NCBI GenBank assembly: GCA_016200325.1
Contig: JACQEZ010000011.1
Coordinates: 1 to 64,000 of the forward strand
Length of the DNA stretch: 64,000 nt
Origin: Candidatus Manganitrophaceae bacterium
Lineage (GTDB): Bacteria; Nitrospirota; Nitrospiria; SBBL01; Manganitrophaceae
Direction: 5' to 3'
The notes under the pieces were generated by a model. The model was not told the origin of the DNA and did not search any database. It worked only from the letters and a program-made list of their open reading frames with translations. The position numbers were made by a program, and so were the translations under genes. Below are positions 1 through 64,000 of this stretch, in pieces (within the stretch, counting starts at the first letter, position 1; each line of letters opens with the position of its first letter).

Positions 1-174
1 GCGTGGATGCTGCAGGAAAGGGGCGATGTTCTCTTTGCTGCCGGTGAAGTAGTTGTCCAGCGAGAGCACTTCATGCCCCTGCCCCAGCAGCGCTTCACAC
101 AAATGCGAGCCTAAAAACCCCGCTCCCCCGGTTACCAAAATCCTTTTTTTCTCCGAACCGATCTTTAACTGCAT
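1..174 (-). CDS. NAD-dependent epimerase, UDP-glucuronate decarboxylase-like (5' part only)
   Basis: Only the first 58 codons are present; the gene runs off the left edge. Starting at the ATG at 174, the product has a Rossmann-fold NAD-binding motif ([11 protein letters not shown], residues 15-25), followed by an acidic residue at the end of strand 2 ([13 protein letters not shown]). This wording is typical of UDP-glucuronate decarboxylase (UXS), which makes UDP-xylose for surface polysaccharide, and of close UDP-glucose 4-epimerase-type extended SDRs. Catalytic YxxxK lies outside the window, so the exact substrate is not proven. The gene reads away from its neighbour and is preceded by about 290 bases without a convincing gene. 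Confidence 0.8.
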
Positions 175-464
175 CAGAATCTCCTCATTCTTTAGGTCAT
201 TCAAATCAGAAATCGATACAACACTGCATCAAAGCTGCAACCTTTTTCGCAGAACCTCATCATCGGCTGAACACCGCAGACACTTCTCCACTTTCAGAAA
301 TGACCCATTTACCTAGAGCTTCAAAGGCGGGTGAGCCCCTTTCGTTGAACCATCCTCATTCTAAGATGGACATGAAATCATCTAATAATGAAATCATTTA
401 ATAAGGATAAGCAAAAGCAGTACCGTTAAGAACCGCTGAGGCGAAATTGATTTATTAAAATCTA

Positions 465-2201
465 TCAAAATCTAATTAAAGAGAGGCGTTGAAGTTCCTG
501 TTGAAGCAATATGCCGTAGTGGACCACCCATCTTTTGAATCGGGCTCCGTCCGGATCTGGACCGAGCGTCTCCGAGGCCAGATGGGTATATCCGAGCCGA
601 TAAGAGAGATAGACGATTTTGTAGAAGGGGAGGCGGGTCCTCAGCGCGGCATCGTCCATAAGCGATTGATACCGATCGATCAGCAGCGTCTCTTCCCCTC
701 CCGTCAGGCCGAATTCGATCGCAGCGCCGGCGATGTCCCATGCGATGTCTTGGCAGCCGGGGAAAAAATGATCATCGTGATGATCGACCCCGTCGGTCTT
801 GATATATCCTGACCCGGTACGTAGCCACTCGTGCGGCAGCATCCGTCCATCCACCGCAATCGGCCGGGCCGTCTCAAAACAGGTCCGAAAAGGTTCAAGC
901 CGGCCGACTGCTTCCGTCCACCGCTCCCCCAACCCCTCGCCGACGTTGACTCGGACCATCTCGATTATTTCGTCAAATGAACGGCACTGGGAGACAGGAA
1001 AAGTTTGACTCAGATAAGCAAGATAGCGGGCCATCGTCTGAAGAAGGTCCGAATCGATCTCTCCCTTTGAAAGAGGCGACCCCTGGATAAACGGGGTGCT
1101 CAAAAAGCCCCGTTGGAGATCGAGCGGCTCCGGGGCAAACCCCGCCGCGGCAAGCCGCTCTGCCCGTGATCGCCTCGATGTTCCATATCGGCCGAGCCCC
1201 ACAAACTTCAAAAAAAGCGGTCTCTCGCCGGGACGCTCCGGCGTTGAGGCGAGGTATTTCCGGCGCTCATGCTGCGGGTGGACGGCGGGATACTCCGATT
1301 CCGTTTGGTAGAAAAGAGATCGCCACCGGCCGGCGGAGAGATCGCGAAGCGGCCGGTTGGGAGAAAGATCCAAGAAGCGGAGGTTGAAAGGAACCGTATA
1401 CTTCCGATGTCTCTCCCAGCGCGCCCTGGCCTCCTTGGACCGGAAGCGAGAGGGGTCCGGCTCCCAACTCGGGAAGAAGGCGATCCGCTCCTCCGCAATC
1501 CCCAGCTCGGAGAGCCGTTGCGCCACGCAGGTGATGGAAGAGCCGCTCAAGCCGGGCCCTTCATCGACAATGAGGTAGTGTGCGCCGCTCGGCCGGCGCA
1601 GATCGGCCTCCAGTGCGGAGGAGAGGCGAAGGCGTCGGTCAAACGGATGGCCGCGCGGCCGGACCGTGTGAACCTGAACCGGACAACCCTCCCCCTCCAG
1701 CGCGGCGGCCACCACGGCGGAGAGGCTGGCGCCGATGCTTCGAAGACCGATGCAGACCGCCTTTCGCGGGCCGGCCTCTTGGAAAAACCGGGTGGCCGCT
1801 TCGAGGTAGCTTTCAGGATAGAGGGCATAGTAGGCATACCCCTCCGGAGTCCGCGCCACAACGCGGGGAGGAAGCGGCGACGCAGCAATCTCCGAGAGGA
1901 TGCCGCAAAATCGATCGATCCACAGGGGGACCTCACGGGATCGCCGCTGCAGGCTGAGGCGGAAGAGGTGTCCGACACACCGGGCTCCCTCTCGAAATCG
2001 CTTCAGCAGGGGCGACTCGATGTCGATCTCGGGAGAGAGGGCATCGGCGACCGCCGACTCGAGCACCCCCCACTCGATGAGGAGCGCCACAACCGGGTCG
2101 TGCGTCTCAAGACCCACATTCAATCGATCGACCTGCGCTTGGAGCCGACCGAGTCGATCGGCCGGGTCGATCCGCTCCTCTCTTCCTCCATATACAATCA
2201 T
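465..2201 (-). CDS. phosphoribosyltransferase-like / kinase-like fusion protein
   Basis: A 578-residue protein that I do not recognise as a named enzyme. The first ~140 residues have no clear motif. Residues ~144-230 look like a type I phosphoribosyltransferase: IGLRSIGASL (151-160) sits where the pyrophosphate loop should be and YLIVDEGPGLSGSS (209-222) fits the PRPP-binding loop (four hydrophobics, two acids, small residues, G-x-S). Residues ~320-500 look like a phosphotransferase of the aminoglycoside/choline kinase type: LFLKFVGLG (329-337), then an acid/histidine-rich loop (GVDHHDDHFFPG, 471-482) and QDIAWDIAGAAIE (484-496). No signal peptide. It lies 78 bases downstream of pncB on the same strand, so probably shares its transcript and may act on a ribosylated metabolite. 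The fold assignments are inferred from motifs only. Confidence 0.7.
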   Translation of the reverse strand: MIVYGGREERIDPADRLGRLQAQVDRLNVGLETHDPVVALLIEWGVLESAVADALSPEIDIESPLLKRFREGARCVGHLFRLSLQRRSREVPLWIDRFCGILSEIAASPLPPRVVARTPEGYAYYALYPESYLEAATRFFQEAGPRKAVCIGLRSIGASLSAVVAAALEGEGCPVQVHTVRPRGHPFDRRLRLSSALEADLRRPSGAHYLIVDEGPGLSGSSITCVAQRLSELGIAEERIAFFPSWEPDPSRFRSKEARARWERHRKYTVPFNLRFLDLSPNRPLRDLSAGRWRSLFYQTESEYPAVHPQHERRKYLASTPERPGERPLFLKFVGLGRYGTSRRSRAERLAAAGFAPEPLDLQRGFLSTPFIQGSPLSKGEIDSDLLQTMARYLAYLSQTFPVSQCRSFDEIIEMVRVNVGEGLGERWTEAVGRLEPFRTCFETARPIAVDGRMLPHEWLRTGSGYIKTDGVDHHDDHFFPGCQDIAWDIAGAAIEFGLTGGEETLLIDRYQSLMDDAALRTRLPFYKIVYLSYRLGYTHLASETLGPDPDGARFKRWVVHYGILLQQELQRLSLIRF

Positions 2202-2279
2202 CGCAGCGGCTCAGGAGATTAAACGCTCCCGATCAGTTTACAACGATGTTCATCCGCGAGGGAAGCGGCGCAACCTCGC

Positions 2280-3614
2280 TCATTGTTGCCGATCGACCGT
2301 CTTCGCCAGGCTCTCCAGGGAGGGAGCGATTCGGACCGGATAGGGCGGAGCCTCCTCCAATTGCCGAAGCGGTTCGGGAAGCCGGGCCAGCGCGGCGGCG
2401 GTGCGCTTGCGCGACTCCGCCAGCGAAGGAGCAGGGCCGACCGGTCGGCCGGCGCGCATCACCGGCTGGAGAAGCGGCTCTCCTTCCGGTCGATCGTCTA
2501 ACAGAGCGACCAGATCGTCATGCATCCGTCCATCCGGTCCGGTGCGGCGGTAGACCTGTTTTCGTCCCGGCCAGGTGGCCTTTCCCTCGGAGCGCTTGCG
2601 CCGGGGCCGTCCGGCATACTCCTGAAGTTTGTAGGCGCAGTCCAGGTAAGGGACATCGGCGGAGGTATCGAGCCGAGAGCCGATTCCGAAACCGTCGATC
2701 GGCGCGCCGGACATCAGCAGCTCCCGCACCCGGAACTCATCGAGATTGCCGCTCGCCCAGATTTTCACCTCCGCCAGCCCCCCTGCGTCGAGAATTCGCC
2801 GCACCTGTTTTGCATGGGCGGCCAGGTCGCCGCTGTCGAGCCGGACGCCTTGAATCGAAATTCCGGACCCCTTCAGCCGGGGCGCCAGCGAGACCACCTT
2901 CGCCGCCCCCTTTTCGGTGTCATATGTATCGATGAGAAAGACCACATTATTGGGGTGGGCTTTTGCGAATCTAAAAAACGCGTCGGCTTCATCATCATGC
3001 GCCTGGATGAAGGAGTGGGCCAGGGTCCCATACGACGGGACGCCATAGATCGCTTCGGCAAGCACCGTCGCCGAGCCGGTGAAGCCCGCCAGGTAAGAGG
3101 CGCGCGCCGCCATCAGACCGGCTTCGGCGCCGTGCGCGCGCCGCAGACCAAAATCGATCAGCAGCTTGCCTGGCGCCGCGAGAACCGACCGGACCGCCTT
3201 GGAAGCGATGAGGATCTGGAAATGAAGCAGATTGATCAAGCGGGTCTCAATGAATTGCGCCTGCGGCAGCGGGGCGGTCACCCGGACCATCGGCTCGTTC
3301 GGGAAGAAGAGGGTTCCCTCGGGCATTGCATCGACATCGCCGGCAAAACGAAACCGCGAGAGGGCGTCGATAAACTCCCGGCTGAACCGTCCGCTCTCGG
3401 CGAGCCATTGCAGCTCCTGGGAAGTAAAGCGAAGCTGCTCCAGATAATCCAACAGCGGCGCCAATCCGGCGGCGACGAAGAAATTCCGACCGACCGGCCG
3501 GGTACGGATGAAGAATTCAAAGACCGCCGTCTCCGCCATCCCCTCTTCAAAATACCCCTGAAGCATGGTGAGCTGGTAGAGATCGGTCAACAACGGGCTG
3601 GAGGGAGAGAACAA
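2280..3614 (-). CDS. pncB: nicotinate phosphoribosyltransferase
   Basis: 444 residues, the usual size. The enzyme joins nicotinate to PRPP (with ATP hydrolysis) to give nicotinate mononucleotide, the salvage entry to NAD. The N-terminus LLTDLYQLTMLQGYFEEGM is the family signature; SYGTLAHSFIQAH and GVRLDSGDLAAH, followed by KIWASGNLDEF and DGFGIGSRLDTSADVP, are the conserved phosphate/nicotinate-binding stretches. An AAAGGAG Shine-Dalgarno precedes the ATG, and a sigma70-like promoter lies 40-70 bases upstream. It is first of a two-gene unit with the PRTase/kinase fusion downstream. Confidence 0.96.
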   Translation of the reverse strand: MFSPSSPLLTDLYQLTMLQGYFEEGMAETAVFEFFIRTRPVGRNFFVAAGLAPLLDYLEQLRFTSQELQWLAESGRFSREFIDALSRFRFAGDVDAMPEGTLFFPNEPMVRVTAPLPQAQFIETRLINLLHFQILIASKAVRSVLAAPGKLLIDFGLRRAHGAEAGLMAARASYLAGFTGSATVLAEAIYGVPSYGTLAHSFIQAHDDEADAFFRFAKAHPNNVVFLIDTYDTEKGAAKVVSLAPRLKGSGISIQGVRLDSGDLAAHAKQVRRILDAGGLAEVKIWASGNLDEFRVRELLMSGAPIDGFGIGSRLDTSADVPYLDCAYKLQEYAGRPRRKRSEGKATWPGRKQVYRRTGPDGRMHDDLVALLDDRPEGEPLLQPVMRAGRPVGPAPSLAESRKRTAAALARLPEPLRQLEEAPPYPVRIAPSLESLAKTVDRQQ

Positions 3615-3653
3615 GAGATGCTCCTTTTAGAGAGATCTAGAGACCCACTGATT

Positions 3654-3683
3654 ACTTTAATTCGGTTTTTTCATCGGTGTCAA
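3654..3683 (-). promoter_or_regulatory. sigma70-type promoter for pncB
   Basis: On the minus strand TTGACA (3683-3678) is followed after 18 bases by TAAAGT (3659-3654). This predicts a start near 3647 and a leader of about 33 bases ahead of the pncB ATG. The -35 box is perfect, the -10 box fair. Confidence 0.5.
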
Positions 3684-3837
3684 TCCGACCGCGCCGAATC
3701 CCCTCTTCTCAATCGATGGACCGCCTTCATTCATGACGCGGCGGCTCGCTTTTGTGGCGGGTTCTCCCTTCCTATGATATATTTTGGTTCGAATTTGCAT
3801 CCCCTCTTTGTATATAGAGGGATAGAGAGGCGGCTCG

Positions 3838-4503
3838 ATGCTCCTTCGGCAGGCACAGCGGATCTTCTTCATCTTTTCCCTCTTCATCGGACTCACACTC
3901 CCCTGTTATGCCTTTGAGCAGTCGATTGAGTTCCTGCCGGGCTACAAGGCGCCCGATTCGGCCTCGGATGGAGCGCCGACGTTCGATCTGCGCTACTTTC
4001 TCCATTTCCCCTCTCTTTATCTCTCGGCCGGCATCGGCATCGGATACCTTCAGGCGCCGGCGAATCACAAAAACCTGGAGATCGGGAGCAAGATCAAAAT
4101 GATGCCGGTCGGCTTCACCCTCCGGCTGAGCCCTCCGATTGCTGAATCATTCACCCCCTTCTTTGAGGTCGGCTTGGATCGGCTCGCCCAGCTTCACTAT
4201 CGACTCGATCCCGCCGTCGATACCGGCGCCTCCGACACCTGCGACACCGAGTTCTTCGGATTCTGCCACACCACCTCATTGCACCGCAAAGCCTATGCCT
4301 ATCGGCTCGGTATCGGGATCGAGAAGGTCTTTGCCTCCGGAATCGGCTTGGGCTTTCAGTACACCTATCGGATCGGCAAACCGGTCGACAAATCGGTTAA
4401 TGAGACACCGAGCTTCGGCATCCTTCCGGTACAGACCACGCATGAAGGCCTGTTCGATATTCAACAATCGCTTTTTTCGCTTCTGATGAGCTATCATTTC
4501 TAG
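3838..4503 (+). CDS. predicted outer-membrane beta-barrel protein, unknown function
   Basis: 221 residues. A signal peptide is visible (basic start MLLRQAQR, hydrophobic IFFIFSLFIGLTLPCYA, cleavage near residue 26). The mature part alternates hydrophobic and polar residues in short strands with many Gly/Tyr, and ends in an aromatic (...LFSLLMSYHF), the usual C-terminal signature of an outer-membrane barrel. A CDTEFFGFC segment near residue 140 could form an extracellular-loop disulfide. A GAGAGG Shine-Dalgarno lies seven bases before the ATG. Divergent from pncB, upstream of tRNA-Leu. No specific family recognised; an OmpW/porin-like fold is the best guess. Confidence 0.8.
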   Translation: MLLRQAQRIFFIFSLFIGLTLPCYAFEQSIEFLPGYKAPDSASDGAPTFDLRYFLHFPSLYLSAGIGIGYLQAPANHKNLEIGSKIKMMPVGFTLRLSPPIAESFTPFFEVGLDRLAQLHYRLDPAVDTGASDTCDTEFFGFCHTTSLHRKAYAYRLGIGIEKVFASGIGLGFQYTYRIGKPVDKSVNETPSFGILPVQTTHEGLFDIQQSLFSLLMSYHF

Positions 4504-4556
4504 AAAGACCTCTTTCCACGGGTCGGCGATGAGACGTTTTTCGATCGAATCGCCAA

Positions 4557-4585
4557 TTGCAGATTCAAAAAGGCCATGATATAAT
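4557..4585 (+). promoter_or_regulatory. sigma70 promoter for tRNA-Leu
   Basis: TTGCAG (4557-4562), 17-base spacer, perfect TATAAT (4580-4585). Predicted start near 4592, about 37 bases ahead of the mature tRNA 5' end. It lies just after the stop codon of the barrel-protein gene. Confidence 0.75.
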
Positions 4586-4628
4586 CCGTTTCCCTTTATG
4601 AGGGAGCGGATTCCCTTTGTCCATCCGG

Positions 4629-4712
4629 GCGAGAGTGGCGGAATGGCAGACGCGCCAGACTTAGGATCTGGTGGGACATCCCGTGGGGGTTCAAGTCCCC
4701 CCTCTCGCACCA
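4629..4712 (+). tRNA. tRNA-Leu (anticodon UAG)
   Basis: Acceptor arms GCGAGAG (4629-4635) and CTCTCGC (4702-4708) pair perfectly, followed by A and an encoded CCA. The anticodon stem CCAGA/TCTGG holds the loop CTTAGGA, giving anticodon TAG. The variable arm is long (class II), as expected for leucine, and the T-loop TTCAAGT is standard. Confidence 0.97.
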
Positions 4713-4861
4713 ATTTCTACGCTTCAAAACGCATCACAATCTGAGGATCAGACGCATCTCTGTCTGCCCTTCTCGGTTATTCTCTTCGGAGAGACAACCC
4801 CGACGGTCGAAACGCCGGACTTGGATGAGAATCAGTCCCCGCACGGGGCGCGGGCAAGCGG

Positions 4862-4890
4862 TTGACAATCACCCAAACCGGATATAAAAT
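4862..4890 (+). promoter_or_regulatory. sigma70 promoter for tig-clpP-clpX
   Basis: TTGACA (4862-4867), 17-base spacer, TAAAAT (4885-4890). Predicted start near 4897; a GGAAGGAG Shine-Dalgarno follows directly before the tig ATG at 4915. Confidence 0.8.
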
Positions 4891-4914
4891 GAGAAAGTTT
4901 TTCGGAAGGAGCTT

Positions 4915-6195
4915 ATGAAGGTCCAGGTTGAAGAGATCTCGCCTGTTAAGAAGTCTCTCAAAATTGAAATCCCGCAAGATGTTGTTACGAACGAATTTAC
5001 CCTTGCCTATTCCGATTTAAAAAAAAGGGCAAAGGTGCCCGGATTCCGGCCCGGGAAGGTGCCGCTTCCTCTTCTTGAAAAGAAATTCGGCCCCTCGGTT
5101 GAAGAAGATATCGTCCGAAAGCTGATCCCCGATTATTATCAGCGGGCGCTGAAAGAAACCGGCCTTTCTCCCGTTGAATTTCCCTCGATCGAAAAGATTG
5201 AAATAAAAAAGGGAGCGCCCCTCCTCTTCACGGCAACGGTGGAGGTCCGGCCGACCTTTCAACTTTCAAACTACGCGGGGATCACAGTCGCGCGAAAGGA
5301 GATCACCGCAACCGACGAAGAGGTCGATCAGACCCTCAAGAAAATTCAAGACGAGCAGGGACGGCTGGAATCCTATCCGGACGATCACCCGGTCGATTCT
5401 TCCGACTATGTTATAATCGACTTCGTCGGATCGATCGAAGGGAAGCCGGTCGATCAGGGCCAGGCCGAGGGTTATACCCTCCAGATCGGCTCAAAAATCT
5501 TCCCCCCCGAGTTTGAAGCGGCCCTCCTTGGAAAGAAAAAGGGAGAACAAATAGAGGTGGATGTTCCCTATCCGGCAGATTATCATAATAAAGAGATCGC
5601 AAGTAAGGCGGTCCATTTTAAGGTCAACGTCAAAGAGGTGAAGACCAAGGTGCTCCCGCCTCTGGATGACGAGCTGGCCAAGGACATTGGACTGACCTCG
5701 ATGACAGAGCTACGGGAAAAGATCAAAAACACCCTCTTGGAACAGCGCAAGGCCCAACAAGAACACGACCAGAAAAATACGCTGATGAAAAAACTGGTCG
5801 AGATGCACCCGTTCGATGTTCCGGATTCCATGGTCGAGCGCGAACTCCATGCCATGATCGATCGATTTCAGGAGCGGATTCCGCAAGGCCTCGATCACGA
5901 AGCCCTCCATAAAGAATACGAGCCGCTTGCCAAAGAGCGGGTGAAGGGAAACTTCATTTTGAACGCCATTGCGGACACGGAGAAAATCGAAGTGACGGAG
6001 CAGGAGATCGATGAAGAAATCAACCAGCTCGCACAGCGGGCCAAAGTCTCCGCTCAAGACGCCAAGCGCGCCATCCACCAGCAGGAGGGATCGGTGGAAG
6101 GCCTCAAAACCAGAATCAGAGATGAAAAAGCCCTCAACCGGGTATTGGCTTTAGCCCAGTTTGACGATAAAGCGGAAGCAGAGAAAACCGAATAA
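4915..6195 (+). CDS. tig: trigger factor (ribosome-associated chaperone/prolyl isomerase)
   Basis: 426 residues, normal length. Trigger factor docks at the ribosome exit tunnel and shields nascent chains. The ribosome-binding signature GFRPGKVPL (near residue 44) is intact; the central FKBP-type PPIase domain runs from about residue 155 ([16 protein letters not shown]) to 245, with a Lys/Glu-rich helical C-terminal chaperone domain to the end. It is the first gene of the conserved tig-clpP-clpX operon: clpP starts 50 bases downstream and clpX follows, coupling folding of new chains to their degradation. Its own strong promoter is visible upstream. Confidence 0.97.
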
Positions 6196-6245
6196 AAGCC
6201 GCCCGGCCCCATACCTTGGCCGAGGAGATAAGGAGAGACATCCTG

Positions 6246-6836
6246 ATGTTAGTACCCATGGTGATCGAACAGACGAACCGCGGCGAGCGGGCCTACGATA
6301 TCTACTCCCGTCTTCTGAAAGACCGGATTATTTTCTTAGGCACCGCCATTGACGACAACGTTTCCAATTTAATTATCGCGCAGCTCCTCTTCTTAGAAGC
6401 CGAGGATCCGGAGAAGGATATCAATCTCTATGTCAACTCGCCGGGGGGCCACGTCACCTCCGGTCTGGCAATTTATGATACAATACAATATATCAAGTCA
6501 CCTGTTTCAACCATCTGTATCGGACAAGCAGCAAGTATGGGGGCCCTCCTTCTAACCGCCGGAGCCAAGGGGAAGCGATTTGCCCTTCCCAACGCCCGAG
6601 TGATGATTCATCAGCCGATGGGCGGGTTTCAGGGACAGGCCACCGATATTGATATCCATGCGCGAGAGATTCTAAAAATCCGAGAACGTCTGAACGAGAT
6701 CATGGCAAAACACAGCGGTCAGCAGATTGAAAAAATCCGGACCGACACGGAACGGGATTACTTCATGTCGGGCGAAGAAGCAAAGACATACGGTCTCATC
6801 GATGAGGTGATTGAGCGGGCACCGATACGTAAATAA
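6246..6836 (+). CDS. clpP: ATP-dependent Clp protease proteolytic subunit
   Basis: 196 residues from the ATG at 6246, chosen because AAGGAG lies ten bases upstream and the product begins [20 protein letters not shown], the usual ClpP start; an in-frame TTG at 6216 lacks this support. The catalytic serine is in GQAASMGA and the histidine in VMIHQPMGG; the Asp lies in the C-terminal part. ClpP forms a double heptamer that degrades proteins fed by ClpX, whose gene begins 57 bases downstream. Confidence 0.97.
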
Positions 6837-6893
6837 AGGCCTGCGATACTTTCAATGCTTTAATAACTCCATTTTAGGAATGGGGAGGAATGT

Positions 6894-8147
6894 ATGGCAA
6901 AACAGGAAAAAACCGATTCACTTCTTCGCTGCTCCTTTTGTGGAAAGAGCCGGGACGAGGTCAAGAAATTGATCGCCGGACCGACCGTTTACATTTGCGA
7001 TGAGTGTGTCGATCTCTGTAACGACATCATCGCCGAAGAGTGGGAAGAAGAGAAGGAGGAGACCACCTCTACCCTCCCCAAACCGATGGAGATCAAGAAA
7101 ATTCTTGATCAGTTTGTCATCGGACAAGATCGCGCCAAGAAGATTCTGTCCGTGGCCGTCCATAACCACTATAAGCGGGTCGCCACCAACGCCCAATCGG
7201 ATGAAATCGAGCTGCAGAAGGGAAATATCTTGATGATCGGCCCCACCGGGACCGGCAAGACCCTCCTGGCCCAGACCCTCGCGCGCATCTTGGACGTCCC
7301 CTTTACCATCGCCGACGCAACGACGCTGACCGAAGCCGGCTATGTCGGAGAAGATGTCGAAAACATCATTTTAAAACTTCTCCAAGCAGCCGACTATGAC
7401 GTGGAGAAAGCCGAAAAGGGGATCGTCTACATCGACGAGATCGACAAAATCTCCCGAAAGAGCGAATCGCCTTCGATCACCCGGGACGTTTCGGGCGAAG
7501 GGGTCCAGCAGGCGTTATTGAAGCTGATCGAGGGAACGGTCGCGAATGTCCCGCCGCAAGGGGGGAGAAAACATCCACACCAAGAGTTCATCCAGGTCGA
7601 TACGACCAACATCCTCTTCGTCTGCGGCGGTGCCTTCGTCGGGCTGGAGCAGGTGATCGAGCAGCGGATTCATAAGAAATCGATGGGCTTCGGCGCCGAG
7701 GTTCAGGGAAAGAGCAATCGCCGGCTCGGCGAGCTCCTCGCCCTGACCCAATCGGAAGACCTGATCAAATTCGGATTGATTCCGGAATTCGTCGGGCGGC
7801 TTCCGGTCTGCGCCACCCTGGAAGATCTGGAAGAGACCGCATTGATGCGAATCTTGACCGAGCCGAAGAGTGCATTGGTCAAGCAGTATGAAAAGCTCTT
7901 CTCTCTGGAAAAGGTGAAGTTAAAATTCACCGACAGCGCGCTGGCCGCCGTCGCGAAGAAATCGTTCGCGCAGAAGACCGGCGCCCGCGGACTTCGCGCC
8001 ATCCTCGAAGATGTCATGCTGGAGCTGATGTATGAGCTCCCTTCGCTCAAGAACGTAAAGGAGTGCGTCATCACCGAAGAGGTGATCAACGGCACCGGAC
8101 AGCCGGTCCTCCTCTACGAGCGGGAGAAAGGGATCAAATCGGCCTAA
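6894..8147 (+). CDS. clpX: ClpX ATPase, unfoldase subunit of ClpXP
   Basis: 417 residues. The N-terminal zinc-binding domain has four cysteines (CSFCGK ... CDECVDLC). The AAA+ core shows Walker A GPTGTGKT, the pore loop GYVGEDVEN, Walker [10 protein letters not shown], and a sensor/arginine-finger C-terminal domain. An IGF-type ClpP-docking loop is expected between residues 250 and 290; the sequence there ([10 protein letters not shown]) carries a GFG tripeptide. GGGGAGG precedes the ATG. The gene ends 50 bases before a strong terminator hairpin that lies inside the start of the next gene. Confidence 0.97.
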
Positions 8148-8194
8148 TCAACCGGGGATACCCGAGCAAAAATCGCAAAGATCTGCGCAAAAGC

Positions 8195-9748
8195 ATGAAA
8201 GAGGGGCACGGTCGACCGTGCCCCTCTTTTTATTGGGTCCTCTCCCTTTTTCTCTGTTTGCCCTTTGCCGCCGCCTGCACGCCGCCCCCTCCCGCCGAGA
8301 CGCCGTTCACCGTCGCAATCGAATCGGCGCCGACCCAGTTCGATCCGCGGCTTGCGACCGATGCCTACTCCGAGCGGATCGGTCAGCTCCTCTTCAGCCG
8401 TCTGATTCGATCCGACCCCACCGGTCAGAAAGTCGGCGATCTCGCAGAGCGCTGGGAGCGGGAGGGAGAGACGGTTTACACCTTCCACCTAAAACGGAAT
8501 GTCCGCTTTCACGACGGTCATCCGCTCACCGCCGAAGATGTCCGCTACACCTTCGAGAGCATCCTCGATCCACGCATTGCCTCTCCCCATCGAAAAAATT
8601 ATGAGGTGATTGCTCGGATTGAAACGCCCGATGATACAACGGTCCGGTTTATATTAAAACAGCCCCATGCCCCCTTTCTCACCGAGCTGACCCGCGGAAT
8701 CGTTCCGAAGCATCTCGCAGAAAAAGAGGCGGGCGCCTTCGCCGCGCAGCCGGTTGGATCGGGGCCATTCCGATTCGTCCGGTATGACCCGGACGATGCC
8801 GTCGAGCTCGCCGCCTATCCAGATTATTTTGGCGGCCCCCCTGCCGTTCGTCGGCTTCTCTTTCGGATCATCCCGGAAGATTCGGTTCGCCTCTTGGAGT
8901 TGGAAAAAGGGAACATCGACCTCCTTCAAAATGCTTTTCCCCCCGACGCATTGACGCGGCTTCAACAAAACCCGCGGCTGAAAATCATCAGCGCCCCGAG
9001 CACCACGTATACGTATCTAGGATTTAATCTGAAAGATCCGATTCTGCGGAACCGGTCGGTCCGGGAGGCGATTGCTCTGGCGATCAACCGCGACGATATC
9101 ACCGAGCACCTCTTTAAAGGGTTGGCCCATCCTGCCGCCGGGCTTCTCTCGCCCTCTCATTGGGCCTATGCCGACGCCGTCGCTCATTATTCGTACAATC
9201 CGGATCTCGCCAAAAAACGGCTCGATGAAGCGGGCTACCCCGACCCGCCCGGACCGGCGAACCGCTTCAAATTAATCCATAAAACCTCTCAGAATGAGCT
9301 CTCCCGGCGGGTCGTCGAGGTCATTCAGAGGCAGCTCGCCGACGTCGGAATCGAGGTGGAAATCCGCAACCATGAATGGGGAACCTTTTACGGCGACATC
9401 AAGTCGGGGAACTTTCAGCTCTTCACCCTGTCGTGGGTCGGCGTCGACGATCCCGACCTTTATTATAATCTCTTCCACTCGGAGAGCACCCCGCCGAACG
9501 GCGCGAACCGCGTCGCCTACAAGAACCCTCGGCTCGACCGTCTGGTCGAATCGGGACGGACCACGCTCGACCCGGAAAAGCGGAAGAAGATTTATGAAGC
9601 GGTCCAGCAGATCGTCGCCGAGGATCTTCCCTATGTCAGCCTCTGGCACACGGATAATATCGTTGTGATGAAAAAAGAGGTGGAAGGATATATACTCTAT
9701 CCGGATGGTGATTTTTATTCGCTGACGGAGGTGCGACGAAAGAGATGA
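8195..9748 (+). CDS. ABC-transporter peptide/oligopeptide-binding lipoprotein (family 5)
   Basis: 517 residues from the ATG at 8195. The N-terminus has a lipoprotein signal peptide ending in a lipobox (LPFAAAC, lipidated Cys near residue 28). The body is an SBP_5 (DppA/OppA-like) protein: LAERWEREGETVYTFHLKRN and VRFHDGHPLTAEDVRYT early, SVREAIALAINRDDI in the middle, VAEDLPYVSLWHTDNI near the end. It should bind peptides or similar oligomers for an ABC importer, but no permease or ATPase gene is adjacent. The start has only a poor Shine-Dalgarno and the terminator of clpX overlaps codons 2-12; no better in-frame start leaves the signal peptide intact. It overlaps the next gene by four bases (ATGA). 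Confidence 0.92.
   Translation: MKEGHGRPCPSFYWVLSLFLCLPFAAACTPPPPAETPFTVAIESAPTQFDPRLATDAYSERIGQLLFSRLIRSDPTGQKVGDLAERWEREGETVYTFHLKRNVRFHDGHPLTAEDVRYTFESILDPRIASPHRKNYEVIARIETPDDTTVRFILKQPHAPFLTELTRGIVPKHLAEKEAGAFAAQPVGSGPFRFVRYDPDDAVELAAYPDYFGGPPAVRRLLFRIIPEDSVRLLELEKGNIDLLQNAFPPDALTRLQQNPRLKIISAPSTTYTYLGFNLKDPILRNRSVREAIALAINRDDITEHLFKGLAHPAAGLLSPSHWAYADAVAHYSYNPDLAKKRLDEAGYPDPPGPANRFKLIHKTSQNELSRRVVEVIQRQLADVGIEVEIRNHEWGTFYGDIKSGNFQLFTLSWVGVDDPDLYYNLFHSESTPPNGANRVAYKNPRLDRLVESGRTTLDPEKRKKIYEAVQQIVAEDLPYVSLWHTDNIVVMKKEVEGYILYPDGDFYSLTEVRRKR
8198..8231 (+). terminator. rho-independent terminator of tig-clpP-clpX, overlapping the next gene
   Basis: A perfect inverted repeat (8201-8226, arms GAGGGGCACGG and CCGTGCCCCTC around TCGA, extended by AAA/TTT) is followed by five T residues (8227-8231). 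It is a textbook intrinsic terminator, but its first base is already codon 2 of the following lipoprotein gene. Confidence 0.85.
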
Positions 9749-10509
9749 GACCGGTGATCGGAATCACAAGCGACTACAACGGCGGCGACCGCCCCGAGTT
9801 CGGCGGCAAGATCGCCACCTGTTTTCTTCGGGATCGTTATGTTCAGGCGATCGAGTCGACCGGCGGCATCCCGCTCCTCCTTCCCCCACTCGAAGCCCCT
9901 TTGAAATCGGCCCAAGCGATTTTGGATCGGATCGACGGCCTCCTCTTAACAGGAAGCGGTCCCGACATCGACCCGGCGGCCTACGGAGAGCGCCGGCGGT
10001 TTCCTTTTAAGACGGTCCATCCGAAGCGGTTCTCACTCGAACGGGCGCTGATTCGGCATGCGCTTCGTCGGGAGATGCCGATCCTCGGGATCTGCGGGGG
10101 AATGCAGATGCTCAATGTGGCGGCCGGCGGGAGTCTCTATCAAGAGATTCGAGAAGAGATTCCGAAGGCGATCCAGCACCAGCGGGGCGGAAAACCGGCC
10201 CACCTGATCTCAATCCAAAAGGGAAGTCTTCTCTCAAAAATCATCAAGAGAGATCAACTCCGGGTCAACAGCGCCCATCATCAAGGGGTCAACCGGGTCG
10301 CGCGTGGCTATATCGCAAATGCCGAATCCCCGGACGGGGTGATTGAAGGAATCGAGGCGGTCAACCACCCCTTTGTCCTCGGCGTCCAATGGCATCCGGA
10401 ATTTCTGAATGCAGAGGACCGAAGCCGATCGCTTTTTAAAAGTTTTCTTAAAATGGCGACGCAGTACCGTCGGAACAACACCGCCCGCAACAGTTCACCC
10501 ACTCCGTAA
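9745..10509 (+). CDS. gamma-glutamyl-gamma-aminobutyrate hydrolase-like class I amidotransferase
   Basis: 254 residues. The nucleophile elbow PILGICGGMQMLN carries the catalytic Cys, and GVQWHPEF the His/Glu pair, giving the Cys-His-Glu triad of the peptidase C26 / PuuD family. These cytosolic enzymes hydrolyse gamma-glutamyl amides (PuuD acts in putrescine breakdown). Its ATGA overlap with the peptide-binding lipoprotein gene implies translational coupling, suggesting that an imported gamma-glutamyl compound or peptide is the substrate (inference). Confidence 0.92.
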   Translation: MRPVIGITSDYNGGDRPEFGGKIATCFLRDRYVQAIESTGGIPLLLPPLEAPLKSAQAILDRIDGLLLTGSGPDIDPAAYGERRRFPFKTVHPKRFSLERALIRHALRREMPILGICGGMQMLNVAAGGSLYQEIREEIPKAIQHQRGGKPAHLISIQKGSLLSKIIKRDQLRVNSAHHQGVNRVARGYIANAESPDGVIEGIEAVNHPFVLGVQWHPEFLNAEDRSRSLFKSFLKMATQYRRNNTARNSSPTP

Positions 10510-10644
10510 TCTACTCGGTATCTATTTGACCCGTCCTGCCTCATCTTGCTATCCTACGCTCATTTCATCAATACTATTCAGACCCAACCGAGATTTCACG
10601 AAATCCAGGAGGGTGTATCACGCGTTTAACAGAGGAGGGATCCA

Positions 10645-11400
10645 ATGACTCGGAGAAGAGAAGCACTGCTTGTTGTGTTGGCGATCTGGATGATGATCTT
10701 TTTATCGGCCCCGGCGGAAGCGGCAGCGCCCTGTGCCGGGCTTCCAACGGCGGCCCAATTGAGGCTCTTTTTGCAGAATGCCGCCACGGGAATAGGAATC
10801 GGTTCGACACTCGGTCCGACAAAAGCGGTCGGCGGCCTTTTTGATGGAACACGAATGTGGGGGGCGTTGGTTAATCGGGACGGAGAGCTCTGCGCGTTCG
10901 TCACCTCCACGGCCGACCCGACGCAAGTCTGGCCCGGCAGCCAACAGATCGCAAAAGCGAAGGCCTTCACCGCGAATGCCTTCAGCAACGATATCCTCCC
11001 CCTCTCCACCGCCAACCTTTATCTCCTGACCCAGCCGGGTCATTCCCTCTATGGATTAAATCAATCGAATCCTTTTGATCCGCAATTTCTGGCGCCTCCC
11101 CAAGGAGAAGCGGGAGAGCGCGGAAAAGTGGCCGCCGGAATCATCACCTTCGGCGGCGGGGTTCCCCTGTACAATGCCGCCGGTCGAATCATCGGCGGCC
11201 TCGGCGTCAGCGGAGACACCGCCTGCGCCGATCACGAGATCGCAAAGCGCGTCCGCGATCTGGCGAAGCTAAATCCGCCGGGCGGCCCCTTGGTCGACGA
11301 CATCAAATACATCAAAGTAGACCCCCCAAATCTTCTCGCCCACTCTCTTTGCATTAAAACGGTACGCAACGGGGAGTCCGTTGGAGAGGAGACGCCGTAG
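10645..11400 (+). CDS. secreted GlcG/HbpS-like protein
   Basis: 251 residues. A signal peptide (MTRRREALLVVLAIWMMIFL..., cleavage after AEA near residue 27) targets it to the periplasm. The mature part fits the GlcG/HbpS family (heme-binding or small-molecule-binding): AKAKAFTANAFS, then the hallmark GGVPLYNAAGRIIGGLGVSG followed by D-x2-IAKRVR. Two cysteines at the N-terminal mature region and one in TACAD could form disulfides or bind a ligand. GGAGG lies before the ATG. Stands alone, convergent with mutM. Confidence 0.85.
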   Translation: MTRRREALLVVLAIWMMIFLSAPAEAAAPCAGLPTAAQLRLFLQNAATGIGIGSTLGPTKAVGGLFDGTRMWGALVNRDGELCAFVTSTADPTQVWPGSQQIAKAKAFTANAFSNDILPLSTANLYLLTQPGHSLYGLNQSNPFDPQFLAPPQGEAGERGKVAAGIITFGGGVPLYNAAGRIIGGLGVSGDTACADHEIAKRVRDLAKLNPPGGPLVDDIKYIKVDPPNLLAHSLCIKTVRNGESVGEETP

Positions 11401-11476
11401 GGGGGCCGTGCAGATTTCGGAGTGCGGAATGCGGGGTTGAAAACCGAGACGGGGTCGAGGCAGGTTCTGAATTAAG

Positions 11477-12313
11477 TTATAGGCCTTTTTTAGGATCCAC
11501 CAGCAACCCCGGCTGACAGTTTCTACAAAAATTCGTAGCGCGCTGCCACGTGCCGACGGTGGCGATTTTCTGTCCGCAGCGGGGGCACGGCTTTCCCCCT
11601 TTGCCATGGACGTCGAGGAAATCGCGGATCTTCAGATGAATCTGCGTCCCCATCCGTTCGGCGACCACCCCCTTGGCCCGGTTGAGCACCGCCGGAATCG
11701 CCTGATAGACCTGCCGCAGCTCTTCGTCCGAGAGATCGGTCTTCTTTCGGAAAGGATAAATTTTTGCTTCGAAGAGAATCTCATCGGCATAAGCATTGCC
11801 GATCCCGGAGATCACTTTTGCATTCGTCAGCAACCCTTTCATCTCGCCGCGACGCCCCTTCAGGCAAGCCATAAACCGCTCGAACGTAAAATCGTCGGAA
11901 AGGGGATCGGGCCCCTGCTCGAGAAATCCCGGGATCGTCGAATAATCCCGCCCCGGCACCAGATAAAGCCGACCCATCTGTTTCTCATCACCATAACGAA
12001 GCGCTTTTCCGGTAGAAAGGGTCAGGTCAAAAACCATCTCCCGCGGCGGCTTCTCTTCCGGAGCGCCATAATAAAACCGGCCGACCAGCATCGGGTGGAT
12101 CACCAAGCTCGCCTCATTCAAACTGAAGAGAACCTGTTTGCCGCGACGATCGACTGCCTGAATCCGCTTCCCCTGCAAGACCGCCTCGGGCGCCTCGGAA
12201 AAGGCCGTCCGGAGCATCCAAGCGCGCGGGATCGAAACGGCGGCAACGGTCGCCCCAATGATTTGGGTCCGAAGGTAAGAGACGATGGCATCTAAATCGG
12301 GAATCTCCGGCAT
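11477..12313 (-). CDS. mutM: formamidopyrimidine-DNA glycosylase
   Basis: 278 residues from the ATG at 12313, chosen because the product must begin MPE: Pro2 becomes the N-terminal nucleophile after Met removal, and Glu3 is catalytic. The start reads MPEIPDLDAIVSYLRTQ. A Lys in VLQGKRIQAVDRRGKQVL corresponds to the beta-hairpin lysine, GNAYADEILFEAKIYP is the helix-two-turn-helix, and the C-terminal zinc finger is CPRCG ... FCRNCQ. It removes 8-oxoguanine and FaPy lesions by glycosylase/AP-lyase action. The departure from the usual MPELPEVE wording points to a Fpg/Nei paralogue rather than the core copy, so an endonuclease VIII-like specificity is possible. Confidence 0.9.
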   Translation of the reverse strand: MPEIPDLDAIVSYLRTQIIGATVAAVSIPRAWMLRTAFSEAPEAVLQGKRIQAVDRRGKQVLFSLNEASLVIHPMLVGRFYYGAPEEKPPREMVFDLTLSTGKALRYGDEKQMGRLYLVPGRDYSTIPGFLEQGPDPLSDDFTFERFMACLKGRRGEMKGLLTNAKVISGIGNAYADEILFEAKIYPFRKKTDLSDEELRQVYQAIPAVLNRAKGVVAERMGTQIHLKIRDFLDVHGKGGKPCPRCGQKIATVGTWQRATNFCRNCQPGLLVDPKKGL

Positions 12314-12496
12314 TAAACTAACCTCTACCCTTGATACTCGGATCGCGCGCGCTGCGCGACCTTCTCTCTCATCATAATGAATCGGCCTATTCTTGACAAG
12401 GATATTTCCGCCGGACCGCTCCTCCCTCTTCAAACGGGCAGACCATTCATGTTATTCTTTTAGCAAGTGGGGGCAACTGAAGAAAGGATGAAAACC

Positions 12497-12871
12497 ATGC
12501 CTGAGAAAAAAACCGTTCAACGAGCGCGTAAAGCAAAGCGGCAAGGGAAGAAGCCGACCACACAAGCAGGTGAATACGTTCGTGAAGAGATTGAACATGT
12601 CCGGAAGGGCAAACATGGCGCCCGCTCGGCAAAGCAGGCAATTGCGATCGGCCTCTCCAAGGCGCGGCGGGCCGGCGTCGCTGTTCCCAAAAAAGGATCT
12701 TCAGCCAAATCGACCAACAGCAGCAGCACCGCCGGTCGAAAGCGGAAACCCTCCGCCAAGCGCTCCCGCGCGACCACACAAGCATTAAAGCGGGAGGGAA
12801 AGCGGTCGGTCTCTAAAAAGGCCCTTTCGAAACAGGCGAAGCAGTCGGCGCGCCGGAGAAGAGCGGCGTAG
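12497..12871 (+). CDS. DUF6496 family small basic protein
   Basis: 124 residues from the ATG at 12497, with GAAAGG nine bases upstream; an ATG at 12488 abuts that site and is unlikely. The first 60 residues (EKKTVQRARKAKRQGKK, AGEYVREEIEHVRKGKHG, SAKQAIAIGLSKARRAG) form the DUF6496 domain. The rest is a low-complexity Lys/Arg/Ser/Ala tail resembling histone H1-like proteins, suggesting nucleic-acid binding (inference). No known function. Convergent with ettA, from which a long hairpin separates it. Confidence 0.85.
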   Translation: MPEKKTVQRARKAKRQGKKPTTQAGEYVREEIEHVRKGKHGARSAKQAIAIGLSKARRAGVAVPKKGSSAKSTNSSSTAGRKRKPSAKRSRATTQALKREGKRSVSKKALSKQAKQSARRRRAA

Positions 12872-12897
12872 CTTTTACATTTTACAATCGACCCACC

Positions 12898-12939
12898 CGT
12901 CCTCCTGAAGCGAGACGTCGTCTTCGCTTCAGGAGGACG
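12898..12939. terminator. hairpin between convergent DUF6496 and ettA genes
   Basis: A perfect 16-bp inverted repeat (12898-12913 and 12924-12939; core CCTCCTGAAGCGA) with a 10-base loop sits exactly between two convergent genes. There is no long T tract on either side, so it may stop or protect both transcripts. Confidence 0.6.
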
Positions 12940-12957
12940 ATCAACCTCTTTCCTGCT

Positions 12958-14637
12958 CTACCGAGTCAGCCGTTTGTATTTGATCCGGTGCGGCTGATCG
13001 GCTTCTGCCCCCAGGCGCTTGTGGCGATCGGCTTCGTACTCTTGGTAATTTCCCTCGAACCAAACCACCTTGCTGTCCCCCTCGAAGGCGAGGATGTGGG
13101 TCGCGATTCGATCGAGGAACCAGCGGTCATGGCTGATGACGACGACACATCCGGCAAAATCGAGCAGCGCTTCTTCCACCGCGCGGAGCGTCTCCACATC
13201 GAGGTCATTGCTCGGCTCGTCCAACAGCAAGAGATTTCCGCCGCTTCGCAGCAGCTTCGCCAGGTGGACCCGGTTTCGCTCCCCGCCGGAGAGCTCTTTG
13301 ATCAGTTTTTGTTGGTCGGTGTTCTTAAAATTAAATCCGCCGACATAGGCGCGTGAGGCGAGCTCTCTCTTTCCGATCATGATGATGTCATTCCCGCCCG
13401 AGATCTCTTCCCAAACATTCTTCTTGTCATCGAGCGTGTCGCGCGACTGATTGACATAGGCGAGCTTCACCGTCTCGCCGACCCGGAGGGTTCCAGCATC
13501 GGGTTTTTCCAGCCCGGCGATCATATTGAAGAGGGTCGTCTTTCCGGCGCCGTTCGGGCCGATGATCCCGACGATTCCGCCGCGTGGGAGGTTGAAGCTG
13601 AGGCCATCGATCAAGAGACGGTCGCCGAACCCTTTTCGAAGGTTCACCGCCTCGACGACGAGGTCGCCCAGGCGCGGGCCGGGCGGGATGATAATGTCCT
13701 TCGTTTCGTTTCTCGCCAAGGTCTCCACCGAGGCCAGCTCTTCATAGGCTTGGAGGCGCGCCTTGCTTTTCGCGTGACGTCCCTTCGGTGCCGTCCGAAC
13801 CCACTCCAATTCATGCTTCAACGCCCGCTGCCGGGCGCTCTCCTGCTTCTCTTCCACCGCCAGCCGCTGCGATTTCTGATCGAGCCACGACGAATAATTT
13901 CCCTCCCAGGGGATGCCGCGGCCCCGGTCGAGCTCCAGAATCCAGCCGGCGGCATTGTCGAGAAAATACCGATCGTGCGTCACGGCGACGACCGTCCCGG
14001 GAAATTCGGTGAGGAAGCGCTCCAGCCAGGCGACCGATTCGGCATCGAGATGGTTCGTCGGCTCGTCGAGGAGGAGCATGTCGGGCGCAGATAAGAGGAG
14101 CCGACAGAGGGCGACCCGCCGCTTCTCCCCGCCGGAGAGCTTATTGACATCGGCCTCCCAGGGGGGGAGACGGAGCGCATCGGCGGCGATTTCGAGCTGT
14201 CGGTCGAGATCCCACGCGTTCACCGCATCGATCTGCTCTTGCAGCTTTCCCTGCTTTTCAATTAATGCCGCCATCGCCTCGTCGGACATCGGCTCGGCGA
14301 ATTTGGCGCTCACCGCGTTGAATTCATCGAGCAGCGCCTTCGTTCCTGCAACCCCTTCTTCGACATTCCCGCGGACATCTTTGGTCAGGTCCAGCCTCGG
14401 CTCCTGCGCCAGATAGCCGACCCGCACCCCCTTTGCCGCCTTTGCCTCTCCGAGGAAATTCGGATCTTCTCCCGCCATGATCCGAAGCAGTGTCGACTTC
14501 CCCGAGCCATTTAAACCGAGGACACCGATCTTCGCGCCGGGCAAGAATGAGAGCGAAATGTCTTTGAGGATTTCTCTCTTCGGGGGAACGATTTTGGTTA
14601 CCCCCTGCATGTTGTAGATGTACTGGTATGATGGCAT
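12958..14637 (-). CDS. ettA: ABC-F protein EttA, energy-dependent translational throttle
   Basis: 559 residues, the EttA length. Two ABC domains without membrane segments: Walker [10 protein letters not shown] and GPNGAGKTT, signatures [12 protein letters not shown] and [12 protein letters not shown], Walker [12 protein letters not shown] and [11 protein letters not shown]. The start [20 protein letters not shown] matches the EttA N-terminus and the basic linker between domains ([23 protein letters not shown]) is the P-site tRNA interaction motif region. EttA binds the ribosomal E site and gates the first peptide bond according to ADP/ATP ratio. Confidence 0.95.
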
Positions 14638-14779
14638 TACCGCAACCCTTTCCTTAATGAATGTCTACTTGATAAACCAGAAATATCTCTTCACAGCGTA
14701 TCCGTTCTAAGAATCTAAACAGGAGATCTGTCCGGACTCCCTAGATTAAACCTTCTGGGATGACAGACAAGCGCCCCGC

Positions 14780-15319
14780 TTATTTTCCGTAATCTCCCGT
14801 TTTGATGCCGACCAGCCGTCCCCCCTGAAACTGAAAAATCCGGACAAACCGGCTCGGTCCCAGATTATAGCGCCAGGTTTCATACGGTCCCTCTTTCTTT
14901 TGGATCGAGGTCGGTTTTCCGCAGCGGGCCTTCACCTCCGCCTTGGTGCTGCCGGTCGGAAGAACGGCCTGCTCACAGCCGTAATCGGCGGCGCCCTCCG
15001 CCGTCCAGCCATATCCGCCGGTCTCAATCTGGGTCAGTCTCCCCTTCTCGAACCGAAGCACCCGGACCAGCTGTTGCGGTCCCAAATTGTAATGCCACGC
15101 TTCGACATCTCCGGCGTGCCGATCGCGGGAGCGCTTTCCCCCCTTCTGCTTCTCGATGGAACTCGGCGCCCCGCAAATCGCTTTCACCTCCCCCTTTGTC
15201 TGGCCGATGGAAACCGCCGGTGCATCGCAGGCATAAAGAGTATCGACTTGACCCATTAAAAACAAGAGGCCCCATACCACTCCGAGCTGAAAGGAGATCG
15301 GCCCCAGAGCGAATCGCAT
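14780..15319 (-). CDS. DUF2845 repeat protein, periplasmic
   Basis: 179 residues from the ATG at 15319. A signal peptide (MRFALGPISFQLGVVWGLLFLMG...) precedes two tandem DUF2845-type units. Each has the pattern Cys, small, G-x-TKxEVKAxCGxPxSI, a W-x-YNLGP block, V-R-x-x-x-F and a final K/E-TGxYG. The first unit (~residues 32-105) carries a charged insert (KGGKRSRDRHAGD) not found in the second. Function unknown. It begins one base after the symporter stop codon, so it is probably the third gene of the DUF485-actP operon. Confidence 0.82.
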   Translation of the reverse strand: MRFALGPISFQLGVVWGLLFLMGQVDTLYACDAPAVSIGQTKGEVKAICGAPSSIEKQKGGKRSRDRHAGDVEAWHYNLGPQQLVRVLRFEKGRLTQIETGGYGWTAEGAADYGCEQAVLPTGSTKAEVKARCGKPTSIQKKEGPYETWRYNLGPSRFVRIFQFQGGRLVGIKTGDYGK

Positions 15320-15320
15320 C

Positions 15321-16928
15321 TCAATGCCCTCCCGCCTTTTCGGCGCCGATTCCGGTGTTCGCGCGGACCACCAGCTCAGCAAACTTCGCCTCCGCCTTCG
15401 GCTCCCGTCCGAGCAACGTTCCGATCACCGCCCCGAGGAATCCGAGCGGGATGCTGACCAGACCGGGATTCTCCAGCGGGAAGATCGGGGCGGCTTGGAT
15501 GAGGTGGCGCGCCGCGCCGGCGACGGTCGGCGGATCGATCGTCATGATGCTCGGGCTGATGAGGATCAACCCGATCGACGCGATCAATCCGGTCGCCAGC
15601 CCGATCACCGCCCCGCGCGTGTTGAACCGCTTCCAGAAGAGCGACAGGACGATCACCGGCAGGTTCGCCGAAGCCGCCACCGCGAAGGCCAGCCCGACCA
15701 AAAAGGCGACGTTCGCCGTCGGCCCGAGCGAGATGGCGATCCCCATCGAGACGCCGCCGACGACAAAGGCGGTGATCCGGGCGATGCGCACCTCTTCGCC
15801 AGGGTGCCGCTCGGTTCCCTTGTGGAGCACGTTGGTATAAAAGTCATGGGCAAACGACGTCGAGGCGCTGATTGTCAGGCCGGCGACGACGGCCAAGATC
15901 GTTGCAAAGGCGATCGCCGAAATAAAGGCGAAGAAGATTTCGCCGCCGAGCGTCTCGGCGAGGAGCGGCGCGCTCATGTTCGTCCCGCCGTTCTTGCTGA
16001 TGAAATCGCGCCCGACGATCGTCGCCGCGCCGAAGCCGAGAAAGGTGGTCAAAATATAAAATGCGCCGATGATCCCCATCGCCCAGACGACACTCACCCG
16101 GGCGGTCTTGGCATCGGGCACTGTATAGAAGCGGACCAAGATGTGCGGCAGGCCGGCGGTCCCAAAGAGCAGCGCCATACCGAGCGAGATCAGATCGAGC
16201 GCGCCGTAAGGGGGCTTAAACTTCAGGCCGGGCTGAAGAAAGTTATGTGTCACCTCCGCCCCGGTTTTATCGTGGTAGGTCACATGCGCGATGGCATTGA
16301 AAAAATTCCCGAAGCTGAAATCAAAGTGGGCCAGCACAAAGATGCTCAGAAAAATCGTCCCCCCCATCAGGAGAACCGCCTTGATAATCTGGACCCAGGT
16401 CGTCGCGAGCATCCCGCCGAAGACGACATAAATAATCATCAACACCCCGACGCCGATGACGGCCGTTTGATAGTTCAGCCCGGAGTCTTTCAATAAGAGG
16501 GAAACCAACGCCCCGGCGCCGACCATCTGGGCGATCATATAAAAGGTACTGACGGTGAGCGTAGAAAACGACGCCATCGCCCGGACCGGCCGTGGAGAGA
16601 GACGATAAGCGAGCACATCGGCCATCGTATATTTACCGGCGTTCCGAAGCGGCTCCGCGACAATCAACAGCACCGTGAGATAGGCGACGAGGAAGCCGAC
16701 CGAATACATGAAGCCGTCATAGCCCTGAAAGGCGATCATCCCCGCAATTCCTAGGAAAGACGCGGCGCTCATATAATCACCGGCAACGGCAAGCCCATTC
16801 TGCCAGCCGGTGATCTGCCGATTCGCCGTGAAGAAGGCCGCCGACCCGCTCGACTGCCGCGCCGCCCAATAGGTGATCAGCAGGGTGATCGCGATGAAGA
16901 TTAAAAAAAGAAGAAGCGAAGTCGACAT
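15321..16928 (-). CDS. actP: sodium:solute symporter, ActP-type acetate permease
   Basis: 535 residues with about 13 hydrophobic segments. Family markers of the sodium:solute symporter (SSS) family: ARQSSGSAAFFTANRQITG, WQNGLAVAGDYMSAASFLG, GFMYSVGFLVAYLTVL and AGTAGLPHILVRFYTVPDA. The pairing with an upstream DUF485 membrane protein, two bases apart, is the arrangement of yjcH-actP in Enterobacteria, where it imports acetate/glycolate. Substrate is inferred from this context. Confidence 0.92.
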   Translation of the reverse strand: MSTSLLLFLIFIAITLLITYWAARQSSGSAAFFTANRQITGWQNGLAVAGDYMSAASFLGIAGMIAFQGYDGFMYSVGFLVAYLTVLLIVAEPLRNAGKYTMADVLAYRLSPRPVRAMASFSTLTVSTFYMIAQMVGAGALVSLLLKDSGLNYQTAVIGVGVLMIIYVVFGGMLATTWVQIIKAVLLMGGTIFLSIFVLAHFDFSFGNFFNAIAHVTYHDKTGAEVTHNFLQPGLKFKPPYGALDLISLGMALLFGTAGLPHILVRFYTVPDAKTARVSVVWAMGIIGAFYILTTFLGFGAATIVGRDFISKNGGTNMSAPLLAETLGGEIFFAFISAIAFATILAVVAGLTISASTSFAHDFYTNVLHKGTERHPGEEVRIARITAFVVGGVSMGIAISLGPTANVAFLVGLAFAVAASANLPVIVLSLFWKRFNTRGAVIGLATGLIASIGLILISPSIMTIDPPTVAGAARHLIQAAPIFPLENPGLVSIPLGFLGAVIGTLLGREPKAEAKFAELVVRANTGIGAEKAGGH

Positions 16929-16930
16929 CT

Positions 16931-17368
16931 CTATCTCCGCCTCTTCAACTTGGCCAGAATCGTCCCGATCATCCCATCAAACCGCCCCGCCGCCCGGACA
17001 TAGAGGGCGGCGATGATCCAGGCCATGAAGAACTGAGAGAGGGCGAAGAGATACGCAAGGTTCACCACGCCGAAGACCTGCGTCTTCATGAACTCCGGCG
17101 CATAACCGACCAGAATCGGCAGGGCAAAGTAGTAAGCGATGAAAAAAATCGTCGCCGGAAAAATAAAGCGCCGTTTCGCGGCGAGGAGCGCCTTGAACTC
17201 CGCCATCGCCGCAACCTTCTCCCAGTCGACGACATCCAGCTCTTCGTCGGCCGTCCGCTCGTGCAGCGGCTTGCCCTTTCCCCGTCCGACCGGGGCGACA
17301 TCGGTCGCGGCACCGACCTCGAGGGTAAAATCGCCGTTGACCGGTCTCTTCCTTTTGGCCATGGTCAT
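16931..17368 (-). CDS. DUF485 inner-membrane protein (YjcH-like)
   Basis: 145 residues. A charged N-terminal region (1-50) is followed by DUF485: the cytoplasmic FKALLAAKRRFIFP motif and two membrane helices (ATIFFIAYYFALPILVGYAP and a second around LAYLFALSQFFMAWIIAALYV). DUF485 proteins accompany ActP-type symporters and are thought to be needed for their assembly or activity. A TAGGAG Shine-Dalgarno lies four bases before the ATG at 17368; another ATG two codons in is possible. First gene of the operon, with a promoter directly upstream. Confidence 0.92.
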   Translation of the reverse strand: MTMAKRKRPVNGDFTLEVGAATDVAPVGRGKGKPLHERTADEELDVVDWEKVAAMAEFKALLAAKRRFIFPATIFFIAYYFALPILVGYAPEFMKTQVFGVVNLAYLFALSQFFMAWIIAALYVRAAGRFDGMIGTILAKLKRRR

Positions 17369-17388
17369 ACCACTCCTAAACTTAAAGC

Positions 17389-17417
17389 AGAATACCGACC
17401 CGTTCCGTCGTCGTCAA
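17389..17417 (-). promoter_or_regulatory. sigma70 promoter for the DUF485-actP operon
   Basis: On the minus strand TTGACG (17417-17412), 17-base spacer, TATTCT (17394-17389). Predicted start near 17382, 14 bases before the DUF485 ATG. Confidence 0.6.
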
Positions 17418-17586
17418 GGGAATTGTTTTCTTAATAAGTAATACGATAGACCCGCCCACGCATGCCGAAAACCGCTCTCTCGCTCCGACCGCCTTTCAAT
17501 CGCCCCCTTCATTTGGTTATTCTAGAGATGACAGATCGATGGACTTCAGGCGGGCTTTCGGGCCCGGTTCAACAGGGAGGATTCAG

Positions 17587-18018
17587 ATGCAGGTCAGGAA
17601 TCGGTACTGGACATCGTCCACACTTTTTCTCATCGTCTTACTGGTTATTTTTGGCGACAGGAACGCGGTGACCTTTCCCGCCGAGGGGCCGGCGCGGGTC
17701 GAGGTGGTGATTCGAAATTCCGCGTATGAAGTTCAAGGAAAGCCGCTGACGCCGGGGGTGCCGGCGATGATCGTCCTTCGGAACGTGGATCAGGTCGAGC
17801 ATGGCTTCACCTCCCTCTTTTTGCAGGAGGTCGATGTCCGGGTGGAGAGCGGCGGCTCAGCCACCTTAGGAAAAGGAATCCGAGGGGTCCACATCGCGCC
17901 GGGGGCAGAGATGCGGATTCTCTTCATTCCACCGCGCCCCGGGAAGTTCACCTTTATCTGCGATCTCCATCCGCAGATGAAGGGCGAAGTGCTTCTTCTG
18001 TCGATTGGAGCGGTGTGA
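17587..18018 (+). CDS. secreted cupredoxin-domain protein
   Basis: 143 residues from the ATG at 17587 (GGGAGG nine bases upstream). A hydrophobic N-terminal segment (TLFLIVLLVIFG) exports it. The mature part is a single cupredoxin fold: VIRNSAYEVQGKPLTPG, first ligand His in VEHGFTSL, and the C-terminal copper loop FICDLHPQMKG supplying Cys, His and Met with C-x2-H-x2-M spacing, i.e. a complete type 1 copper site. Possible electron carrier or periplasmic copper chaperone. Monocistronic, between divergent actP and convergent VOC genes. Confidence 0.88.
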   Translation: MQVRNRYWTSSTLFLIVLLVIFGDRNAVTFPAEGPARVEVVIRNSAYEVQGKPLTPGVPAMIVLRNVDQVEHGFTSLFLQEVDVRVESGGSATLGKGIRGVHIAPGAEMRILFIPPRPGKFTFICDLHPQMKGEVLLLSIGAV

Positions 18019-18036
18019 TATATGATGGACACATTC

Positions 18037-18474
18037 TCAGGGCTCCGGATCGGTATCGCCGACCGCGCCGAACTCCCGCTCGCCGAAGATCGCCGATTCG
18101 TACCGGTACCATTTGAATTCAAGGAGGTTGTGCGAAGGATCTTCAAGAAAGAAGGTGGCATGCTCCAGCCGGCTCCCCTCGAATCGGCGACGAGGAGACT
18201 GGTAGAACCGGAGGCCCTTTGCCTGGGCCCGGTCGACCAGCGCCTGCCAACCCGCTTCGGTCTTAAAGATCAGGCCGAAGTGCCGCGGGTAGATCCCCTT
18301 CTGTCCCGCCACCGCCGGAGCAAGATGGCCGACCAGCTGATGTCCGGCCAGTTCGAGGGTGATCGCACGGGGCGACTCCCGTCCCAAGGTGCAGCCGAGG
18401 CCATCGACGTAAAATCGCTTCGCCTCCTCCAGATCATCCAACGGAAAGGCGAGATGAAAAAGAACCTCTTCCAT
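18037..18474 (-). CDS. VOC (glyoxalase/bleomycin-resistance) family protein
   Basis: 145 residues with two beta-alpha-beta-beta-beta modules. LFHLAFPLDDLEEAKRFYVDGLGC is the typical first module, with the metal-ligand position at the His of FHLA; the second module has HFGLIFKTEAGWQALVDRA and DPSHNLLEFKWY. These folds bind a divalent metal and act as isomerases, dioxygenases or resistance proteins; wording near the C-terminus is that of a 'glyoxalase-like' dioxygenase-type protein. Substrate unknown. Convergent with the cupredoxin gene, 18 bases apart. Confidence 0.9.
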   Translation of the reverse strand: MEEVLFHLAFPLDDLEEAKRFYVDGLGCTLGRESPRAITLELAGHQLVGHLAPAVAGQKGIYPRHFGLIFKTEAGWQALVDRAQAKGLRFYQSPRRRFEGSRLEHATFFLEDPSHNLLEFKWYRYESAIFGEREFGAVGDTDPEP

Positions 18475-18508
18475 AAAAATACCCTCTCTCTATCAACCCA
18501 TCTGCAGC

Positions 18509-18538
18509 AGAATACCGATTTAGGGAGATCGGCGTCAA
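18509..18538 (-). promoter_or_regulatory. promoter for the VOC gene
   Basis: Minus-strand TTGACG (18538-18533), 18-base spacer, TATTCT (18514-18509). The -10 region (TCGGTATTCTGCT) is the same as in the DUF485-actP promoter. Confidence 0.5.
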
Positions 18539-18668
18539 GCGCCCTATCGTACCTCTAAGGTCTTTTCCACTTCGATCTAGGGGAGAAAATCAGGTGATTT
18601 AGATCACAGTTGCTTGCCGATCCGATCAACGCCTGGTATCATCAGGTACTCACTCCCTAAGGACGATG

Positions 18669-19670
18669 ATGAAATTCTTCGTCACCGGCGCAACCGGCTT
18701 TATTGGCGGGCGGATTTCGCGCCAGCTGGTTGCGTCGGGCCACCAAGTTGTCGCACTCGCCCGTGATCCCTCCAAGGCGGCCGCGCTCATTCATCTCGGC
18801 ATCGACGTTCGGAAAGGAGACATCACCGATCTGGAGAGTCTCCGTCCGGCGATGGCCGGCGCGGATGGTGTATTCCACGTCGCTGGCTGGTACAAGGTCG
18901 GCTCTCCGGACAGGGAAGCGGCCCGGCGGATTAACATCGACGGCACGCGCAATGTCCTCACCGCGATGAAGGCTCTCAAGATCTCGAAGGGGGTCTACAC
19001 CAGCACGCTGGCGATCTACTCTGATACGAACGGCCGAACGGTCGATGAAAAATCGCGTTATGACGGGCCGTGGCTCTCCGAGTATGAACGGACCAAGTGG
19101 GCGGCGCAGACCGAGATCGCCGAGTCGATGATCGCGCAGGGCCTGCCGCTCGTGATCGTCCTCCCCGGCTTGGTCTACGGCCCGGGGGATACCAGCTCGG
19201 TGAGAGATCTCTTTCTCCTCTATCTCAAACGACGGCTGCCGATGGTCTCTCCACGAACCGCCTACTGTTGGGGCCATGTGGAAGATATCGCGCGGGGCCA
19301 TCTCTTGGCGATGGAGCGGGGACGGCCGGGGGAAGACTACATCATCGCCGGGCCGCCGCATACCCTGCAGGCGGCGTTCGAAATCGCGGAGCGGGTCACC
19401 GGGATCAAGGCGCCCCGTCTTCATCCCCCGCCGGGGCTGTTGAAGGCATTTGCGGCGCTGGTCGGCGCAATCGAGCCGCTCCTCCCGCTTCCCGATCTCT
19501 ACCGCGCCGAGAGCCTCCGGGCCATCGCCGGGACGACCTACCTCGGAAGCAGCGAGAAGGCCCGCCGCGAATTGGGCTTTAAGACTCGGCCCCTGGAAGA
19601 AGGGTTGCAAGAGACCTTGCTGCAGGAGCTGTCGCTGCTCCGCCTGCGGCAGAAGGAAGCTCGGAAATAA
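18669..19670 (+). CDS. NAD-dependent epimerase/dehydratase, dihydroflavonol-reductase-like
   Basis: 333 residues from the second of two consecutive ATGs (AAGGA lies five bases upstream of 18669). An extended SDR: nucleotide-binding TGATGFIGGRI at the N-terminus, DITDLESLRPAMAGADGVFHVAG, and active-site YERTKWAAQ (YxxxK) near residue 140. It resembles HpnA-type hopanoid-associated sugar epimerases and dihydroflavonol-4-reductases. No hopanoid genes are nearby, so the substrate is open. Confidence 0.9.
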   Translation: MKFFVTGATGFIGGRISRQLVASGHQVVALARDPSKAAALIHLGIDVRKGDITDLESLRPAMAGADGVFHVAGWYKVGSPDREAARRINIDGTRNVLTAMKALKISKGVYTSTLAIYSDTNGRTVDEKSRYDGPWLSEYERTKWAAQTEIAESMIAQGLPLVIVLPGLVYGPGDTSSVRDLFLLYLKRRLPMVSPRTAYCWGHVEDIARGHLLAMERGRPGEDYIIAGPPHTLQAAFEIAERVTGIKAPRLHPPPGLLKAFAALVGAIEPLLPLPDLYRAESLRAIAGTTYLGSSEKARRELGFKTRPLEEGLQETLLQELSLLRLRQKEARK

Positions 19671-19745
19671 CCTGTACAAGCAGAAATCCTCCCTTGCTGG
19701 AAGGATCAGTCCATGCATGGATGCCGGATCGCCTTTCCAAGAACA

Positions 19746-19765
19746 CGTTCTTTATCGTAAGAACG
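19746..19765 (+). promoter_or_regulatory. inverted repeat upstream of mreB
   Basis: CGTTCTT-N6-AAGAACG, perfect seven-base arms, centred about 32 bases before the mreB ATG. Could be an operator or a small mRNA hairpin just ahead of the ribosome-binding site. Confidence 0.35.
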
Positions 19766-19787
19766 AATTGAGAGTGAGGAATCAAGG

Positions 19788-20837
19788 ATGAAAGAACTTT
19801 CTCGAAGCGTCTTCCCCTGGATGCGGCCTTGGGTCGCCGATATCTCCGTCGACCTTGGAACCACCAACACCCTCGTTTACGTCCGGGGAAAAGGGATCGT
19901 CGTGAACGAGCCCTCCGTCGTCGCCGTCCGCGAAGGAGCCCAGGGAAAGCAAGAGGTCATCGCCGTCGGACAGGAGGCCAAGGCGCTCGTCGGAAAGGCT
20001 CCGACGATGATCCGGACCGTCCGGCCGATCAAACAGGGGGTCGTCGCCGACTTCGACCTTGCGAAAGAGATGCTCGAGTTTTTTATCCGGCGGGCACGCC
20101 GCCGATGGCCGTTCGGAAAACCGTCGATCGCCGTCAGCCTGCCGCACGGCGTCACCGAAATCGAACGGCGGGCCGTTGAAGAGGTCGGCTATTCGATCGG
20201 CGCGAAGAAGATCCTCTTGATCAAAGAACCGATCGTCGCGGCGATCGGGGCCGAGATGCCGGTCCTCGAACCGGTCGGAAATATGCTGGTCGACATCGGC
20301 GGCGGGACGACCGAAGTGGCGGTTCTCTCATTGGCCGGCATCGTCTGCTGCCATTCGGTCCGGGTCGGCGGCGATGCAATGGACGAAAAGATCATCGAGA
20401 TGGTCAAGCGCCGGCATCATCTTCTCATCGGCGAGCAGACGGCGGAGCAGGTCAAGATCGCCCTCGGCACCGCCTGGCCCGACGGGGAGGTCCAGAAGGC
20501 GCGGGTCAAGGGACGCGACTCCGTCACCGGGCTTCCCCGGATCGTCGAGATCGACTCCAACGAGATTGCCGAGGCGATCGCCCCGTCGGTGCGGGTGATC
20601 GTCAACGCGATCAAAATGGCGCTGGCGAACACCCCGCCTGCGTTGTCGGGCGACATCGTCGAAAAAGGGATCGTGATTACCGGCGGCGGGGCGCTGATCC
20701 GAAAGTTGGATATCCGTCTTCAGCATGAAACCGGTCTCCCGATCATCATCGACAAGGGGGCGCTGCTGAGTGTCGCGCTCGGCGGCGGCCGGGCGATTGA
20801 AAATCCCGGCCTGCTCGAGGCGATTTCGATGGCCTAA
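19788..20837 (+). CDS. mreB: rod shape-determining protein MreB (actin homologue)
   Basis: 349 residues, normal length. Phosphate loop 1 ISVDLGTTNTLVYV, the connecting VADFDLAKEMLEFFIRRA, phosphate loop 2 LVDIGGGTTEVAVLSLAGIV and adenosine motif GIVITGGGALIRKLD are all intact. MreB filaments direct the elongasome on the inner membrane. It is an orphan: mreC, mreD, mrdA and rodA are not adjacent, which suggests a second MreB copy or a dispersed system. C-terminus and internal motifs contain Cys-Cys (IVCCHSVRVGG), which is unusual for the family. Confidence 0.94.
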   Translation: MKELSRSVFPWMRPWVADISVDLGTTNTLVYVRGKGIVVNEPSVVAVREGAQGKQEVIAVGQEAKALVGKAPTMIRTVRPIKQGVVADFDLAKEMLEFFIRRARRRWPFGKPSIAVSLPHGVTEIERRAVEEVGYSIGAKKILLIKEPIVAAIGAEMPVLEPVGNMLVDIGGGTTEVAVLSLAGIVCCHSVRVGGDAMDEKIIEMVKRRHHLLIGEQTAEQVKIALGTAWPDGEVQKARVKGRDSVTGLPRIVEIDSNEIAEAIAPSVRVIVNAIKMALANTPPALSGDIVEKGIVITGGGALIRKLDIRLQHETGLPIIIDKGALLSVALGGGRAIENPGLLEAISMA

Positions 20838-20855
20838 GCGATTAACGATAACAGC

Positions 20856-21308
20856 CTACTTCTTCCCCAGGCTTCGCTCATACAGAACCGCCTGCCATGC
20901 CTCCTCTTCGGTGATGAGACCGCTGCCGACGGCGGAGAGCATCCCGGTGCCGGAGATCCCATTTTTCACCGCCCAGAACATCTCCCCCGCGCTCTTACAC
21001 TGGTCGAACTTCGGATCGGTGAAATTCCGCGGCGATGGGTTAAGGGAGGCCGCCAACGGACCATCTCCTTTTCCTTCATTTCCATGACAGCCGGCGCAGC
21101 TTCCTTTCCCATTGAAGATCTCTTTTCCTTTTTGAATCGACTCCGGTGAATCGGCCACCGGCGGCTTCATCGCTTTATATTGCGCCAGCTCTCCCGCCGG
21201 CACGCGCGGCGCGCAGGGATCTTTTTCCGCGGCAGCGGCCGAAAAAACCGTCGCGAGCAAAAGGGTGGTCGAGACAATGAAAATGGCGGTCAGTGTAAGA
21301 GGTCGCAT
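20856..21308 (-). CDS. periplasmic c-type cytochrome (single heme)
   Basis: 150 residues. A signal peptide (LTLTAIFIVSTTLLLATVFSAAAAEK) is followed by one heme site GSCAGCHGNEGKGDGP (CxxCH, near residue 75). The following SLNPSPRNFTDPKFDQC and GISGTGMLSAVGSGL, which may supply the axial Met, are typical of small cbb3/alternative-complex-associated class I cytochromes. Another Cys (KDPCAPR, FDQCK) pair may form a disulfide. Convergent with mreB. The electron partner is not identifiable here. Confidence 0.92.
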   Translation of the reverse strand: MRPLTLTAIFIVSTTLLLATVFSAAAAEKDPCAPRVPAGELAQYKAMKPPVADSPESIQKGKEIFNGKGSCAGCHGNEGKGDGPLAASLNPSPRNFTDPKFDQCKSAGEMFWAVKNGISGTGMLSAVGSGLITEEEAWQAVLYERSLGKK

Positions 21309-21531
21309 TGGATTTTTCCTCCTTGCAATAGCATGAGGTGCATTGGCGCTTGAATGATCTCGGCCTGCTTTTCTACACCGGAGGACCTACGGATGTGCCG
21401 AAGCGGGCGAGTGAGGATCTCAGAGGTTTTTCGGTTTTTCTTGTGGGAAATGGGACAAACGGATATTAGAGGTATTCTATCGGATCGGGGTGGAGCGGAT
21501 CAAGAGAGACGCTGGCCGCCGCCTTTCCCCT

Positions 21532-22015
21532 TACAGCCCCGCTTCGGGTCTCAGCTTCTCTTTCGGCGTTTCTTCCTGATGCGGATGCAGATCCCAAAAC
21601 TTCTGCATGGCGAGGTAGGTAAATGCGGCCGACCAGGTGATCAGCAACAGGCCGTTGAGCCCTTCGATCCCGGTGATGAGCCGAAGGGGGCGGTCGGGTA
21701 GACATCGCCTAGACCGAGCGAGGTGTAGGTCACGGCGGAGAAGTAGATGTAATCGAAGAACTCTCCTTTAAATTGTCCGATAAAACGGCCCATTCCAGGA
21801 AGCTGATCCATAAGGTAATAGCCGATGCTGTAGAGCCAAACCTCAACGGTATGGGCGGCGAAGGTAGCGAAGACGACGATAATCATCCGGGCGCGGGGCG
21901 GCATCGCGAGCCGGGGCAAGATTCCCATGATGATCCGGAGCACTTCGTAATGGACGAAGATGTTGATAAAGACCAATGCCGTCCCTCCCGATAATGATCG
22001 CCCAACCCATTTCAC
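21532..22015 (-). pseudogene. potassium-channel-like (ion_trans_2) gene with a one-base frameshift
   Basis: Starting at the GTG at 22015 the product reads MKWVGRSLSGGTALVFINIF, has two or three membrane helices and the selectivity filter TYTSLGLGDVYP of a two-TM K+ channel. After PTAP the frame goes to stop at 21641. Adding one G to the G5 run at 21686-21690 restores a reading frame that continues LRLITGIEGLNGLLLITW, ends the pore helix/inner helix as expected, and stops at 21532. This C-terminal part is typical of the family. The gene is therefore either a true pseudogene or intact with a sequencing error in the homopolymer. Downstream of the hypothetical/nuclease genes, upstream of the cytochrome. 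Confidence 0.8.
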
Positions 22016-22051
22016 CCCCCTTTTGATTCTTGCCGATCTGCTTCCAAAAAC

Positions 22052-22411
22052 TCAGCCGCCCCGCAGCAGGGCGACCAGATCGCTCACCGTCTCCGCGCGG
22101 ATCTCCACCTCCGGCAGAAGCCGCTTCGCTTCTTTGACGGCCGCGCCCCAGGTCGCCGGATCGGCCGCCTCCCGACGGATTCGCGCCACCTCTTTATCAA
22201 TCTCTTCCCACTTCTGACGCACCACCCGGTTCTTCGCCAGCGGGATCGCCAGATGGCTTCGGAGTTGCTCGAGCTGTTGATCGAGGAGCGGTTCAGGGAG
22301 CTCGACCGGACCCTCCGGGTTGATCACCCTCCGGAGCGCCCGCGCCAGATAGGCATAGTACATTCCCAGCTGCATCGCCGCCTTCAGTCCCACCTCTTCC
22401 TGCGCTTCCAT
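22052..22411 (-). CDS. hypothetical protein coupled to S1/P1 nuclease
   Basis: 119 residues, starting at the ATG that overlaps the nuclease stop (TGATG). Mostly alpha-helical and charged: LKAAMQLGMYYAYLARALRR, then heptad-like QLEQLRSHLAIPLAKNRVVR and EEIDKEVARIRREAADPATW. No signal peptide, membrane helix or domain that I recognise. The overlap indicates translational coupling, so it may serve in the same process as the nuclease, though that protein is exported and this one is not. Confidence 0.7.
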   Translation of the reverse strand: MEAQEEVGLKAAMQLGMYYAYLARALRRVINPEGPVELPEPLLDQQLEQLRSHLAIPLAKNRVVRQKWEEIDKEVARIRREAADPATWGAAVKEAKRLLPEVEIRAETVSDLVALLRGG

Positions 22412-23319
22412 CACGGTGCCCCCTTCTTTTTAAGGTCCATATTAAACGCTTCATTCAAGACCCGCGCCAGCCGAACACCCGCTTTGGCCAGGAGTGCGTC
22501 GACCACCGGGAGACTCTTTTCGAAATAATGTCTGGAGAGTTTTCGATCTTCGGGAAGGCGATACGCGACCTGCGTCGCGGCCCGATGCCCCTCCAACGCC
22601 CAATCGACGACCGTTCCTTTTTGAAGATCGGCGCGCGATTGCTTCTTCAGCCACCCCTCCAAACGGGCCACATACGCCGGCTCGGTCAAGCCGGTATGAT
22701 CGATCAGCCCCGTATCCCAGACGGCATGGAGATTCCACGGCTTCCCGCCGAACGGATTGAGCGCTTCTCCGAAGAAGATCACCGGAAGGTCGTTGCCGCC
22801 GTGATCGTCCCGGTTAATGGTGTGGAGCGGCTGATGAAGGTCGCCGACCAGATGGACCAGGAACTTCAGCGCCTCGGCCCGCTCCGGGAGGGGGCGGGCC
22901 CGATCGGCGAGGACCCTCTTAAATCGCGCGATCGCGGCGATCAGGCAGTCTCCCTCGGCCGGAGAGAGACAATCCCGGTTTGGGTTATACCGAGATGCCT
23001 TGAAGGGAATATTGACATAGTGCCACGGCGCCGTCTCCGGGCGGTCGCCGCGAATTCGATCGGCCCAAGCGGCGATCGATGCGAGCGATGCGCCTTCGAG
23101 AAGCCGCTCCACCTCTTGGCGTGCGGGTTGCGTGAGATGGCGCTCCGCCACATCGGCGACGATGCGATGCCCTGCTTCGCCCCACGCATAAAGGGAGGAG
23201 GAGAAAGAGAGACCGAGAAAAACACTCAGGAGGACTTCTTTGCGGAAAAAGGGGATGCGCCCCGCGCGGTGCGCGCGGTGCGGAAGAAGGCCGATGTGAG
23301 ACTTACATCTGTTGAACAA
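22411..23319 (-). CDS. secreted S1/P1-type nuclease
   Basis: 302 residues if translation begins at the TTG at 23319 (AAAGGG just upstream); a longer start at 23391 exists but lies deep inside the preceding gene. A hydrophobic signal (VLLSVFLGLSFSSSLYA) is cleaved before Trp, the mature N-terminus WGEAGHRIVADVAE, where Trp1 and His bind zinc in this zinc-dependent phosphodiesterase family. Further ligands: AAWADRIR, WHYVNIPF, LKFLVHLVGDLHQPLHT and HAVWDTGLI. It degrades single-stranded DNA/RNA outside the cytoplasm. The start overlaps the end of the TraB-like gene by 17 bases. Confidence 0.85.
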   Translation of the reverse strand: MFNRCKSHIGLLPHRAHRAGRIPFFRKEVLLSVFLGLSFSSSLYAWGEAGHRIVADVAERHLTQPARQEVERLLEGASLASIAAWADRIRGDRPETAPWHYVNIPFKASRYNPNRDCLSPAEGDCLIAAIARFKRVLADRARPLPERAEALKFLVHLVGDLHQPLHTINRDDHGGNDLPVIFFGEALNPFGGKPWNLHAVWDTGLIDHTGLTEPAYVARLEGWLKKQSRADLQKGTVVDWALEGHRAATQVAYRLPEDRKLSRHYFEKSLPVVDALLAKAGVRLARVLNEAFNMDLKKKGAP

Positions 23320-24208
23320 CGTACCCTTTCTTTCGGAGAAGGTCGACGATTCCTCCTTGGCCGACGAGATGTCCCGCCCCGACGACGACAAAATAAGGCT
23401 CCTTCGTTTTTAAAAACCCTTCGATCTTGGAGACCATCTGCGCGTTTCGTTCATAGATCAGCTTGTCATAGACCGGCGCCAGCCCCGGCTCCTCTTTCAC
23501 ACTCTGGAAGATCAACGCTTCAATCGCACCGGTGTCCCCCACCTGCCAGCCGCTCACCACCGAATCCATCTGGTCGGAGAGAAGGTTCAAATCGGAGATG
23601 GTGTAGCGAAGAAACAGCTCCTGGAGACGATCGGAGAAGCTGTCGAAGAGACCGATTTGGTATTCCACCGTCTCAAACGCCGCCACCCGTTTCTTTCCCC
23701 GCGCTTGGGTGATAAAGTGCTCGTCAATCCCATATTGCTTGTCGAAGCCGAGACGTTGCAGCTCCACGGCCTGGAGCATGACCGCCAAGACCCAGGGCTT
23801 AAACTGGTTCAGCTGCCCCATCGGAAAGCCGGCCTCTTTAAATTTTTTCTCCGCCAGGGAGTAGGTCTCCTTCGAGACCTTCTGATCGAGCGTCTCCCCA
23901 AACGGGTAGGCCCCATACTCGAGAAAAAGCGACTGAAGGCGCGCCGCATCGAACTCATCGGGGTTGATCTCGACCACCAACGTCTCCGACCGATCAAAAG
24001 CGGCTTCAATCGATGGGGCAAGCGGATACATCTCCGGTTTCGCCACATGGATGGAACCGAGAAGATAGACGGTGGCGGTCTCCGACTGCGCCGACCAGAG
24101 GAAGTGCTTCGGGGTGGCGGGACTCTCCTTGGCTTTCGGCGCCGAAGCGCAGGAGAATTGAAGAAAGAAGAGAAGAAGGACAATCGTATACCGGGTCGCT
24201 CTCTTCAC
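23303..24208 (-). CDS. TraB/GumN family lipoprotein
   Basis: 301 residues. Signal peptide MKRATRYTIVLLLFFLQFSC with a lipobox-like LQFSC at residue 20. The TraB/GumN domain starts at FLWSAQSETATVYLLGSIHV (GSIH motif) and ends with PYFVVVGAGHLVGQGGIVDLL (GxGH motif); these two motifs hold the putative metal/catalytic His of this Tiki-like protease superfamily. Periplasmic function not established. Overlaps the following nuclease gene, so the two are probably expressed together. Confidence 0.9.
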   Translation of the reverse strand: MKRATRYTIVLLLFFLQFSCASAPKAKESPATPKHFLWSAQSETATVYLLGSIHVAKPEMYPLAPSIEAAFDRSETLVVEINPDEFDAARLQSLFLEYGAYPFGETLDQKVSKETYSLAEKKFKEAGFPMGQLNQFKPWVLAVMLQAVELQRLGFDKQYGIDEHFITQARGKKRVAAFETVEYQIGLFDSFSDRLQELFLRYTISDLNLLSDQMDSVVSGWQVGDTGAIEALIFQSVKEEPGLAPVYDKLIYERNAQMVSKIEGFLKTKEPYFVVVGAGHLVGQGGIVDLLRKKGYVVQQM

Positions 24209-24312
24209 AATCGATCCTTATTTCACCTTCAAGACAAGTTCAGCTTCAAACCATCGGGCAGAGGGAATCGCGGAGGACGAGGACGGCGCGCGCGCTTCCT
24301 CCGCGACCCGGT

Positions 24313-25161
24313 TTATTCAACGGTAAAGTCGAGCGTCATTCCCCGCTTAAAGTGGGGCTCCCCCTTCTCATCGGGAAAGAAGCAGATCAACCCATAGTTG
24401 CCGGGGGCCAGATCGGTCTCGAAGTAGGTGTGCATTCCGTTCTGCACGCCGACGATCCCGCCGATCGGCTTTCCAGGAGGGGGGGCGGAGCGATCGGCTT
24501 CAAAAGCGCCGAAATCGGCTACCTTTTTGCCGGGCGCCATCCGCACCAGCAGCAGTTCATGCGGCATCGTTCCATTGTTGACCACTTTGATCGTATGCTT
24601 GCCGGCCGTGAGCGGTTGGGAGGGGACAAATCTGAAATCGGCCACAGTGATGGTGACGTCGGCCTTCGGCTCCGCTTTTTTTGTCTCGGCCGCCGTGACG
24701 GTCAGCGGCTTCATCATGCCGAGGGCAAGATGGGGAACCCCCTTCGCATCGGGAATGAGGCAGGCCACCACATAGTTGCCCGGCTCCAGGTTCATCACCG
24801 CGGTCGCCTTCTCACCGGGGATCGCCCCGTTCGGTCCCCCCACAAACTTCGCCCAGCGCGGCAGCGGGCCGCTTAAAGCCGGCTTCAGCCCGACAAAATC
24901 ATCGAAGGTCTTCCCGTCGAGGAGCTGAATCAGCTGGGCATGGTGCAGCTCTTTTCCCCCATTATTAATTTCGACCTTAACGACCCCCCCTTTAATACGG
25001 TCGGGTCCCTTGTAGCTATAATCCATCGCGTTGAGCGTTACGACGCTCTCCGCCGGCTCCCCTTTCGCATTCGCCGCCAGGGGTTGACCGATTAGAACCA
25101 GCGCCGCGGTGAGGGCGACGCTCCATCCCGTTGTTTTTAATCTATCCATCATAGATCGCAT
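24313..25161 (-). CDS. exported protein with two cupredoxin-like domains
   Basis: 282 residues; signal peptide SVALTAALVLIGQPLAANA. Two similar halves: domain 1 (~45-150, NAMDYSYKGPDRIKGGVVKV ... GNYVVACLIPDAKGVPHLALGMMKPLTV) and domain 2 (~165-282, ITVADFRFVPSQPLTAGKHT ... GNYGLICFFPDEKGEPHFKRGMTLDFTV). Each keeps a His (KELHHAQLI, MPHELLLVR), a Cys (VACLIPD, LICFFPD), a His (PHLALG, PHFKRG) and a Met, close to type 1 copper ligands but with a longer Cys-His spacing. It may bind copper. It lies downstream of the copper ATPase on the same strand, 204 bases away. Confidence 0.8.
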   Translation of the reverse strand: MRSMMDRLKTTGWSVALTAALVLIGQPLAANAKGEPAESVVTLNAMDYSYKGPDRIKGGVVKVEINNGGKELHHAQLIQLLDGKTFDDFVGLKPALSGPLPRWAKFVGGPNGAIPGEKATAVMNLEPGNYVVACLIPDAKGVPHLALGMMKPLTVTAAETKKAEPKADVTITVADFRFVPSQPLTAGKHTIKVVNNGTMPHELLLVRMAPGKKVADFGAFEADRSAPPPGKPIGGIVGVQNGMHTYFETDLAPGNYGLICFFPDEKGEPHFKRGMTLDFTVE

Positions 25162-25280
25162 AGCTCCTTATCCTCCTGAAGAACACCAAATGAATCGGTT
25201 CGACCGCCTGTGAGGACAGACGGCGGCTCTGATTATAAAGTTTAGAAAAATGAAAAGGAAGGGAAAAATCGGATCAAGTC

Positions 25281-25321
25281 AAGAGCATTTGGAATGGGGC
25301 AAAGCCCATTCCAACGCTCTT
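25281..25321 (-). terminator. large hairpin downstream of the copper ATPase gene
   Basis: Inverted repeat with arms AAGAGC + TTGGAATGGG and CCCATTCCAA + GCTCTT, a small asymmetric internal bulge and a short loop. It lies 44 bases after the copper ATPase stop codon (minus strand). No immediate T run, so it may act as terminator, mRNA stabiliser or both. Confidence 0.5.
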
Positions 25322-25365
25322 AACCGATCGAGGAGAAACCCAAAATTTTAGATTTTTTCTTATGG

Positions 25366-27810
25366 CTAGAGGGAGACCTTCCGCAGCCGGAGCGCGTTTG
25401 CGATCACGGAGACCGAGCTGAGGCTCATTGCCGCCGCCGCGATCATCGGGCTGAGAAGAATCCCGAAGGCGGGGTAGAGCGCGCCGGCGGCGATCGGAAC
25501 GCCAAAACTATTATAGATAAAAGCAAAGAGAAGATTCTGCCGGATGTTTCGCATCGTCGCGCGGCTCAGCCGATAGGCGCGGATCACCCCCCGCAGATCC
25601 CCTTTGACCAGCGTCACCCCGGCGCTCTCGATCGCCACATCGGTTCCGGTCCCCATCGCGATCCCGACGTCGGCCTGTGCGAGCGCCGGCGCGTCATTAA
25701 TGCCGTCCCCCGCCATCGCCACCGTATGACCTTCAATTTGCAGCCGCTTGATCACCTCCCGCTTTTGATCGGGAAGGACTTCGGCGATGACTTTGTCGAT
25801 CTCCAGTTTACGGGCGACCGCCTCGGCGGTCGTTCGGCTGTCGCCGGTCAGCATGACCGTTTGAATGCCATGTTTTTTGAGTGATGCGATCGCCTCCGGC
25901 GTCGATTCTTTGATCGGATCGGCCAGCCCGAGCAGTCCAGCCGGCTTGCCATCGACGGCAACGAAAATCACCGTCTGGCCGTCGCGGCGGAGCGCCTCCG
26001 CCTGCTCGACGAAGAGATCGAGCGGCAGCTTCAGCTCCTCGAACAGCGCCCGATTCCCCAAGGCCACCTTTTTCCCTTCCACAACGGCGACCGCTCCCTT
26101 TCCGGTGATCGACCGGAACTCCTTCGCCTCGGTGAGGGAGAGCCCCCGGCTCGCCGCGCCGGCGACGATCGCGTCGGCGAGCGGATGCTCGCTTCCCCGC
26201 TCGAGGCTGGCGGCGAGCCGGAGGAGCGCTTCCTCCGTCCACCCCGGCAGCGGAACGACCCGGATCAGACGGGGCCGCCCTTCGGTCAGGGTACCGGTTT
26301 TGTCAAAGACGAGGGTGTCGACCTTTTGCAACAGTTCAAGCGCTTCGGCATTTTTAAAGAGCACCCCGGCGGTCGCCCCCCGCCCGGTGGCGACCATGAT
26401 CGACATCGGTGTCGCCAACCCCAGCGCGCAGGGGCAGGCGATAATCAGAACGGCGACGGCATTGACGATCGCATGGGCCAGCCGCGGCTCCGGGCCGACC
26501 GTCCACCAGATGAGGAAGGTCACGACCGAGGCCGCCACCACGATCGGAACGAAGTAGCCGGAGACGACGTCGGCGAGCCGTTGAATCGGGGCACGGCTTC
26601 GCTGCGCCTCGCTGACCATCCGGACGATCCGGGCGAGCAGCGTGTCGGCGCCGACCCGCTCGGCCCGCATGATGACGCTGCCGGTTCCATTGATCGTCCC
26701 GCCGGTCACCCGGCTGCCCGGTCCCTTCTCGACCGGCACCGGCTCGCCGGTGATCATTGATTCGTCGACGGCGCTGCTCCCCTCCAGGATGATCCCATCG
26801 ACCGGAATTCGCTCCCCCGGCCGGACCCGAAGGCGGTCTCCGGGATGGACCGCATCGAGCGGGACATCCTCCTCCGTTCCGTCTTCCCGAAGCCGCCGGG
26901 CGGTCTTGGGGGCGAGCCCCAGCAGGGCGCGGATGGCGCTGCTCGTTCGGCTTCGGGCGCGCAGCTCCAGCACCTGGCCGAGCTGGACCAAAACGATTAT
27001 GACCGCCGCCACCTCAAAATAGACCGGCGCCTCTGCATGACCCTGGCGAACGGAAGGGGGGAAAAGGTCGGGGAAGAGGACCGCCACGATGCTGTTGAGA
27101 TAGGCGATCCCGGTCCCGATGGCGATCAGCGTAAACATGTTGAGCGAGCGGTGGACGATCGAGTTCCATCCCCGCTGGAAGAAAGGCCACCCTCCCCAAA
27201 GGACCACCGGGGTCGCCAACGCGAACTGAATCCAAGCGAGCAGCCGGGGCGAGCCGATCTGCTGCAGCGGGTTTCCCGGAATCAGGTCGGACATCGAGAG
27301 CAGGAGCAACGGCACCGTCAAGGCGAGGCTGATCCGGAATCGGCGGGTCATGTCGATCAGTTCGGGATTCGCCTCCTCTTCTACCGTGACGGTCCTCGGC
27401 TCCAGCGCCATGCCGCAGATCGGACACGATCCCGGCGCGTCGCGAACGACCTCCGGATGCATCGGGCAGACATATTCGGTCTTCGTCGCGGGCGGGGCGA
27501 TCGTCATCGGCTCGAGCGCCATGCCGCACTTGGGACAGGCGCCCGGCCCGATCTGCCGGACCTCGGGGTCCATCGGGCAGGTGTATTCTGTCCCCGGCGG
27601 GCGCGGGGGAGCGGGTGCCGCGGCCGGGGCCCCCTCTAAAAATTGGGCGGGCGACTCCCGGAAGCGGTCGAGACAAAATTGCGAGCAGAAGTAGTACCGC
27701 GTCCCCTCATAATCGTACGTCCCCACCGACTCTTCCGGGGTGATCTCCATCAGGCAGATCGGATCGGTGAAGGTTTTCTTTTTCTTTGGATTGGACGGTT
27801 CGTTCGACAT
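25366..27810 (-). CDS. copper-translocating P-type ATPase (YHS + two heavy-metal-binding motifs)
   Basis: 814 residues. Order: YHS domain (16-50, DPICLMEI ... FCSQFC); two heavy-metal-binding motifs of the C-P-M-x-P-E ... C-P-x-C-G-M type (77-97 and 114-135); eight membrane helices; CPC translocation motif [13 protein letters not shown] (459-461); phosphorylation D503 in [18 protein letters not shown] in the nucleotide domain; [12 protein letters not shown] hinge. Helix 7 has YN and helix 8 [15 protein letters not shown], the Cu(I) (IB-1) pattern. It exports Cu(I) from the cytoplasm. There is no N-terminal HMA domain. YHS departs from the usual DPVCGM (DPICLM). Confidence 0.95.
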
Positions 27811-27890
27811 CGCGCCCTTTTAAAATGGGGGAATGAAAGCATCGTTACGTCTGCTTATTGTAAGGCCAAGAGGGGTCGAACGTCAAAAGA

Positions 27891-28490
27891 TCACTCGATC
27901 TGTCGGACCTCTCCCTTCATCGACGCGCCGGCGGAGAGGGCGAAGGTGACCCCCTCTTGAAGGGTCAGGGCCGTTTTGACGATTCGGGTCCGCTCGACGA
28001 TGTGGATCGCGCCGAGATAGAGGTGATTGCTCGGGATGAAAACGACCGCCATGTTTTGTCGTACGCCGTTGGCTTGAACGAGGCTGAATTCACTGGTGAG
28101 GAATCCGCCGATATAGCCCTCCCCGCTCGTCTGTTTCACGAAAACGAATTCCTTAAAACCGGAGGGATTGTGCGGGTTAAAACTATCGACGATCTGCTTG
28201 ATCCCCCGATAGACCCCTCGGATAATCGGAAGGCGCTCCAGGATGCGGTCCATCCAGCCGAGGAAGAGGGCGCCGGTCACGCTGGAGACGACCAGGCCGG
28301 CAACGAAGATGATCACCACCGTCGCCACCACCCCCAACCCCCAGATCTCCACCCCAAAAACGTTATAGAGCCACGGCTGGGCGACGCCGTCGATCAAGCC
28401 GAAGAGCCAGATCAGGAGGGTGACCGTGAGATAAAGGGGCAACAGGGCGATCAACCCGGTCAGCATAATATTTCGAAGCTGCTTCATCAT
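27891..28490 (-). CDS. DUF502 integral membrane protein
   Basis: 199 residues. Two membrane helices (NIMLTGLIALLPLYLTVTLL and VVATVVIIFVAGLVVSSVTG) precede the conserved block LPIIRGVYRGIKQIVDSF and a soluble part with FVFVKQTSGEGYIGGFLTSE, MAVVFIPSNHLYLGAIHIV. This is the standard DUF502 layout. Function unknown. Separated by about 80 bases from the copper ATPase downstream. Confidence 0.92.
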   Translation of the reverse strand: MMKQLRNIMLTGLIALLPLYLTVTLLIWLFGLIDGVAQPWLYNVFGVEIWGLGVVATVVIIFVAGLVVSSVTGALFLGWMDRILERLPIIRGVYRGIKQIVDSFNPHNPSGFKEFVFVKQTSGEGYIGGFLTSEFSLVQANGVRQNMAVVFIPSNHLYLGAIHIVERTRIVKTALTLQEGVTFALSAGASMKGEVRQIE

Positions 28491-28566
28491 TTATCTTCTC
28501 CACGGAAGACGGAAGGAGGACGCACTTATTTTAACTCCGCAATCTAAAATCCGCACTCCGCATTCG

Positions 28567-29301
28567 TTAGACCCCCCATCCCCCGCTGAGATGGATGTTC
28601 CCTCCGGTGACATAACGCGCTTCGTCGGAGAGGAGAAATCGGGCGACGGCGACCGCATCGGTGACCTCGCCGACATAACCGGCCGGGATGTTCTTGATCA
28701 TTCCCGTCATCTCCGACTCGGGGGCGCTTCCGGTCCGGATGAAGCCGGGCGAGATCGCGTTGACCGTGATCCCATGCGGGGCGAGCAGCTTGGCAAGAGA
28801 CCGGGTGAGAATCAGGACGCCGACCTTCGAGATATAATGCGCCGTGATCTGGGGCTGGCCGATCATCTGGTCGGCGTTCGCCATGCTGAAGCTGACGATC
28901 CGTCCCCACCGCCGCGCCTTCATGGCGGGGGTCACGAGACGGGCGAGGTAAAAGAGCGGATGGAGATTGTGGTCGAACATTTCATGCCATCCCTCGATCG
29001 TTTCCTCCAGCAGGTTGACCCGATGATACGGCCCGGCGGCATGGACCAGCGCATCGATCCGCCCCCACGTCCCTTCGGCCTCTTTCACAAATCGCTCGGC
29101 CGCTTTCGGATCGGACACGTCGGCCCGGACGGCGAGTGCCTTCACCCCTTTTTCCCGAATCGCCACCGCCGTCTCCTCGGCCTCTTTCTCGCTGGTTCGA
29201 TAGCAGAGTGCCACCGACCATCCCCGGCCGGCGAGATCGAGCCCGATCGCCCGGCCGATCCCCTTCGCCCCCCCCGTGATCAACACCACCCGTTCCGACA
29301 T
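28567..29301 (-). CDS. short-chain dehydrogenase/reductase (FabG-like)
   Basis: 244 residues, classical SDR. Cofactor site TGGAKGIGRAIG with Arg/Thr after strand 2 (CYRTSEKEAE) suggests NADP preference. LVHAAGPYHRV occupies the NNAG position, catalytic Ser in VSFSMANADQ, Tyr/Lys in HYISK, and PGFIRTG after. It resembles FabG and pteridine-reductase-like enzymes. The NNAG motif is HAAG, as in several pteridine reductase-like proteins. Substrate unknown. Confidence 0.92.
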   Translation of the reverse strand: MSERVVLITGGAKGIGRAIGLDLAGRGWSVALCYRTSEKEAEETAVAIREKGVKALAVRADVSDPKAAERFVKEAEGTWGRIDALVHAAGPYHRVNLLEETIEGWHEMFDHNLHPLFYLARLVTPAMKARRWGRIVSFSMANADQMIGQPQITAHYISKVGVLILTRSLAKLLAPHGITVNAISPGFIRTGSAPESEMTGMIKNIPAGYVGEVTDAVAVARFLLSDEARYVTGGNIHLSGGWGV

Positions 29302-29324
29302 AAGCCCTCACCACCCTCGAGATC

Positions 29325-29897
29325 TTAAAGAATGTAATGTTTGATGAAAAGCCCGACCACGCTGAGCGCCAGCAGAATGGAGACCGCCCGGCAGAGCCGC
29401 TCGTCCCGGATCACCCGCCCTCGGAAAGAAGCGGCGACGATCAAGACGAGAATACCGGAGCTGTACAACATCGCCATGAAGGCGGAGAGCCGCCAGGCGA
29501 CCGGATGGGGCAATCGGCCGCAGGTGAACCCGAGGGCGATCCCGGAGAAAATCGACGCCGAATCGAGCGCCGCCTTGGCGGGATAATAACCGAGAAAGAG
29601 CCTCGCCTTCGGGATCGGCATCCCGGTACGGCCCCCCATTGAGGTGAAGAGAGAGATCGCCGCCACGGAATAGCTCGCCAGAAAATCAAAAGTCATCGGC
29701 GAGGCATGCTCGGAGATCACCCCCAGAATCGCGCGTTGCCCCTTTTCATTGATCAGCGGATAGAAAAGCCCCAAGATCAATCCGACGAAAAAGAAAGGAA
29801 GCGCCCGTTTTAAGATCCCCTGCAGCAGTTTGATCCAGCTCATCCCCTCGGTTCGCCTCAGCATTCCCCCGCCGCTCCCGATTCCTGTATATTCCAA
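29325..29897 (-). CDS. predicted membrane protein, unknown function
   Basis: 190 residues from a TTG at 29897 supported by GAGGAGG four bases upstream; ATG codons at residues 12 and 19 are alternatives. Four to five hydrophobic helices: ALPFFFVGLILGLFYPLI, FLASYSVAAISLFTSMGG, IFSGIALGFTCG, LSAFMAMLYSSGILVLIVAA and AVSILLALSVVGLFI. No known domain recognised. It lies 23 bases upstream of the SDR gene on the same strand and is divergent from terC. Confidence 0.72.
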   Translation of the reverse strand: MEYTGIGSGGGMLRRTEGMSWIKLLQGILKRALPFFFVGLILGLFYPLINEKGQRAILGVISEHASPMTFDFLASYSVAAISLFTSMGGRTGMPIPKARLFLGYYPAKAALDSASIFSGIALGFTCGRLPHPVAWRLSAFMAMLYSSGILVLIVAASFRGRVIRDERLCRAVSILLALSVVGLFIKHYIL

Positions 29898-29961
29898 TTT
29901 TCCTCCTCAGTCAACCGTCGAAAAGGAAATCCCGACCCCGCAGGGGGAAATGGCAAGTCGA

Positions 29962-29990
29962 TTGACTTCGCCTCCCGTTCATATTATAAA
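29962..29990 (+). promoter_or_regulatory. sigma70 promoter for terC
   Basis: TTGACT (29962-29967), 17-base spacer, TATAAA (29985-29990); predicted start near 29997. A weak five-base-pair hairpin with a T-rich tail (29993-30027) follows before the GGAGG site. Confidence 0.65.
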
Positions 29991-30039
29991 GTCCGGGCTT
30001 CAAACGAAACCCGGTCTTTTGTTTTTTCGGAGGTGAATC

Positions 30040-30825
30040 GTGGATTGGCTGGCAGACCCTCAGGCCTGGATCGCGTTGACGACGCTTACCGCGCTCGAGA
30101 TCGTCCTGGGAATCGACAACATCATTTTTATCTCCATCCTCGCCGGGAAGCTTCCCGCCGCGGCGCAGGCGAAGGCCCGGACCGTCGGGCTGATGCTGGC
30201 GATGGTCACCCGGGTCGGTCTCCTTTTTTCTCTCACCTGGATCATGCGGCTGACGACGCCGCTCTTCACCCTCTTCGCCCATGACATTTCGGGGCGCGAC
30301 CTCATTCTCTTAGGCGGCGGCCTCTTCCTCATCGCCAAGAGCACGCATGAAATTCACGAGCGCCTGGAGGGAGAGGAGGCGCACGCCGCGGGACGCTCGG
30401 CCACTTCGTTTGCCAGCGTCATCATTCAAATCAGCCTCCTTGACATCGTCTTCTCGCTCGACTCGGTGATCACGGCCGTGGGGATGGCCAATCAAATCGC
30501 GATCATGGTTTTAGCGGTGGTCATCGCGGTGATCTTCATGATTTTCTTTTCGGGGGCGATCAGCGATTTCGTCCATCGCCACCCGACGGTGAAGATGCTC
30601 GCCCTCGCCTTTCTTCTCCTCATCGGGGTGACGCTGATTGCCGAGGGGCTCGGCCAGCACATCTCCAAAGGGTATATCTATTTTGCCATGGCCTTTTCGG
30701 TGTTCGTGGAGATGCTGAACCTGAAGATGCGGAAGGGCGGACTGGCGCCGGTACAACTGCGAGAGCCGTATGTCGATCCGGCAGGGAAGAAGGGGAAGAG
30801 ACCGATAAAAAAAGGTCGATCCTAG
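30040..30825 (+). CDS. TerC family integral membrane protein
   Basis: 261 residues from the GTG at 30040 (CGGAGG six bases upstream). Seven hydrophobic helices. The family motifs [15 protein letters not shown] (helix 1-2) and [18 protein letters not shown] (helix 4-5) hold the paired membrane Asp residues (GIDN, SLDS) that probably bind metal. TerC relatives export manganese or metallate exoenzymes. No yybP-ykoY-like riboswitch is evident upstream. The stop overlaps the convergent dedA stop. Confidence 0.92.
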
Positions 30826-31460
30826 GCCCCCGCGCGCGATCGGACCAGCTCGACCACCCCCGGCAACACCGACACGACGATGATGCCGAGGATCACCAGC
30901 GTGAAATTTTCCTTGACCGTCGGGATATTCCCGAAGAAATACCCGCCGAATAAGAAGAGACCGATCCAGAGTATTCCGCCGACAATATTATATGCGGCAA
31001 AATGCCAGTAGCGCATCCGGCCGATCCCGGCGACAAAGGGGGCGAAGGTCCGGATGATCGGGACGAAGCGGGCGAGGATGATCGTCTTGCCGCCGTACTT
31101 CTCATAAAATTGATGCGTCCGGTCGAGATGCTCTTTTTTAAAGAAGCGGCTCTCTTTCTTCTGAAAGACCTTGGGACCGATCAAATGACCGATCCAGTAG
31201 TTGACCGCATCGCCCAGGATGGCGGCAAGGCTCAGAAGGATAAAGAGCCATCCGATATGGAGGTCGCTGCCGGCGGCCAGCGCCCCGACGCCGAAGAGAA
31301 GGGAGTCGCCCGGAAGAAAAGGGGTGACGACCAGGCCGGTCTCACAGAAGATAATGAGGAAGAGGATCAGATAGGTCCAGGGACCATAATCTTGAAAGAC
31401 GGCGACGAGATGTCGGTCGAGATGAAGAAAGAGGTCGATGAAGGTCTTAAAAAATTCCAC
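30822..31460 (-). CDS. DedA family membrane protein
   Basis: 212 residues with reentrant and transmembrane helices. Family signatures: [19 protein letters not shown] (re-entrant loop), then [20 protein letters not shown] (F-x-R-x-x-P with conserved Arg), and [13 protein letters not shown]. DedA proteins are thought to be lipid (undecaprenyl-phosphate/phosphatidylethanolamine) translocases. Last gene of the pepA-nagZ-dedA run, 24 bases after nagZ. Confidence 0.93.
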
Positions 31461-31484
31461 GGGACTCCATCAAACCGGAGGGCA

Positions 31485-32591
31485 TTAACGCCCTCCCCGC
31501 CGCGCCGGGACCGGCTCACCCCGTTTTGCAATCTCCTCAACGACCAATCGATGCGTGTCGCAGCCGACCACCTGCTTGATCTGCTTCGGTTTGGGAGCCT
31601 GGCGCGGCAGGAGGAAGTGCTCTTTGAGACTCAGAATCCGGGCGAGCGATTCATTCAGCCGCTCCTCCTTGATCGTCCCCTTCTCGACGGCGCGGATCAG
31701 CGCTTCAAGCGCCTCCATCTGCTGGTCGGGTGAATGGCAAATTAAAATCAGATCGGATCCCGCCTGAACCTCCTTCACCGCCGCCTCGGGAATCGTAAAT
31801 CCGTCGGTGATCCCCTTCATCTCCAGATCATCGGTGACGACGAGCCCTTCGAACTGAATCGTTTTTCGGAGCAGCTGGGTGACGATCTTCTTGGAGAGCG
31901 AGGCGGGATATTTTTCGTCGAGCTTCGGATAGCGCACATGGGCGGTCATGATCGCATGGAGACGGTTTTCCACCGCATGGATAAACGGCTTTAATTCGAG
32001 GTCGGCCATCCGGGAGAGGGGATGATCGACCGACGGCAGAGTTTTGTGGGAGTCGGCTGCGGTGTCGCCGTGGCCGGGAAAATGCTTCCCGCAGGCGATC
32101 ACCTTCTGATCATGCAGGGCGGCGATCACCGCCAGACCATGCTTGGCGACGAGCGTCGGATTGGCTCCGAACGAACGATCTCCGATAATCGGATTCTTCG
32201 GGTGGGTGTCGACATCGAGCACCGGGGCGAAGTCCATATTGATTCCAACCGCCGCCAGCTCCTTCGCCATCGCCTCGGCGGCGCTGTAGGTCAGCTCGAC
32301 CGAATCGCAACGGCCGAGCGTCCGCGCCGGGGGAAACTGCGTGAAGGGAGGGGCCAGCCGCGAGACCCGACCCCCTTCCTGATCGACGGCGATGAAGAGC
32401 GGGACATCGGGGGAGAGCTTCTGAAGCGACGCGGTCAGTTTGGCGCACTGAAGCGGCTCTTTGATGTTTCGGGAAAAGAGGATCACCCCGCCGATTTGAT
32501 GTTTCTTGATGAGCTCCTCCACCCCCTTCGTCGGGGTGGTTCCGTCAAACCCGATCATCAAGAGCTGGCCGATCTTTCGGCTCAATTTCAT
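31485..32591 (-). CDS. nagZ: beta-N-acetylhexosaminidase NagZ
   Basis: 368 residues, GH3 fold without a second domain. Key blocks: IGFDGTTPT, GGVILFSRNI, AVDQEGGRVSRL, GINMDFAPVLDVDTHPKNPII, catalytic KHFPGHGDTAADSHKTLP (His/Asp dyad) and LVVTDDLEMKGIT containing the nucleophile Asp. It removes N-acetylglucosamine from peptidoglycan fragments in the cytosol (recycling). Slightly longer than E. coli NagZ (341), with a C-terminal tail rich in Arg. Confidence 0.95.
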   Translation of the reverse strand: MKLSRKIGQLLMIGFDGTTPTKGVEELIKKHQIGGVILFSRNIKEPLQCAKLTASLQKLSPDVPLFIAVDQEGGRVSRLAPPFTQFPPARTLGRCDSVELTYSAAEAMAKELAAVGINMDFAPVLDVDTHPKNPIIGDRSFGANPTLVAKHGLAVIAALHDQKVIACGKHFPGHGDTAADSHKTLPSVDHPLSRMADLELKPFIHAVENRLHAIMTAHVRYPKLDEKYPASLSKKIVTQLLRKTIQFEGLVVTDDLEMKGITDGFTIPEAAVKEVQAGSDLILICHSPDQQMEALEALIRAVEKGTIKEERLNESLARILSLKEHFLLPRQAPKPKQIKQVVGCDTHRLVVEEIAKRGEPVPARRGGR

Positions 32592-32666
32592 CCGACACCT
32601 CCTGGAAGTTGCGCGATCCTCATTTTGATTCCCCTCTTCACCCGAGTGGGCGAGGCGAATACGGCT

Positions 32667-34199
32667 TTATTTGTGCTTGGCTTTTTGCTGTTTGGCGAGA
32701 CCGGTGAGATACTGAACCAGCAGGCGGAGGCCGGTTCCGGTCGATCCTTTCGGAACATAGGGACGGGGTCTCTCCCCGTTCCAAGAGGTCCCGGCAATAT
32801 CGAGATGGACCCAAGGGGTGTCGCCGACGAACTGTTTCAAGAAGAGCGCCGCGGTGATGCTGCCGCCCGGCCGCCCCCCGGTGTTCTTCAGATCGGCCAC
32901 CTCGCTCTTGATCTGATCGTAATATTCGTCCCAGAGCGGCAGCGGCCAGACCCGCTCGCCGGTCTCCTCGCTCGCCTTCTGAATCTGCGCGGTCAGCTTC
33001 GGATCGTTTCCGAACAGCGCCATCGCATGGTTCCCGAGCGCCACGACACAGGCGCCGGTCAGGGTGGCGAGATCGATCATCGCAGCCGGCTTAAATCGCA
33101 CGGCATAGGCGAGCGCGTCGGCCAAGCAAAGCCGCCCCTCGGCATCGGTGTTGATCACTTCGACTGTCTTTCCGGAGAGGGTTGTGACGACATCGCCGGG
33201 ATGGATGGCGGTGCCGCTCGGCATGTTATCGGTCGCCGGGAGGACGCCGATGATATGGAGGGGGAGCTGTAGCTGCGCGGCCACCCGCATCGTCCCCAGC
33301 ACGGTGGCGCCGCCGGTCATATCATATTTCATCTGCTCCATGCTCTCGGCCGGTTTCAGCGAGATTCCCCCCGAATCGAATGTCACCGACTTGCCGACCA
33401 GCGCAATCGGCCGCGTCTTTTTTTGCGCCCCCTCATATTCGAGGACGATGAACTTCGGCGGCTCCACCGTTCCCCGCGCCACGCCGAGGAGGGCCCCCAT
33501 CCCAAGCCGCTCCATGTCGGAGCGCTCGAGAACTTCGACCCGGAGATGATAATCGGAGGCGATCTTCTTCGCTTCGTCGGCCAGGCGGCTCGGTGTAATC
33601 ACATTCGACGGCGCATTGCAGAGATCGCGGACATAGTTCACCCCTTCGGCGATCGACCGACCGCGACGGACCCCCATCTGGATCTCGACCGCCCGCTTTT
33701 CATCCGGATCGACGAGGGTGCACTCGCGGACCTCTTTCGGAAGGGCCTCCCGGTCCGTTTTGTAAACCTGAAATTGGTAGAGTCCGAGGATCACCCCCTC
33801 CACCATCGCCTGGGCCAAATCTTGTACGGAGAGACGCGGCAGTCCCTTCCCATGAATCTGTGTGGCGAACTGTGTCAGCCCCATCTCGCGAATCTGGGTC
33901 GCCGCCCGTCCCATCGCTTGGCGGATCCGATCGAGCGTCGTCTCGGCGCGCTTTCCAAGCCCCAGCAAAAGGAGCCGGGGCGAGGCAATTTTTCGGTCGG
34001 TTCGGTCGGTTCGAAGGACAAGCGTCTGAAGGAACCGACCGCTGAATTCGTCGGAGGCGATCACCTCCTGAATCTTGCCGCCGATCGCTTTGTCGATCGA
34101 CGCCGTCTCGGGCGAAAGCGACTCCCCCTCATAATGCCCGAGGACCAGCATTTCGCCCCCCTGCTTCGCCAGCGTTCCCCGTTGGACCTTAAACTCCAT
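32667..34199 (-). CDS. pepA: leucyl aminopeptidase (M17)
   Basis: 510 residues. The C-terminal catalytic domain has VGKSVTFDSGGISLKPAES (metal/Lys site), VNTDAEGRLCLADALAYA (the M17 signature, here VINTDAEGRL) and MIDLATLTGACVVALG. The N-terminal domain (1-170) is less conserved. A cytosolic dinuclear-metal exopeptidase; PepA also binds DNA in E. coli. Lies 22 bases downstream of queE, and 75 bases upstream of nagZ. Confidence 0.96.
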   Translation of the reverse strand: MEFKVQRGTLAKQGGEMLVLGHYEGESLSPETASIDKAIGGKIQEVIASDEFSGRFLQTLVLRTDRTDRKIASPRLLLLGLGKRAETTLDRIRQAMGRAATQIREMGLTQFATQIHGKGLPRLSVQDLAQAMVEGVILGLYQFQVYKTDREALPKEVRECTLVDPDEKRAVEIQMGVRRGRSIAEGVNYVRDLCNAPSNVITPSRLADEAKKIASDYHLRVEVLERSDMERLGMGALLGVARGTVEPPKFIVLEYEGAQKKTRPIALVGKSVTFDSGGISLKPAESMEQMKYDMTGGATVLGTMRVAAQLQLPLHIIGVLPATDNMPSGTAIHPGDVVTTLSGKTVEVINTDAEGRLCLADALAYAVRFKPAAMIDLATLTGACVVALGNHAMALFGNDPKLTAQIQKASEETGERVWPLPLWDEYYDQIKSEVADLKNTGGRPGGSITAALFLKQFVGDTPWVHLDIAGTSWNGERPRPYVPKGSTGTGLRLLVQYLTGLAKQQKAKHK

Positions 34200-34221
34200 T
34201 CGGACTCCTCTATTCAGATAT

Positions 34222-34857
34222 TCAGACCCCGCGCATTTGCGGGTCCCAGATATATTTGTGAAGCTGCAATTGAAATCGAATCGGAAGGCGATCTTCTAAG
34301 ATCCACTCGGCCAGCTGCCGCGGCTCCATCTGATCGAAGACCGGGGAGAAGAGAACGGTCCGGTCGGTGAGGGAGGGATATCGGGAAAGAATCTCCTTTG
34401 CCCACATATAGTCGGCGCGGTCGGCAATGACGAATTTCACCTCATCCGCCCCCTTCAGCCGATTCAGATTTTCCCAGCAGACGGTGTGACTCATCCGGCT
34501 GCCGGGACATTTGATATCCATAATGATGACGGCGCGGGGGTCGACCCGGTCGATCGGAACGCTGCCGCTGGTTTCGATCAAGACCCGATACCCTTCATCG
34601 AGAAGGGTGCGGATGAGCGGATAGATCTCGTCCTGTAAGAGCGGCTCCCCCCCGGTGATTTCAACCAGATCGCATCCGTAACCGCGGATCTCTTGCAACA
34701 CCGATTCAACCGACCGCTCTGTTCCTTCATGGAAGGCATAGGCGGTATCGCACCAGTGGCATCGGAGATTGCAATAGGTCGTTCGAAGGAAAATACAAGG
34801 GAGTCCGGCATAGCTCGATTCTCCCTGTATGCTTTTGAAGATTTCATTCACTTTCAT
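34222..34857 (-). CDS. queE: 7-carboxy-7-deazaguanine synthase QueE (radical SAM)
   Basis: 211 residues. The cluster motif is TTYCNLRCHWCDT, i.e. C-x3-C-x2-C. SIQGES at residues 9-14 and EITGGEPLLQD (SAM-binding GGEP) match QueE. The enzyme turns 6-carboxy-tetrahydropterin into 7-carboxy-7-deazaguanine for queuosine synthesis. Its ATG overlaps the stop of a 65-residue gene by four bases (ATGA). queC, queD and queF are not nearby. Confidence 0.94.
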   Translation of the reverse strand: MKVNEIFKSIQGESSYAGLPCIFLRTTYCNLRCHWCDTAYAFHEGTERSVESVLQEIRGYGCDLVEITGGEPLLQDEIYPLIRTLLDEGYRVLIETSGSVPIDRVDPRAVIIMDIKCPGSRMSHTVCWENLNRLKGADEVKFVIADRADYMWAKEILSRYPSLTDRTVLFSPVFDQMEPRQLAEWILEDRLPIRFQLQLHKYIWDPQMRGV

Positions 34858-35051
34858 AGAATTTTGGAAGAATGGCTGTCGAGAGAATAAAGGGGAGGAA
34901 GGTCTGCTTCCCGGCGGTCTGCCTGGCGTCGATCTTTGATGCGCCGTTGCTGATGGCGACGATCGATGCCGGCATTGGGAAGGTTCTGCACCCGCCGATC
35001 GGGCCCGTAACCGCGCGTCATCTGCCGGCGTTCCTGATTCCGTCGCTCCAC
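34854..35051 (-). CDS. small Arg/Asp-rich protein upstream of queE
   Basis: 65 residues from the GTG at 35051. This start is favoured over a GTG at 35069 because the predicted transcription start is near 35065 and GGAGG (35060-35056) precedes only the inner GTG. Residues 1-45 are ERRNQERRQMTRGYGPDRR and further DRR, QQRR, KDRR and ADRR repeats; the tail is hydrophobic/Ser-rich. Known families with such DRR repeats include uncharacterised small proteins linked to PilZ/c-di-GMP genes; I do not assign a function. The ATGA overlap with queE argues that it is translated. Confidence 0.6.
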   Translation of the reverse strand: MERRNQERRQMTRGYGPDRRVQNLPNAGIDRRHQQRRIKDRRQADRREADLPPLYSLDSHSSKIL

Positions 35052-35071
35052 GCTGCCTCCAAACCGCACGG

Positions 35072-35100
35072 ATTTTAACAGGTTAATGGCGGAACGTCAA
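35072..35100 (-). promoter_or_regulatory. sigma70 promoter for the small-protein/queE/pepA unit
   Basis: Minus-strand TTGACG (35100-35095), 17-base spacer, TAAAAT (35077-35072). Predicted start near 35065, giving a leader of about 14 bases. Confidence 0.7.
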
Positions 35101-35148
35101 GTTTGAAGCGGCATTGCGGATCGCAAAGCCGCGGCCGGTGATCGCGCG

Positions 35149-35201
35149 AAAAAAAATCTCGGATCGAGCCCGCGCCTGCATCCGGAATGTCGCGGGTTCG
35201 A
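35149..35201 (-). terminator. rho-independent terminator after rpsU
   Basis: Minus-strand arms TCGA-A-CCCGCG and CGCGGG-C-TCGA (one mismatch, 16-base loop) followed within eight bases by eight T residues (35156-35149). It lies about 25 bases after the rpsU stop. Confidence 0.65.
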
Positions 35202-35227
35202 GGTCTTTCACATCTGAAGGTGTCGGC

Positions 35228-35425
35228 TTACGGATTCATAGACGAAGAGATACGCTGCGCCTTTAAGCGCTTTTTTCTAGCTTCTTTCTGCTTTCTCTTT
35301 CGTTTGACGGAAGGTTTTTCGTAGAAGCTGCGACGTTTGAGTTCCTTTAAAAGCCCCTCTTTCGCCAATTGACGTTTCAGCGCTTTTAATGCCTTTTCAA
35401 TTTGGTTCTCGTAAACTTTGATCAA
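35228..35425 (-). CDS. rpsU: 30S ribosomal protein bS21
   Basis: 65 residues from the TTG at 35425 with AAGGAG six bases before it. MIKVYENQIEKALKALKRQL and KRRSFYEKPSVKRKRKQKEA are the bS21 signature; the Lys/Arg-rich C-terminus is usual. bS21 sits by the anti-Shine-Dalgarno at the 3' end of 16S rRNA. It has its own promoter, a leader with a predicted attenuator, and a terminator, so it is probably a single-gene transcript. Confidence 0.95.
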   Translation of the reverse strand: MIKVYENQIEKALKALKRQLAKEGLLKELKRRSFYEKPSVKRKRKQKEARKKRLKAQRISSSMNP

Positions 35426-35469
35426 ACAGTTCTCCTTTTCCGATCAAACCGACCGGTCCAAACGATGTT

Positions 35470-35509
35470 AAATTAAAAGCCCCCAGAACCTGCGAAGCTC
35501 TCTGGGGGC
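35470..35509 (-). promoter_or_regulatory. predicted attenuator hairpin in the rpsU leader
   Basis: On the minus strand GCCCCCAGA (35509-35501) pairs perfectly with TCTGGGGGC (35487-35479) around a 13-base loop, followed by TTTTAATTT (35478-35470). It lies about 20 bases downstream of the predicted transcription start and 45 bases before the rpsU start codon, where a terminator would be transcribed within the leader. Confidence 0.6.
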
Positions 35510-35534
35510 AGAGCCAATTTTAAGAGTGAACGTA

Positions 35535-35563
35535 ATTATTCACCATTTCATAATTCTTGTCAA
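35535..35563 (-). promoter_or_regulatory. sigma70 promoter for rpsU
   Basis: Minus-strand TTGACA (35563-35558), 17-base spacer, AATAAT (35540-35535). Predicted start near 35528, leader of about 100 bases. Confidence 0.7.
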
Positions 35564-35896
35564 GAAAAAATGATGCCCGATAATTAACTTTCCCAAGGAA
35601 GAATAGGACAAAAACCGCTCTATACCTGCTGGAAAGGGACGGTTTCGCTCCTCTACATCAGAGAGGACGCTTGGCATGGCGTTCCGTTCTCTGGGAATCG
35701 AACAAAGAAGGATTGAGATCAGAGAGATCAAGAATTCCGTTCGGAGTATCATAAAAGCACTTTATCGGCCTTCCGGAGCAATTTCGCTCGAAACCTCCAG
35801 ACATGCATTTAAAGCCGCCTTTCACTCTCTTAAGTACCTATTCACGTTTGGCTTTGATAGGTTATTTTCTGATTGATCGGAAGGGTCAGTGTGAAA
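35564..35896. other. 333-base intergenic stretch, no convincing gene
   Basis: Between the rpsU promoter and the end of the GGDEF/HD-GYP gene. Open frames of 66-70 codons exist on both strands but show no recognisable protein pattern or good ribosome site. It is more AT-rich than its surroundings. No RNA gene was recognised. Confidence 0.5.
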
Positions 35897-37948
35897 TCAG
35901 TCGGTTGTACTTTTGTTCAAGGTGCCGATAAAGGCCTCGACCACTTTCGGATCGAACTGGGTGCCGGCATGTTTCCGAAGCTCTTGGAGGGCCTCTCCTT
36001 GGGAGAGTTTAGGGCGGTAAGGGCGGACCGAAATCATCGCATGATAGGCTTCGACCACCCCGAGGACACGGGCGAGAAAGGGGATCTCCTCCCCTTTCAT
36101 GCCGTTGGGATAGCCCTTTCCGTCGTAGCGCTCATGATGGTAGAGGATGGCGGGGAGGACCGACTCGAGGCTCGGCGAGCCTTTGATCAACATCTGAGCC
36201 AAGCCGGGATGCGCTTGGATAATTTTCCGCTCTTCGGGCGAGAGCGGACCCGGCTTGTTCAGGATGGTATCGGGAATACTGACGATGCCGATGTTGTGAA
36301 GCAAGCTTGCCAGCTGCAAGCTCTGCTTCTCCTCGATGCTCAGATTGAGGGCGTCGGCCAGCAGGAGGGCATACTCGATGACCCCTTCAGAGTGGCCCCG
36401 CGTGTAGGGGCTCTTCGCATCAATGATGGAGGCCAGGTCTCGAATGGTCTTCATCTCCGGACTGCGCAGCATTTCGGTCAACTTGCTTTGATCCTTTTCG
36501 ATCGCCGCCTTCAAGGTGTCCTGATAGCGGCAAACACGGTTGCGGCCGTCCCGCTTGGCGAAATAGAGGGCCTGATCGGCGGCAAGGATCAAGTCTTCCC
36601 GCCGCGTTCCGTCCTCCGGGAAGGAAGACACCCCGATGCTCACCGAGATGTGGACGCGATGTCCCGTCGTTGTAACGAAAGCGGCCTCGTCGATCGCCTC
36701 TCGGATTCGGTCGGCGACTTTGGCCGCGTGGATCCCGACCGTCTCCGGGAGAATGACAGAAAATTCTTCTCCTCCATACCGGGCCGGAAAGTCGACGTTG
36801 CGAACACACTTTTGAATGACTTTAACGATTTCTTTCAGGATCGAATCCCCCACCGGATGTCCGTGCGTATCATTGAACGACTTGAAGTGATCGATGTCGA
36901 GCATGATGAGCGAGAACTCTTTTCCATACCGATTCGCCCGCTCCGTCTCTTCATATAAACGCTTCTGGAATTCTCGATGATTGTAGAGACCGGTCAGACT
37001 GTCGGTGATCGCTTGCTTCTCCACCTCTTCCAGAAAGCGGACATTGTCGATCGCCACGGAGGCGTTGATGCAGAGGGTCGACAGGAAATCCTGATCCTCG
37101 GACGAGAACGGCTGGTCTTCTTTTTTATTGATCAGATTTAAAACGCCTAAAACCCGACCTTCGCGGATCAGCGGGATGGAAAGCGTTTGACGCAGCGGAG
37201 ATTGCAATTCGGGAGTCGATCCGATCAGGGGATGCGCCTTCGGATTCTCCACCAGAACGGGTCCTCGCTCCTGGCATCCGAGGCCGAAGAGCCCCGTCTT
37301 TGTGATGGGACCTTGCGGAATCCCTCCCTCAAACTCCACCCCGACAAAATCGGTTTGAAGGATTTTCTGTTCGGCATCGATTAAAAAAAGAAGCGCGCCT
37401 TCGGCATCCATCAACTCCTTCGCCCCCTCCACCAGGGTCGTGCTGAGGACCCCAATTTTTCGCTCGGTCGCCAAAGAGAGGGAGATCTCATAGAGGCGGT
37501 GGGCCCGTTGGGAGCTGTTCTCAAGATGTCTTTTGAGCTTGTATTGATCGATCACTTTGAGGACGACGGGAGGAAGGGTATGATGATAATTTTGATTCTT
37601 GATGATGTAATCGTAGGCCCCGCGCTTCATTGCCTCGACCGCAATCGTCTCATCCCCTTGCCCCGTCACCATGATCACCGGAGCGGTATATCCCGACGCC
37701 TGAATTTCGCTCAGCACATCGACCCCGTTCATCATCGGAAGGCTGTAATCGAGAATCACCGCATCAAAGCGGCTCTGTCTCAGCGCATCGAGACAAGCCG
37801 GGCCGGTCTCGACCGAAGTAATCTGTAAATCGGGATCTTTTTTTTGAAAAGCACGGAGGGTCAGCTCCCGCTGATCGATATTGTCTTCCACCAGCAAGAT
37901 CTTGACCGGTTCTTTTGCCATGCCACTCTTCATTCCCAAAAAGCCCAA
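35897..37948 (-). CDS. response regulator with GAF, GGDEF and degenerate HD-GYP domains
   Basis: 683 residues from a TTG at 37948 with a strong GGAGGAG seven bases before it. Domains: REC (15-120, phosphoacceptor D67 in ILDYSLP); GAF (~150-305); GGDEF (~310-475, active RYGGEEF at 390-396, so c-di-GMP synthesis is likely); HD-GYP (~495-680). The last is altered at key positions: LHNIG (HN at 551-552 instead of HD), and VVEAYHAM (631-638) instead of V-x-D-x-x-D-A-M, though HHERYDGKGYP (604-614) remains. Phosphodiesterase activity may be lost. Last gene of a kinase/regulator operon. Confidence 0.92.
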   Translation of the reverse strand: MGFLGMKSGMAKEPVKILLVEDNIDQRELTLRAFQKKDPDLQITSVETGPACLDALRQSRFDAVILDYSLPMMNGVDVLSEIQASGYTAPVIMVTGQGDETIAVEAMKRGAYDYIIKNQNYHHTLPPVVLKVIDQYKLKRHLENSSQRAHRLYEISLSLATERKIGVLSTTLVEGAKELMDAEGALLFLIDAEQKILQTDFVGVEFEGGIPQGPITKTGLFGLGCQERGPVLVENPKAHPLIGSTPELQSPLRQTLSIPLIREGRVLGVLNLINKKEDQPFSSEDQDFLSTLCINASVAIDNVRFLEEVEKQAITDSLTGLYNHREFQKRLYEETERANRYGKEFSLIMLDIDHFKSFNDTHGHPVGDSILKEIVKVIQKCVRNVDFPARYGGEEFSVILPETVGIHAAKVADRIREAIDEAAFVTTTGHRVHISVSIGVSSFPEDGTRREDLILAADQALYFAKRDGRNRVCRYQDTLKAAIEKDQSKLTEMLRSPEMKTIRDLASIIDAKSPYTRGHSEGVIEYALLLADALNLSIEEKQSLQLASLLHNIGIVSIPDTILNKPGPLSPEERKIIQAHPGLAQMLIKGSPSLESVLPAILYHHERYDGKGYPNGMKGEEIPFLARVLGVVEAYHAMISVRPYRPKLSQGEALQELRKHAGTQFDPKVVEAFIGTLNKSTTD

Positions 37949-37963
37949 TGAGAGACTCCTCCG

Positions 37964-38398
37964 TTATGCGTCGGGGTTCGGCGGACGATTGACCAGCAGC
38001 CAGTAAAGTTTCAGCGATTTGACCTTTTCCGAGAATTCGCTGAACTTCACCGGCTTTGTAATGAAGCTGTTCGCGCCGAAGCTGTAACATTTGAGGGCCT
38101 CTTCGTCGCGATCCGAGGTCGTCAGCATGATCACCGGAATGACGCGAAGCGCTTCGGTCTCTTTTACCTTTTTCAACACCTCGACCCCATTGATCTTAGG
38201 AAGGTTAATGTCGAGCAGGATCAACCCGGGCCGGGGGGCGTCTATAAAGGACCCCTTCTTAAAGAGGTAATCGAGCGCCTCTTGGCCATCCTTCACCCAA
38301 GTGACCTTGTTTGCCATACTCCCGCCTTCCAGCGAGCGGCGGGTCAACTCGGCATGATCGGGGTTGTCTTCCACCAGAAGGATTTCAATCGGTTCCAT
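37964..38398 (-). CDS. Rcp1-like single-domain response regulator
   Basis: 144 residues, REC domain only: ILLVEDNPDHAELTRRSL, phosphoacceptor Asp in LILLDINLPKINGVEVL, Ser/Thr in IMLTTSDRDEE, Lys in FITKPVKF. This wording (LLDINLP, LTTS, TKP) is that of the Rcp1/CheY-like regulators found next to phytochrome-type kinases. It lies between the histidine kinase and the GGDEF/HD-GYP regulator, with gaps of 56 and 15 bases. Confidence 0.92.
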   Translation of the reverse strand: MEPIEILLVEDNPDHAELTRRSLEGGSMANKVTWVKDGQEALDYLFKKGSFIDAPRPGLILLDINLPKINGVEVLKKVKETEALRVIPVIMLTTSDRDEEALKCYSFGANSFITKPVKFSEFSEKVKSLKLYWLLVNRPPNPDA

Positions 38399-38454
38399 CC
38401 ATGCTCCTCGCTTTAGATCGGCCGCCGAGATCGGTTGATTCTCTTTGGGTCCAT

Positions 38455-39255
38455 TTACATTCCATCCTTTAATAAAACCCCGTCGGGCACTCTGAAGAAA
38501 AAAACGGCTCCTTTTTTCTTCTCCGACTCCAACCAGATTGTTCCACCCGCCAGATTGAGAATTTTTCTAACGAGGGCCAGCCCCATGCCCGTTCCCTCCG
38601 TCTCGATTTCTTTGAGGCGCTCAAAAACGCCGAAGATCGTTTCATGGTATTGCGGATCGATTCCGATGCCGTTGTCCCGGACAAAGAACGTGACAGCCTC
38701 TCCGTCCGAGGTCGCCCCGATCTCAATCATCGGGTTTTGCCGATCTCCCATAAACTGAATGGCGTTGCTGATCAACTGCGAAAGAACCTGCTCCAACTGT
38801 GCCCGATCAAAGAAAAGCGCTGGGAGGGGCGAGCATACGCGAACCTCTATTTTGCCTTTGGCAATTTCATCCGAAAATCGGTTCAAGACCTCCTGAACGA
38901 CCTCGCCGACGTGCAATCGCTCCGGATTTGATCCCTTTCTTCCGACCCGAGAAAAAATCAATAAATCGGCGAGGAGTCGTTCAATCAATTCCGCATTCGA
39001 CATGAGCCGGCCGAGATAGTGTCGGCCTCGTTCACCGAGCGCCGCTTGATAATCTTCCAGCAGGATCGACGCCATTCCTTGAAGGGAGACGACCGGCGCT
39101 TTTAAATCGTGCGAAACCCGGTAAACAAAAGCGTCGAGCTCCGCTTTGTTTTGCGCAAGGGCCCGGCGCAACACCCCGCATTCAGTACAGTTCGGCCGGC
39201 TCCCCTCCATCGGAGGCTGTGGATCCGGATGTTTTTTTTCTTCTCTTTGCATCAT
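38455..39255 (-). CDS. cytosolic sensor histidine kinase
   Basis: 266 residues. A short N-terminus with CTECG (22-26 region) is followed by HisKA with the phospho-His in FVYRVSHDLKAPV, and HATPase_c with LISNAIQFMGD (N box), VRDNGIGIDPQ (G1), GTGMGLALVRKIL (G2). The sensory domain typical of phytochromes is absent. The DHp-catalytic part matches kinases that act with Rcp1-type regulators. First gene of the three-gene operon. Confidence 0.92.
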   Translation of the reverse strand: MMQREEKKHPDPQPPMEGSRPNCTECGVLRRALAQNKAELDAFVYRVSHDLKAPVVSLQGMASILLEDYQAALGERGRHYLGRLMSNAELIERLLADLLIFSRVGRKGSNPERLHVGEVVQEVLNRFSDEIAKGKIEVRVCSPLPALFFDRAQLEQVLSQLISNAIQFMGDRQNPMIEIGATSDGEAVTFFVRDNGIGIDPQYHETIFGVFERLKEIETEGTGMGLALVRKILNLAGGTIWLESEKKKGAVFFFRVPDGVLLKDGM

Positions 39256-39416
39256 CTCCGATGCCCCGGCTCACACCGAGGGGAGGGAGTTCCTCAACCG
39301 ATTAAAGGATTGAACGATCCCTGTTTCAGCGCTCTAAACAGGTAAAGATAAATTGCAGAAAGTTTTCCCTCGGGCATTCTTTGTATCGACTTAAAACAGG
39401 GATGTATCACCTGAAA

Positions 39417-39444
39417 AATGTAGCATAGATCGGCTTGTTGTCAA
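39417..39444 (-). promoter_or_regulatory. promoter candidate for the kinase-REC-GGDEF operon
   Basis: Minus-strand TTGACA (39444-39439), 16-base spacer, TACATT (39422-39417). Predicted start near 39410, leader of about 155 bases. Confidence 0.5.
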
Positions 39445-39909
39445 CGAATGGAGAGGGAAGGATGATAGACAGAACCCTTTAGATGCGATGAAGCGAAAGC
39501 GAGGAGCTGCATCTTCAGGAAGAGAAACCTTCGACCGAAGATTGTCGGCATTCAAGCGATTTAATTTCATTTCTTTTCGATGGACAGTATGTCGCAACGT
39601 GTCTGAAAAAGGAGGGTGCTCCCGACCCCTTGATAGGGTATTCGGACATCCATTACTGGTCCTCCTTTTTAAATATCGATCTCTGAATGGAGTAATTCTG
39701 AGAAGGTACAGAGATGAGCAGAGAACCAAGAGCGCGGAGGAATCCTTCCGCTTCGGCTCTTTGTCAGCCGGGCATTTATCATACCGCAGATTATATTTCA
39801 GAAGTTCTTCCCTATAAATATATGAATCGTATCGGCGGCAGGCCTGCCCTCTGAAAATGGATTACTGCGCTATACTAACTGCTGAGATTGAAAGGGAGAT
39901 AAACGTCCT
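39445..39909. other. 465-base stretch with no convincing gene
   Basis: Lies between the divergent kinase operon promoter and PilZ. Frames of about 110 codons on either strand look random, without domain, hydrophobic pattern or ribosome site. Low GC relative to neighbours. A TATACT at 39871-39876 could be the -10 of the PilZ gene. Confidence 0.5.
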
Positions 39910-40272
39910 ATGCATGAAGACAAACGAGACGGCCTTCGGGTACCTTTTGCGCCCATCGCCATTATCACGAGGGTAAATAAAAATGTCTCTCACGCCGTCA
40001 GAGTGCGCGATTTGAGTATAAAAGGAATCGGAATTTATTCCAATGACGTTTTTCAAAAAGACGAGCAGTTGCTCGTGGAGCTTGCACTCCCAGGCGAGCA
40101 AGACGCCGAAATTCTGATGATTCCGGGTGAAGTGGCCTGGCTTGAGACTCTCCAGGGGGTCACCCAATATCTGATCGGAATCAAGTTTCATCTTATACCG
40201 GAATTCAAAGAAAAGCTGCAATCGTACATTCATTCAATCGAAGAAAGACTAAACTATAAAGAGCTTAAATAG
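39910..40272 (+). CDS. PilZ domain protein
   Basis: 120 residues, a single PilZ domain. The start KRDGLRVPFAPIAIIT stands where the RxxxR c-di-GMP motif should be (here R-D-G-L-R, the spacing R-x3-R retained), and VRVRDLSIKGIGIYS gives D-x-S-x-x-G, the second binding motif. It should bind c-di-GMP and relay the output of the nearby GGDEF protein. GGGAG lies 9-10 bases before the ATG. Confidence 0.88.
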   Translation: MHEDKRDGLRVPFAPIAIITRVNKNVSHAVRVRDLSIKGIGIYSNDVFQKDEQLLVELALPGEQDAEILMIPGEVAWLETLQGVTQYLIGIKFHLIPEFKEKLQSYIHSIEERLNYKELK

Positions 40273-40490
40273 ACATAAAAGTTGAATGTGAAGCTTGGAA
40301 AACCTTAGAATTAAATGTACGTTCTTTCAATAAAATAGCAGCTCTCTTTACTTTTATCGGGCGGCCCATGGTTCCGTCTCCGACAGCGCATTTTTATCTC
40401 CTATCAAAAAACTCAGGAAGCACCGCGCGCCTTCCATACTCTGTGCGATGATCATGAAGATCAAGGCATGCTGATCAGGTTAAAAAAGAG

Positions 40491-40883
40491 GTGCTTTTGC
40501 GATCGAGGATTCTCATCGTTGACGACAACCAGGACACGTTGATCACCTGCTCAGCGGTCCTGAGCAAAGCCGGCTATCTGATCAGCACGGCAACAGATGG
40601 CTTTTTGGCGATGCGGCACCTGAATGAGGAGCGGATGGGGCTGGTCCTGCTGGATGTGTCGATGCCGGGGATGGATGGATTCGATGTCTGTCGGGCGATC
40701 AAGGGCAATTCAGATCTCTATCATATTCCGGTTCTATTTCTATCCGCCAGAGTGGACCCCGGTTCCCAAGCATTTGGGATGAGTCTGGGGGCAGCCGATT
40801 ATTTAAGTAAGCCGATTCAACCGGCAGAGGTCCTCCTGAAAGCAAAAAAATATTGCTTAAAGGATCCGCCGCCCTCCCCATAA
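40491..40883 (+). CDS. single-domain response regulator (REC)
   Basis: 130 residues from a GTG at 40491; a TTG at 40497 is better spaced from the AGAGG and may be the true start. REC motifs: ILIVDDNQDT, phosphoacceptor in VLLDVSMPGMDGFDV, FLSARV, and YLSKPIQPAEVL. Output domain absent. Located upstream of lexA but separated from it by 100 bases and the lexA promoter. Confidence 0.88.
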   Translation: MLLRSRILIVDDNQDTLITCSAVLSKAGYLISTATDGFLAMRHLNEERMGLVLLDVSMPGMDGFDVCRAIKGNSDLYHIPVLFLSARVDPGSQAFGMSLGAADYLSKPIQPAEVLLKAKKYCLKDPPPSP

Positions 40884-40947
40884 GCATCAACCCTTCTATT
40901 TGCTTTGACATTCATTCCACATTGGGAATACCCCTTTCAAGAATTCC

Positions 40948-40977
40948 TTGACAGCTCCCTCTCATATCCGGTAAGGT
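40948..40977 (+). promoter_or_regulatory. promoter of lexA
   Basis: TTGACA (40948-40953), 18-base spacer, TAAGGT (40972-40977). The predicted transcription start falls on or next to the lexA ATG at 40984, so the mRNA may be leaderless. The -10 box lies inside the operator-like palindrome. Confidence 0.5.
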
Positions 40978-40997
40978 AGACATATGCCTACCTTACC
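40970..40997. promoter_or_regulatory. candidate LexA operator across the lexA start codon
   Basis: A 28-base palindrome: GGTAAGGTAG (40970-40979), CATATG centre, CTACCTTACC (40988-40997), with a single mismatched pair. It covers the -10 box and start codon. The inner GTAG-N8-CTAC has the 4-8-4 layout of the E. coli SOS box (CTGT-N8-ACAG) with different half-sites. Confidence 0.6.
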
Positions 40998-41619
40998 ACT
41001 GACTTCCAGACAAACAGAGATCCTCGACCTGATCGAGCGGGCCGTACAAGAACAGGGCTATCCACCGACCTTGCGGGAGATCGCAGGCGGCCTCGGATTA
41101 TCCGGCACCCGCGCGGTCGAGAAACATCTCTCGGAATTAATTCGAAAGGGCCACCTTCGAAAAGGCCCCGGCCGCCGAACCCTGGAGGTCATCTCTCGAA
41201 CCCTTAAAGTGAAAGCAGAAGCAAAGCGACCCGGTCGATTGATTCCGATCCTGGGTCGGGTCGCCGCGGGCCAGCCCATTCTTGCTGAGGAGAACCTGCT
41301 CGGTCATCTGACGGTCGATCCCTCTTTGGTGCGAAGCAAGGAGGCCTTCTTACTCAAAGTCAACGGAGAGAGCATGAAGGAGGCCGGCATCTTCGAGGGG
41401 GATTATGTGTTGGTCAAGCCCCAGTCCGATGCCGACTCCGGCGAGATCGTCGTGGCGATGACCGAAGGGGAAGCCACCGTTAAACGGCTGATCAAGAAAA
41501 AAGGAAGCCTCGTTTTAAAACCTGAGAACGCGGCCTTTAAACCGATTGTCATCACCGAAAAAGATCTGACCTTTCAGATCCTGGGGAAGGTCGTCAGCTT
41601 GATTCGTCCAACCCTCTGA
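40984..41619 (+). CDS. lexA: LexA repressor (SOS regulator)
   Basis: 211 residues. Winged HTH in residues 1-65 (RQTEILDLIERAVQEQGYPP, then recognition region GLSGTRAVEKHLSELIRKGH). The hinge leads to the cleavage site VAAGQP (A95-G96), with catalytic S130 in NGESM and K167 in ATVKRL: a self-cleaving repressor induced by RecA filaments. The recognition helix differs from the E. coli RSPNAAEEHLKAL, in keeping with a different operator. Followed 79 bases later by the family B polymerase gene. Confidence 0.95.
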   Translation: MPTLPLTSRQTEILDLIERAVQEQGYPPTLREIAGGLGLSGTRAVEKHLSELIRKGHLRKGPGRRTLEVISRTLKVKAEAKRPGRLIPILGRVAAGQPILAEENLLGHLTVDPSLVRSKEAFLLKVNGESMKEAGIFEGDYVLVKPQSDADSGEIVVAMTEGEATVKRLIKKKGSLVLKPENAAFKPIVITEKDLTFQILGKVVSLIRPTL

Positions 41620-41633
41620 CGAGAGGAGGCTCC

Positions 41634-41702
41634 GTGGATGCGATCTCTGAGATGGAAGAGAAAGACCTCTCTGAATCCTCTCTTGAGAAGGAGAGCCGAT
41701 GA
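41634..41702 (+). CDS. 22-codon micro-ORF between lexA and polB
   Basis: GTG at 41634 with GAGGAGG four bases upstream opens 22 codons (start VDAISEMEEKDLSESSLEK, strongly acidic) and ends in TGA that overlaps the polymerase ATG as ATGA. The polymerase also has its own AAGGAG, so the micro-ORF may be a coupling leader or chance. No homology can be judged at this length. Confidence 0.35.
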   Translation: MDAISEMEEKDLSESSLEKESR

Positions 41703-43915
41703 AGCTTACCGGCTGGATCTTTGATGTCTACCCGGTCGACGGGGGAATGCGGGTCTGGCTCATCGACGCACAGGGAGCCAAGCATGAGTTGCTCGACCCC
41801 TTCTCCCCCTGCTTCTACATCGGCGGGAAAAGTGCGCTTGTGCGCCCGCTGCTGGCCGCCCTCTCGAAATTGAACCTGCCGCTTGAGATCACCCGCACGA
41901 AGAAGGTCGAATTCTACTCCGGAAAACCGATTCCGGTGACCCAGGTACAGGTCCTCAATCCGATTCACTTCATAAAGATCGCGAGAGTCTGCACGTCTGC
42001 CGCCGTCAAACCGGAAGGGGCCGGCCTCTCTCTCTATCACTGCGATCTCTCACTGCCCCAGCTCTATTTTTACGAGCGGGGAAGTTTTCCGCTGGCCCAT
42101 TGTGAAGTCGATGTGGAAGAGGGGAAGGTCCAGCGGGTGAATCTGCTCGACTCGATCTGGAGCACTGATTACACCACCCCTCCGCTTTCCATCCTGACCC
42201 TTCGAATGGAGGGGGAAGAGATTCGGCCCGATCACACCGGTCCCCGGCGTCTGGAGGTGGTCGTTGAAGGTCGGGCGACCTGCATTGAATCCGAAGACGA
42301 AGCCGGCTTGATCGATCAGTTCGATCGCCTGCTGCTCCGGCATGATCCCGACTTGATCCTCTCGGAGTGGGGCGACTCCTACATTCTCCCTCAGATCATC
42401 GCAATGGCGAAGAAGAAGCACTTCCCGCTGCTGCTCAACCGTGAGCTCAATACCGATGTAATGACCCGGCGCGAGCGTTCTTATTTGACCGATGGTCAGG
42501 TGGCGCATCAGGCGCAGTCCCATCTTCTGTTCGGCCGCTGGCACATTGATCTGCACAACTCCTTCTTAATCGGCCATACAGAGCTGGAAGGGCTTTATGA
42601 GTTCGCGCGACTCTCCAAAATTCCGGTCCAGCAGATGGCACGGACGACGACCGGGACCGGCATCACGTCAATGCAGATGGATTTGGCTTTCCAAGATGGA
42701 ATCCTCATTCCCTGGAGAAAGCAGAAAGGAGCGGCTTTCAAGCCGGCCGATTCGATCCTTCTCACCGATAAAGGAGGACTGACCCCGAAGCTCGGTTTTC
42801 ATGAAGAGGTCGCGGAGATGGATTTCGCCTCGATGTACCCTGCCATCATGGTGCACTACAACATCTCGCCGGAGACAGTCAACTGTCAATGCTGCCAGTC
42901 GAACATCGTCCCGGAGATCGGTCATCATCTCTGTACTAAGCGCCGTGGGCTGATTCCACGATTCCTGGAGCCTTTTTTAGCCAAGCGGGCTGCTTATAAA
43001 TTCTTGAAGAAGCAGACGGCCGATCCGGAGATGAAGCAGCGGTATGAGGCCCGGCAATCGGCACTCCGGTGGGGGTTGGTGACAACCTTTGGATATCAAG
43101 GCGATAAAAACGCCCGTTTTGGGAAGATCGAAGCGCATGAGGCGATCACCGCATACGTCCGGGAGAAGCTGATGCAGGCGAAGGAGATCGTGGAAAGAGA
43201 CGGATTCGAGATGATCCATGCAATGGTTGATACGCTCTGGATTCGAAAACCGGGCGCCTCGGCGGCCACGTATGAAGCGCTTGCGAAGGAGATTTCAGAG
43301 TGCTGTGAGATCCCCATCGCCTTTGAAGGAATCTATCGCTGGGTCCTCTTTCCCTTTTCGGAATCGGATTCTGAAATCGCGGTGCCCAATCGCTATTGGG
43401 GGGTCTTCCGAAATGGCGAGGTCAAGCTGCGAGGGATTGAGGCGCGCCGCGGCGACACCTCCCCTTTTATTCGGACGGCCCAGACCGAGATGCTTCAGAT
43501 CCTCTCGCAGGCGAAGAATCGAGAGGAGTATGAAGCGCTGCTTCCGAAAGTAGAGGAAATTAAAGAAGCTTATCTGGAGCGACTGAGAACCCGGCGGGTC
43601 TCCTTCTGGGAGCTGGCGATCGCAAAGACCCTTTCGAAATCTCCGGGGGAATATCAAAAAGACAGCCTTACCGCGATCGTCGCCAAAGAGCTCGCCGGCC
43701 ACGGCGTGAAACTCTCGCCGGGCCAGAGCATTGCCTATGTGATTACCGATGCCAAAGCACGGGTGAAATCAGAGAGAGCCCGGGCGTTGGGGTTTATGGA
43801 TGGAGCATGGGGATTTGATGCGGAGAAGTATAAATCACTTTTGATCCAGGCCACAGAAGTCCTCTTGCCAGGAAATAAGGATCCATCTCAACAACAGCTG
43901 GAACTGCTTCCATGA
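41699..43915 (+). CDS. family B DNA polymerase, PolB2-like, in the SOS operon
   Basis: 738 residues. N-terminal part (1-340) resembles a family B N-terminal/exonuclease-like region (IDLHNSFLIGH, QMARTTTGTGITS). Motif A is intact: EMDFASMYPAIM with D375. Motif B is altered: ALRWGLVTTFGYQG aligns with K-x3-NS-x-YG, so the Lys is Arg and the Asn is Val. Motif C is MVDTLWI (D511-T-L513) in place of DTD, lacking the second Asp. RYWGVFRNGEVKLRG fits the KKRY region. This mixture is seen in the PolB2 group first called inactivated; an archaeal member (Dpo2) has since been reported to do damage tolerance. Downstream of lexA, upstream of a REC gene with ATGA overlap. Confidence 0.88.
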   Translation: MKLTGWIFDVYPVDGGMRVWLIDAQGAKHELLDPFSPCFYIGGKSALVRPLLAALSKLNLPLEITRTKKVEFYSGKPIPVTQVQVLNPIHFIKIARVCTSAAVKPEGAGLSLYHCDLSLPQLYFYERGSFPLAHCEVDVEEGKVQRVNLLDSIWSTDYTTPPLSILTLRMEGEEIRPDHTGPRRLEVVVEGRATCIESEDEAGLIDQFDRLLLRHDPDLILSEWGDSYILPQIIAMAKKKHFPLLLNRELNTDVMTRRERSYLTDGQVAHQAQSHLLFGRWHIDLHNSFLIGHTELEGLYEFARLSKIPVQQMARTTTGTGITSMQMDLAFQDGILIPWRKQKGAAFKPADSILLTDKGGLTPKLGFHEEVAEMDFASMYPAIMVHYNISPETVNCQCCQSNIVPEIGHHLCTKRRGLIPRFLEPFLAKRAAYKFLKKQTADPEMKQRYEARQSALRWGLVTTFGYQGDKNARFGKIEAHEAITAYVREKLMQAKEIVERDGFEMIHAMVDTLWIRKPGASAATYEALAKEISECCEIPIAFEGIYRWVLFPFSESDSEIAVPNRYWGVFRNGEVKLRGIEARRGDTSPFIRTAQTEMLQILSQAKNREEYEALLPKVEEIKEAYLERLRTRRVSFWELAIAKTLSKSPGEYQKDSLTAIVAKELAGHGVKLSPGQSIAYVITDAKARVKSERARALGFMDGAWGFDAEKYKSLLIQATEVLLPGNKDPSQQQLELLP

Positions 43916-44286
43916 AGCGAATCCTGGTCATTGAGAATGATCCGTTCATTTTAATGCTGTTGAACGATATGCTCACGCGAATCGGTTATTGCGTGACACA
44001 GACTGAATCGGGAATATCAGGGTTGGAGAAGATCGAAAGAGAGGAATTCGACGCCATTATATTGGACATCCATCTGCGTGATATCGATGGGAGGTTGGTT
44101 TATGAGAAGGTGAAGACGCGCTCTTCCAGCTTGGCCAGCCGAGTGTTATTCATGACGGGGGATGTTGGAAATCCGGACACCGTCTCGTTTATTAGAAAGA
44201 CCGGAAACCTATGGCTTGAGAAGCCTTTTACCGTTCCACAGCTAAAAGATATTTTGAAGCGGCTCTTTCTGGAGAAGGAAAGCTGA
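43912..44286 (+). CDS. REC-only response regulator coupled to the polymerase
   Basis: 124 residues. REC features: ILVIENDPFILMLLNDML, phosphoacceptor region AIILDIHLRDIDGR, VLFMTGDVGNPDTVSF and LEKPFTVPQL (Lys). No output domain. The start overlaps the polymerase stop (ATGA), so it is translated together with it. It is a paralogue of the REC protein at 59606-60037: both share MTGDV/LTGDV-x-N, a FIRKTG/FIKKTG turn and KPFT. A signalling protein in an SOS operon is unexpected. Confidence 0.9.
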   Translation: MKRILVIENDPFILMLLNDMLTRIGYCVTQTESGISGLEKIEREEFDAIILDIHLRDIDGRLVYEKVKTRSSSLASRVLFMTGDVGNPDTVSFIRKTGNLWLEKPFTVPQLKDILKRLFLEKES

Positions 44287-44394
44287 GAAGGAGAAAAGCG
44301 AGACGTTTGAAAGAGTATGCATATAGCGTCAACATGGCATAAACCGCTTCGGACAGAGAAGTAATCGGATGTTAGGTTGTTTTAAGGATAAGGA

Positions 44395-44471
44395 TGGTGC
44401 GCCCGGAGAGATTTGAACTCCCGACCCCTTGATTCGTAGTCAAGTGCTCTATCCAGCTGAGCTACGGGCGC
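44395..44471 (-). tRNA. tRNA-Arg (anticodon ACG)
   Basis: Acceptor GCGCCCG (44471-44465) pairs with CGGGCGC at 44405-44399, then A and encoded CCA. The anticodon arm TTGA/TCAA holds CTACGAA, anticodon ACG. It starts 12 bases after the stop of the lipoprotein gene, so it is probably co-transcribed with it. Confidence 0.96.
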
Positions 44472-44483
44472 GATGGGAGGATC

Positions 44484-45032
44484 TTAGGCCGAAACCACAT
44501 CCTTCAGGGTGACGGCAAAGCGGGGGTGTTGAAAGGGATGCATCGTCGGAAAAAGGGAGAAGAGCCACCCTCTAAACAACTCTTTTCCATTCTCTGAGAT
44601 GACAACGCGGACCGCGGGGTTCTTCAGCTCATTCGTCACCGAGGTAAACACCGTTCCCTGAATAATGAGATCAGGCAGGAAATCGCCGACCTTGATCTTG
44701 ACCTCCGAATCGGGAAGGGTATATTCCGACCCGATGTTAACGACATGCTCGGAAATTTGGCTGGTCTTCTTATCTTCGACCATCAGCTTGACCGCTTTCC
44801 ACTTTCCCTTGACCATCTCCGGAACAACGATCTGGGCGTTGCTCAGATCGGGAACATCGGAAGGCCGCTCCGTCGTGGGGTGCTGGCCTCTTGGCGTCGG
44901 TTGACCCTGTTGGACCTGCTGGGCCTGGGGAGCCGCCGGGGCAGACTCTCCCATATAATTCGATTCCTTCTTATTACATGCAGCGAATAACAACAGGGCA
45001 CTGAGAAGCAAGACGATCTCTTTCCGCGTCAT
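44484..45032 (-). CDS. DUF2155-type lipoprotein
   Basis: 182 residues from the ATG at 45032 with AAGGAG four bases upstream; a longer frame would run through tRNA-Ser. Lipoprotein signal LLLSALLLFAAC gives a lipidated Cys at about residue 19. A Pro/Gln-rich linker (APAAPQAQQVQQGQPTPRG) is followed by the DUF2155-like beta domain: VEDKKTSQISEHVVNIG, FLPDLIIQGTVF and the hallmark GKELFRGWLFSLFPTMHPFQ. Function unknown. It lies between tRNA-Ser(GCU) and tRNA-Arg. Confidence 0.85.
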   Translation of the reverse strand: MTRKEIVLLLSALLLFAACNKKESNYMGESAPAAPQAQQVQQGQPTPRGQHPTTERPSDVPDLSNAQIVVPEMVKGKWKAVKLMVEDKKTSQISEHVVNIGSEYTLPDSEVKIKVGDFLPDLIIQGTVFTSVTNELKNPAVRVVISENGKELFRGWLFSLFPTMHPFQHPRFAVTLKDVVSA

Positions 45033-45078
45033 AAAACTCCTTAACAGATACATCCCCAAAAAATGCGCCTGGGGAATT

Positions 45079-45172
45079 TGGCGGAGAGGCAGGGATTTGA
45101 ACCCTGGATAGAGGTTTAGGCCCCTATGACGGTTTAGCAAACCGTTGCCTTCAGCCGCTCGGCCACCTCTCC
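45079..45172 (-). tRNA. tRNA-Ser (anticodon GCU)
   Basis: Acceptor GGAGAGG (45172-45166) pairs with CCTCTCC at 45089-45083, then G and encoded CCA. Anticodon loop TTGCTAA gives GCT. A long variable arm (class II) is present, as for serine. Confidence 0.96.
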
Positions 45173-45178
45173 ATTGAA

Positions 45179-45270
45179 TATGGGGGCCTGTCCGGCAACT
45201 GAAGGAGATCCGGTCCTCCAATGCCCCCATGCCCCGCGCTCACACCGGCACAACCGGCTGCTCGCTTTAT
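45179..45270. repeat. copy A of a ~92-base structured element, upstream of tRNA-Ser(GCU)
   Basis: Shares long stretches with 45489-45580, for example GTCCTCC, ATGCCCCCA, GCCCCGC, CACCGGCA and GCTCGC(C)TTTAT in the same order. An inverted repeat TGGGGGC/GCCCCCA (45181-45187 / 45223-45229) encloses a smaller GGAG/CTCC hairpin. It begins seven bases before the tRNA 5' end. Confidence 0.75.
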
Positions 45271-45355
45271 TTGTTTAAATCTCTTTTGTGCCTTTCTACC
45301 CTGCCTCTACGTTTCGAGGCCGCATGAGTAAAGCACCCGCTCGTTTGATCTGCGT

Positions 45356-45384
45356 ATTCTAATCGTGTGCGGTGTCTATTTCAA
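45356..45384 (-). promoter_or_regulatory. promoter for tRNA-Ser(GCU)
   Basis: Minus-strand TTGAAA (45384-45379), 17-base spacer, TAGAAT (45361-45356). Predicted start near 45349, so the transcript includes repeat element copy A before the tRNA. Confidence 0.6.
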
Positions 45385-45394
45385 GTTTTAAGAG

Positions 45395-45480
45395 TGGCGG
45401 AGGGGGTAGGATTCGAACCCACGACCCTTTCGGGTAACGGTTTTCAAGACCGCCGCCTTAGGCCACTCGGCCACCCCTCC
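45395..45480 (-). tRNA. tRNA-Ser (anticodon UGA)
   Basis: Acceptor GGAGGGG (45480-45474) pairs with CCCCTCC, then G and encoded CCA at 45397-45395. Anticodon loop CTTGAAA gives TGA. Class II long variable arm. Lies downstream of serS on the same strand. Confidence 0.96.
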
Positions 45481-45488
45481 ATAAGGTA

Positions 45489-45580
45489 TGTGGGGCCCGT
45501 GCGGCCAGAGAAGAGGCTTGTCCTCCGATGCCCCCACGCCCCGCGGCTCGCACCGGCATCGCCAGTGCTCGCCTTTATTG
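45489..45580. repeat. copy B of the ~92-base structured element, upstream of tRNA-Ser(UGA)
   Basis: Second copy of the element at 45179-45270, in the same place relative to a serine tRNA (nine bases before the 5' end). GTGGGGC / GCCCCCAC again can pair with one bulge, so the fold is kept although the sequence has drifted. Confidence 0.75.
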
Positions 45581-45668
45581 ATCTACGACCGGTCCCTCAT
45601 CCGTCTGGGAAATAATCTCCCTTTCCAAGTCGAAAAGAGAGTTCCCGGAATTTAGCCCGCTCCAATAA

Positions 45669-47013
<1,345 letters not shown>

Positions 47014-47066
47014 CCGGAGCCTGTCGTTTTCTTCCCCGCTCTGGACCGATCCGACCCGGCAAGCCG

Positions 47067-47083
47067 TTGTTTCGCCGAAACAA
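47067..47083. promoter_or_regulatory. 17-base palindrome between serS and metH
   Basis: TTGTTTCG-C-CGAAACAA, perfect eight-base arms with a single central base. It lies between divergent serS and metH, about 80 bases before metH, where a regulator could bind. An A-rich stretch follows. Confidence 0.4.
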
Positions 47084-47160
47084 AAATAGTGAAAAAAAGA
47101 TGGAGGAGCCGACCCCCTTTTTGTTACAATGAATCCCACTAGACTTTTAGGGAGGCATGC

Positions 47161-50100
47161 TTGGGAAGCGATTTAATGAAAGCGTTATTGCGCGAGCGGA
47201 TTTTGGTATTGGACGGGGCGATGGGAACGATGATCCAGGCGAGAGACCTCACCGCCGCCGATTTTGGAGGGCCGGAGCTCGAAGGGTGCAACGAGCATTT
47301 GAATTTGACCCGCCCCGATGTCATCCAATCGATCCACGAAGCCTATTATGCCGCCGGGGCCGACATCGTCGAGACGAACACCTTCGGCGGAACCGGCATC
47401 GTCTTGGCCGAATATGGGCTCCAGGACAAAGTGATTGAGATCAATCGCGCGGGAGCGCAGGTCGCAAAAGCGGCCGCAAAGAGATATTCGACCGCCGCCA
47501 AGCCCCGGTTCGTCGCCGCCTCGATGGGACCGACGACCAAGGCGATCACCGTCACCGGCGGGGTGACATTCGATCAATTGGTCGAAGCCTTTGCGCTGCA
47601 GACGAAAGGACTCATCGAAGGGGGGGTCGATCTGCTGCTGCTGGAGACCGCCCAGGACACGATTAACCTGAAAGCCGCCGCCATCGGAATTCTCCAGGCC
47701 CAGAAAGAGACCGGGGTGGAGGTTCCGATTATGATCTCGGCGACGATTGAGCGGACCGGAACGATGCTCGCCGGCCAAGGGGTCGAGTCGCTCTACACCT
47801 CGCTGGAGCACCTCCCCATTCTTTCGATCGGGCTGAATTGCGCCACCGGGCCGGAGTTCATGACCGACCACATCCGCTCGCTTTCGAACATGGCGACCTG
47901 CCTCGTGTCGGTCTATCCGAACGCGGGGCTGCCGAACGAAGAGGGAAAGTACGAGGAGACCCCCGAATCGCTCGCCGGAAAACTCTCCCGGTTTGTCGAT
48001 GAAGGATGGGTGAATCTCATCGGCGGCTGCTGCGGGACGACCCCGGCTCACATCACGGCGATTGCGAAGATGGTCGAAGGACGCCAACCGCGCGTTCCGA
48101 AGAACACGCTGAAACCGGCGGCCTCCGGAATCGATTTTCTTCAAATTGAAGAGGACAATCGTCCCATTATCGTCGGCGAGCGGACCAACGTGATCGGAAG
48201 CCGCAAATTCAAAGAGCTGATCATCGACGGAAAAATCGAGGAAGGGGCCGAGATCGGCCGGGCGCAGGTCCGAAACGGCGCGCAGGTAATCGACGTCTGC
48301 ATGGCCAATCCCGATCGGAATGAATTGGCCGACATGGAGATGTTCCTCCAGATTCTGAACAAGAAGGTCAAAGCGCCGATCATGATCGACTCGACCGATC
48401 ACGAAGTCATTGAGTCGGCGCTCAAACTCTGCCAGGGAAAGTGCATCATCAACTCAATGAATCTGGAAGATGGCGAGGAGCGCTTCGAACGGATCGTCCC
48501 ATTGCTGAAGAAATATGGCGGCGCGGTGGTGGTCGGCTGCATCGATGAAGACCCGATCCAGGGGATGGGGGTCACCCGCCAGCGGAAGCTTGAGATCGCG
48601 AAGCGCTCTTATAACTTGCTTGTCCACAAATACGGCTTGCCCCCCCGCGATTTGATTTTTGACGCATTGGTCTTTCCGGTCGGAACAGGCGATGTAAACT
48701 ATATCGGCTCGGCGCCCGAGACGATTGAAGGAATCCGAATGATCAAGGAGGCCTTCCCGGAGGTAAAGACGATCCTGGGGGTCAGCAATGTCTCATTTGG
48801 ACTTCCGACCGCGGGACGCGAGATCCTCAACTCGGTCTTCCTCTATCACACCGTCAAGGCGGGGCTCGATTATGCCATCGTCAACGCCGAGAAGCTGGAG
48901 CGGTATCCTTCCATCCCGGAGGAGGAACGCCGGCTGGCCGAGGATCTCATCTTTTGGCGGGGAGACGATCCGATCGCCGCCTTTGCCGCCCACTTCAAGG
49001 ATAAAAAGGGGATCGCCAAGAAGACCCGCACCGATCTTCCCCTCAACGAGCGGCTCGGCCGCTATATTGTCGAGGGCTCCAAGGAAGGGCTGATCGATGA
49101 TCTGGATCTAAAGCTAAAAGAGGCGACCCCGCTCGAGGTCATCAACGGTCCGCTGATGACCGGCATGGATGAGGTGGGACGGCTTTTCAACAACAATGAG
49201 CTGATCGTTGCCGAAGTGCTGCAGTCGGCCGAAGCGATGAAGACCGCCGTGAGACATCTTGAGCAGTTCATGGAGAAAAACGACGCCTCGAGCCGGGGGA
49301 AAATCCTTCTTGCAACGGTGAAGGGGGATGTCCACGACATCGGGAAAAATCTGGTCGAAATTATTTTAAGCAACAACGGCTATAACGTCATCAATCTCGG
49401 AATCAAGGTTCCCCCCGAAACCTTGATTGAAGCAATCCGGAAAGAGCGGCCCGATATGGTCGGCCTCTCCGGGCTGTTGGTAAAGTCGGCCCAGCAGATG
49501 GTGATCACGGCGCAAGACTTCAAAACCGCCGGCGTCGGGGTGCCGATTTTGGTCGGCGGGGCGGCCCTCACCAAACGCTTTACCGACACGAAGATCGCCG
49601 CGGAGTACCCCGGACCGGTTTTCTACGCCAAAGACGCGATGAACGGGCTCGACCTGGCGAATCAATGGGCCGATAAAGGGCAGCGGCCGGCCCTCTTAAA
49701 GAAGACCGAGACGGAGCGCGCGGCGATGGTGAAGATCGCCGACGGGATGGAGAAGAAGCCGGCGCCCGCGCCGGATGCCCGGACCCGATCGAATGTCCGG
49801 CGTGATGCTCCCCTGCCGAAAGCGCCCGACTTCGATCACCATCTGATCCAGGAAGGACCGCTACAGGAGATCTTCTCCTACATCAACCCGTCGATGCTGT
49901 ACGGAAAACATCTCGGCCTAAAGGGCAATCTGGAACGGCTCCTCGCCGACCGAGACGAGCGGGCCGAAAAACTCCACGCCTCCGTGGTGGCGATGCAGGA
50001 GGAGATCCTCGCAAAGCGCATCCTCACCGCCCAGGGGATCTACCGGTATCTCCCCTGCCGATCGCGCGGAGATGATCTGCTGATCTATGATCCTGCCGAT

Positions 50101-50616
50101 CCGACCCGCCTGCTCGAGACCTTTACCTTCCCGCGGCAGCCGGCGGGCGAGCGGCTCTGCCTCTCCGACTACTGCCGGGATGTAGAATCAAGCGAGATCG
50201 ACTCGGTCGCCCTCTTCGTCGTCACCCTTGGGAAGGGGGTCCGCACCCTCTCCACCCAGTGGAAGGAGGCGGGTGAGTATCTTCGGTCGCATATGCTCCA
50301 GGCGATTGCGATCGAGGGGGCGGAGGGATTCGCCGAGTGGGTGCACCAGAAAATTCGGAAGGACTGGGGCATTCCCGATCCACCGGAGCGGACGATTCAT
50401 GAGGTCTTGAAGAACCGCTATCGTGGCATCCGGGTCAGCTTCGGCTATCCAGCCTGCCCGAACCTCACCGACCAGCGGAAACTCTTCCGATTGCTCGACG
50501 CCACCGCAAAGATCGGCGTGGAGCTGACCGACGGCGACATGATGGACCCGGAGGCATCGGTCTCCGCCCTCGTCTTCCACCATCCCGAGGCAAAATACTT
50601 TCGAACGGATACATAA
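47161..50616 (+). CDS. metH: cobalamin-dependent methionine synthase
   Basis: 1151 residues from the TTG at 47161 (GGGAGG five bases upstream); the ATG at 47176 with GGGAAG is a close alternative. Domains: homocysteine S-methyltransferase (~8-300, zinc Cys pair in LIGGCCGTTPAHI and NCATGPEF); pterin-binding (~325-590, VGERTNVIGSRKFKELI); B12-binding cap and Rossmann (~625-860, VKGDVHDIGKNLVEIIL with the cobalt His); SAM reactivation (~880-1151, FGYPACPNLTDQRK, ELTDGDMMDPEAS). Transfers methyl from methyl-tetrahydrofolate to homocysteine. No cobalamin riboswitch is recognisable upstream. Confidence 0.97.
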   Translation: MGSDLMKALLRERILVLDGAMGTMIQARDLTAADFGGPELEGCNEHLNLTRPDVIQSIHEAYYAAGADIVETNTFGGTGIVLAEYGLQDKVIEINRAGAQVAKAAAKRYSTAAKPRFVAASMGPTTKAITVTGGVTFDQLVEAFALQTKGLIEGGVDLLLLETAQDTINLKAAAIGILQAQKETGVEVPIMISATIERTGTMLAGQGVESLYTSLEHLPILSIGLNCATGPEFMTDHIRSLSNMATCLVSVYPNAGLPNEEGKYEETPESLAGKLSRFVDEGWVNLIGGCCGTTPAHITAIAKMVEGRQPRVPKNTLKPAASGIDFLQIEEDNRPIIVGERTNVIGSRKFKELIIDGKIEEGAEIGRAQVRNGAQVIDVCMANPDRNELADMEMFLQILNKKVKAPIMIDSTDHEVIESALKLCQGKCIINSMNLEDGEERFERIVPLLKKYGGAVVVGCIDEDPIQGMGVTRQRKLEIAKRSYNLLVHKYGLPPRDLIFDALVFPVGTGDVNYIGSAPETIEGIRMIKEAFPEVKTILGVSNVSFGLPTAGREILNSVFLYHTVKAGLDYAIVNAEKLERYPSIPEEERRLAEDLIFWRGDDPIAAFAAHFKDKKGIAKKTRTDLPLNERLGRYIVEGSKEGLIDDLDLKLKEATPLEVINGPLMTGMDEVGRLFNNNELIVAEVLQSAEAMKTAVRHLEQFMEKNDASSRGKILLATVKGDVHDIGKNLVEIILSNNGYNVINLGIKVPPETLIEAIRKERPDMVGLSGLLVKSAQQMVITAQDFKTAGVGVPILVGGAALTKRFTDTKIAAEYPGPVFYAKDAMNGLDLANQWADKGQRPALLKKTETERAAMVKIADGMEKKPAPAPDARTRSNVRRDAPLPKAPDFDHHLIQEGPLQEIFSYINPSMLYGKHLGLKGNLERLLADRDERAEKLHASVVAMQEEILAKRILTAQGIYRYLPCRSRGDDLLIYDPADPTRLLETFTFPRQPAGERLCLSDYCRDVESSEIDSVALFVVTLGKGVRTLSTQWKEAGEYLRSHMLQAIAIEGAEGFAEWVHQKIRKDWGIPDPPERTIHEVLKNRYRGIRVSFGYPACPNLTDQRKLFRLLDATAKIGVELTDGDMMDPEASVSALVFHHPEAKYFRTDT

Positions 50617-50798
50617 TCCAGGACAGAGCGCTTCTGGCGAGGCCTAATAAGGAACCGGGAAATATCCAGCGCCGTTGCCTGATAAAATTTAAGTGGGAGC
50701 AGGTGTGGGACAGGACGCAGCGGGTGAGAAGATCTAAAACCGAAGACTTCTTCCAGCGCCGGCCCCACATACAACCCATATACACAGAGAGAGGCCTC

Positions 50799-51116
50799 AT
50801 GAGCGAATTCAAGAATATAACGGTGAAAAAAGCGGCGAACATCTTCTTTGACGGAAAGGTCACAAGCCGGACGGTTTTCTTCCCGGACGGGAGCCGCAAA
50901 ACCTTGGGCATCATGCAGCCGGGCGAATTTGAATTTAAGATCGGCGACTCGGAAATCATGGAAATACTCTCCGGAAATCTGGAGGTGCTGCTCGAAGGAG
51001 AGAAGGGATGGAAGCCGATCAAAGGGGGAGAGCAATTCACCGTTGCGGCGCACACCACGTTTAAGCTGAAGGTCTACTCCCTGACCGACTACTGCTGCAG
51101 TTTTATCAAGAGCTAG
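50799..51116 (+). CDS. ppnP: pyrimidine/purine nucleoside phosphorylase (PpnP/YaiE)
   Basis: 105 residues from the ATG at 50799 with GAGAGG five bases before. A single small cupin: FDGKVTSRTVFFPDGSRKTLGIMQPGEFEF is split by strand turns and SEIMEILSGNLEVLLEG, GGEQFTVAAHTTFKLKV are signature strands of the UPF0345/YaiE family. These enzymes split nucleosides with phosphate to bases and ribose-1-phosphate. Begins 182 bases after metH; the intergenic stretch has no recognisable gene. Confidence 0.92.
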   Translation: MSEFKNITVKKAANIFFDGKVTSRTVFFPDGSRKTLGIMQPGEFEFKIGDSEIMEILSGNLEVLLEGEKGWKPIKGGEQFTVAAHTTFKLKVYSLTDYCCSFIKS

Positions 51117-51172
51117 CCGCGCCGCGAATCCTCCGGGTCGGGCGGAGATCATTATTTCTTCTGGATCTGATC

Positions 51173-51763
51173 ATGATCGATGAAGATTTCTCCAAAAAGC
51201 TACAAGAGCGAAAAGGGCGTCTCAAGCGGCGCATCTTCGAGCTGAACGAAACGATCGAGATCGACCTCGCTTTCGCAACTGACCGCGACGACGCCCGTGC
51301 CTTCTCCTTCTTCACCATCGAAGAAAAGCTCCTCGATTTTCAAATCCTCTTTCAAAAAATATTGGATCAGATAGACGAAGCCACCACGCTGGCCGACCTT
51401 GATCGGACCGTCGGACGGATCTCTTACGTGGAAGACCGTCTTGACGAAGCAGAAAGCCAACTCTATAATCGGTCCCGGAGAAGACGCCGTCCCTTTAATC
51501 TCGGAGATTTTTTCAGTCAGTTCAGCCAACAGAATGGATCGGGCGCCTCCGCTGCCCGAGGAGAGATCTCTTCGTTGACCGAGGCTTACCACATCCTCGG
51601 CATTGAAGAAGGGACGGGAATGAATGACGTGACCACCGCGTTTCGCCGCTATGCGAAGGAGTATCATCCCGATGCCCGCGGAGGCGATCGGAGCGCGGAA
51701 TCCGAGCTTCGAAGGGTCGTCGAAGCCTATCAGATGATTAAACAGCACCTCGCCGATCCCTAG
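51173..51763 (+). CDS. protein with C-terminal J domain
   Basis: 196 residues. The N-terminal ~110 residues are charged helices likely to form a coiled coil (KLQERKGRLKRRIFELNETI, EEKLLDFQILFQKILDQI). A basic linker NRSRRRRRPFNLGDFF leads to the J domain (~128-196): AYHILGIEEGTGMNDVTTAF and the HPD motif in EYHPDARGGDRS, then ELRRVVEAYQMIKQHL. Such proteins recruit DnaK to a client or site; the N-terminal partner is unknown. No DnaK gene adjacent. Confidence 0.82.
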   Translation: MIDEDFSKKLQERKGRLKRRIFELNETIEIDLAFATDRDDARAFSFFTIEEKLLDFQILFQKILDQIDEATTLADLDRTVGRISYVEDRLDEAESQLYNRSRRRRRPFNLGDFFSQFSQQNGSGASAARGEISSLTEAYHILGIEEGTGMNDVTTAFRRYAKEYHPDARGGDRSAESELRRVVEAYQMIKQHLADP

Positions 51764-51957
51764 GGCGAAACCGCCTATCCCGAAGAGTGTCCTTCCGCGC
51801 CGACCCATCCATTACGTCAGATTCCAGGGCGCTCCGTCTTGAACTGCTCAAGGGCTTGATTTTACTGCTCAGGGTGGTAGGATAACAAAGCTGTAAGCTT
51901 CCTTTCGTGGGGCCAAACAGTCGGGTCGAAGATCTTCATCAAGGAGCATAGAGGCTC

Positions 51958-54900
51958 TTGAAGCAATCTCCTCAGAAGAGGACAGCAGGAGCACCGTCTG
52001 AGCACTCTCAGCATTTTATCCCATCACTCTTACACACCCCTTCCGCTCTCATTGTTCTTTTTCTGACCTTCCTTCTCACCGGCACCGCCTGGTATTTTAC
52101 AAAGCAGAGCATTGAACATCGCGCACAGGCCCGCTTTGATAAACATGTCCTAAAAGCATCTCAGGCAATTGAAGAGCGCCTCCAGACCTACGTGGATACC
52201 CTCTTATCAATCCGCGGTCTCTTCGTTGTAAACGAGAAGGTCAGCCGGGCCGACTGGAAAAAATATATCGAATCACTCCATCTGAAGCGTTATCCCGGAA
52301 TTTACGATATCGTCTTCGCCCGGTATGTGCCAAAAGCGGAGAGAGCCGAGTTCGAGAGACACGTCCGAAAAGACAGCAGCCTGAATCAAAGCGGTTATCC
52401 CACCTTTTCAGTCCACCCCGAGGGAGATCGCCCCGCCTACTTCCCGATCGAATATATTGAGCCGTTTTCCTCTCCGATGCCGAAGCAGTTTGGTTATGAC
52501 ATGGGGTATGATCCGATACGCCGACAGGCCAATGAGCAAGCGCGCGATACCGGCCAGCCGGTCTCTACCGGAAAAATCACCTTAATGTCCACTCAAAAGG
52601 CCGGATTCTCGATTCGAGTGCCGGTTTATCACAATGAGCTGCCCCAGACCACCGTTGACGAAAGACGCCGCGCCTTAATTGGGTTCATTGCCGCTGCCTT
52701 TAATATGGACGACTTTATCCATAGCATCTTGGGGCAGGATATCCCGCGCGATTTTGATTTTGAAATCTTCGATGGAGGAACGGAGAAAGCAGCCGATCCC
52801 CGCTCGCTCTTAAGGAAAGAGCGGCTCCTTTATGACAGTGATGCTATTCTCCATGCGAATAACGAAGGACCTGATCCACGCTATTTACAGATTACCTCCT
52901 TGGAGATAGCGGGACGCATCTGGCATATCTATTTTTCTGCCGATTCCCATTTTAAATCGGGAGAGGAAGAAAATCTCCCCCCTCTCATTTTGCTTGGCGG
53001 CATCATCGTCTCCCTCCTCCTTTCTTATATTACCTGGTCCACATCGACCGCACGCCGTCGCGCCATTGAGCTGGCGGAGATCATGACCGTCGACTTTCGG
53101 GAGAGCGAAGAGCGTTTCCGAGCCATTTTCGACCAGGCCCCTTCCGGAATTGCCGTGGCGACTCCCGATGGAAGCTATGTCGATCTCAATGAAAGATTGG
53201 CTGCAATAATGGGATATACGAAAGAGGAGCTGCTCGGTCGAACCTTTCAGGACATTACCCATCCCGAAGACCTGACGCCGAACCTGGAACTCAAGGAACA
53301 CCTGCTCACCGGAAAAATTAGCCACTATAAGATGGAAAAACGGTACGTCCGAAAAAGCGGTCAGATCGTTTGGGCCGATCTGACCGTCTCCCCCATCTTT
53401 GACCTCTCGGGAAAACAGAAGTATTTGGTTGCAGTCGTCGACGACATCACCCGTCGGAAAGAGGCGGAGGAAAAGCTCCGAAGAAATGAGGCTCAGCTGG
53501 CCAAGGCCCAGGAGATCGCGCGCCTCGGAAGCTGGAGTCTGGATCTCCAAAGCAGGTCCATTCAGTGGTCCGATGCGCTCTACCAGATCTACGGACTGAG
53601 CCCCAAATCAGAGCTGACTTATGAAGCGGTCATGCAATATAGCCACCCCGCCGACCGGGAGCGGGTGAACGAAATCCTTTCGACCTCGGCGCGCGACGGT
53701 CGACCCTTTAGCTTTGACTACCGGATCATCCGACCGGACGGCGCGGTCCGAACGCTCCATGCGGAGGGAGAAGTCCTCTGTGATGGAACAGGCCAGGCGG
53801 TTCAAATCGTCGGAACGGCGCAAGACATCACCGACCGGAAAGAGGCGGCGGAGGTGCTGCGGGGGACCAATCAGGCCCTTCAAGCCATCATTGAGTCGGC
53901 GCCCTTGGCCATTATTTCCCTCGATCTGGATGGAAAGATCAAAACCTGGAACCCGGCCGCAGAACAGATCTTCGGATGGCGCGCAGAGGAAGTCATCGGT
54001 CACTTCAACCCGATCATTCCCGACGATCAAAGGGATGACTTTAAATCACGGGTCGATGCACTTCTGCAGGGGCGGACTTTTCCGAGTCTGGAAGTCAGTC
54101 GTCAAAGAAAAGACGGCTCTCTCATTAAAATGAGCTTATCGACCGCAGCGCTCCGCGATGCAAACGGCCGTATTCAAGGGTTCATCGGCCTGCTCACCGA
54201 CCGGACCGCTTATAAACAGGCGGAGGAGGCCCTGCGGAAAAGTGAAGCTCGGTTCAGACGGGTTGTCGACTCGAACATGCTCGGCATCGTTTTCTCAGAT
54301 GTCCACGGAGACATCACAGAGGCGAATGACGCTTTTCTCCAGATGGTCGGATACAGCCGAGAGGAGCTTCAGCGGGGGGATGTCAGCTGGAAAGAGATGA
54401 CGCCGCCTGAATATCAGAGCCTGGATTTAAAAGCGCTCAATGAACTGATTGCAACGGGCGTCTGTACCCCTTATGAAAAAGAATTCACCTGTAAAGATGG
54501 AAAGAGAATCTCTGTGGTGATCGGTGGCGCATTTCTCGAGGGCTCCCACGAGAGAACCGTCGGCTTTGTCCTTGACATTACCGGTCGGAGACGGGCCGAG
54601 GAGAAATTGCGGCAAAGCGAAGAAAAATATCGGCTCTTATTTGAAACCAACCCACACCCGATGTGGGTCTTCGATCTGGAGACGCTCGCCTTCCTGGCGG
54701 TCAACGAAGCGGCTATTCGCCACTATGGTTTCTCGCGAGAAGAGTTCCTCTCCATGACCATCAAGGACCACAGTCCAAGCGAAGAACTCCCGGCGCTCAT
54801 CAAAGCCCTTCCGCAGATCAGCACCCGGGTCGGTCCGGCAGGGATCTGGAGAACACAAAAAAAAGACGGCACGATCATCAATGTAGAAATCACCTCCGAT

Positions 54901-57900
54901 ATCATCCTCTTCTCGGGAAGAAAGGCCAAACTCGTTCTGGCCAACGATGTCACCGAACGTCTCCGGGCAGGGGAAGCGGTCAAACAAAGCGAAGCCCATC
55001 TTCGCGCCATCATCGACAGCGAACCCGAATGCGTAAAAACGGTTTCACTCGACGGAACCCTCCTCGCCATGAACCCGGCCGGACTGGCGATGATTCAGGC
55101 TGCCTCGGAGCGGGAGGTGGTTGGGAAGAATGCGCTTGAGCTGGTCCACCCGGAGGATCGGCTCGGCTATCGGGCGCTCCATCAATCCGCCAGTCAAGGC
55201 GAGTCGGGCCACTTACAGTTTCGGATGGTCGGATTGCAGGGAAGAGTCCGCTGGGTTGAGACCCATTCCGTTCCTCTCAAAGATCAACACGGCGGGATTT
55301 GCTCCGTCTTAAGCGTTACTCGGGATATTACCGAGCGGAAACAGGCAGAGGAGGCGTTGCGGGAAACGCAGAGAACCTATTCCACCCTCATCAGTAACCT
55401 TCCCGGCCTCGTCTATCGGTGTCGAAACGACAGCGGGTGGACGATGGAATTTATCAGCGACGGCGTCTTCCCTTTGACCGGCTATGCCTCCTCTGATTTT
55501 ACCGAAGGTAAAATTACCTTCGGCGGCCTCATTCATTTCGACGATCGGAAAATGGTTTACGAGACCGTTCAGACCTCTTTACAGCAGAAGAACCCTTTTC
55601 AGCTCGTCTATCGAATCCTCACCGCTTCTCGAGAGGAGAAATGGGTCTGGGAGCAGGGGCGGGGCGTTTTTTCTCCCGCCGGAGAGCTCCTCTTCCTGGA
55701 AGGTTTTATTACCGACATTACCGAACAGAAGCATGCAGAGGAGGCCCTTCAACGAAGCGAAGAACAATATCGGCTCCTCTTCGATCGAAATCCCTGGCCG
55801 ATGTGGGTCGTTGATCCGAAGACGCAGGCATATATGGCGGTGAATGACGCGGCCATTCGGCACTACGGTTATTCGCGTGAAGAGTTCCTCCGGATGACCC
55901 TTTTCGATATTCGCCCCCTAGAGGAGATTCCTCTCCTAAAAAAATATCTGGCGGACACCACAAAAACACCGCCGGACCCGGTCCAAGGCGGACTCTGGAC
56001 ACACCGAAAGAAAGACGGCACCTTAATTGAGGTTGAGATCACCTGGAATATGATCTTGGTTCGGGGGAAAGAGGCATGGCTGGTCTTGGCGGAGGATGTC
56101 ACCGAGTCGAGAAAAACCGAGCGGGAGCTGCAGGAATCGGAGCGACGTTTCAGACAGCTGGCCGAGAACATCCATGAGGTCTTCTGGGTGGTGGAAAACA
56201 CTCCCCGCCAGGTGCTCTACATCAGCCCCGCCTACGAGCAGATCTGGGGCCGCAGCTGCCAGAGCCTTTATGCGGAGCCCCATTCGTTCCTCGATGCCGT
56301 CCATCCCGGGGATCGATCCCGCCTGATCTCCGGGATGGTGACTGTGAGCGAGGGAAAGCGGCTCGACATTGAATACCGAATCATCCGTCCGGACGGCTCG
56401 ATCCGTTGGATTCGAGATCGGGGCTTTCCAGTCAAAGACGAATCGGGAAAGACGTATCGTATTACGGGGGTTGCCACCGACATCACCGACCGCCGGCGTG
56501 CTGAAGAGGCCTTGCGAGAAACGAATGAAACCCTCCGGGCGCTGATCCATGCCTCCCCGTTGGCGATCTTCACTTTAGATCCGCAAGGGAGGGTTAAAAT
56601 GTGGAACCCTGCGGCGGAACGGATCTTCGGATGGAGCGAGCCGGAAATCCTCGATCATCCTCTCCCCATCCTTTCTAACGGCCCGGAACCGGATGAGGAC
56701 GTTCTTCAAAAGTCGATCGGAAGCGGAAAGGGATTCACCGGAATAGAGGTACGCCGCCGCCGAAAGGACGGATCAGTCATCGATCTGAGCATTTCAATTG
56801 CGCCATTGCCCGGTGTGGGACAAACGATGAACGGCATGGTTGCCGTGGTCGCCGATATCTCCGATCGTAAGAAAACGGAGGAGGCGCTTCGGAAGAGTGA
56901 TGAGCGTTTTCATCTCGCCACCCGGGCCACCAATGATGCCGTCTGGGATTGGGATCTGATCAAAGATCTCGTCTGGTGGAATGAAAATTTCTACACCTTT
57001 TTTGGATATAAACCGGCGGAGGTTGAGCCGGGGGTCGACTCCTGGATAAACCGAATTCATCCCGAGGACAAAGTGCGGGTCGAGGCAAATATTCAAAAGG
57101 TCATCGACAGCGGCGAACAATTCTGGTCGGACGAATACCGCTTCCGTCGGGGAGATGGAAGCTATGCCACCCTTCTCGATCGCGGCTATGTTGTTCGCGA
57201 TCCGGCTGGAAGAGCGGTTCGAATGATCGGCGCGATGATGGACATCACCGAGCGAAAACAGGCGGAAGAGGCGCTTCGCATCAAGACCCAACAGCTCGCG
57301 GCTGTCACCGATGCCATGGCCGCTTATCTCGACAGCCGCGACTGGATGGAGACCAGCTCCCGCCTCCTCCGGTCGGCCCTCTCTCAAACAGAAAGTGAGT
57401 ACGGCTTTATTGGGGTGGTGATCGAGGGACCCCGCCTTCGGGTGATGGCCCGTGAGGGGGTCCAGTGGGACGCGGCAGCCGGCCATCCGTTTTATCAGGC
57501 GGCCCTTCAAAGCTATCGCGAACAGGGATATATCGATTTTGATCGGCTCGACAACCTCTTTGGAGAGGTCGTTCGGACCGGTAAAGTGGTCTTGTCCAAC
57601 GATGCGGCCAACGATGCTCGCGCAGGGAACCTTCCCTCGGGACATCCGCCGCTGCAGACCTTTCTTGGCGTTCCGATCATCCGAGAAAATCAGGTGGTCG
57701 GGATGATCGGACTCGCAAATCGCCTCCGTGGATACAGCGCGGCCGAGCAAGGAGGGATCGAGATTCTTTCCCATGCGACGGGAATTCTCTATGACAGCTA
57801 CCGTCAGAGGGAGCGGGAAATCGCCCTCGAGAATCTACAGAGAACGGTGGAAAGTGAGCTGAGGCGTTCTCAAGAGGAGCTGCGGAGTCTATCGGGCCGG

Positions 57901-58551
57901 CTCAACTCGATGGTCGAGGAAGAGCGAACGCGTATTTCCCGAGAAATTCACGACGAGCTGGGTCAGCAGCTCACGATTCTGAAGATGGAGCTCTCTTGGC
58001 TGAAGCGACGCATTCCGAAGAAACCTGAATTGCTTCGTCAGCGGACCAAATCGATGGCCGAGTTGGTCGACACCACCATCCGGACGCTCCGTAAAATTTC
58101 GACCGAACTCAGACCGGGGGTCCTCGACGACTTGGGATTGACCGCCGCCATCGAATGGCAGATTCAAGAGTTCCAGAGCCGGACCCGAATAAAATGCCAT
58201 TTCACCCGGGAGCCGGAGGAGATCACGCTCGATCCGGAACGATCCACTGCGGTCTTTCGAATCTTCCAGGAGACGCTGACCAACATCGCCCGTCATGCCA
58301 ATGCGGATGAAGCGCGGATCTATCTGGAGAAAAATCAGCGTTTTGCCATTCTCAAAGTCAGCGACAACGGTCGAGGAATCACGGAGAACCAGAAAACCCA
58401 TTCGAAATCGTTGGGACTTTTGGGGATGCGCGAGCGGGCCCGCCATTGGGGAGGGACGGTTGAGATCTGTGGATCTCCCGGCGAGGGGACGACCCTTACC
58501 GTACAGATTCCCCTTCACCAGAAAGCCGACAGCAGAGAGAAAAATGATTAA
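51958..58551 (+). CDS. giant multi-PAS sensor histidine kinase (CHASE, 11 PAS, GAF, HisKA_3)
   Basis: 2197 residues from the TTG at 51958 (AAGGAG 11 bases upstream). Order: TM1 (~28-47); periplasmic CHASE domain (~55-330, VVNEKVSRADWKKYIESL, GIYDIVFARYVP); TM2 (~341-361); eleven PAS units of ~125 residues (382-1773), most ending DIT(D/E)R-K-x-AEE-x-L; GAF (~1775-1950); HisKA_3 dimerisation domain with phospho-H1998 in SREIHDELGQQL; HATPase_c (IFQETLTNIARHAN, DNGRGI, GLLGMRERARHWGG). PAS5/PAS8 and PAS3/PAS10 are near copies. It overlaps its NarL-type regulator by eight bases. The ligand is unknown; no heme or flavin PAS motif is evident. Confidence 0.93.
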   Translation: MKQSPQKRTAGAPSEHSQHFIPSLLHTPSALIVLFLTFLLTGTAWYFTKQSIEHRAQARFDKHVLKASQAIEERLQTYVDTLLSIRGLFVVNEKVSRADWKKYIESLHLKRYPGIYDIVFARYVPKAERAEFERHVRKDSSLNQSGYPTFSVHPEGDRPAYFPIEYIEPFSSPMPKQFGYDMGYDPIRRQANEQARDTGQPVSTGKITLMSTQKAGFSIRVPVYHNELPQTTVDERRRALIGFIAAAFNMDDFIHSILGQDIPRDFDFEIFDGGTEKAADPRSLLRKERLLYDSDAILHANNEGPDPRYLQITSLEIAGRIWHIYFSADSHFKSGEEENLPPLILLGGIIVSLLLSYITWSTSTARRRAIELAEIMTVDFRESEERFRAIFDQAPSGIAVATPDGSYVDLNERLAAIMGYTKEELLGRTFQDITHPEDLTPNLELKEHLLTGKISHYKMEKRYVRKSGQIVWADLTVSPIFDLSGKQKYLVAVVDDITRRKEAEEKLRRNEAQLAKAQEIARLGSWSLDLQSRSIQWSDALYQIYGLSPKSELTYEAVMQYSHPADRERVNEILSTSARDGRPFSFDYRIIRPDGAVRTLHAEGEVLCDGTGQAVQIVGTAQDITDRKEAAEVLRGTNQALQAIIESAPLAIISLDLDGKIKTWNPAAEQIFGWRAEEVIGHFNPIIPDDQRDDFKSRVDALLQGRTFPSLEVSRQRKDGSLIKMSLSTAALRDANGRIQGFIGLLTDRTAYKQAEEALRKSEARFRRVVDSNMLGIVFSDVHGDITEANDAFLQMVGYSREELQRGDVSWKEMTPPEYQSLDLKALNELIATGVCTPYEKEFTCKDGKRISVVIGGAFLEGSHERTVGFVLDITGRRRAEEKLRQSEEKYRLLFETNPHPMWVFDLETLAFLAVNEAAIRHYGFSREEFLSMTIKDHSPSEELPALIKALPQISTRVGPAGIWRTQKKDGTIINVEITSDIILFSGRKAKLVLANDVTERLRAGEAVKQSEAHLRAIIDSEPECVKTVSLDGTLLAMNPAGLAMIQAASEREVVGKNALELVHPEDRLGYRALHQSASQGESGHLQFRMVGLQGRVRWVETHSVPLKDQHGGICSVLSVTRDITERKQAEEALRETQRTYSTLISNLPGLVYRCRNDSGWTMEFISDGVFPLTGYASSDFTEGKITFGGLIHFDDRKMVYETVQTSLQQKNPFQLVYRILTASREEKWVWEQGRGVFSPAGELLFLEGFITDITEQKHAEEALQRSEEQYRLLFDRNPWPMWVVDPKTQAYMAVNDAAIRHYGYSREEFLRMTLFDIRPLEEIPLLKKYLADTTKTPPDPVQGGLWTHRKKDGTLIEVEITWNMILVRGKEAWLVLAEDVTESRKTERELQESERRFRQLAENIHEVFWVVENTPRQVLYISPAYEQIWGRSCQSLYAEPHSFLDAVHPGDRSRLISGMVTVSEGKRLDIEYRIIRPDGSIRWIRDRGFPVKDESGKTYRITGVATDITDRRRAEEALRETNETLRALIHASPLAIFTLDPQGRVKMWNPAAERIFGWSEPEILDHPLPILSNGPEPDEDVLQKSIGSGKGFTGIEVRRRRKDGSVIDLSISIAPLPGVGQTMNGMVAVVADISDRKKTEEALRKSDERFHLATRATNDAVWDWDLIKDLVWWNENFYTFFGYKPAEVEPGVDSWINRIHPEDKVRVEANIQKVIDSGEQFWSDEYRFRRGDGSYATLLDRGYVVRDPAGRAVRMIGAMMDITERKQAEEALRIKTQQLAAVTDAMAAYLDSRDWMETSSRLLRSALSQTESEYGFIGVVIEGPRLRVMAREGVQWDAAAGHPFYQAALQSYREQGYIDFDRLDNLFGEVVRTGKVVLSNDAANDARAGNLPSGHPPLQTFLGVPIIRENQVVGMIGLANRLRGYSAAEQGGIEILSHATGILYDSYRQREREIALENLQRTVESELRRSQEELRSLSGRLNSMVEEERTRISREIHDELGQQLTILKMELSWLKRRIPKKPELLRQRTKSMAELVDTTIRTLRKISTELRPGVLDDLGLTAAIEWQIQEFQSRTRIKCHFTREPEEITLDPERSTAVFRIFQETLTNIARHANADEARIYLEKNQRFAILKVSDNGRGITENQKTHSKSLGLLGMRERARHWGGTVEICGSPGEGTTLTVQIPLHQKADSREKND

Positions 58552-59176
58552 AATCTTAATTGCCGATGACCATGCCATCGTCCGACGGGGACTCAAACAG
58601 ATCCTCACGGAGACCTCGGATATGGTGGTGGCGGGAGAGGCCCATGACGGACAGGAGATGCTCGATATGGTCCGCAACGATCAGTGGGATGTGATCGTTC
58701 TCGACATTTCGATGCCGGGTCGCGGCGGTCTCGACATCTTAAAACAGCTCAAAAGCGAGCGGCCGAAGCTTCCTGTTCTGATGCTCACCATTTACCCTGA
58801 AGATCAATATGCCGTCCGCGTTCTCCGCGCCGGGGCTTCAGGCTACTTAACCAAGGAGAGCGCTCCCGACCATCTGGTTGAGGCGATTCGAAAGGTCGCC
58901 CGCGGCGGGAAATATATCAGCCCTCACCTGGCCGAAAAACTCGCCTTTAATCTGGAGTCGCTGTCGGAAAAACCGCCTCACGAGAGTCTCTCCGACCGAG
59001 AATTCCAAGTCCTTCGATTAATTGCCTCCGGGAAAACGGTCAAGGAGATCGGAGATGAGCTCGCGTTGAGTGTCAAGACGATCAGCACCTATCGGACCCG
59101 CATTCTGGAAAAGATGAGAATGAAGAATAACGCCGAGCTCACCCATTACGCCATCCAACAGAAATTGGTCGAATAA
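58544..59176 (+). CDS. NarL/FixJ-type response regulator, partner of the giant kinase
   Basis: 210 residues from the ATG at 58544. REC (1-120): IKILIADDHAIVRRGLKQIL, phosphoacceptor in VIVLDISMPGRGGLDIL, LTIYPED, and LTKES. LuxR-type HTH (~145-205): LSDREFQVLRLIASGKTVKE, SVKTISTYRTRILEKMRMKN. The overlap with the HisKA_3 kinase, a family that pairs with NarL-type regulators, makes it the cognate regulator. An inverted repeat 20-60 bases downstream is a possible target. Confidence 0.95.
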   Translation: MIKILIADDHAIVRRGLKQILTETSDMVVAGEAHDGQEMLDMVRNDQWDVIVLDISMPGRGGLDILKQLKSERPKLPVLMLTIYPEDQYAVRVLRAGASGYLTKESAPDHLVEAIRKVARGGKYISPHLAEKLAFNLESLSEKPPHESLSDREFQVLRLIASGKTVKEIGDELALSVKTISTYRTRILEKMRMKNNAELTHYAIQQKLVE

Positions 59177-59196
59177 ATCCCCTTATATAACAGTAG

Positions 59197-59240
59197 CTGT
59201 AGGACAAACACCTACGAAAAATCCGGTTTTTGTCCCACAG
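59197..59240. promoter_or_regulatory. inverted repeat upstream of the stand-alone HTH gene
   Basis: Arms CTGTAGGACAAA (59197-59208) and TTTGTCCCACAG (59229-59240) match at 11 of 12 positions around 20 bases. Within it GTAGG-N7-CCTAC is a second perfect palindrome (59199-59215), and AAAAATCCGGTTTTT another. A plausible NarL/LuxR operator or structured leader. Confidence 0.45.
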
Positions 59241-59366
59241 AAAATGCGGACTAACTCTGATATTCAATTTGGGTGTTTACATCTATAGTTCTGTCTAGTT
59301 ATTGACAATGTGGGTCTTTCCCCGAACACCTAAACCTTAACTCAGAATAATTAGTAAGGAGGAAAC

Positions 59367-59606
59367 ATGCCGGAACCGAGGGCACTCACGAAGCGAGAAA
59401 CGGAAGTCATCCGTCTTGTGGCGGAAGGTTATAAAAACAGGGAAGTTGCAGAGAAGCTTGGTATCCGCGTCAAAACGGTGGAAACCCACCGGGCCAATAT
59501 CATGAACAAGCTGGCGCTGCGCAATGTCGCCCAGCTCATCCGTTACGCTATCCAGAAGGGGTTGGTGCGGATCGATAAAGAGGCCTTTGAAGAATCGGTT
59601 CGGTGA
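59367..59606 (+). CDS. stand-alone LuxR-type HTH protein
   Basis: 79 residues, only the GerE/LuxR DNA-binding domain: ALTKRETEVIRLVAEGYKNR, KLGIRVKTVETHRANIMNKL. There is no REC or ligand domain. AAGGAGG lies six bases before the ATG. Its stop overlaps the next gene, a REC protein without HTH (TGATG), so together they look like a NarL-type regulator split in two with domain order reversed. Similar to the HTH of the regulator at 58544 but not a recent copy. Confidence 0.9.
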   Translation: MPEPRALTKRETEVIRLVAEGYKNREVAEKLGIRVKTVETHRANIMNKLALRNVAQLIRYAIQKGLVRIDKEAFEESVR

Positions 59607-60037
59607 TGAAGCGGATCCTTGTGATCGATGACGAGCAGCTCTTACTCGATCTTCTTACCCAGCTTCTCTCCAAAATCGGGTATGAGGTCGATCAAGCGAT
59701 CGATTGCCGGAAGGCGGCCGGCCTGCTCAAAGAGAGAGGATATGATGCGATCTTTCTGGATGTGAAGATGCCGCTGATGGATGGGATCGGCTTTTACGAC
59801 AAGGTCCAATCCCATTTCCCGGAGATGGCAAAGCGAATCATCTTCCTGACGGGAGACGTCGCAAATCGAACGACGGCCGACTTTATTAAGAAAACAGGAA
59901 GCCTTTATCTGCAGAAGCCATTCACGATCAAAGAGATCAAGGCGATTCTCAATCTTTTGTTCGACTCTGCCGCCTCCCCTAATCCTTTAGAAAAAGACAA
60001 CCCGTCATTACGCTTTAATCCCCTCTCTTTACAATAA
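59606..60037 (+). CDS. REC-only response regulator paired with the HTH gene
   Basis: 143 residues from the ATG at 59606 that overlaps the HTH stop (TGATG); the GTG three bases earlier is possible. REC motifs: ILVIDDEQLLLDLLTQLL, phosphoacceptor in AIFLDVKMPLMDGIGF, IIFLTGDVANRTTADFI, LQKPFTIKEI. It is closely related to the REC protein behind the polymerase gene (43912-44286), including the K-T-G turn and KPFT. C-terminal ~20 residues are an unstructured tail. Confidence 0.9.
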   Translation: MKRILVIDDEQLLLDLLTQLLSKIGYEVDQAIDCRKAAGLLKERGYDAIFLDVKMPLMDGIGFYDKVQSHFPEMAKRIIFLTGDVANRTTADFIKKTGSLYLQKPFTIKEIKAILNLLFDSAASPNPLEKDNPSLRFNPLSLQ

Positions 60038-60044
60038 CACCGCT

Positions 60045-60581
60045 CTAATGAAGGGTCTGTCGATACCAAAGAAGGGCCAGGAGGGTCTTGCTGTCGACGA
60101 GCTCTCCGGTGAGGCCCTGCCGGTAGATCTCCTCGAAAGGGAGAGTCACCACCTCAATGAACTCTCCCGGGTCGGTATGGGCCTCTATGCTGGGGCGGAG
60201 ATCCCGACCCAGAAACACCTCAATCTTTCCGGTGGAGAAACCGACCGAGTGATAATAGCTGAAGAGAAAATCAAGCCGCTCCGGCTTCATCCCAATCTCC
60301 TCTTCGCACTCTCGAGAGGCCGTTTCGGACGAGGTTTCTCCCGGCTCTAGAATACCGGCCGGGATTTCCAGCGTGACCCGGCAAATGGCCGGCCGATATT
60401 GCCGGACCAGATAGACCCGGCCCGTCTGATCAATCGGCAAAACACCGACGGCATCGGGCGGAGCGATGATCTCCCGGGTCGCCTCAGTCCCATCCGGAAG
60501 CCGCACCACCTGCTCTTCGGCGCGAATGTACTTTCCCTGATAGACCACCTTCCTGCGAATCAGCCGCTCTTCAAGATCCAA
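60045..60581 (-). CDS. Nudix hydrolase, ADP-ribose pyrophosphatase-like
   Basis: 178 residues from a TTG at 60581 with AAGGAG five bases before it. The Nudix box GILEPGETSSETASRECEEE followed by IGM has all catalytic residues (G-x5-E-x7-REUxEExGU). VYLVRQYRPAICRVTLEIPAG upstream is typical of ADP-ribose pyrophosphatases (NudF type). Hydrolyses ADP-ribose or ADP-glucose to AMP plus sugar phosphate. It lies 12 bases behind glgP, so ADP-glucose is a plausible substrate (inference). Confidence 0.92.
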   Translation of the reverse strand: MDLEERLIRRKVVYQGKYIRAEEQVVRLPDGTEATREIIAPPDAVGVLPIDQTGRVYLVRQYRPAICRVTLEIPAGILEPGETSSETASRECEEEIGMKPERLDFLFSYYHSVGFSTGKIEVFLGRDLRPSIEAHTDPGEFIEVVTLPFEEIYRQGLTGELVDSKTLLALLWYRQTLH

Positions 60582-60593
60582 GAAAACTCCTTA

Positions 60594-62735
60594 TTATTCT
60601 TTCGAACCCCGTGCCGCCGGCGCATAGAGACGGTCTGCATACTCCTTGACCATTCGTCGCGCACAGAAGGAAGGGACCACCGATCGGACCGCTTCTTTGA
60701 CCGTCTGGATCCATCCTCGCGGCACCCCGTCGGCGTCTCGCCGATAATAAAGAGGAATGACTTCATTCTCCAGAATACGGTAGAGACTCTCCGCATCGGC
60801 CGCATCTTGCATCTCAGGCGAGATTGAATCCAAGGAGGCGCCGGGGGTCAACCCGAAGGTCCACCCGTTGGAGCCGTTATATCCTTCCGGCCACCATCCA
60901 TCAAGGATGCTCAACTGGGGAACCCCGTTGAGGGAAGCCTTCATGCCGCTCGTTCCACTCGCCTCTAGCGGCGCCCGCGGGGTATTCAGCCAGACATCGA
61001 CCCCCTGAATAAAAAAATGGGCGACATGCATATCATAATTTTCAACGAAGGCGATGTGGCCGGCAAGGCCCGAATCTTTTGCTAAACTATAAATCTGCTG
61101 AATCAATCGTTTACCGACCTCATCGGCCGGATGGGCCTTTCCGGCAAAGACGATCTGCACCGGACGCCAACGGTTGCCGAGAATCTTTTTCAATCGCTCC
61201 AGGCTATGGAAGAGGAGGGTTGCCCGCTTGTAGGCGGTAAACCGCCGGGCGAAACCGATGGTCAGCGCCTCCGGATCGAGAAGGGTCCCCCCCGCCAAGA
61301 GCTGAATCGGATCGACCCGGTCTTCAATCCAAGAGGTCCTCGCCCGCTCGCGGATAAATCCGAGCAGCTTCCGTTTCATGTGCTGGCGGGTCTCCCAGAG
61401 AAGATCGTCCGGAATATCCATCACACGTTGCCAAAGGATCGAATCATCATGATGATGCACCCAGTCGGGAGAGAGGTATTTTTTGTAGAGATCATTCATC
61501 TCCGGCGCCACCCAGGTCGGGACATGGACCCCGTTGGTGATCGAAAGGATCGGAATCTTCTCGACGTCGGTATCGGGCCAGAGATGTTGCCACATCCGCC
61601 GCGAGACCTCCCCGTGCAATCGGCTGACGGCGTTGTGGCCGTTGCTCAGGTGCAGCGCCAGGACCGTCATGTTAAACGCCTCGCCCCAAGGCTCCTTGTT
61701 GCGGCCCAGCGCCCAGAAGCGTGCCTGGTCGAGTCCCAACGTCGGCCAATAGTTTGAGAAATATTTCTCAATCAGCGAGGCGGGAAAGGCATCATGCCCC
61801 GCCGGAACCGGGGTGTGCGTCGTGAAGATGCTGCTCTTTCGAACCGCCTCCGCCGCCTCCTCAAACGATTTTCCGGCGGCGACCCCCTCCCGAATCCGCT
61901 CCAACATTAAGAACGAGGTGTGTCCTTCATTACAGTGCCAGATCGTCGGCGCGATTCCGAGCGCTCTCAGAAGGCGAACCCCGCCGATGCCGAGGACGAT
62001 CTCTTGTCGAATCCTCAGCTCCTGATCCCCTCCGTAGAGCCGGGCGGAGAGCTCGCGATCCCAAGGCGCGTTCTCCGGCACATCGGTATCCATCAGATAG
62101 AGACGCACCCGTCCGACACGGACTTCCCAGACCGCGATGTAGACCGATCGCGGCCCGACCGGAACCTCAACCAATTTCTGGCCGGTCGGGAAGGTCGTCG
62201 GCCGGATCGCCACCGCGTTCAGGTCCAGCGGACGGTAGGTTGCCTCCTGCCATCCGTCGGCTTGGATCTTCTGATGGAAATAGCCCTGCGGATAGAGAAA
62301 GCCGACCCCGACGAGCGGGATTCCGAGATCCCCCGCCTCCTTGCAATGGTCTCCCGCCAAGAGGCCCAGCCCGCCGGAATAAATTGGAAGCGAGTTATGG
62401 AGGCCGAACTCGGCTGAAAAGTAGGCGATCGACGCCCTCGCCAAGTCCGGAAATCGTTGGCCGAACCAGGTCTCCCGCTGGCCGAGATCGCTGTCAAGCG
62501 CCTTTAGTACGGCGTCATAACGGCGGAGAAACGTCGGGTCTTCCGCCGCCTCCGCCAGCCGTTCCGAAGACACCCCGGCCAATACCTTTACGGGATTGTG
62601 GTTTGTCTGCTTCCACAGGGGGCGATCGATCGCCTCAAAGAGGGCCCTTGCTTCCGGATGCCAGCTCCACCAAAGATTATAGGCCAACTCCTCCAATCGA
62701 CTGATCCGCTGCGGAATTTGCAACCCCTGCTCCAT
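60594..62735 (-). CDS. glgP: alpha-glucan phosphorylase (short GlgP type)
   Basis: 713 residues. The N-terminal DUF3417 helical part (RISRLEELAYNLWWSWHPEA) is followed by FSAEFGLHNSLPIYSGGLGLLAGDH, WHCNEGHTSFLMLERI, LSITNGVHVPTW and the PLP-Lys region EASGTSGMKASLNGVPQLS. This is the short (AglP/GlgP) class that phosphorolyses alpha-1,4-glucans to glucose-1-phosphate. First of a two-gene unit with the Nudix hydrolase. ATG at 62735 is preceded by AAGGAA. Confidence 0.95.
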   Translation of the reverse strand: MEQGLQIPQRISRLEELAYNLWWSWHPEARALFEAIDRPLWKQTNHNPVKVLAGVSSERLAEAAEDPTFLRRYDAVLKALDSDLGQRETWFGQRFPDLARASIAYFSAEFGLHNSLPIYSGGLGLLAGDHCKEAGDLGIPLVGVGFLYPQGYFHQKIQADGWQEATYRPLDLNAVAIRPTTFPTGQKLVEVPVGPRSVYIAVWEVRVGRVRLYLMDTDVPENAPWDRELSARLYGGDQELRIRQEIVLGIGGVRLLRALGIAPTIWHCNEGHTSFLMLERIREGVAAGKSFEEAAEAVRKSSIFTTHTPVPAGHDAFPASLIEKYFSNYWPTLGLDQARFWALGRNKEPWGEAFNMTVLALHLSNGHNAVSRLHGEVSRRMWQHLWPDTDVEKIPILSITNGVHVPTWVAPEMNDLYKKYLSPDWVHHHDDSILWQRVMDIPDDLLWETRQHMKRKLLGFIRERARTSWIEDRVDPIQLLAGGTLLDPEALTIGFARRFTAYKRATLLFHSLERLKKILGNRWRPVQIVFAGKAHPADEVGKRLIQQIYSLAKDSGLAGHIAFVENYDMHVAHFFIQGVDVWLNTPRAPLEASGTSGMKASLNGVPQLSILDGWWPEGYNGSNGWTFGLTPGASLDSISPEMQDAADAESLYRILENEVIPLYYRRDADGVPRGWIQTVKEAVRSVVPSFCARRMVKEYADRLYAPAARGSKE

Positions 62736-62946
62736 TGAACGCCGTTCCTTTCGTTAAGAGAAACCCGCGCCTGTCCCTGACGGCTCAGGCATTCGAAATC
62801 TGAAAAATGCCACCGTTGCCAGCTTAACAAAATCGGGATGAAAGATCAATGAAAGAGCGGAAAATAGAATCGCCGAAGCGCAGGTGAATAAAGACAAAAT
62901 TGTCTCCTTTTTTGGAAACTTATTGATCTTGTCTTCCGGCTTCGTG

Positions 62947-62975
62947 TTGGCTTTTCGGGTCAAATCGGTTATGAT
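62947..62975 (+). promoter_or_regulatory. promoter for the PEP synthase regulator gene
   Basis: TTGGCT (62947-62952), 17-base spacer, TATGAT (62970-62975). The predicted start falls at about 62982-62983, the position of the ATG chosen, so a leaderless mRNA is likely. Confidence 0.5.
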
Positions 62976-62982
62976 GTCGCCC

Positions 62983-63813
62983 ATGACCGAGCGCCCCCCC
63001 GAGATTCGTCCGATTTTCGTCGTCTCCGATGCGACGGGAGAGACCGCAGAGAAAATCTGTCAAGCGGCCCTCTCTCAATTTGCCGATGAAAAGATCGTAC
63101 TCGCCCGTCGGCATTACATCCGCTCCGAATCCCAAATCGAGGAGGTTCTTCAAGAGGCAAAGGCGCGCAAGGGCCTTATTATCTTTACTTTTGTCTCCGA
63201 GTCCCTTCGTCTCAAGATACGAGAAGGGGCGCTGCAATCGGGGCTGCTGGCCGTCGATCTCCTCGGACCGTTGCTGACCGCCATGAGCCACTTCCTCAAG
63301 AGCCGTCCCCGCTCCGAGCCGGGTCGGCTCCACCGGATCGACACCGACTATTTTAGTCGTGTAGAGGCGGTGCAGTTCACCGTAAAACATGACGACGGTC
63401 AGAACCTTCAAGGGGTCCGCCAGGCCGACATCGTTTTGGTCGGCCCCTCCCGGACCGCCAAGACTCCGTTGTCGATCTACCTCGCGCAGTTCGGATATAA
63501 GGTGGCGAACATCCCGATCATCCTCAACATCCCCCTTCCCAAGGAGATCAAAACCATCGATCCGGTCAAAATTGTCGCGCTGATTATCGATCCGCAGCGA
63601 TTGATGGAAATCCGCGAAGCGCGCCTGACCCGTCTGAACCGCCGCGTCGCAGGATATGCCGACATGGAGGCGATTATCCAGGAGCTGAACTACTGCCGCG
63701 AAATCTATCGCCAGAATCCGCAATGGGGAATTATCGACGTCTCCGGACGCGCCGTTGAAGAGGTGGCGACCGATATCATGGGATGGATCCGTCGGGGCGA
63801 CCCCTTTCAATAA
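62983..63813 (+). CDS. ppsR: PEP synthase regulatory protein (DUF299 kinase/pyrophosphorylase)
   Basis: 276 residues from the ATG at 62983, giving the usual length; upstream starts (62884, 62971, 62974) would lie at or before the predicted transcription start. IFVVSDATGETAEKICQAAL is the family signature, VLVGPSRTAKTPLSIYLAQFG the Walker-like P-loop, and NIPIILNIPLPKEI conserved. The enzyme switches PEP synthase (or PPDK) off and on by ADP-dependent Thr phosphorylation and phosphate-dependent dephosphorylation. Confidence 0.94.
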   Translation: MTERPPEIRPIFVVSDATGETAEKICQAALSQFADEKIVLARRHYIRSESQIEEVLQEAKARKGLIIFTFVSESLRLKIREGALQSGLLAVDLLGPLLTAMSHFLKSRPRSEPGRLHRIDTDYFSRVEAVQFTVKHDDGQNLQGVRQADIVLVGPSRTAKTPLSIYLAQFGYKVANIPIILNIPLPKEIKTIDPVKIVALIIDPQRLMEIREARLTRLNRRVAGYADMEAIIQELNYCREIYRQNPQWGIIDVSGRAVEEVATDIMGWIRRGDPFQ

Positions 63814-63836
63814 ACCGCTCTGAAAAGGGACGAGAA

Positions 63837-63864
63837 TTAACATGACGCATCGGTATGCTACAAT
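63837..63864 (+). promoter_or_regulatory. extended -10 promoter for the thioredoxin gene
   Basis: TTAACA (63837-63842), 16-base spacer, TACAAT (63859-63864) with an upstream TG (63856-63857). Predicted start near 63871. Confidence 0.65.
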
Positions 63865-63887
63865 AAGCTAAACAGGGAAAGCACCCA

Positions 63888-64000
63888 ATGGCCGCTCCAT
63901 GGATCGACGAAGCAACTGAGAGCAATTTCGAAGCGCGGGTGATTACCGCATCGAAGACGCAGCCGGTGTTGGTCGATTTCTGGGCCCCTTGGTGCGGTCC
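63888..64000 (+). CDS. thioredoxin (5' part only)
   Basis: The first 37 codons from the ATG at 63888 are present; the gene runs off the right edge. PVLVDFWAPWCGP contains the redox motif WCGP (C-G-P-x) of thioredoxin. The N-terminus is short and soluble, fitting a cytosolic thioredoxin (TrxA type). Its own promoter lies directly upstream, so it is not part of the ppsR transcript by necessity. Confidence 0.9.
   Translation, partial: MAAPWIDEATESNFEARVITASKTQPVLVDFWAPWCG

Follow-up and report, generated by a model that had tools for sequence, protein, structure and literature searches.

What does a 578-residue protein do that carries a phosphoribosyltransferase (PRTase)-like segment in front of a phosphotransferase-like C-terminus, and with which genes does it work? 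The question is raised by the beginning of the window, the 64,000-nucleotide stretch of Candidatus Manganitrophaceae DNA analysed here, where the gene for such a protein follows one for nicotinate phosphoribosyltransferase. The earlier note had described this arrangement from the sequence, and both open reading frames were confirmed, as were the motifs it quoted.

465 to 2201, minus strand: fusion-protein gene, 578 aa with the stop within the coordinates, established by ORF, homologue scan and alignment
2280 to 3614, minus strand: pncB, nicotinate phosphoribosyltransferase (NF006696, E=3.5e-192, over the cut-off)

The 465-2201 reading frame is a real gene. It starts at an ATG, in agreement with the conserved family start MIVYG/MLVYG, and its translation contains YLIVDEGPGLSGSS, GVDHHDDHFFPG and QDIAWDIAG. 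The gene is genuine and old: the family came up at 36 loci when species-representative genomes were scanned, and 34 of its sequences, drawn from several phyla, could be aligned over their full length with 32-57% identity to the window protein and 44 invariant columns. (Two weak extra matches from the phylum scan were dropped, one being a generic APH+AAA-type kinase, L053, and the other an unrelated ORF, L054.) Within this alignment VDEGPGLSGSS is invariant or nearly so and QDIAWDIAG is nearly invariant, and DHHDDHFFPG is restricted to one clade. The tree has two sides, separated with support of 100/100: one holds Pseudomonadota (alphaproteobacterial) and Bdellovibrionota members, and the other is mixed, with Nitrospirota, Acidobacteriota, Chloroflexota, Gemmatimonadota and Fibrobacterota. 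Each side has its own motif after the metal Asp, DHxxxHDLxG on the first (as in the alphaproteobacterial members) and DHHDDHFFPG on the second. Sinorhizobium meliloti has a copy on pSymB and Azospirillum has one too, and annotated records give the gene as ‘hypothetical protein’ or have no entry for it. When the fusion protein was searched as a single sequence against Pfam, NCBIfam, PADLOC, PHROGs and the PDB, no useful match came up, and the window protein together with 31 relatives yielded only chance matches in Pfam, with no PRTase or kinase family among them. No described enzyme with the same layout was found, in keeping with the earlier note, which knew of none that is characterised. The fusion family is an undescribed, widespread, two-domain family, a new domain combination made from known folds.

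We modelled the full protein by AlphaFold2 with 32 family sequences (pLDDT 91.2, pTM 0.91) and residues 1-284 alone (pLDDT 92.1, pTM 0.92). Structure prediction had been set beforehand as the test that could refute the proposed layout, and AlphaFold2 and Foldseek gave both folds; we hold with good confidence that the predicted protein is PRTase-like in one half and choline-kinase-like in the other. The N-terminal half shows the following features.

1350 to 2201, minus strand: residues 1-284, an N-terminal helical segment (about 1-106) and a type-I-PRTase-like domain (about 107-284), from AlphaFold2 and Foldseek
1731 to 1754, minus strand: CIGLRSIG, residues 150-157, a loop-I (pyrophosphate-loop)-like segment with G152, R154 and G157 invariant
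1641 to 1661, minus strand: RPRGHPF, residues 181-187, with R181, P182, G184 and F187 invariant, aligning with the APRT RKPGKLP segment
1536 to 1577, minus strand: YLIVDEGPGLSGSS, residues 209-222, a PRPP-loop-like motif

Foldseek ranked human HGPRT first for the N-domain (3gep, E=1.5e-3, prob 1.00), followed by Legionella HGPRT, Giardia GPRT, Leishmania HGPRT and, later, APRT. The top HGPRT/GPRT/APRT matches (prob 0.96-1.00, E at least 1.5e-3, TMt 0.38-0.54) amount to a moderate match in which the core PRTase fold is present; no match reached E<=0.001, and periplasmic binding proteins also appear among the matches. At the profile level, the N-domain alone gave only chance matches against the PDB, and PF00156 was matched by 0 of 32 family members. 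Comparison by hhalign with the APRTs of related genomes (E=0.0027, probability 11%) was weak and is not a significant family match, and in this weak alignment three motifs pair in order: GIRSIG with GIESRG, RPRGHPF with RKPGKLP, and VDEGPGLSGSS with VDDLLATGGT. Comparisons with HPRT, PyrR, OPRT, ComF and PRPP synthetase were uninformative, a sensible register being obtained with APRT only. The textbook PRPP motif has four hydrophobic residues, two acidic residues, four further residues and G-x-T/S. In the fusion family the corresponding stretch, YLIV-DE-GPGLS-G-SS, is invariant and places five residues before the Gly, so that it is one residue longer; D213, E214, G215, P216, G217, S219, G220, S221 and S222 are identical in 34/34 sequences. 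The predicted fold of this half resembles the adenine/hypoxanthine phosphoribosyltransferases (type I PRTases, PF00156), and the order of loop I (G-x-R-S-x-G), RPxGHPF and the PRPP-like loop, with its invariant acidic pair followed by SGSS, is that of APRT/HGPRT. Unlike type I PRTases, the family combines its missing PF00156 match and longer loop with an extra N-terminal helical segment, and has no nucleobase-salvage context. We read the N-terminal half as a predicted type-I-PRTase-like fold on a match that is moderate, not overwhelming.

A PRTase fold can also be of a non-catalytic, sensing or binding kind, as in PurR. On that reading the N-domain would sense PRPP or bind a phosphosugar, and the enzyme contributed to the gene cassette described below would be the kinase-like domain, for instance an inositol or sugar kinase gated by the N-domain. 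The PRPP-loop-like motif that is off by one residue is consistent with this, as is a fold match that is moderate for the N-domain and strong for the kinase. Yet several phyla share the loop and two more motifs without variation, which is unusual for a mere sensor, and D213/E214 and SGSS are the residue types that a catalytic PRTase uses. We regard a sensing N-domain as rather unlikely.

The C-terminal half was assigned from the following features.

468 to 1349, minus strand: choline-kinase/APH-like domain, residues 285-578, from Foldseek and a profile match to LicA
825 to 851, minus strand: DGRMLPHEW, residues 451-459, in the place of LicA HIDLVPEN, with D451 invariant and E458 in 31/34
735 to 800, minus strand: KTDGVDHHDDHFFPGCQDIAWD, residues 468-489, with K468, D470 (the metal-Asp position), D473, H474, Q484, W488 and D489 invariant

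The first 47 Foldseek matches of the full model against the PDB are choline/ethanolamine, homoserine or fructosamine kinases, and malto-kinases occur among the first 50. LicA (4r77) leads with E=1.2e-7, prob 1.00 and TMt 0.60-0.63, indicative of a bilobal APH-like kinase fold. A profile search of the PDB likewise found LicA, at E=0.087, over this half, in a register where D451 falls on the catalytic Asp and D470 on the metal Asp, both residues being present in 34/34 sequences. The Asn of HxDxxxxN (D+5) is not conserved, P, A, R, L, V or S standing there, and a Glu occupies D+7 in 31/34; the beta-3 Lys position is not strict either (K in 29, R in 4 and S in 1 of 34 sequences). An invariant E-x-x-K segment lies near the place where choline kinases have their nucleotide loop. 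All 32 members scanned left the APH and choline-kinase Pfam families unmatched, and the profile comparison with APH was weak. The half therefore shares with the LicA/APH superfamily (PF01636 and relatives) its fold (E=1e-7), its catalytic and metal Asp positions and a WD[IL]A motif, and differs in having no Pfam match, in a D-x-[RK]-x-x-x-x-E that replaces HxDxxxxN, in a conserved DxxDH at the metal Asp and in sitting behind a PRTase-like domain. Because the two key Asp residues are present and the usual Asn and strict Lys are absent, the kinase-like half may, judged by its residues, be a divergent kinase or a binding module. The stricter version of the latter, in which this half serves as a pseudokinase or as a module for substrate binding, accessory to what is then a phosphoribosyltransferase, draws on the unconserved catalytic-loop Asn, the beta-3 Lys replaced in 5/34 and the E-x-x-K segment. 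It seems quite unlikely to us, as D451, K468, D470 and D489, the catalytic and metal Asp positions included, are invariant.

To see which genes accompany the family, conserved neighbours were clustered across 39 loci and their identities tested against NCBIfam and Pfam models, that of the decarboxylase against the PDB. The neighbours are glycosyltransferases of the Glyco_trans_1_2 type (28/39 loci) and of the GT4 type (21/39), SDR epimerases/decarboxylase (24/39), a glycosyl-hydrolase-like protein (21/39; ‘beta-xylosidase’ in Sinorhizobium, Roseomonas and Azospirillum records), a TIGR04290 methyltransferase (20/39, above cut-off), inositol-3-phosphate synthase (INO1, 20/39), a nucleotidyltransferase (15/39), a histidine phosphatase (13/39) and a TIGR04295 B12-radical-SAM protein (12/39, above cut-off), together with a UDP-glucuronate decarboxylase and an exporter. 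An intact orthologue of the decarboxylase matched UXS1 in the PDB at E=2.4e-123. The alphaproteobacterial phosphatase is a histidine phosphatase closest to phosphoserine-phosphatase (PspA)/CobC-type enzymes, its match to ribazole_cobC (7e-34) falling below the cut-off. PIG-L and GNAT genes also occur among the neighbours, and the plasmid annotations for Sinorhizobium meliloti, Roseomonas mucosa and Azospirillum brasilense list the same gene set. The mycothiol pathway was considered and rejected: INO1 scored 547 bits against mycothiol_INO1, for which the cut-off is 638, and no MshC-type ligase was present among the neighbour families scanned. Probably the cassette makes a glycan or glycoside, with inositol and xylose. 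Several loci outside the alphaproteobacteria showed no INO1 within the stretches fetched, and an inositol acceptor may therefore not be universal. Literature searches on the fusion family and on TIGR04290/TIGR04295 returned nothing relevant.

The distribution of the fusion gene follows that of the cassette. Exactly four of 198 genomes of the phylum hold the full-length family (G000, G135, G152 with two copies, and G162), and exactly the same four hold TIGR04290 over cut-off; a hand calculation puts the reciprocal of the number of possible sets of 4 among 198 at about 1.6e-8, uncorrected for relatedness and with three families involved. Inside the window's genus, four genomes have both the fusion gene and TIGR04290 and two have neither. 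Elsewhere, TIGR04290 is over cut-off in 27 of 28 other carrier genomes versus 0 of 14 controls, including carriers whose fusion gene is separate from the cassette (L007, L010, L011, L016 and L033); the one exception is an Acidobacteria genome (L002). The two models are NCBIfam hypothetical equivalogs (meth_Rta_06860 and B12_rSAM_oligo), and the fusion gene lies in their cassette or in the same genome with it, whereas neither a name nor a model exists for the fusion protein itself. It is very probably a standing component of the TIGR04290/TIGR04295 cassette.

The window's own genome carries the cassette in two pieces. The window starts at the first base of its contig (C11), inside the decarboxylase gene:

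1 to 204, minus strand: UDP-glucuronate decarboxylase (UXS) gene, first 68 residues, cut by the contig end, the remainder being found where contig C4 of this genome ends

Contig C4, which carries TIGR04290 and TIGR04295, breaks off at 111,781 within the rest of the UXS gene. The UXS gene is thus split by an assembly gap, and the rest of the cassette is at the C4 end. Gene order across the two contigs is that of a relative with the locus on a single contig (G005): pncB, the fusion gene, UXS, an MsbA/glucan-exporter-like ABC transporter, a glycosyl-hydrolase-like gene on the opposite strand, two SDRs, TIGR04295, four glycosyltransferases, INO1, a DSP-type phosphatase, an Nramp-type transporter, a glycosyltransferase, a nucleotidyltransferase and TIGR04290. 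The DSP-type phosphatase stands directly behind INO1 in the window's genus, and beyond TIGR04290 the window genome has a PIG-L deacetylase and a further glycosyltransferase.

This context bears on the proposal that the fusion gene forms a functional unit with pncB and salvages a nucleotide- or nicotinamide-derived compound. Locally the arrangement looks favourable: pncB lies upstream and co-directional, 78 bp away with no terminator-like site between, and the gene order recurs in all four genomes of the genus that have the fusion gene. However, pncB adjoins the fusion gene in only 4 of 39 loci, all within that genus, and no conserved association was found; one further Nitrospirota genome, G162, carries a distant homologue of pncB (30% identity), some 3 kb away and in opposite orientation, which leaves this picture unchanged. 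The alphaproteobacterial loci and those of other phyla have glycan genes as neighbours and no adjacent pncB, and the fusion gene tracks TIGR04290 instead. pncB is probably not part of the system, a salvage enzyme acting with it is very improbable, and the salvage proposal gives way to a component of the TIGR04290/TIGR04295 glycan cassette. Some copies have general-stress-type genes (DUF1003, YsnF/AvaK) nearby, yet the suggestion of a stress- or defence-response protein using PRPP chemistry has next to no probability: neither PADLOC (up to E=5) nor PHROG gave a match, no toxin or defence genes are among the neighbours, and the biosynthetic context is conserved.

How the protein might act within the cassette can be put as follows. 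Inositol-3-phosphate synthase and a phosphatase would supply an inositol acceptor, on which the UDP-glucuronate decarboxylase, epimerases, nucleotidyltransferase and GT4-type glycosyltransferases would build. The PRTase domain would transfer 5-phosphoribosyl from PRPP to a hydroxyl of inositol or of a sugar intermediate, and the CobC/phosphoserine-phosphatase-like (or DSP-type) phosphatase of the cassette could strip the 5-phosphate so that a ribosyl unit stays behind. With ATP, the C-terminal domain would phosphorylate a sugar-like substrate, or it would only bind one. Here we infer PRPP as the donor, the identity of the acceptor, removal of the 5-phosphate by the cassette phosphatase, the kinase activity and the order of steps. 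The cassette phosphatases could equally serve only the dephosphorylation of inositol-3-phosphate, and for this reason the whole, a standing cassette component together with the full ribosyl-transfer mechanism, is offered tentatively, as plausible rather than probable. Possible, if on the unlikely side, is the strongest form of the claim: a new family of bifunctional phosphoribosyltransferase-kinases that ribosylate an inositol-based glycan or glycoside, a new PRPP use by a type-I-PRTase fold in the bacterial glycan chemistry of alphaproteobacteria, Nitrospirota, Acidobacteriota, Gemmatimonadota, Fibrobacterota and others.

In aminoglycoside ribosylation by BtrL/BtrP and in the CobT/CobC steps of the cobamide pathway, 5-phosphoribose is likewise transferred first and a phosphatase acts next; the analogy with the ribosyl transfer proposed here is functional only. 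A literature search on BtrL returned nothing relevant. PRTase and kinase are joined in one polypeptide in the Zobellia HGPRT/adenylate kinase fusion as well, which is reported to combine a purine salvage PRTase with adenylate kinase (PMC7326950); unlike that fusion, the present family has a choline-kinase/APH-like half and a context of glycan synthesis.

A widespread family without a model, ‘hypothetical protein’ in the annotated records seen, can thereby be given its domain layout and assigned to a conserved cassette, and the Sinorhizobium meliloti pSymB and Azospirillum copies make it testable in standard laboratory strains. If the ribosyl-transfer reading is true, the family would represent a new kind of PRPP-using step in bacterial glycan or glycoside synthesis.

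The assembly gap between contig C11, to which the window belongs, and contig C4, which carries the rest of the TIGR04290/TIGR04295 glycan cassette, divides a gene for UDP-glucuronate decarboxylase, and the two contigs are probably adjacent in the genome.

Window 1-204 (C11): UDP-glucuronate decarboxylase gene, part
L077:19127-19780 (C4): UDP-glucuronate decarboxylase gene, part

Beside pncB, window 3838-4503 encodes an outer-membrane beta-barrel-like protein (PF13505 match below cut-off), and it is conserved across the window's genus. The PRTase-like/choline-kinase-like fusion gene is present in one Nitrospirota genome, G152, as two full-length copies on separate contigs (L058, L059).

The cassette holds additional genes: in the window's genus, one for an Nramp-type metal transporter; at some rhizobial loci (L030, L034, L046), one for a polysaccharide pyruvyl transferase and another whose FrhB-type product is coenzyme F420 hydrogenase-like.

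L077:4156-5412: Nramp-type transporter
L046:9728-12203: pyruvyl transferase and FrhB-type protein, example

Two distinct pairs of inositol-3-phosphate synthase (INO1) and phosphatase occur in the cassette. In the window's genus, an INO1 of 449 aa (NAD_binding_5 + Inos-1-P_synth) is followed by a DSP-type phosphatase, whereas in alphaproteobacteria a shorter, mycothiol-type INO1 precedes a histidine phosphatase.

L077:5437-7365, L006:3011-4722, L024:4550-6237: INO1/phosphatase pairs

The two pairs apparently represent non-orthologous replacement of the same cassette step.

Follow-up and report, generated by a model that had tools for sequence, protein, structure and literature searches.

A dispersed family of structured RNA leaders at the 5' boundaries of tRNA, tmRNA and protein genes in the class Nitrospiria

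This analysis revealed that two segments preceding neighbouring serine tRNA genes in a Candidatus Manganitrophaceae bacterium are members of a dispersed family of structured RNA leaders of the class Nitrospiria. Small dispersed repeats are mostly regarded as genomic litter; the present family has a strongly covarying RNA fold, its copies adjoin tRNA, tmRNA and essential operon genes exactly where these begin, on the coding strand, and as many as 128 of them occur in a single small genome. It is a case in which the conversion of a mobile repeat into a general device for RNA 5'-end formation or insulation can be tested, and it belongs to the same lineage as the cultivated manganese oxidiser Ca. 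Manganitrophus.

The two segments, each about 95 nt long, structured and on the minus strand, are found in a stretch of 64,000 nucleotides that was analysed as a whole and is referred to here as the window (Table 1). The preliminary description of this DNA had reported that both tRNA-Ser genes are preceded, at a distance of 7-9 bases, by segments sharing the same ordered blocks and able to fold a long stem. Alignment of the two whole copies confirmed the common blocks, and the helix ends 7 nt upstream of the tRNA in the GCU copy and 9 nt upstream in the UGA copy. The stem is foldable on the minus strand only: compared with shuffled sequences, the two leader segments gave z-scores of -2.64 and -2.50 on that strand and of -0.24 and -0.49 on the plus strand, where folding is about that of the shuffles. 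Seventeen copies from the same genome served to build a covariance model (R1), with a structure drawn by hand on a sequence-only alignment. The covariance model matched the GCU copy with 104.8 bits (E 6.1e-34, 45275-45169) and the UGA copy with 85.2 bits (E 2.8e-27, 45582-45477), both of which were among the sequences used to build the model, and the third-best match in the window reached 10.6 bits. Most of the copies scored in other genomes lie outside the training set.

Table 1. Features of the serine tRNA locus (positions in the window)
Feature	Positions	Strand	Basis or remark
serS-like ORF	45669-46994	minus	ORF list; upstream of both tRNA-Ser genes
Whole element copy ahead of tRNA-Ser(UGA)	45481-45582	minus	covariance model and fold
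UGA copy, P1 hairpin	45545-45573	minus	boundaries from covariance-model alignment
UGA copy, GCGGGGC linker	45538-45544	minus	covariance-model alignment
UGA copy, P2 5' strand	45530-45537	minus	covariance-model alignment
UGA copy, inner loops and P3	45497-45529	minus	covariance-model alignment
UGA copy, P2 3' strand	45490-45496	minus	covariance-model alignment
UGA copy, A/U tail	45481-45489	minus	covariance-model alignment
tRNA-Ser(UGA)	45395-45480	minus	ARAGORN; 5' end directly after the tail of its own element
Sigma-70-like site (TTGAAA, 17, TAGAAT)	45356-45384	minus	promoter scan; between the two tRNAs, upstream of the GCU element
Whole element copy ahead of tRNA-Ser(GCU)	45173-45275	minus	covariance model and fold
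GCU copy, P1 hairpin	45238-45265	minus	covariance model and fold
GCU copy, GCGGGGC linker	45231-45237	minus	covariance model and fold
GCU copy, P2 5' strand	45223-45230	minus	covariance model and fold
GCU copy, inner loops and P3	45188-45222	minus	covariance model and fold
GCU copy, P2 3' strand	45180-45187	minus	covariance model and fold
GCU copy, A/U tail	45173-45179	minus	covariance model and fold
tRNA-Ser(GCU)	45079-45172	minus	ARAGORN; 5' end directly after the tail of its own element

The upstream ORF, identified by eye, is presumably serS, and the gene order serS - tRNA-Ser(UGA) - tRNA-Ser(GCU) is maintained in the genus. The sequence of the sigma-70-like site is kept in all four genomes aligned (including G002, G004 and G005), which places the GCU copy downstream of a promoter-like site conserved in the genus and was counted in favour of a transcribable leader. 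The suggestion of a conserved leader inside the transcript thus stands as regards structure, retention and a transcribable position before the tRNA; its role in processing is the reading that we prefer, but it is unproven.

With regard to the fold, the element comprises a P1 hairpin, a constant GCGGGG linker, a long P2 hairpin and a short A/U-rich tail. P1 is closed by G-C pairs and contains a symmetric GA/GA internal loop (tandem G-A). The P2 helix has about eight pairs, formed by GUGGGGGC with GCCCCCAC, beyond which there are an AU/G loop, two pairs, a GA/GNA loop, two further pairs and a tip. The tip varies freely in sequence and length, and the two internal loops are conserved. A tail of approximately AUANAAUAG closes the element, in gene-adjacent copies and others alike.

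Compensatory pair changes were already visible in alignments built without structure. In two alignments of 75 and 90 distinct rows, whose fitting to the model makes pair counts and scores lean towards it, two-sided changes were observed in 19/22 and 17/22 pairs, 95.9% and 97.5% of the pair cells were paired, and the covariation scores were 0.266 and 0.356, where shuffling gave means of 0.113 and 0.133. In neither alignment did any of 500 shuffles reach the observed value, and structures slid along the sequence left only 33-47% of the cells paired. The covariance check envisaged in the preliminary description therefore found stems that covary, with many compensatory changes. Among the non-Watson-Crick cells, G-T (111) exceeded A-C (33), which fits an element-sense strand acting as RNA. 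Rfam 15 contained no family over the element, at either gathering or permissive thresholds, and overlaps remained far under the cut-off, such as tmRNA_permuted with 29.8 of 47 bits (L043 1552-1726); an Rfam identity, including that of a T-box or another leader family, was consequently rejected.

The linker GCGGGGC is nearly invariant in all copies, including the two of the window. The CCCC strand of P2 is a possible pairing partner for this linker as well, and is used in that way in the minimum-energy fold of single copies, so that the element may have two competing folds.

A first search of the genome to which the window belongs, with the UGA-leader copy as the query (E<=10), gave 37 matches, mostly at places other than the window. 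One copy precedes the tmRNA gene by 7 nt; most are located away from tRNAs, with ends just short of protein starts. With R1 at E<=0.01, the wider search proposed in the preliminary description yielded 29 copies in this genome, a relative of Ca. Manganitrophus (Nitrospirota), and these precede tmRNA, tRNA-Lys, several S10-operon cistrons, pgk, argF and folB, among others. Three genomes of the same genus hold 13-22 copies each (E<=0.001), and at E<=1e-4 the numbers are 29 in G020, 128 in G021, 48 in G022 and 34 in G031. Across the class, 27 of 116 genomes showed matches (E<=0.01), and in a sample of the phylum 14 of 395 genomes did so at E<=1e-6. Thirteen of these 14 belong to the class, and the sole match outside it is a single copy in a 70%-complete genome. 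As the best 34 and the best 10 candidates per genome were scored in the class and phylum surveys, respectively, their copy counts are floors. The named carriers are Ca. Manganitrophaceae and Ca. Manganitrophus (Nitrospirota), together with one record titled Proteobacteria bacterium. No element match was found in the viral contigs and phage records searched; two matches were on plasmids, both of Ca. Manganitrophus. A literature word search, including the available text of PMC9040806 and PMC12306157, brought up no publication in which an element of this kind is named for this group, which is weak evidence of absence.

To place the copies relative to genes, we measured how far each 3' end lies from the start of a tRNA, tmRNA or coding sequence on the same strand, and used the mirror position on the opposite side of the copy for comparison. 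The set consisted of the 167 unique copies with flanks in hand, 35 of 202 rows having been removed as overlapping-locus duplicates, and coding starts were called by a home-made coding score rather than a gene finder. In the genus, a start was located within 40 nt in 51/75 copies and at the mirror position in 3/75, a contrast whose sign-test values overstate independence because orthologous sites were counted once per species; the genome of the window alone gave 19/28 and 1/28. The corresponding values were 25/40 and 2/40 in G021, which contributed 40 of its at least 128 copies, 4/10 and 0/10 in G022, 4/11 and 3/11 in G031, and 6/13 and 1/13 in other genomes. In G020, where the element is part of a composite repeat, all 18 copies were away from gene starts (0/18, mirror 2/18). 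Many copies are unrelated to tRNAs, which the preliminary description had associated with a plain dispersed repeat; nevertheless, the strand and position bias towards gene starts, together with the covariation, distinguishes the family from such a repeat.

In 16 tRNA or tmRNA cases the mature RNA starts 7-17 nt past the helix, 13 of them at 7-10 nt, whereas coding starts form a main cluster at 17-27 nt and a second group at 2-12 nt. FolB, MurC, AlaRS, CobU and a decarboxylase start 2-10 nt past the GC-rich helix, with a weak Shine-Dalgarno match or none; these close starts are probably right, given that the Pfam domains begin at residues 4-8. The downstream products recognised by Pfam are diverse and include FolB, Orn/Lys/Arg decarboxylase, enoyl-CoA hydratase, succinyl-CoA ligase, Pgk, ornithine/aspartate carbamoyltransferase, 2-oxoacid dehydrogenase E2, L1, RpoB, ATP synthase B, DnaX, YbaB, L9, MetK, LeuA, H+-PPase, signal peptidase, Mur ligase, FtsZ, AlaRS, S13, S11, CobU and L27. 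The S10-operon cistrons are those that we take, from recognised protein motifs, to be rpsJ, rplC, rpsS, rpsN and rplF. On an annotated Ca. Manganitrophus plasmid, one copy occupies the space separating two cob genes, the second of which follows after 13 nt; the next listed gene is about 350 nt from the second plasmid copy.

Several sites have been retained between species. The S19, S14 and L6 leaders carry the element in 5/5 genomes aligned, and the tmRNA, tRNA-Lys and tRNA-Ser(GCU) leaders in 4/4. Ahead of tRNA-Ser(UGA), G000 and G004 have the full element, and G002 and G005 only a P2-like hairpin with other contents; most of the core is gone from the tRNA-Lys copy of G000. These core-less leaders still fold strongly (z -3.86 for Lys in G000, -5.12 and -4.01 for Ser-UGA in G002 and G005), compared with z 0.25 for a tRNA-Arg leader without the element.

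Taken together, we favour the reading, with a probability of roughly 0.45, that the element is a co-transcribed dispersed leader which acts as a 5'-boundary (processing or insulation) module and also spreads as a non-autonomous repeat. A tRNA, a tmRNA and an mRNA leader have in common a 5' end, not translation or an amino acid, which is why a boundary module is preferred. According to this proposal, each copy would be transcribed, and its hairpin would mark the start of a tRNA, tmRNA or cistron within a longer transcript. The A/U tail (AUANAAUAG) would then be cut by a host endoribonuclease, or else kept as an open landing strip, such that the downstream RNA would obtain a defined 5' end and the upstream RNA would keep a protective hairpin at its 3' end. 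The host would presumably benefit. The family also spreads within genomes as a non-autonomous repeat. Cutting is suggested by the close starts with a weak Shine-Dalgarno fit, as an uncut helix would occupy the ribosome-binding zone; if the tail were cut, the five close-start mRNAs would be leaderless.

The main rival is a purely selfish, MITE-like repeat, which would insert by an (A/T-rich)GG or Shine-Dalgarno-like target, or survive where it is harmless, and whose fold would serve its own mobility. This is a real possibility, although a somewhat doubtful one. Many dispersed copies per genome are also typical of MITE-type repeats (ERIC, Correia, RUP). Genome-specific sub-families exist, the nearest relative being in the same genome for 84/167 copies against a shuffled-label mean of 19.7, and the copies of G020 are near-identical. 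The rplC site has a full copy in G000, a mini hairpin in G002 and no element in G004 or G005, which indicates that the element is dispensable there. At several sites, the older 5' half of a copy remains beside a newer full one. Furthermore, 10 of the 167 copies were flagged inside ORFs, several in frame; among the latter, an Lhr-like helicase contains two (G000 and G003) and DabA of G000 contains one. Against a purely selfish repeat, the hairpins remain at tRNA-Lys and Ser-UGA even though the core sequence has been lost, and six leaders are occupied at the same sites in all species compared. The same sites across species, combined with nearest copies in the same genome, indicate that sites last while their sequences are replaced. 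Gene conversion is a possible means of spread.

Also against this rival, neither target duplication nor a linked Y1 transposase or reverse transcriptase was found. In the genus, shared end k-mers were close to the control (k=5, 192 vs 188; k=6, 44 vs 53.5). An earlier apparent fixed offset came from the near-identical G020 copies and disappeared without that genome, leaving a modest total excess (k=6, 128 vs 95.7) and no fixed offset; target duplication was therefore rejected. By eye, no terminal inverted repeats were seen at the ends, (A)AAAG and AUANAAUAG, for the mapping of which few empty sites were available. Among 26 Y1_Tnp loci from 10 genomes, only three element matches were obtained (13.1, 8.6 and 7.3 bits), and the element-bearing G003 and G005 have no Y1 transposase. 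REP/RAYT mobility was dropped, as the Y1_Tnp loci lack element copies, and so was mobility by reverse transcriptase, since PF00078 (RVT_1), found in 0/5 controls, was present in 2/12 and missing from 10/12 of the element-bearing genomes searched, although a carrier of the enzyme may exist elsewhere.

Comparison with known repeats, within the portions of the sources available to us, gives partial likenesses. ERIC of enterobacteria is a dispersed palindromic repeat of about 127 bp, co-transcribed, with terminal inverted repeats and target duplications; in one orientation, it has been proposed to expose an RNase E site, such that upstream and downstream RNAs differ in stability (PMC2229807). The Nitrospiria element is likewise a dispersed repeat taken to be co-transcribed, but it differs in sequence and fold, has no visible terminal inverted repeats or target duplications, and abuts tRNA ends and Shine-Dalgarno sites, which is not described for ERIC in the accessible part of PMC2229807. 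Correia/NEMIS elements of Neisseria are small mobile repeats 5' of genes whose RNA hairpin can be cut by RNase III (PMC2649163, PMC2229807). By that description they are set apart by inverted-repeat ends, a TA target and promoter/IHF motifs, none of which is shown for the Nitrospiria element. Rickettsia palindromic elements occur in frame in protein genes and fused with tmRNA and M1 RNA genes (PMC2229807); in-frame protein copies are common to both families, whereas the Nitrospiria copies are mostly just outside genes, at the 5' edge and on one strand. BOX repeats of Streptococcus pneumoniae are modular, structured and transcribed dispersed repeats, over-represented between convergent genes and with no upstream role according to the available text (PMC3049150), in contrast to the strong one-strand bias of our element to gene starts. 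As far as these four are described, none joins such a fold, a 5'-edge placement and the absence of target duplication. REP/BIME with RAYT also consist of dispersed hairpins, and in G020 hairpin modules are combined into a composite; however, the Nitrospiria element has no linked Y1 transposase and has a two-hairpin fold of about 95 nt.

A bolder version, which we regard as unlikely, is that of a self-spreading RNA module, inserted or retained exactly at gene 5' edges (mature tRNA and tmRNA ends, Shine-Dalgarno sites), which serves as a genome-wide cut-and-insulate leader, possibly self-cutting. If true, part of a bacterial transcriptome, leaderless mRNAs included, would owe its standard 5' ends to a mobile repeat. 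It is quite improbable that the dispersed leader is a self-cleaving ribozyme or an autonomous RNA insulator whose RNA cuts itself near the tail. Its unpaired G-A loops and invariant linker are conserved beyond the need of a plain hairpin, and the distance to the downstream RNA is constant; on the other hand, no ribozyme family of Rfam matches, and some sites without P1 and the core are still structured. There is also little to be said for an RNA that would act on RNA polymerase within operons by antitermination or suppression of polarity: the element does separate a translated gene from an untranslated one (serS and tRNA-Ser) and occurs within the S10 operon, but such a function would not need to abut a tRNA end or Shine-Dalgarno site so closely. 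An internal promoter cassette is very improbable, although the tail consensus, ATATAATAG, resembles TATAAT. Where a gene starts 7-10 nt past the helix, transcription would begin inside the mature tRNA or tmRNA or the coding region, a geometry that fails for tRNA, tmRNA and immediate start codons, and the promoter scan reported no promoter-like site at the tail. Finally, the sensing of serine tRNA by a regulator, put forward in the preliminary description and suggested by the neighbourhood of serS, tRNA-Ser(UGA) and tRNA-Ser(GCU), is hardly tenable: the genome-wide search placed copies before tRNA-Lys, tRNA-Pro, tmRNA and many unrelated mRNAs, there is no Rfam match to a T-box or other leader family, and serine-specific regulation was dropped. 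The idea that one tRNA had been duplicated together with its leader was abandoned after nearest-neighbour comparison, which showed the window copies to be closest to other dispersed copies.

Several variants of the element were observed. In G020 (L087, L101-L127), the core lies within a composite of about 165 nt with the extra hairpin modules GGGGCTTGCGTCGCCCC and CGCTCGCTTTGCTCGC; these copies are near-identical, several are at contig ends, and none is linked to a gene start. The composite looks like a recent expansion. The copies at L013 1480-1582 and L015 1394-1499 have in common an insertion of about 22 nt, AGGGTGGRACACTGGATGTCTC, between GGGGCAC and GGAGGAC, perhaps the sign of a sub-family or of a nested insertion. 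At some sites (L221-L223, the S14 and L6 leaders of G002-G004, and L028 1389-1472), P1 is replaced or preceded by another type of module, GGCTGGGCATCCGGCTTTGCCGGTGACCAG, which often follows a TCAAGCAGGCTTGA or GGGGACCC stretch. In the DabA-like protein of G000 (L059, ORF 489-3104, minus strand), the element is located at amino acids 500-534; 457 profile positions extend over 786 residues, so that this protein has large insertions besides the element copy. In G021, two copies are found near tRNA-Ser(GGA) (L224 3917-4021 and 4125-4229), one immediately ahead of it in the sense orientation and the other close by on the opposite strand.
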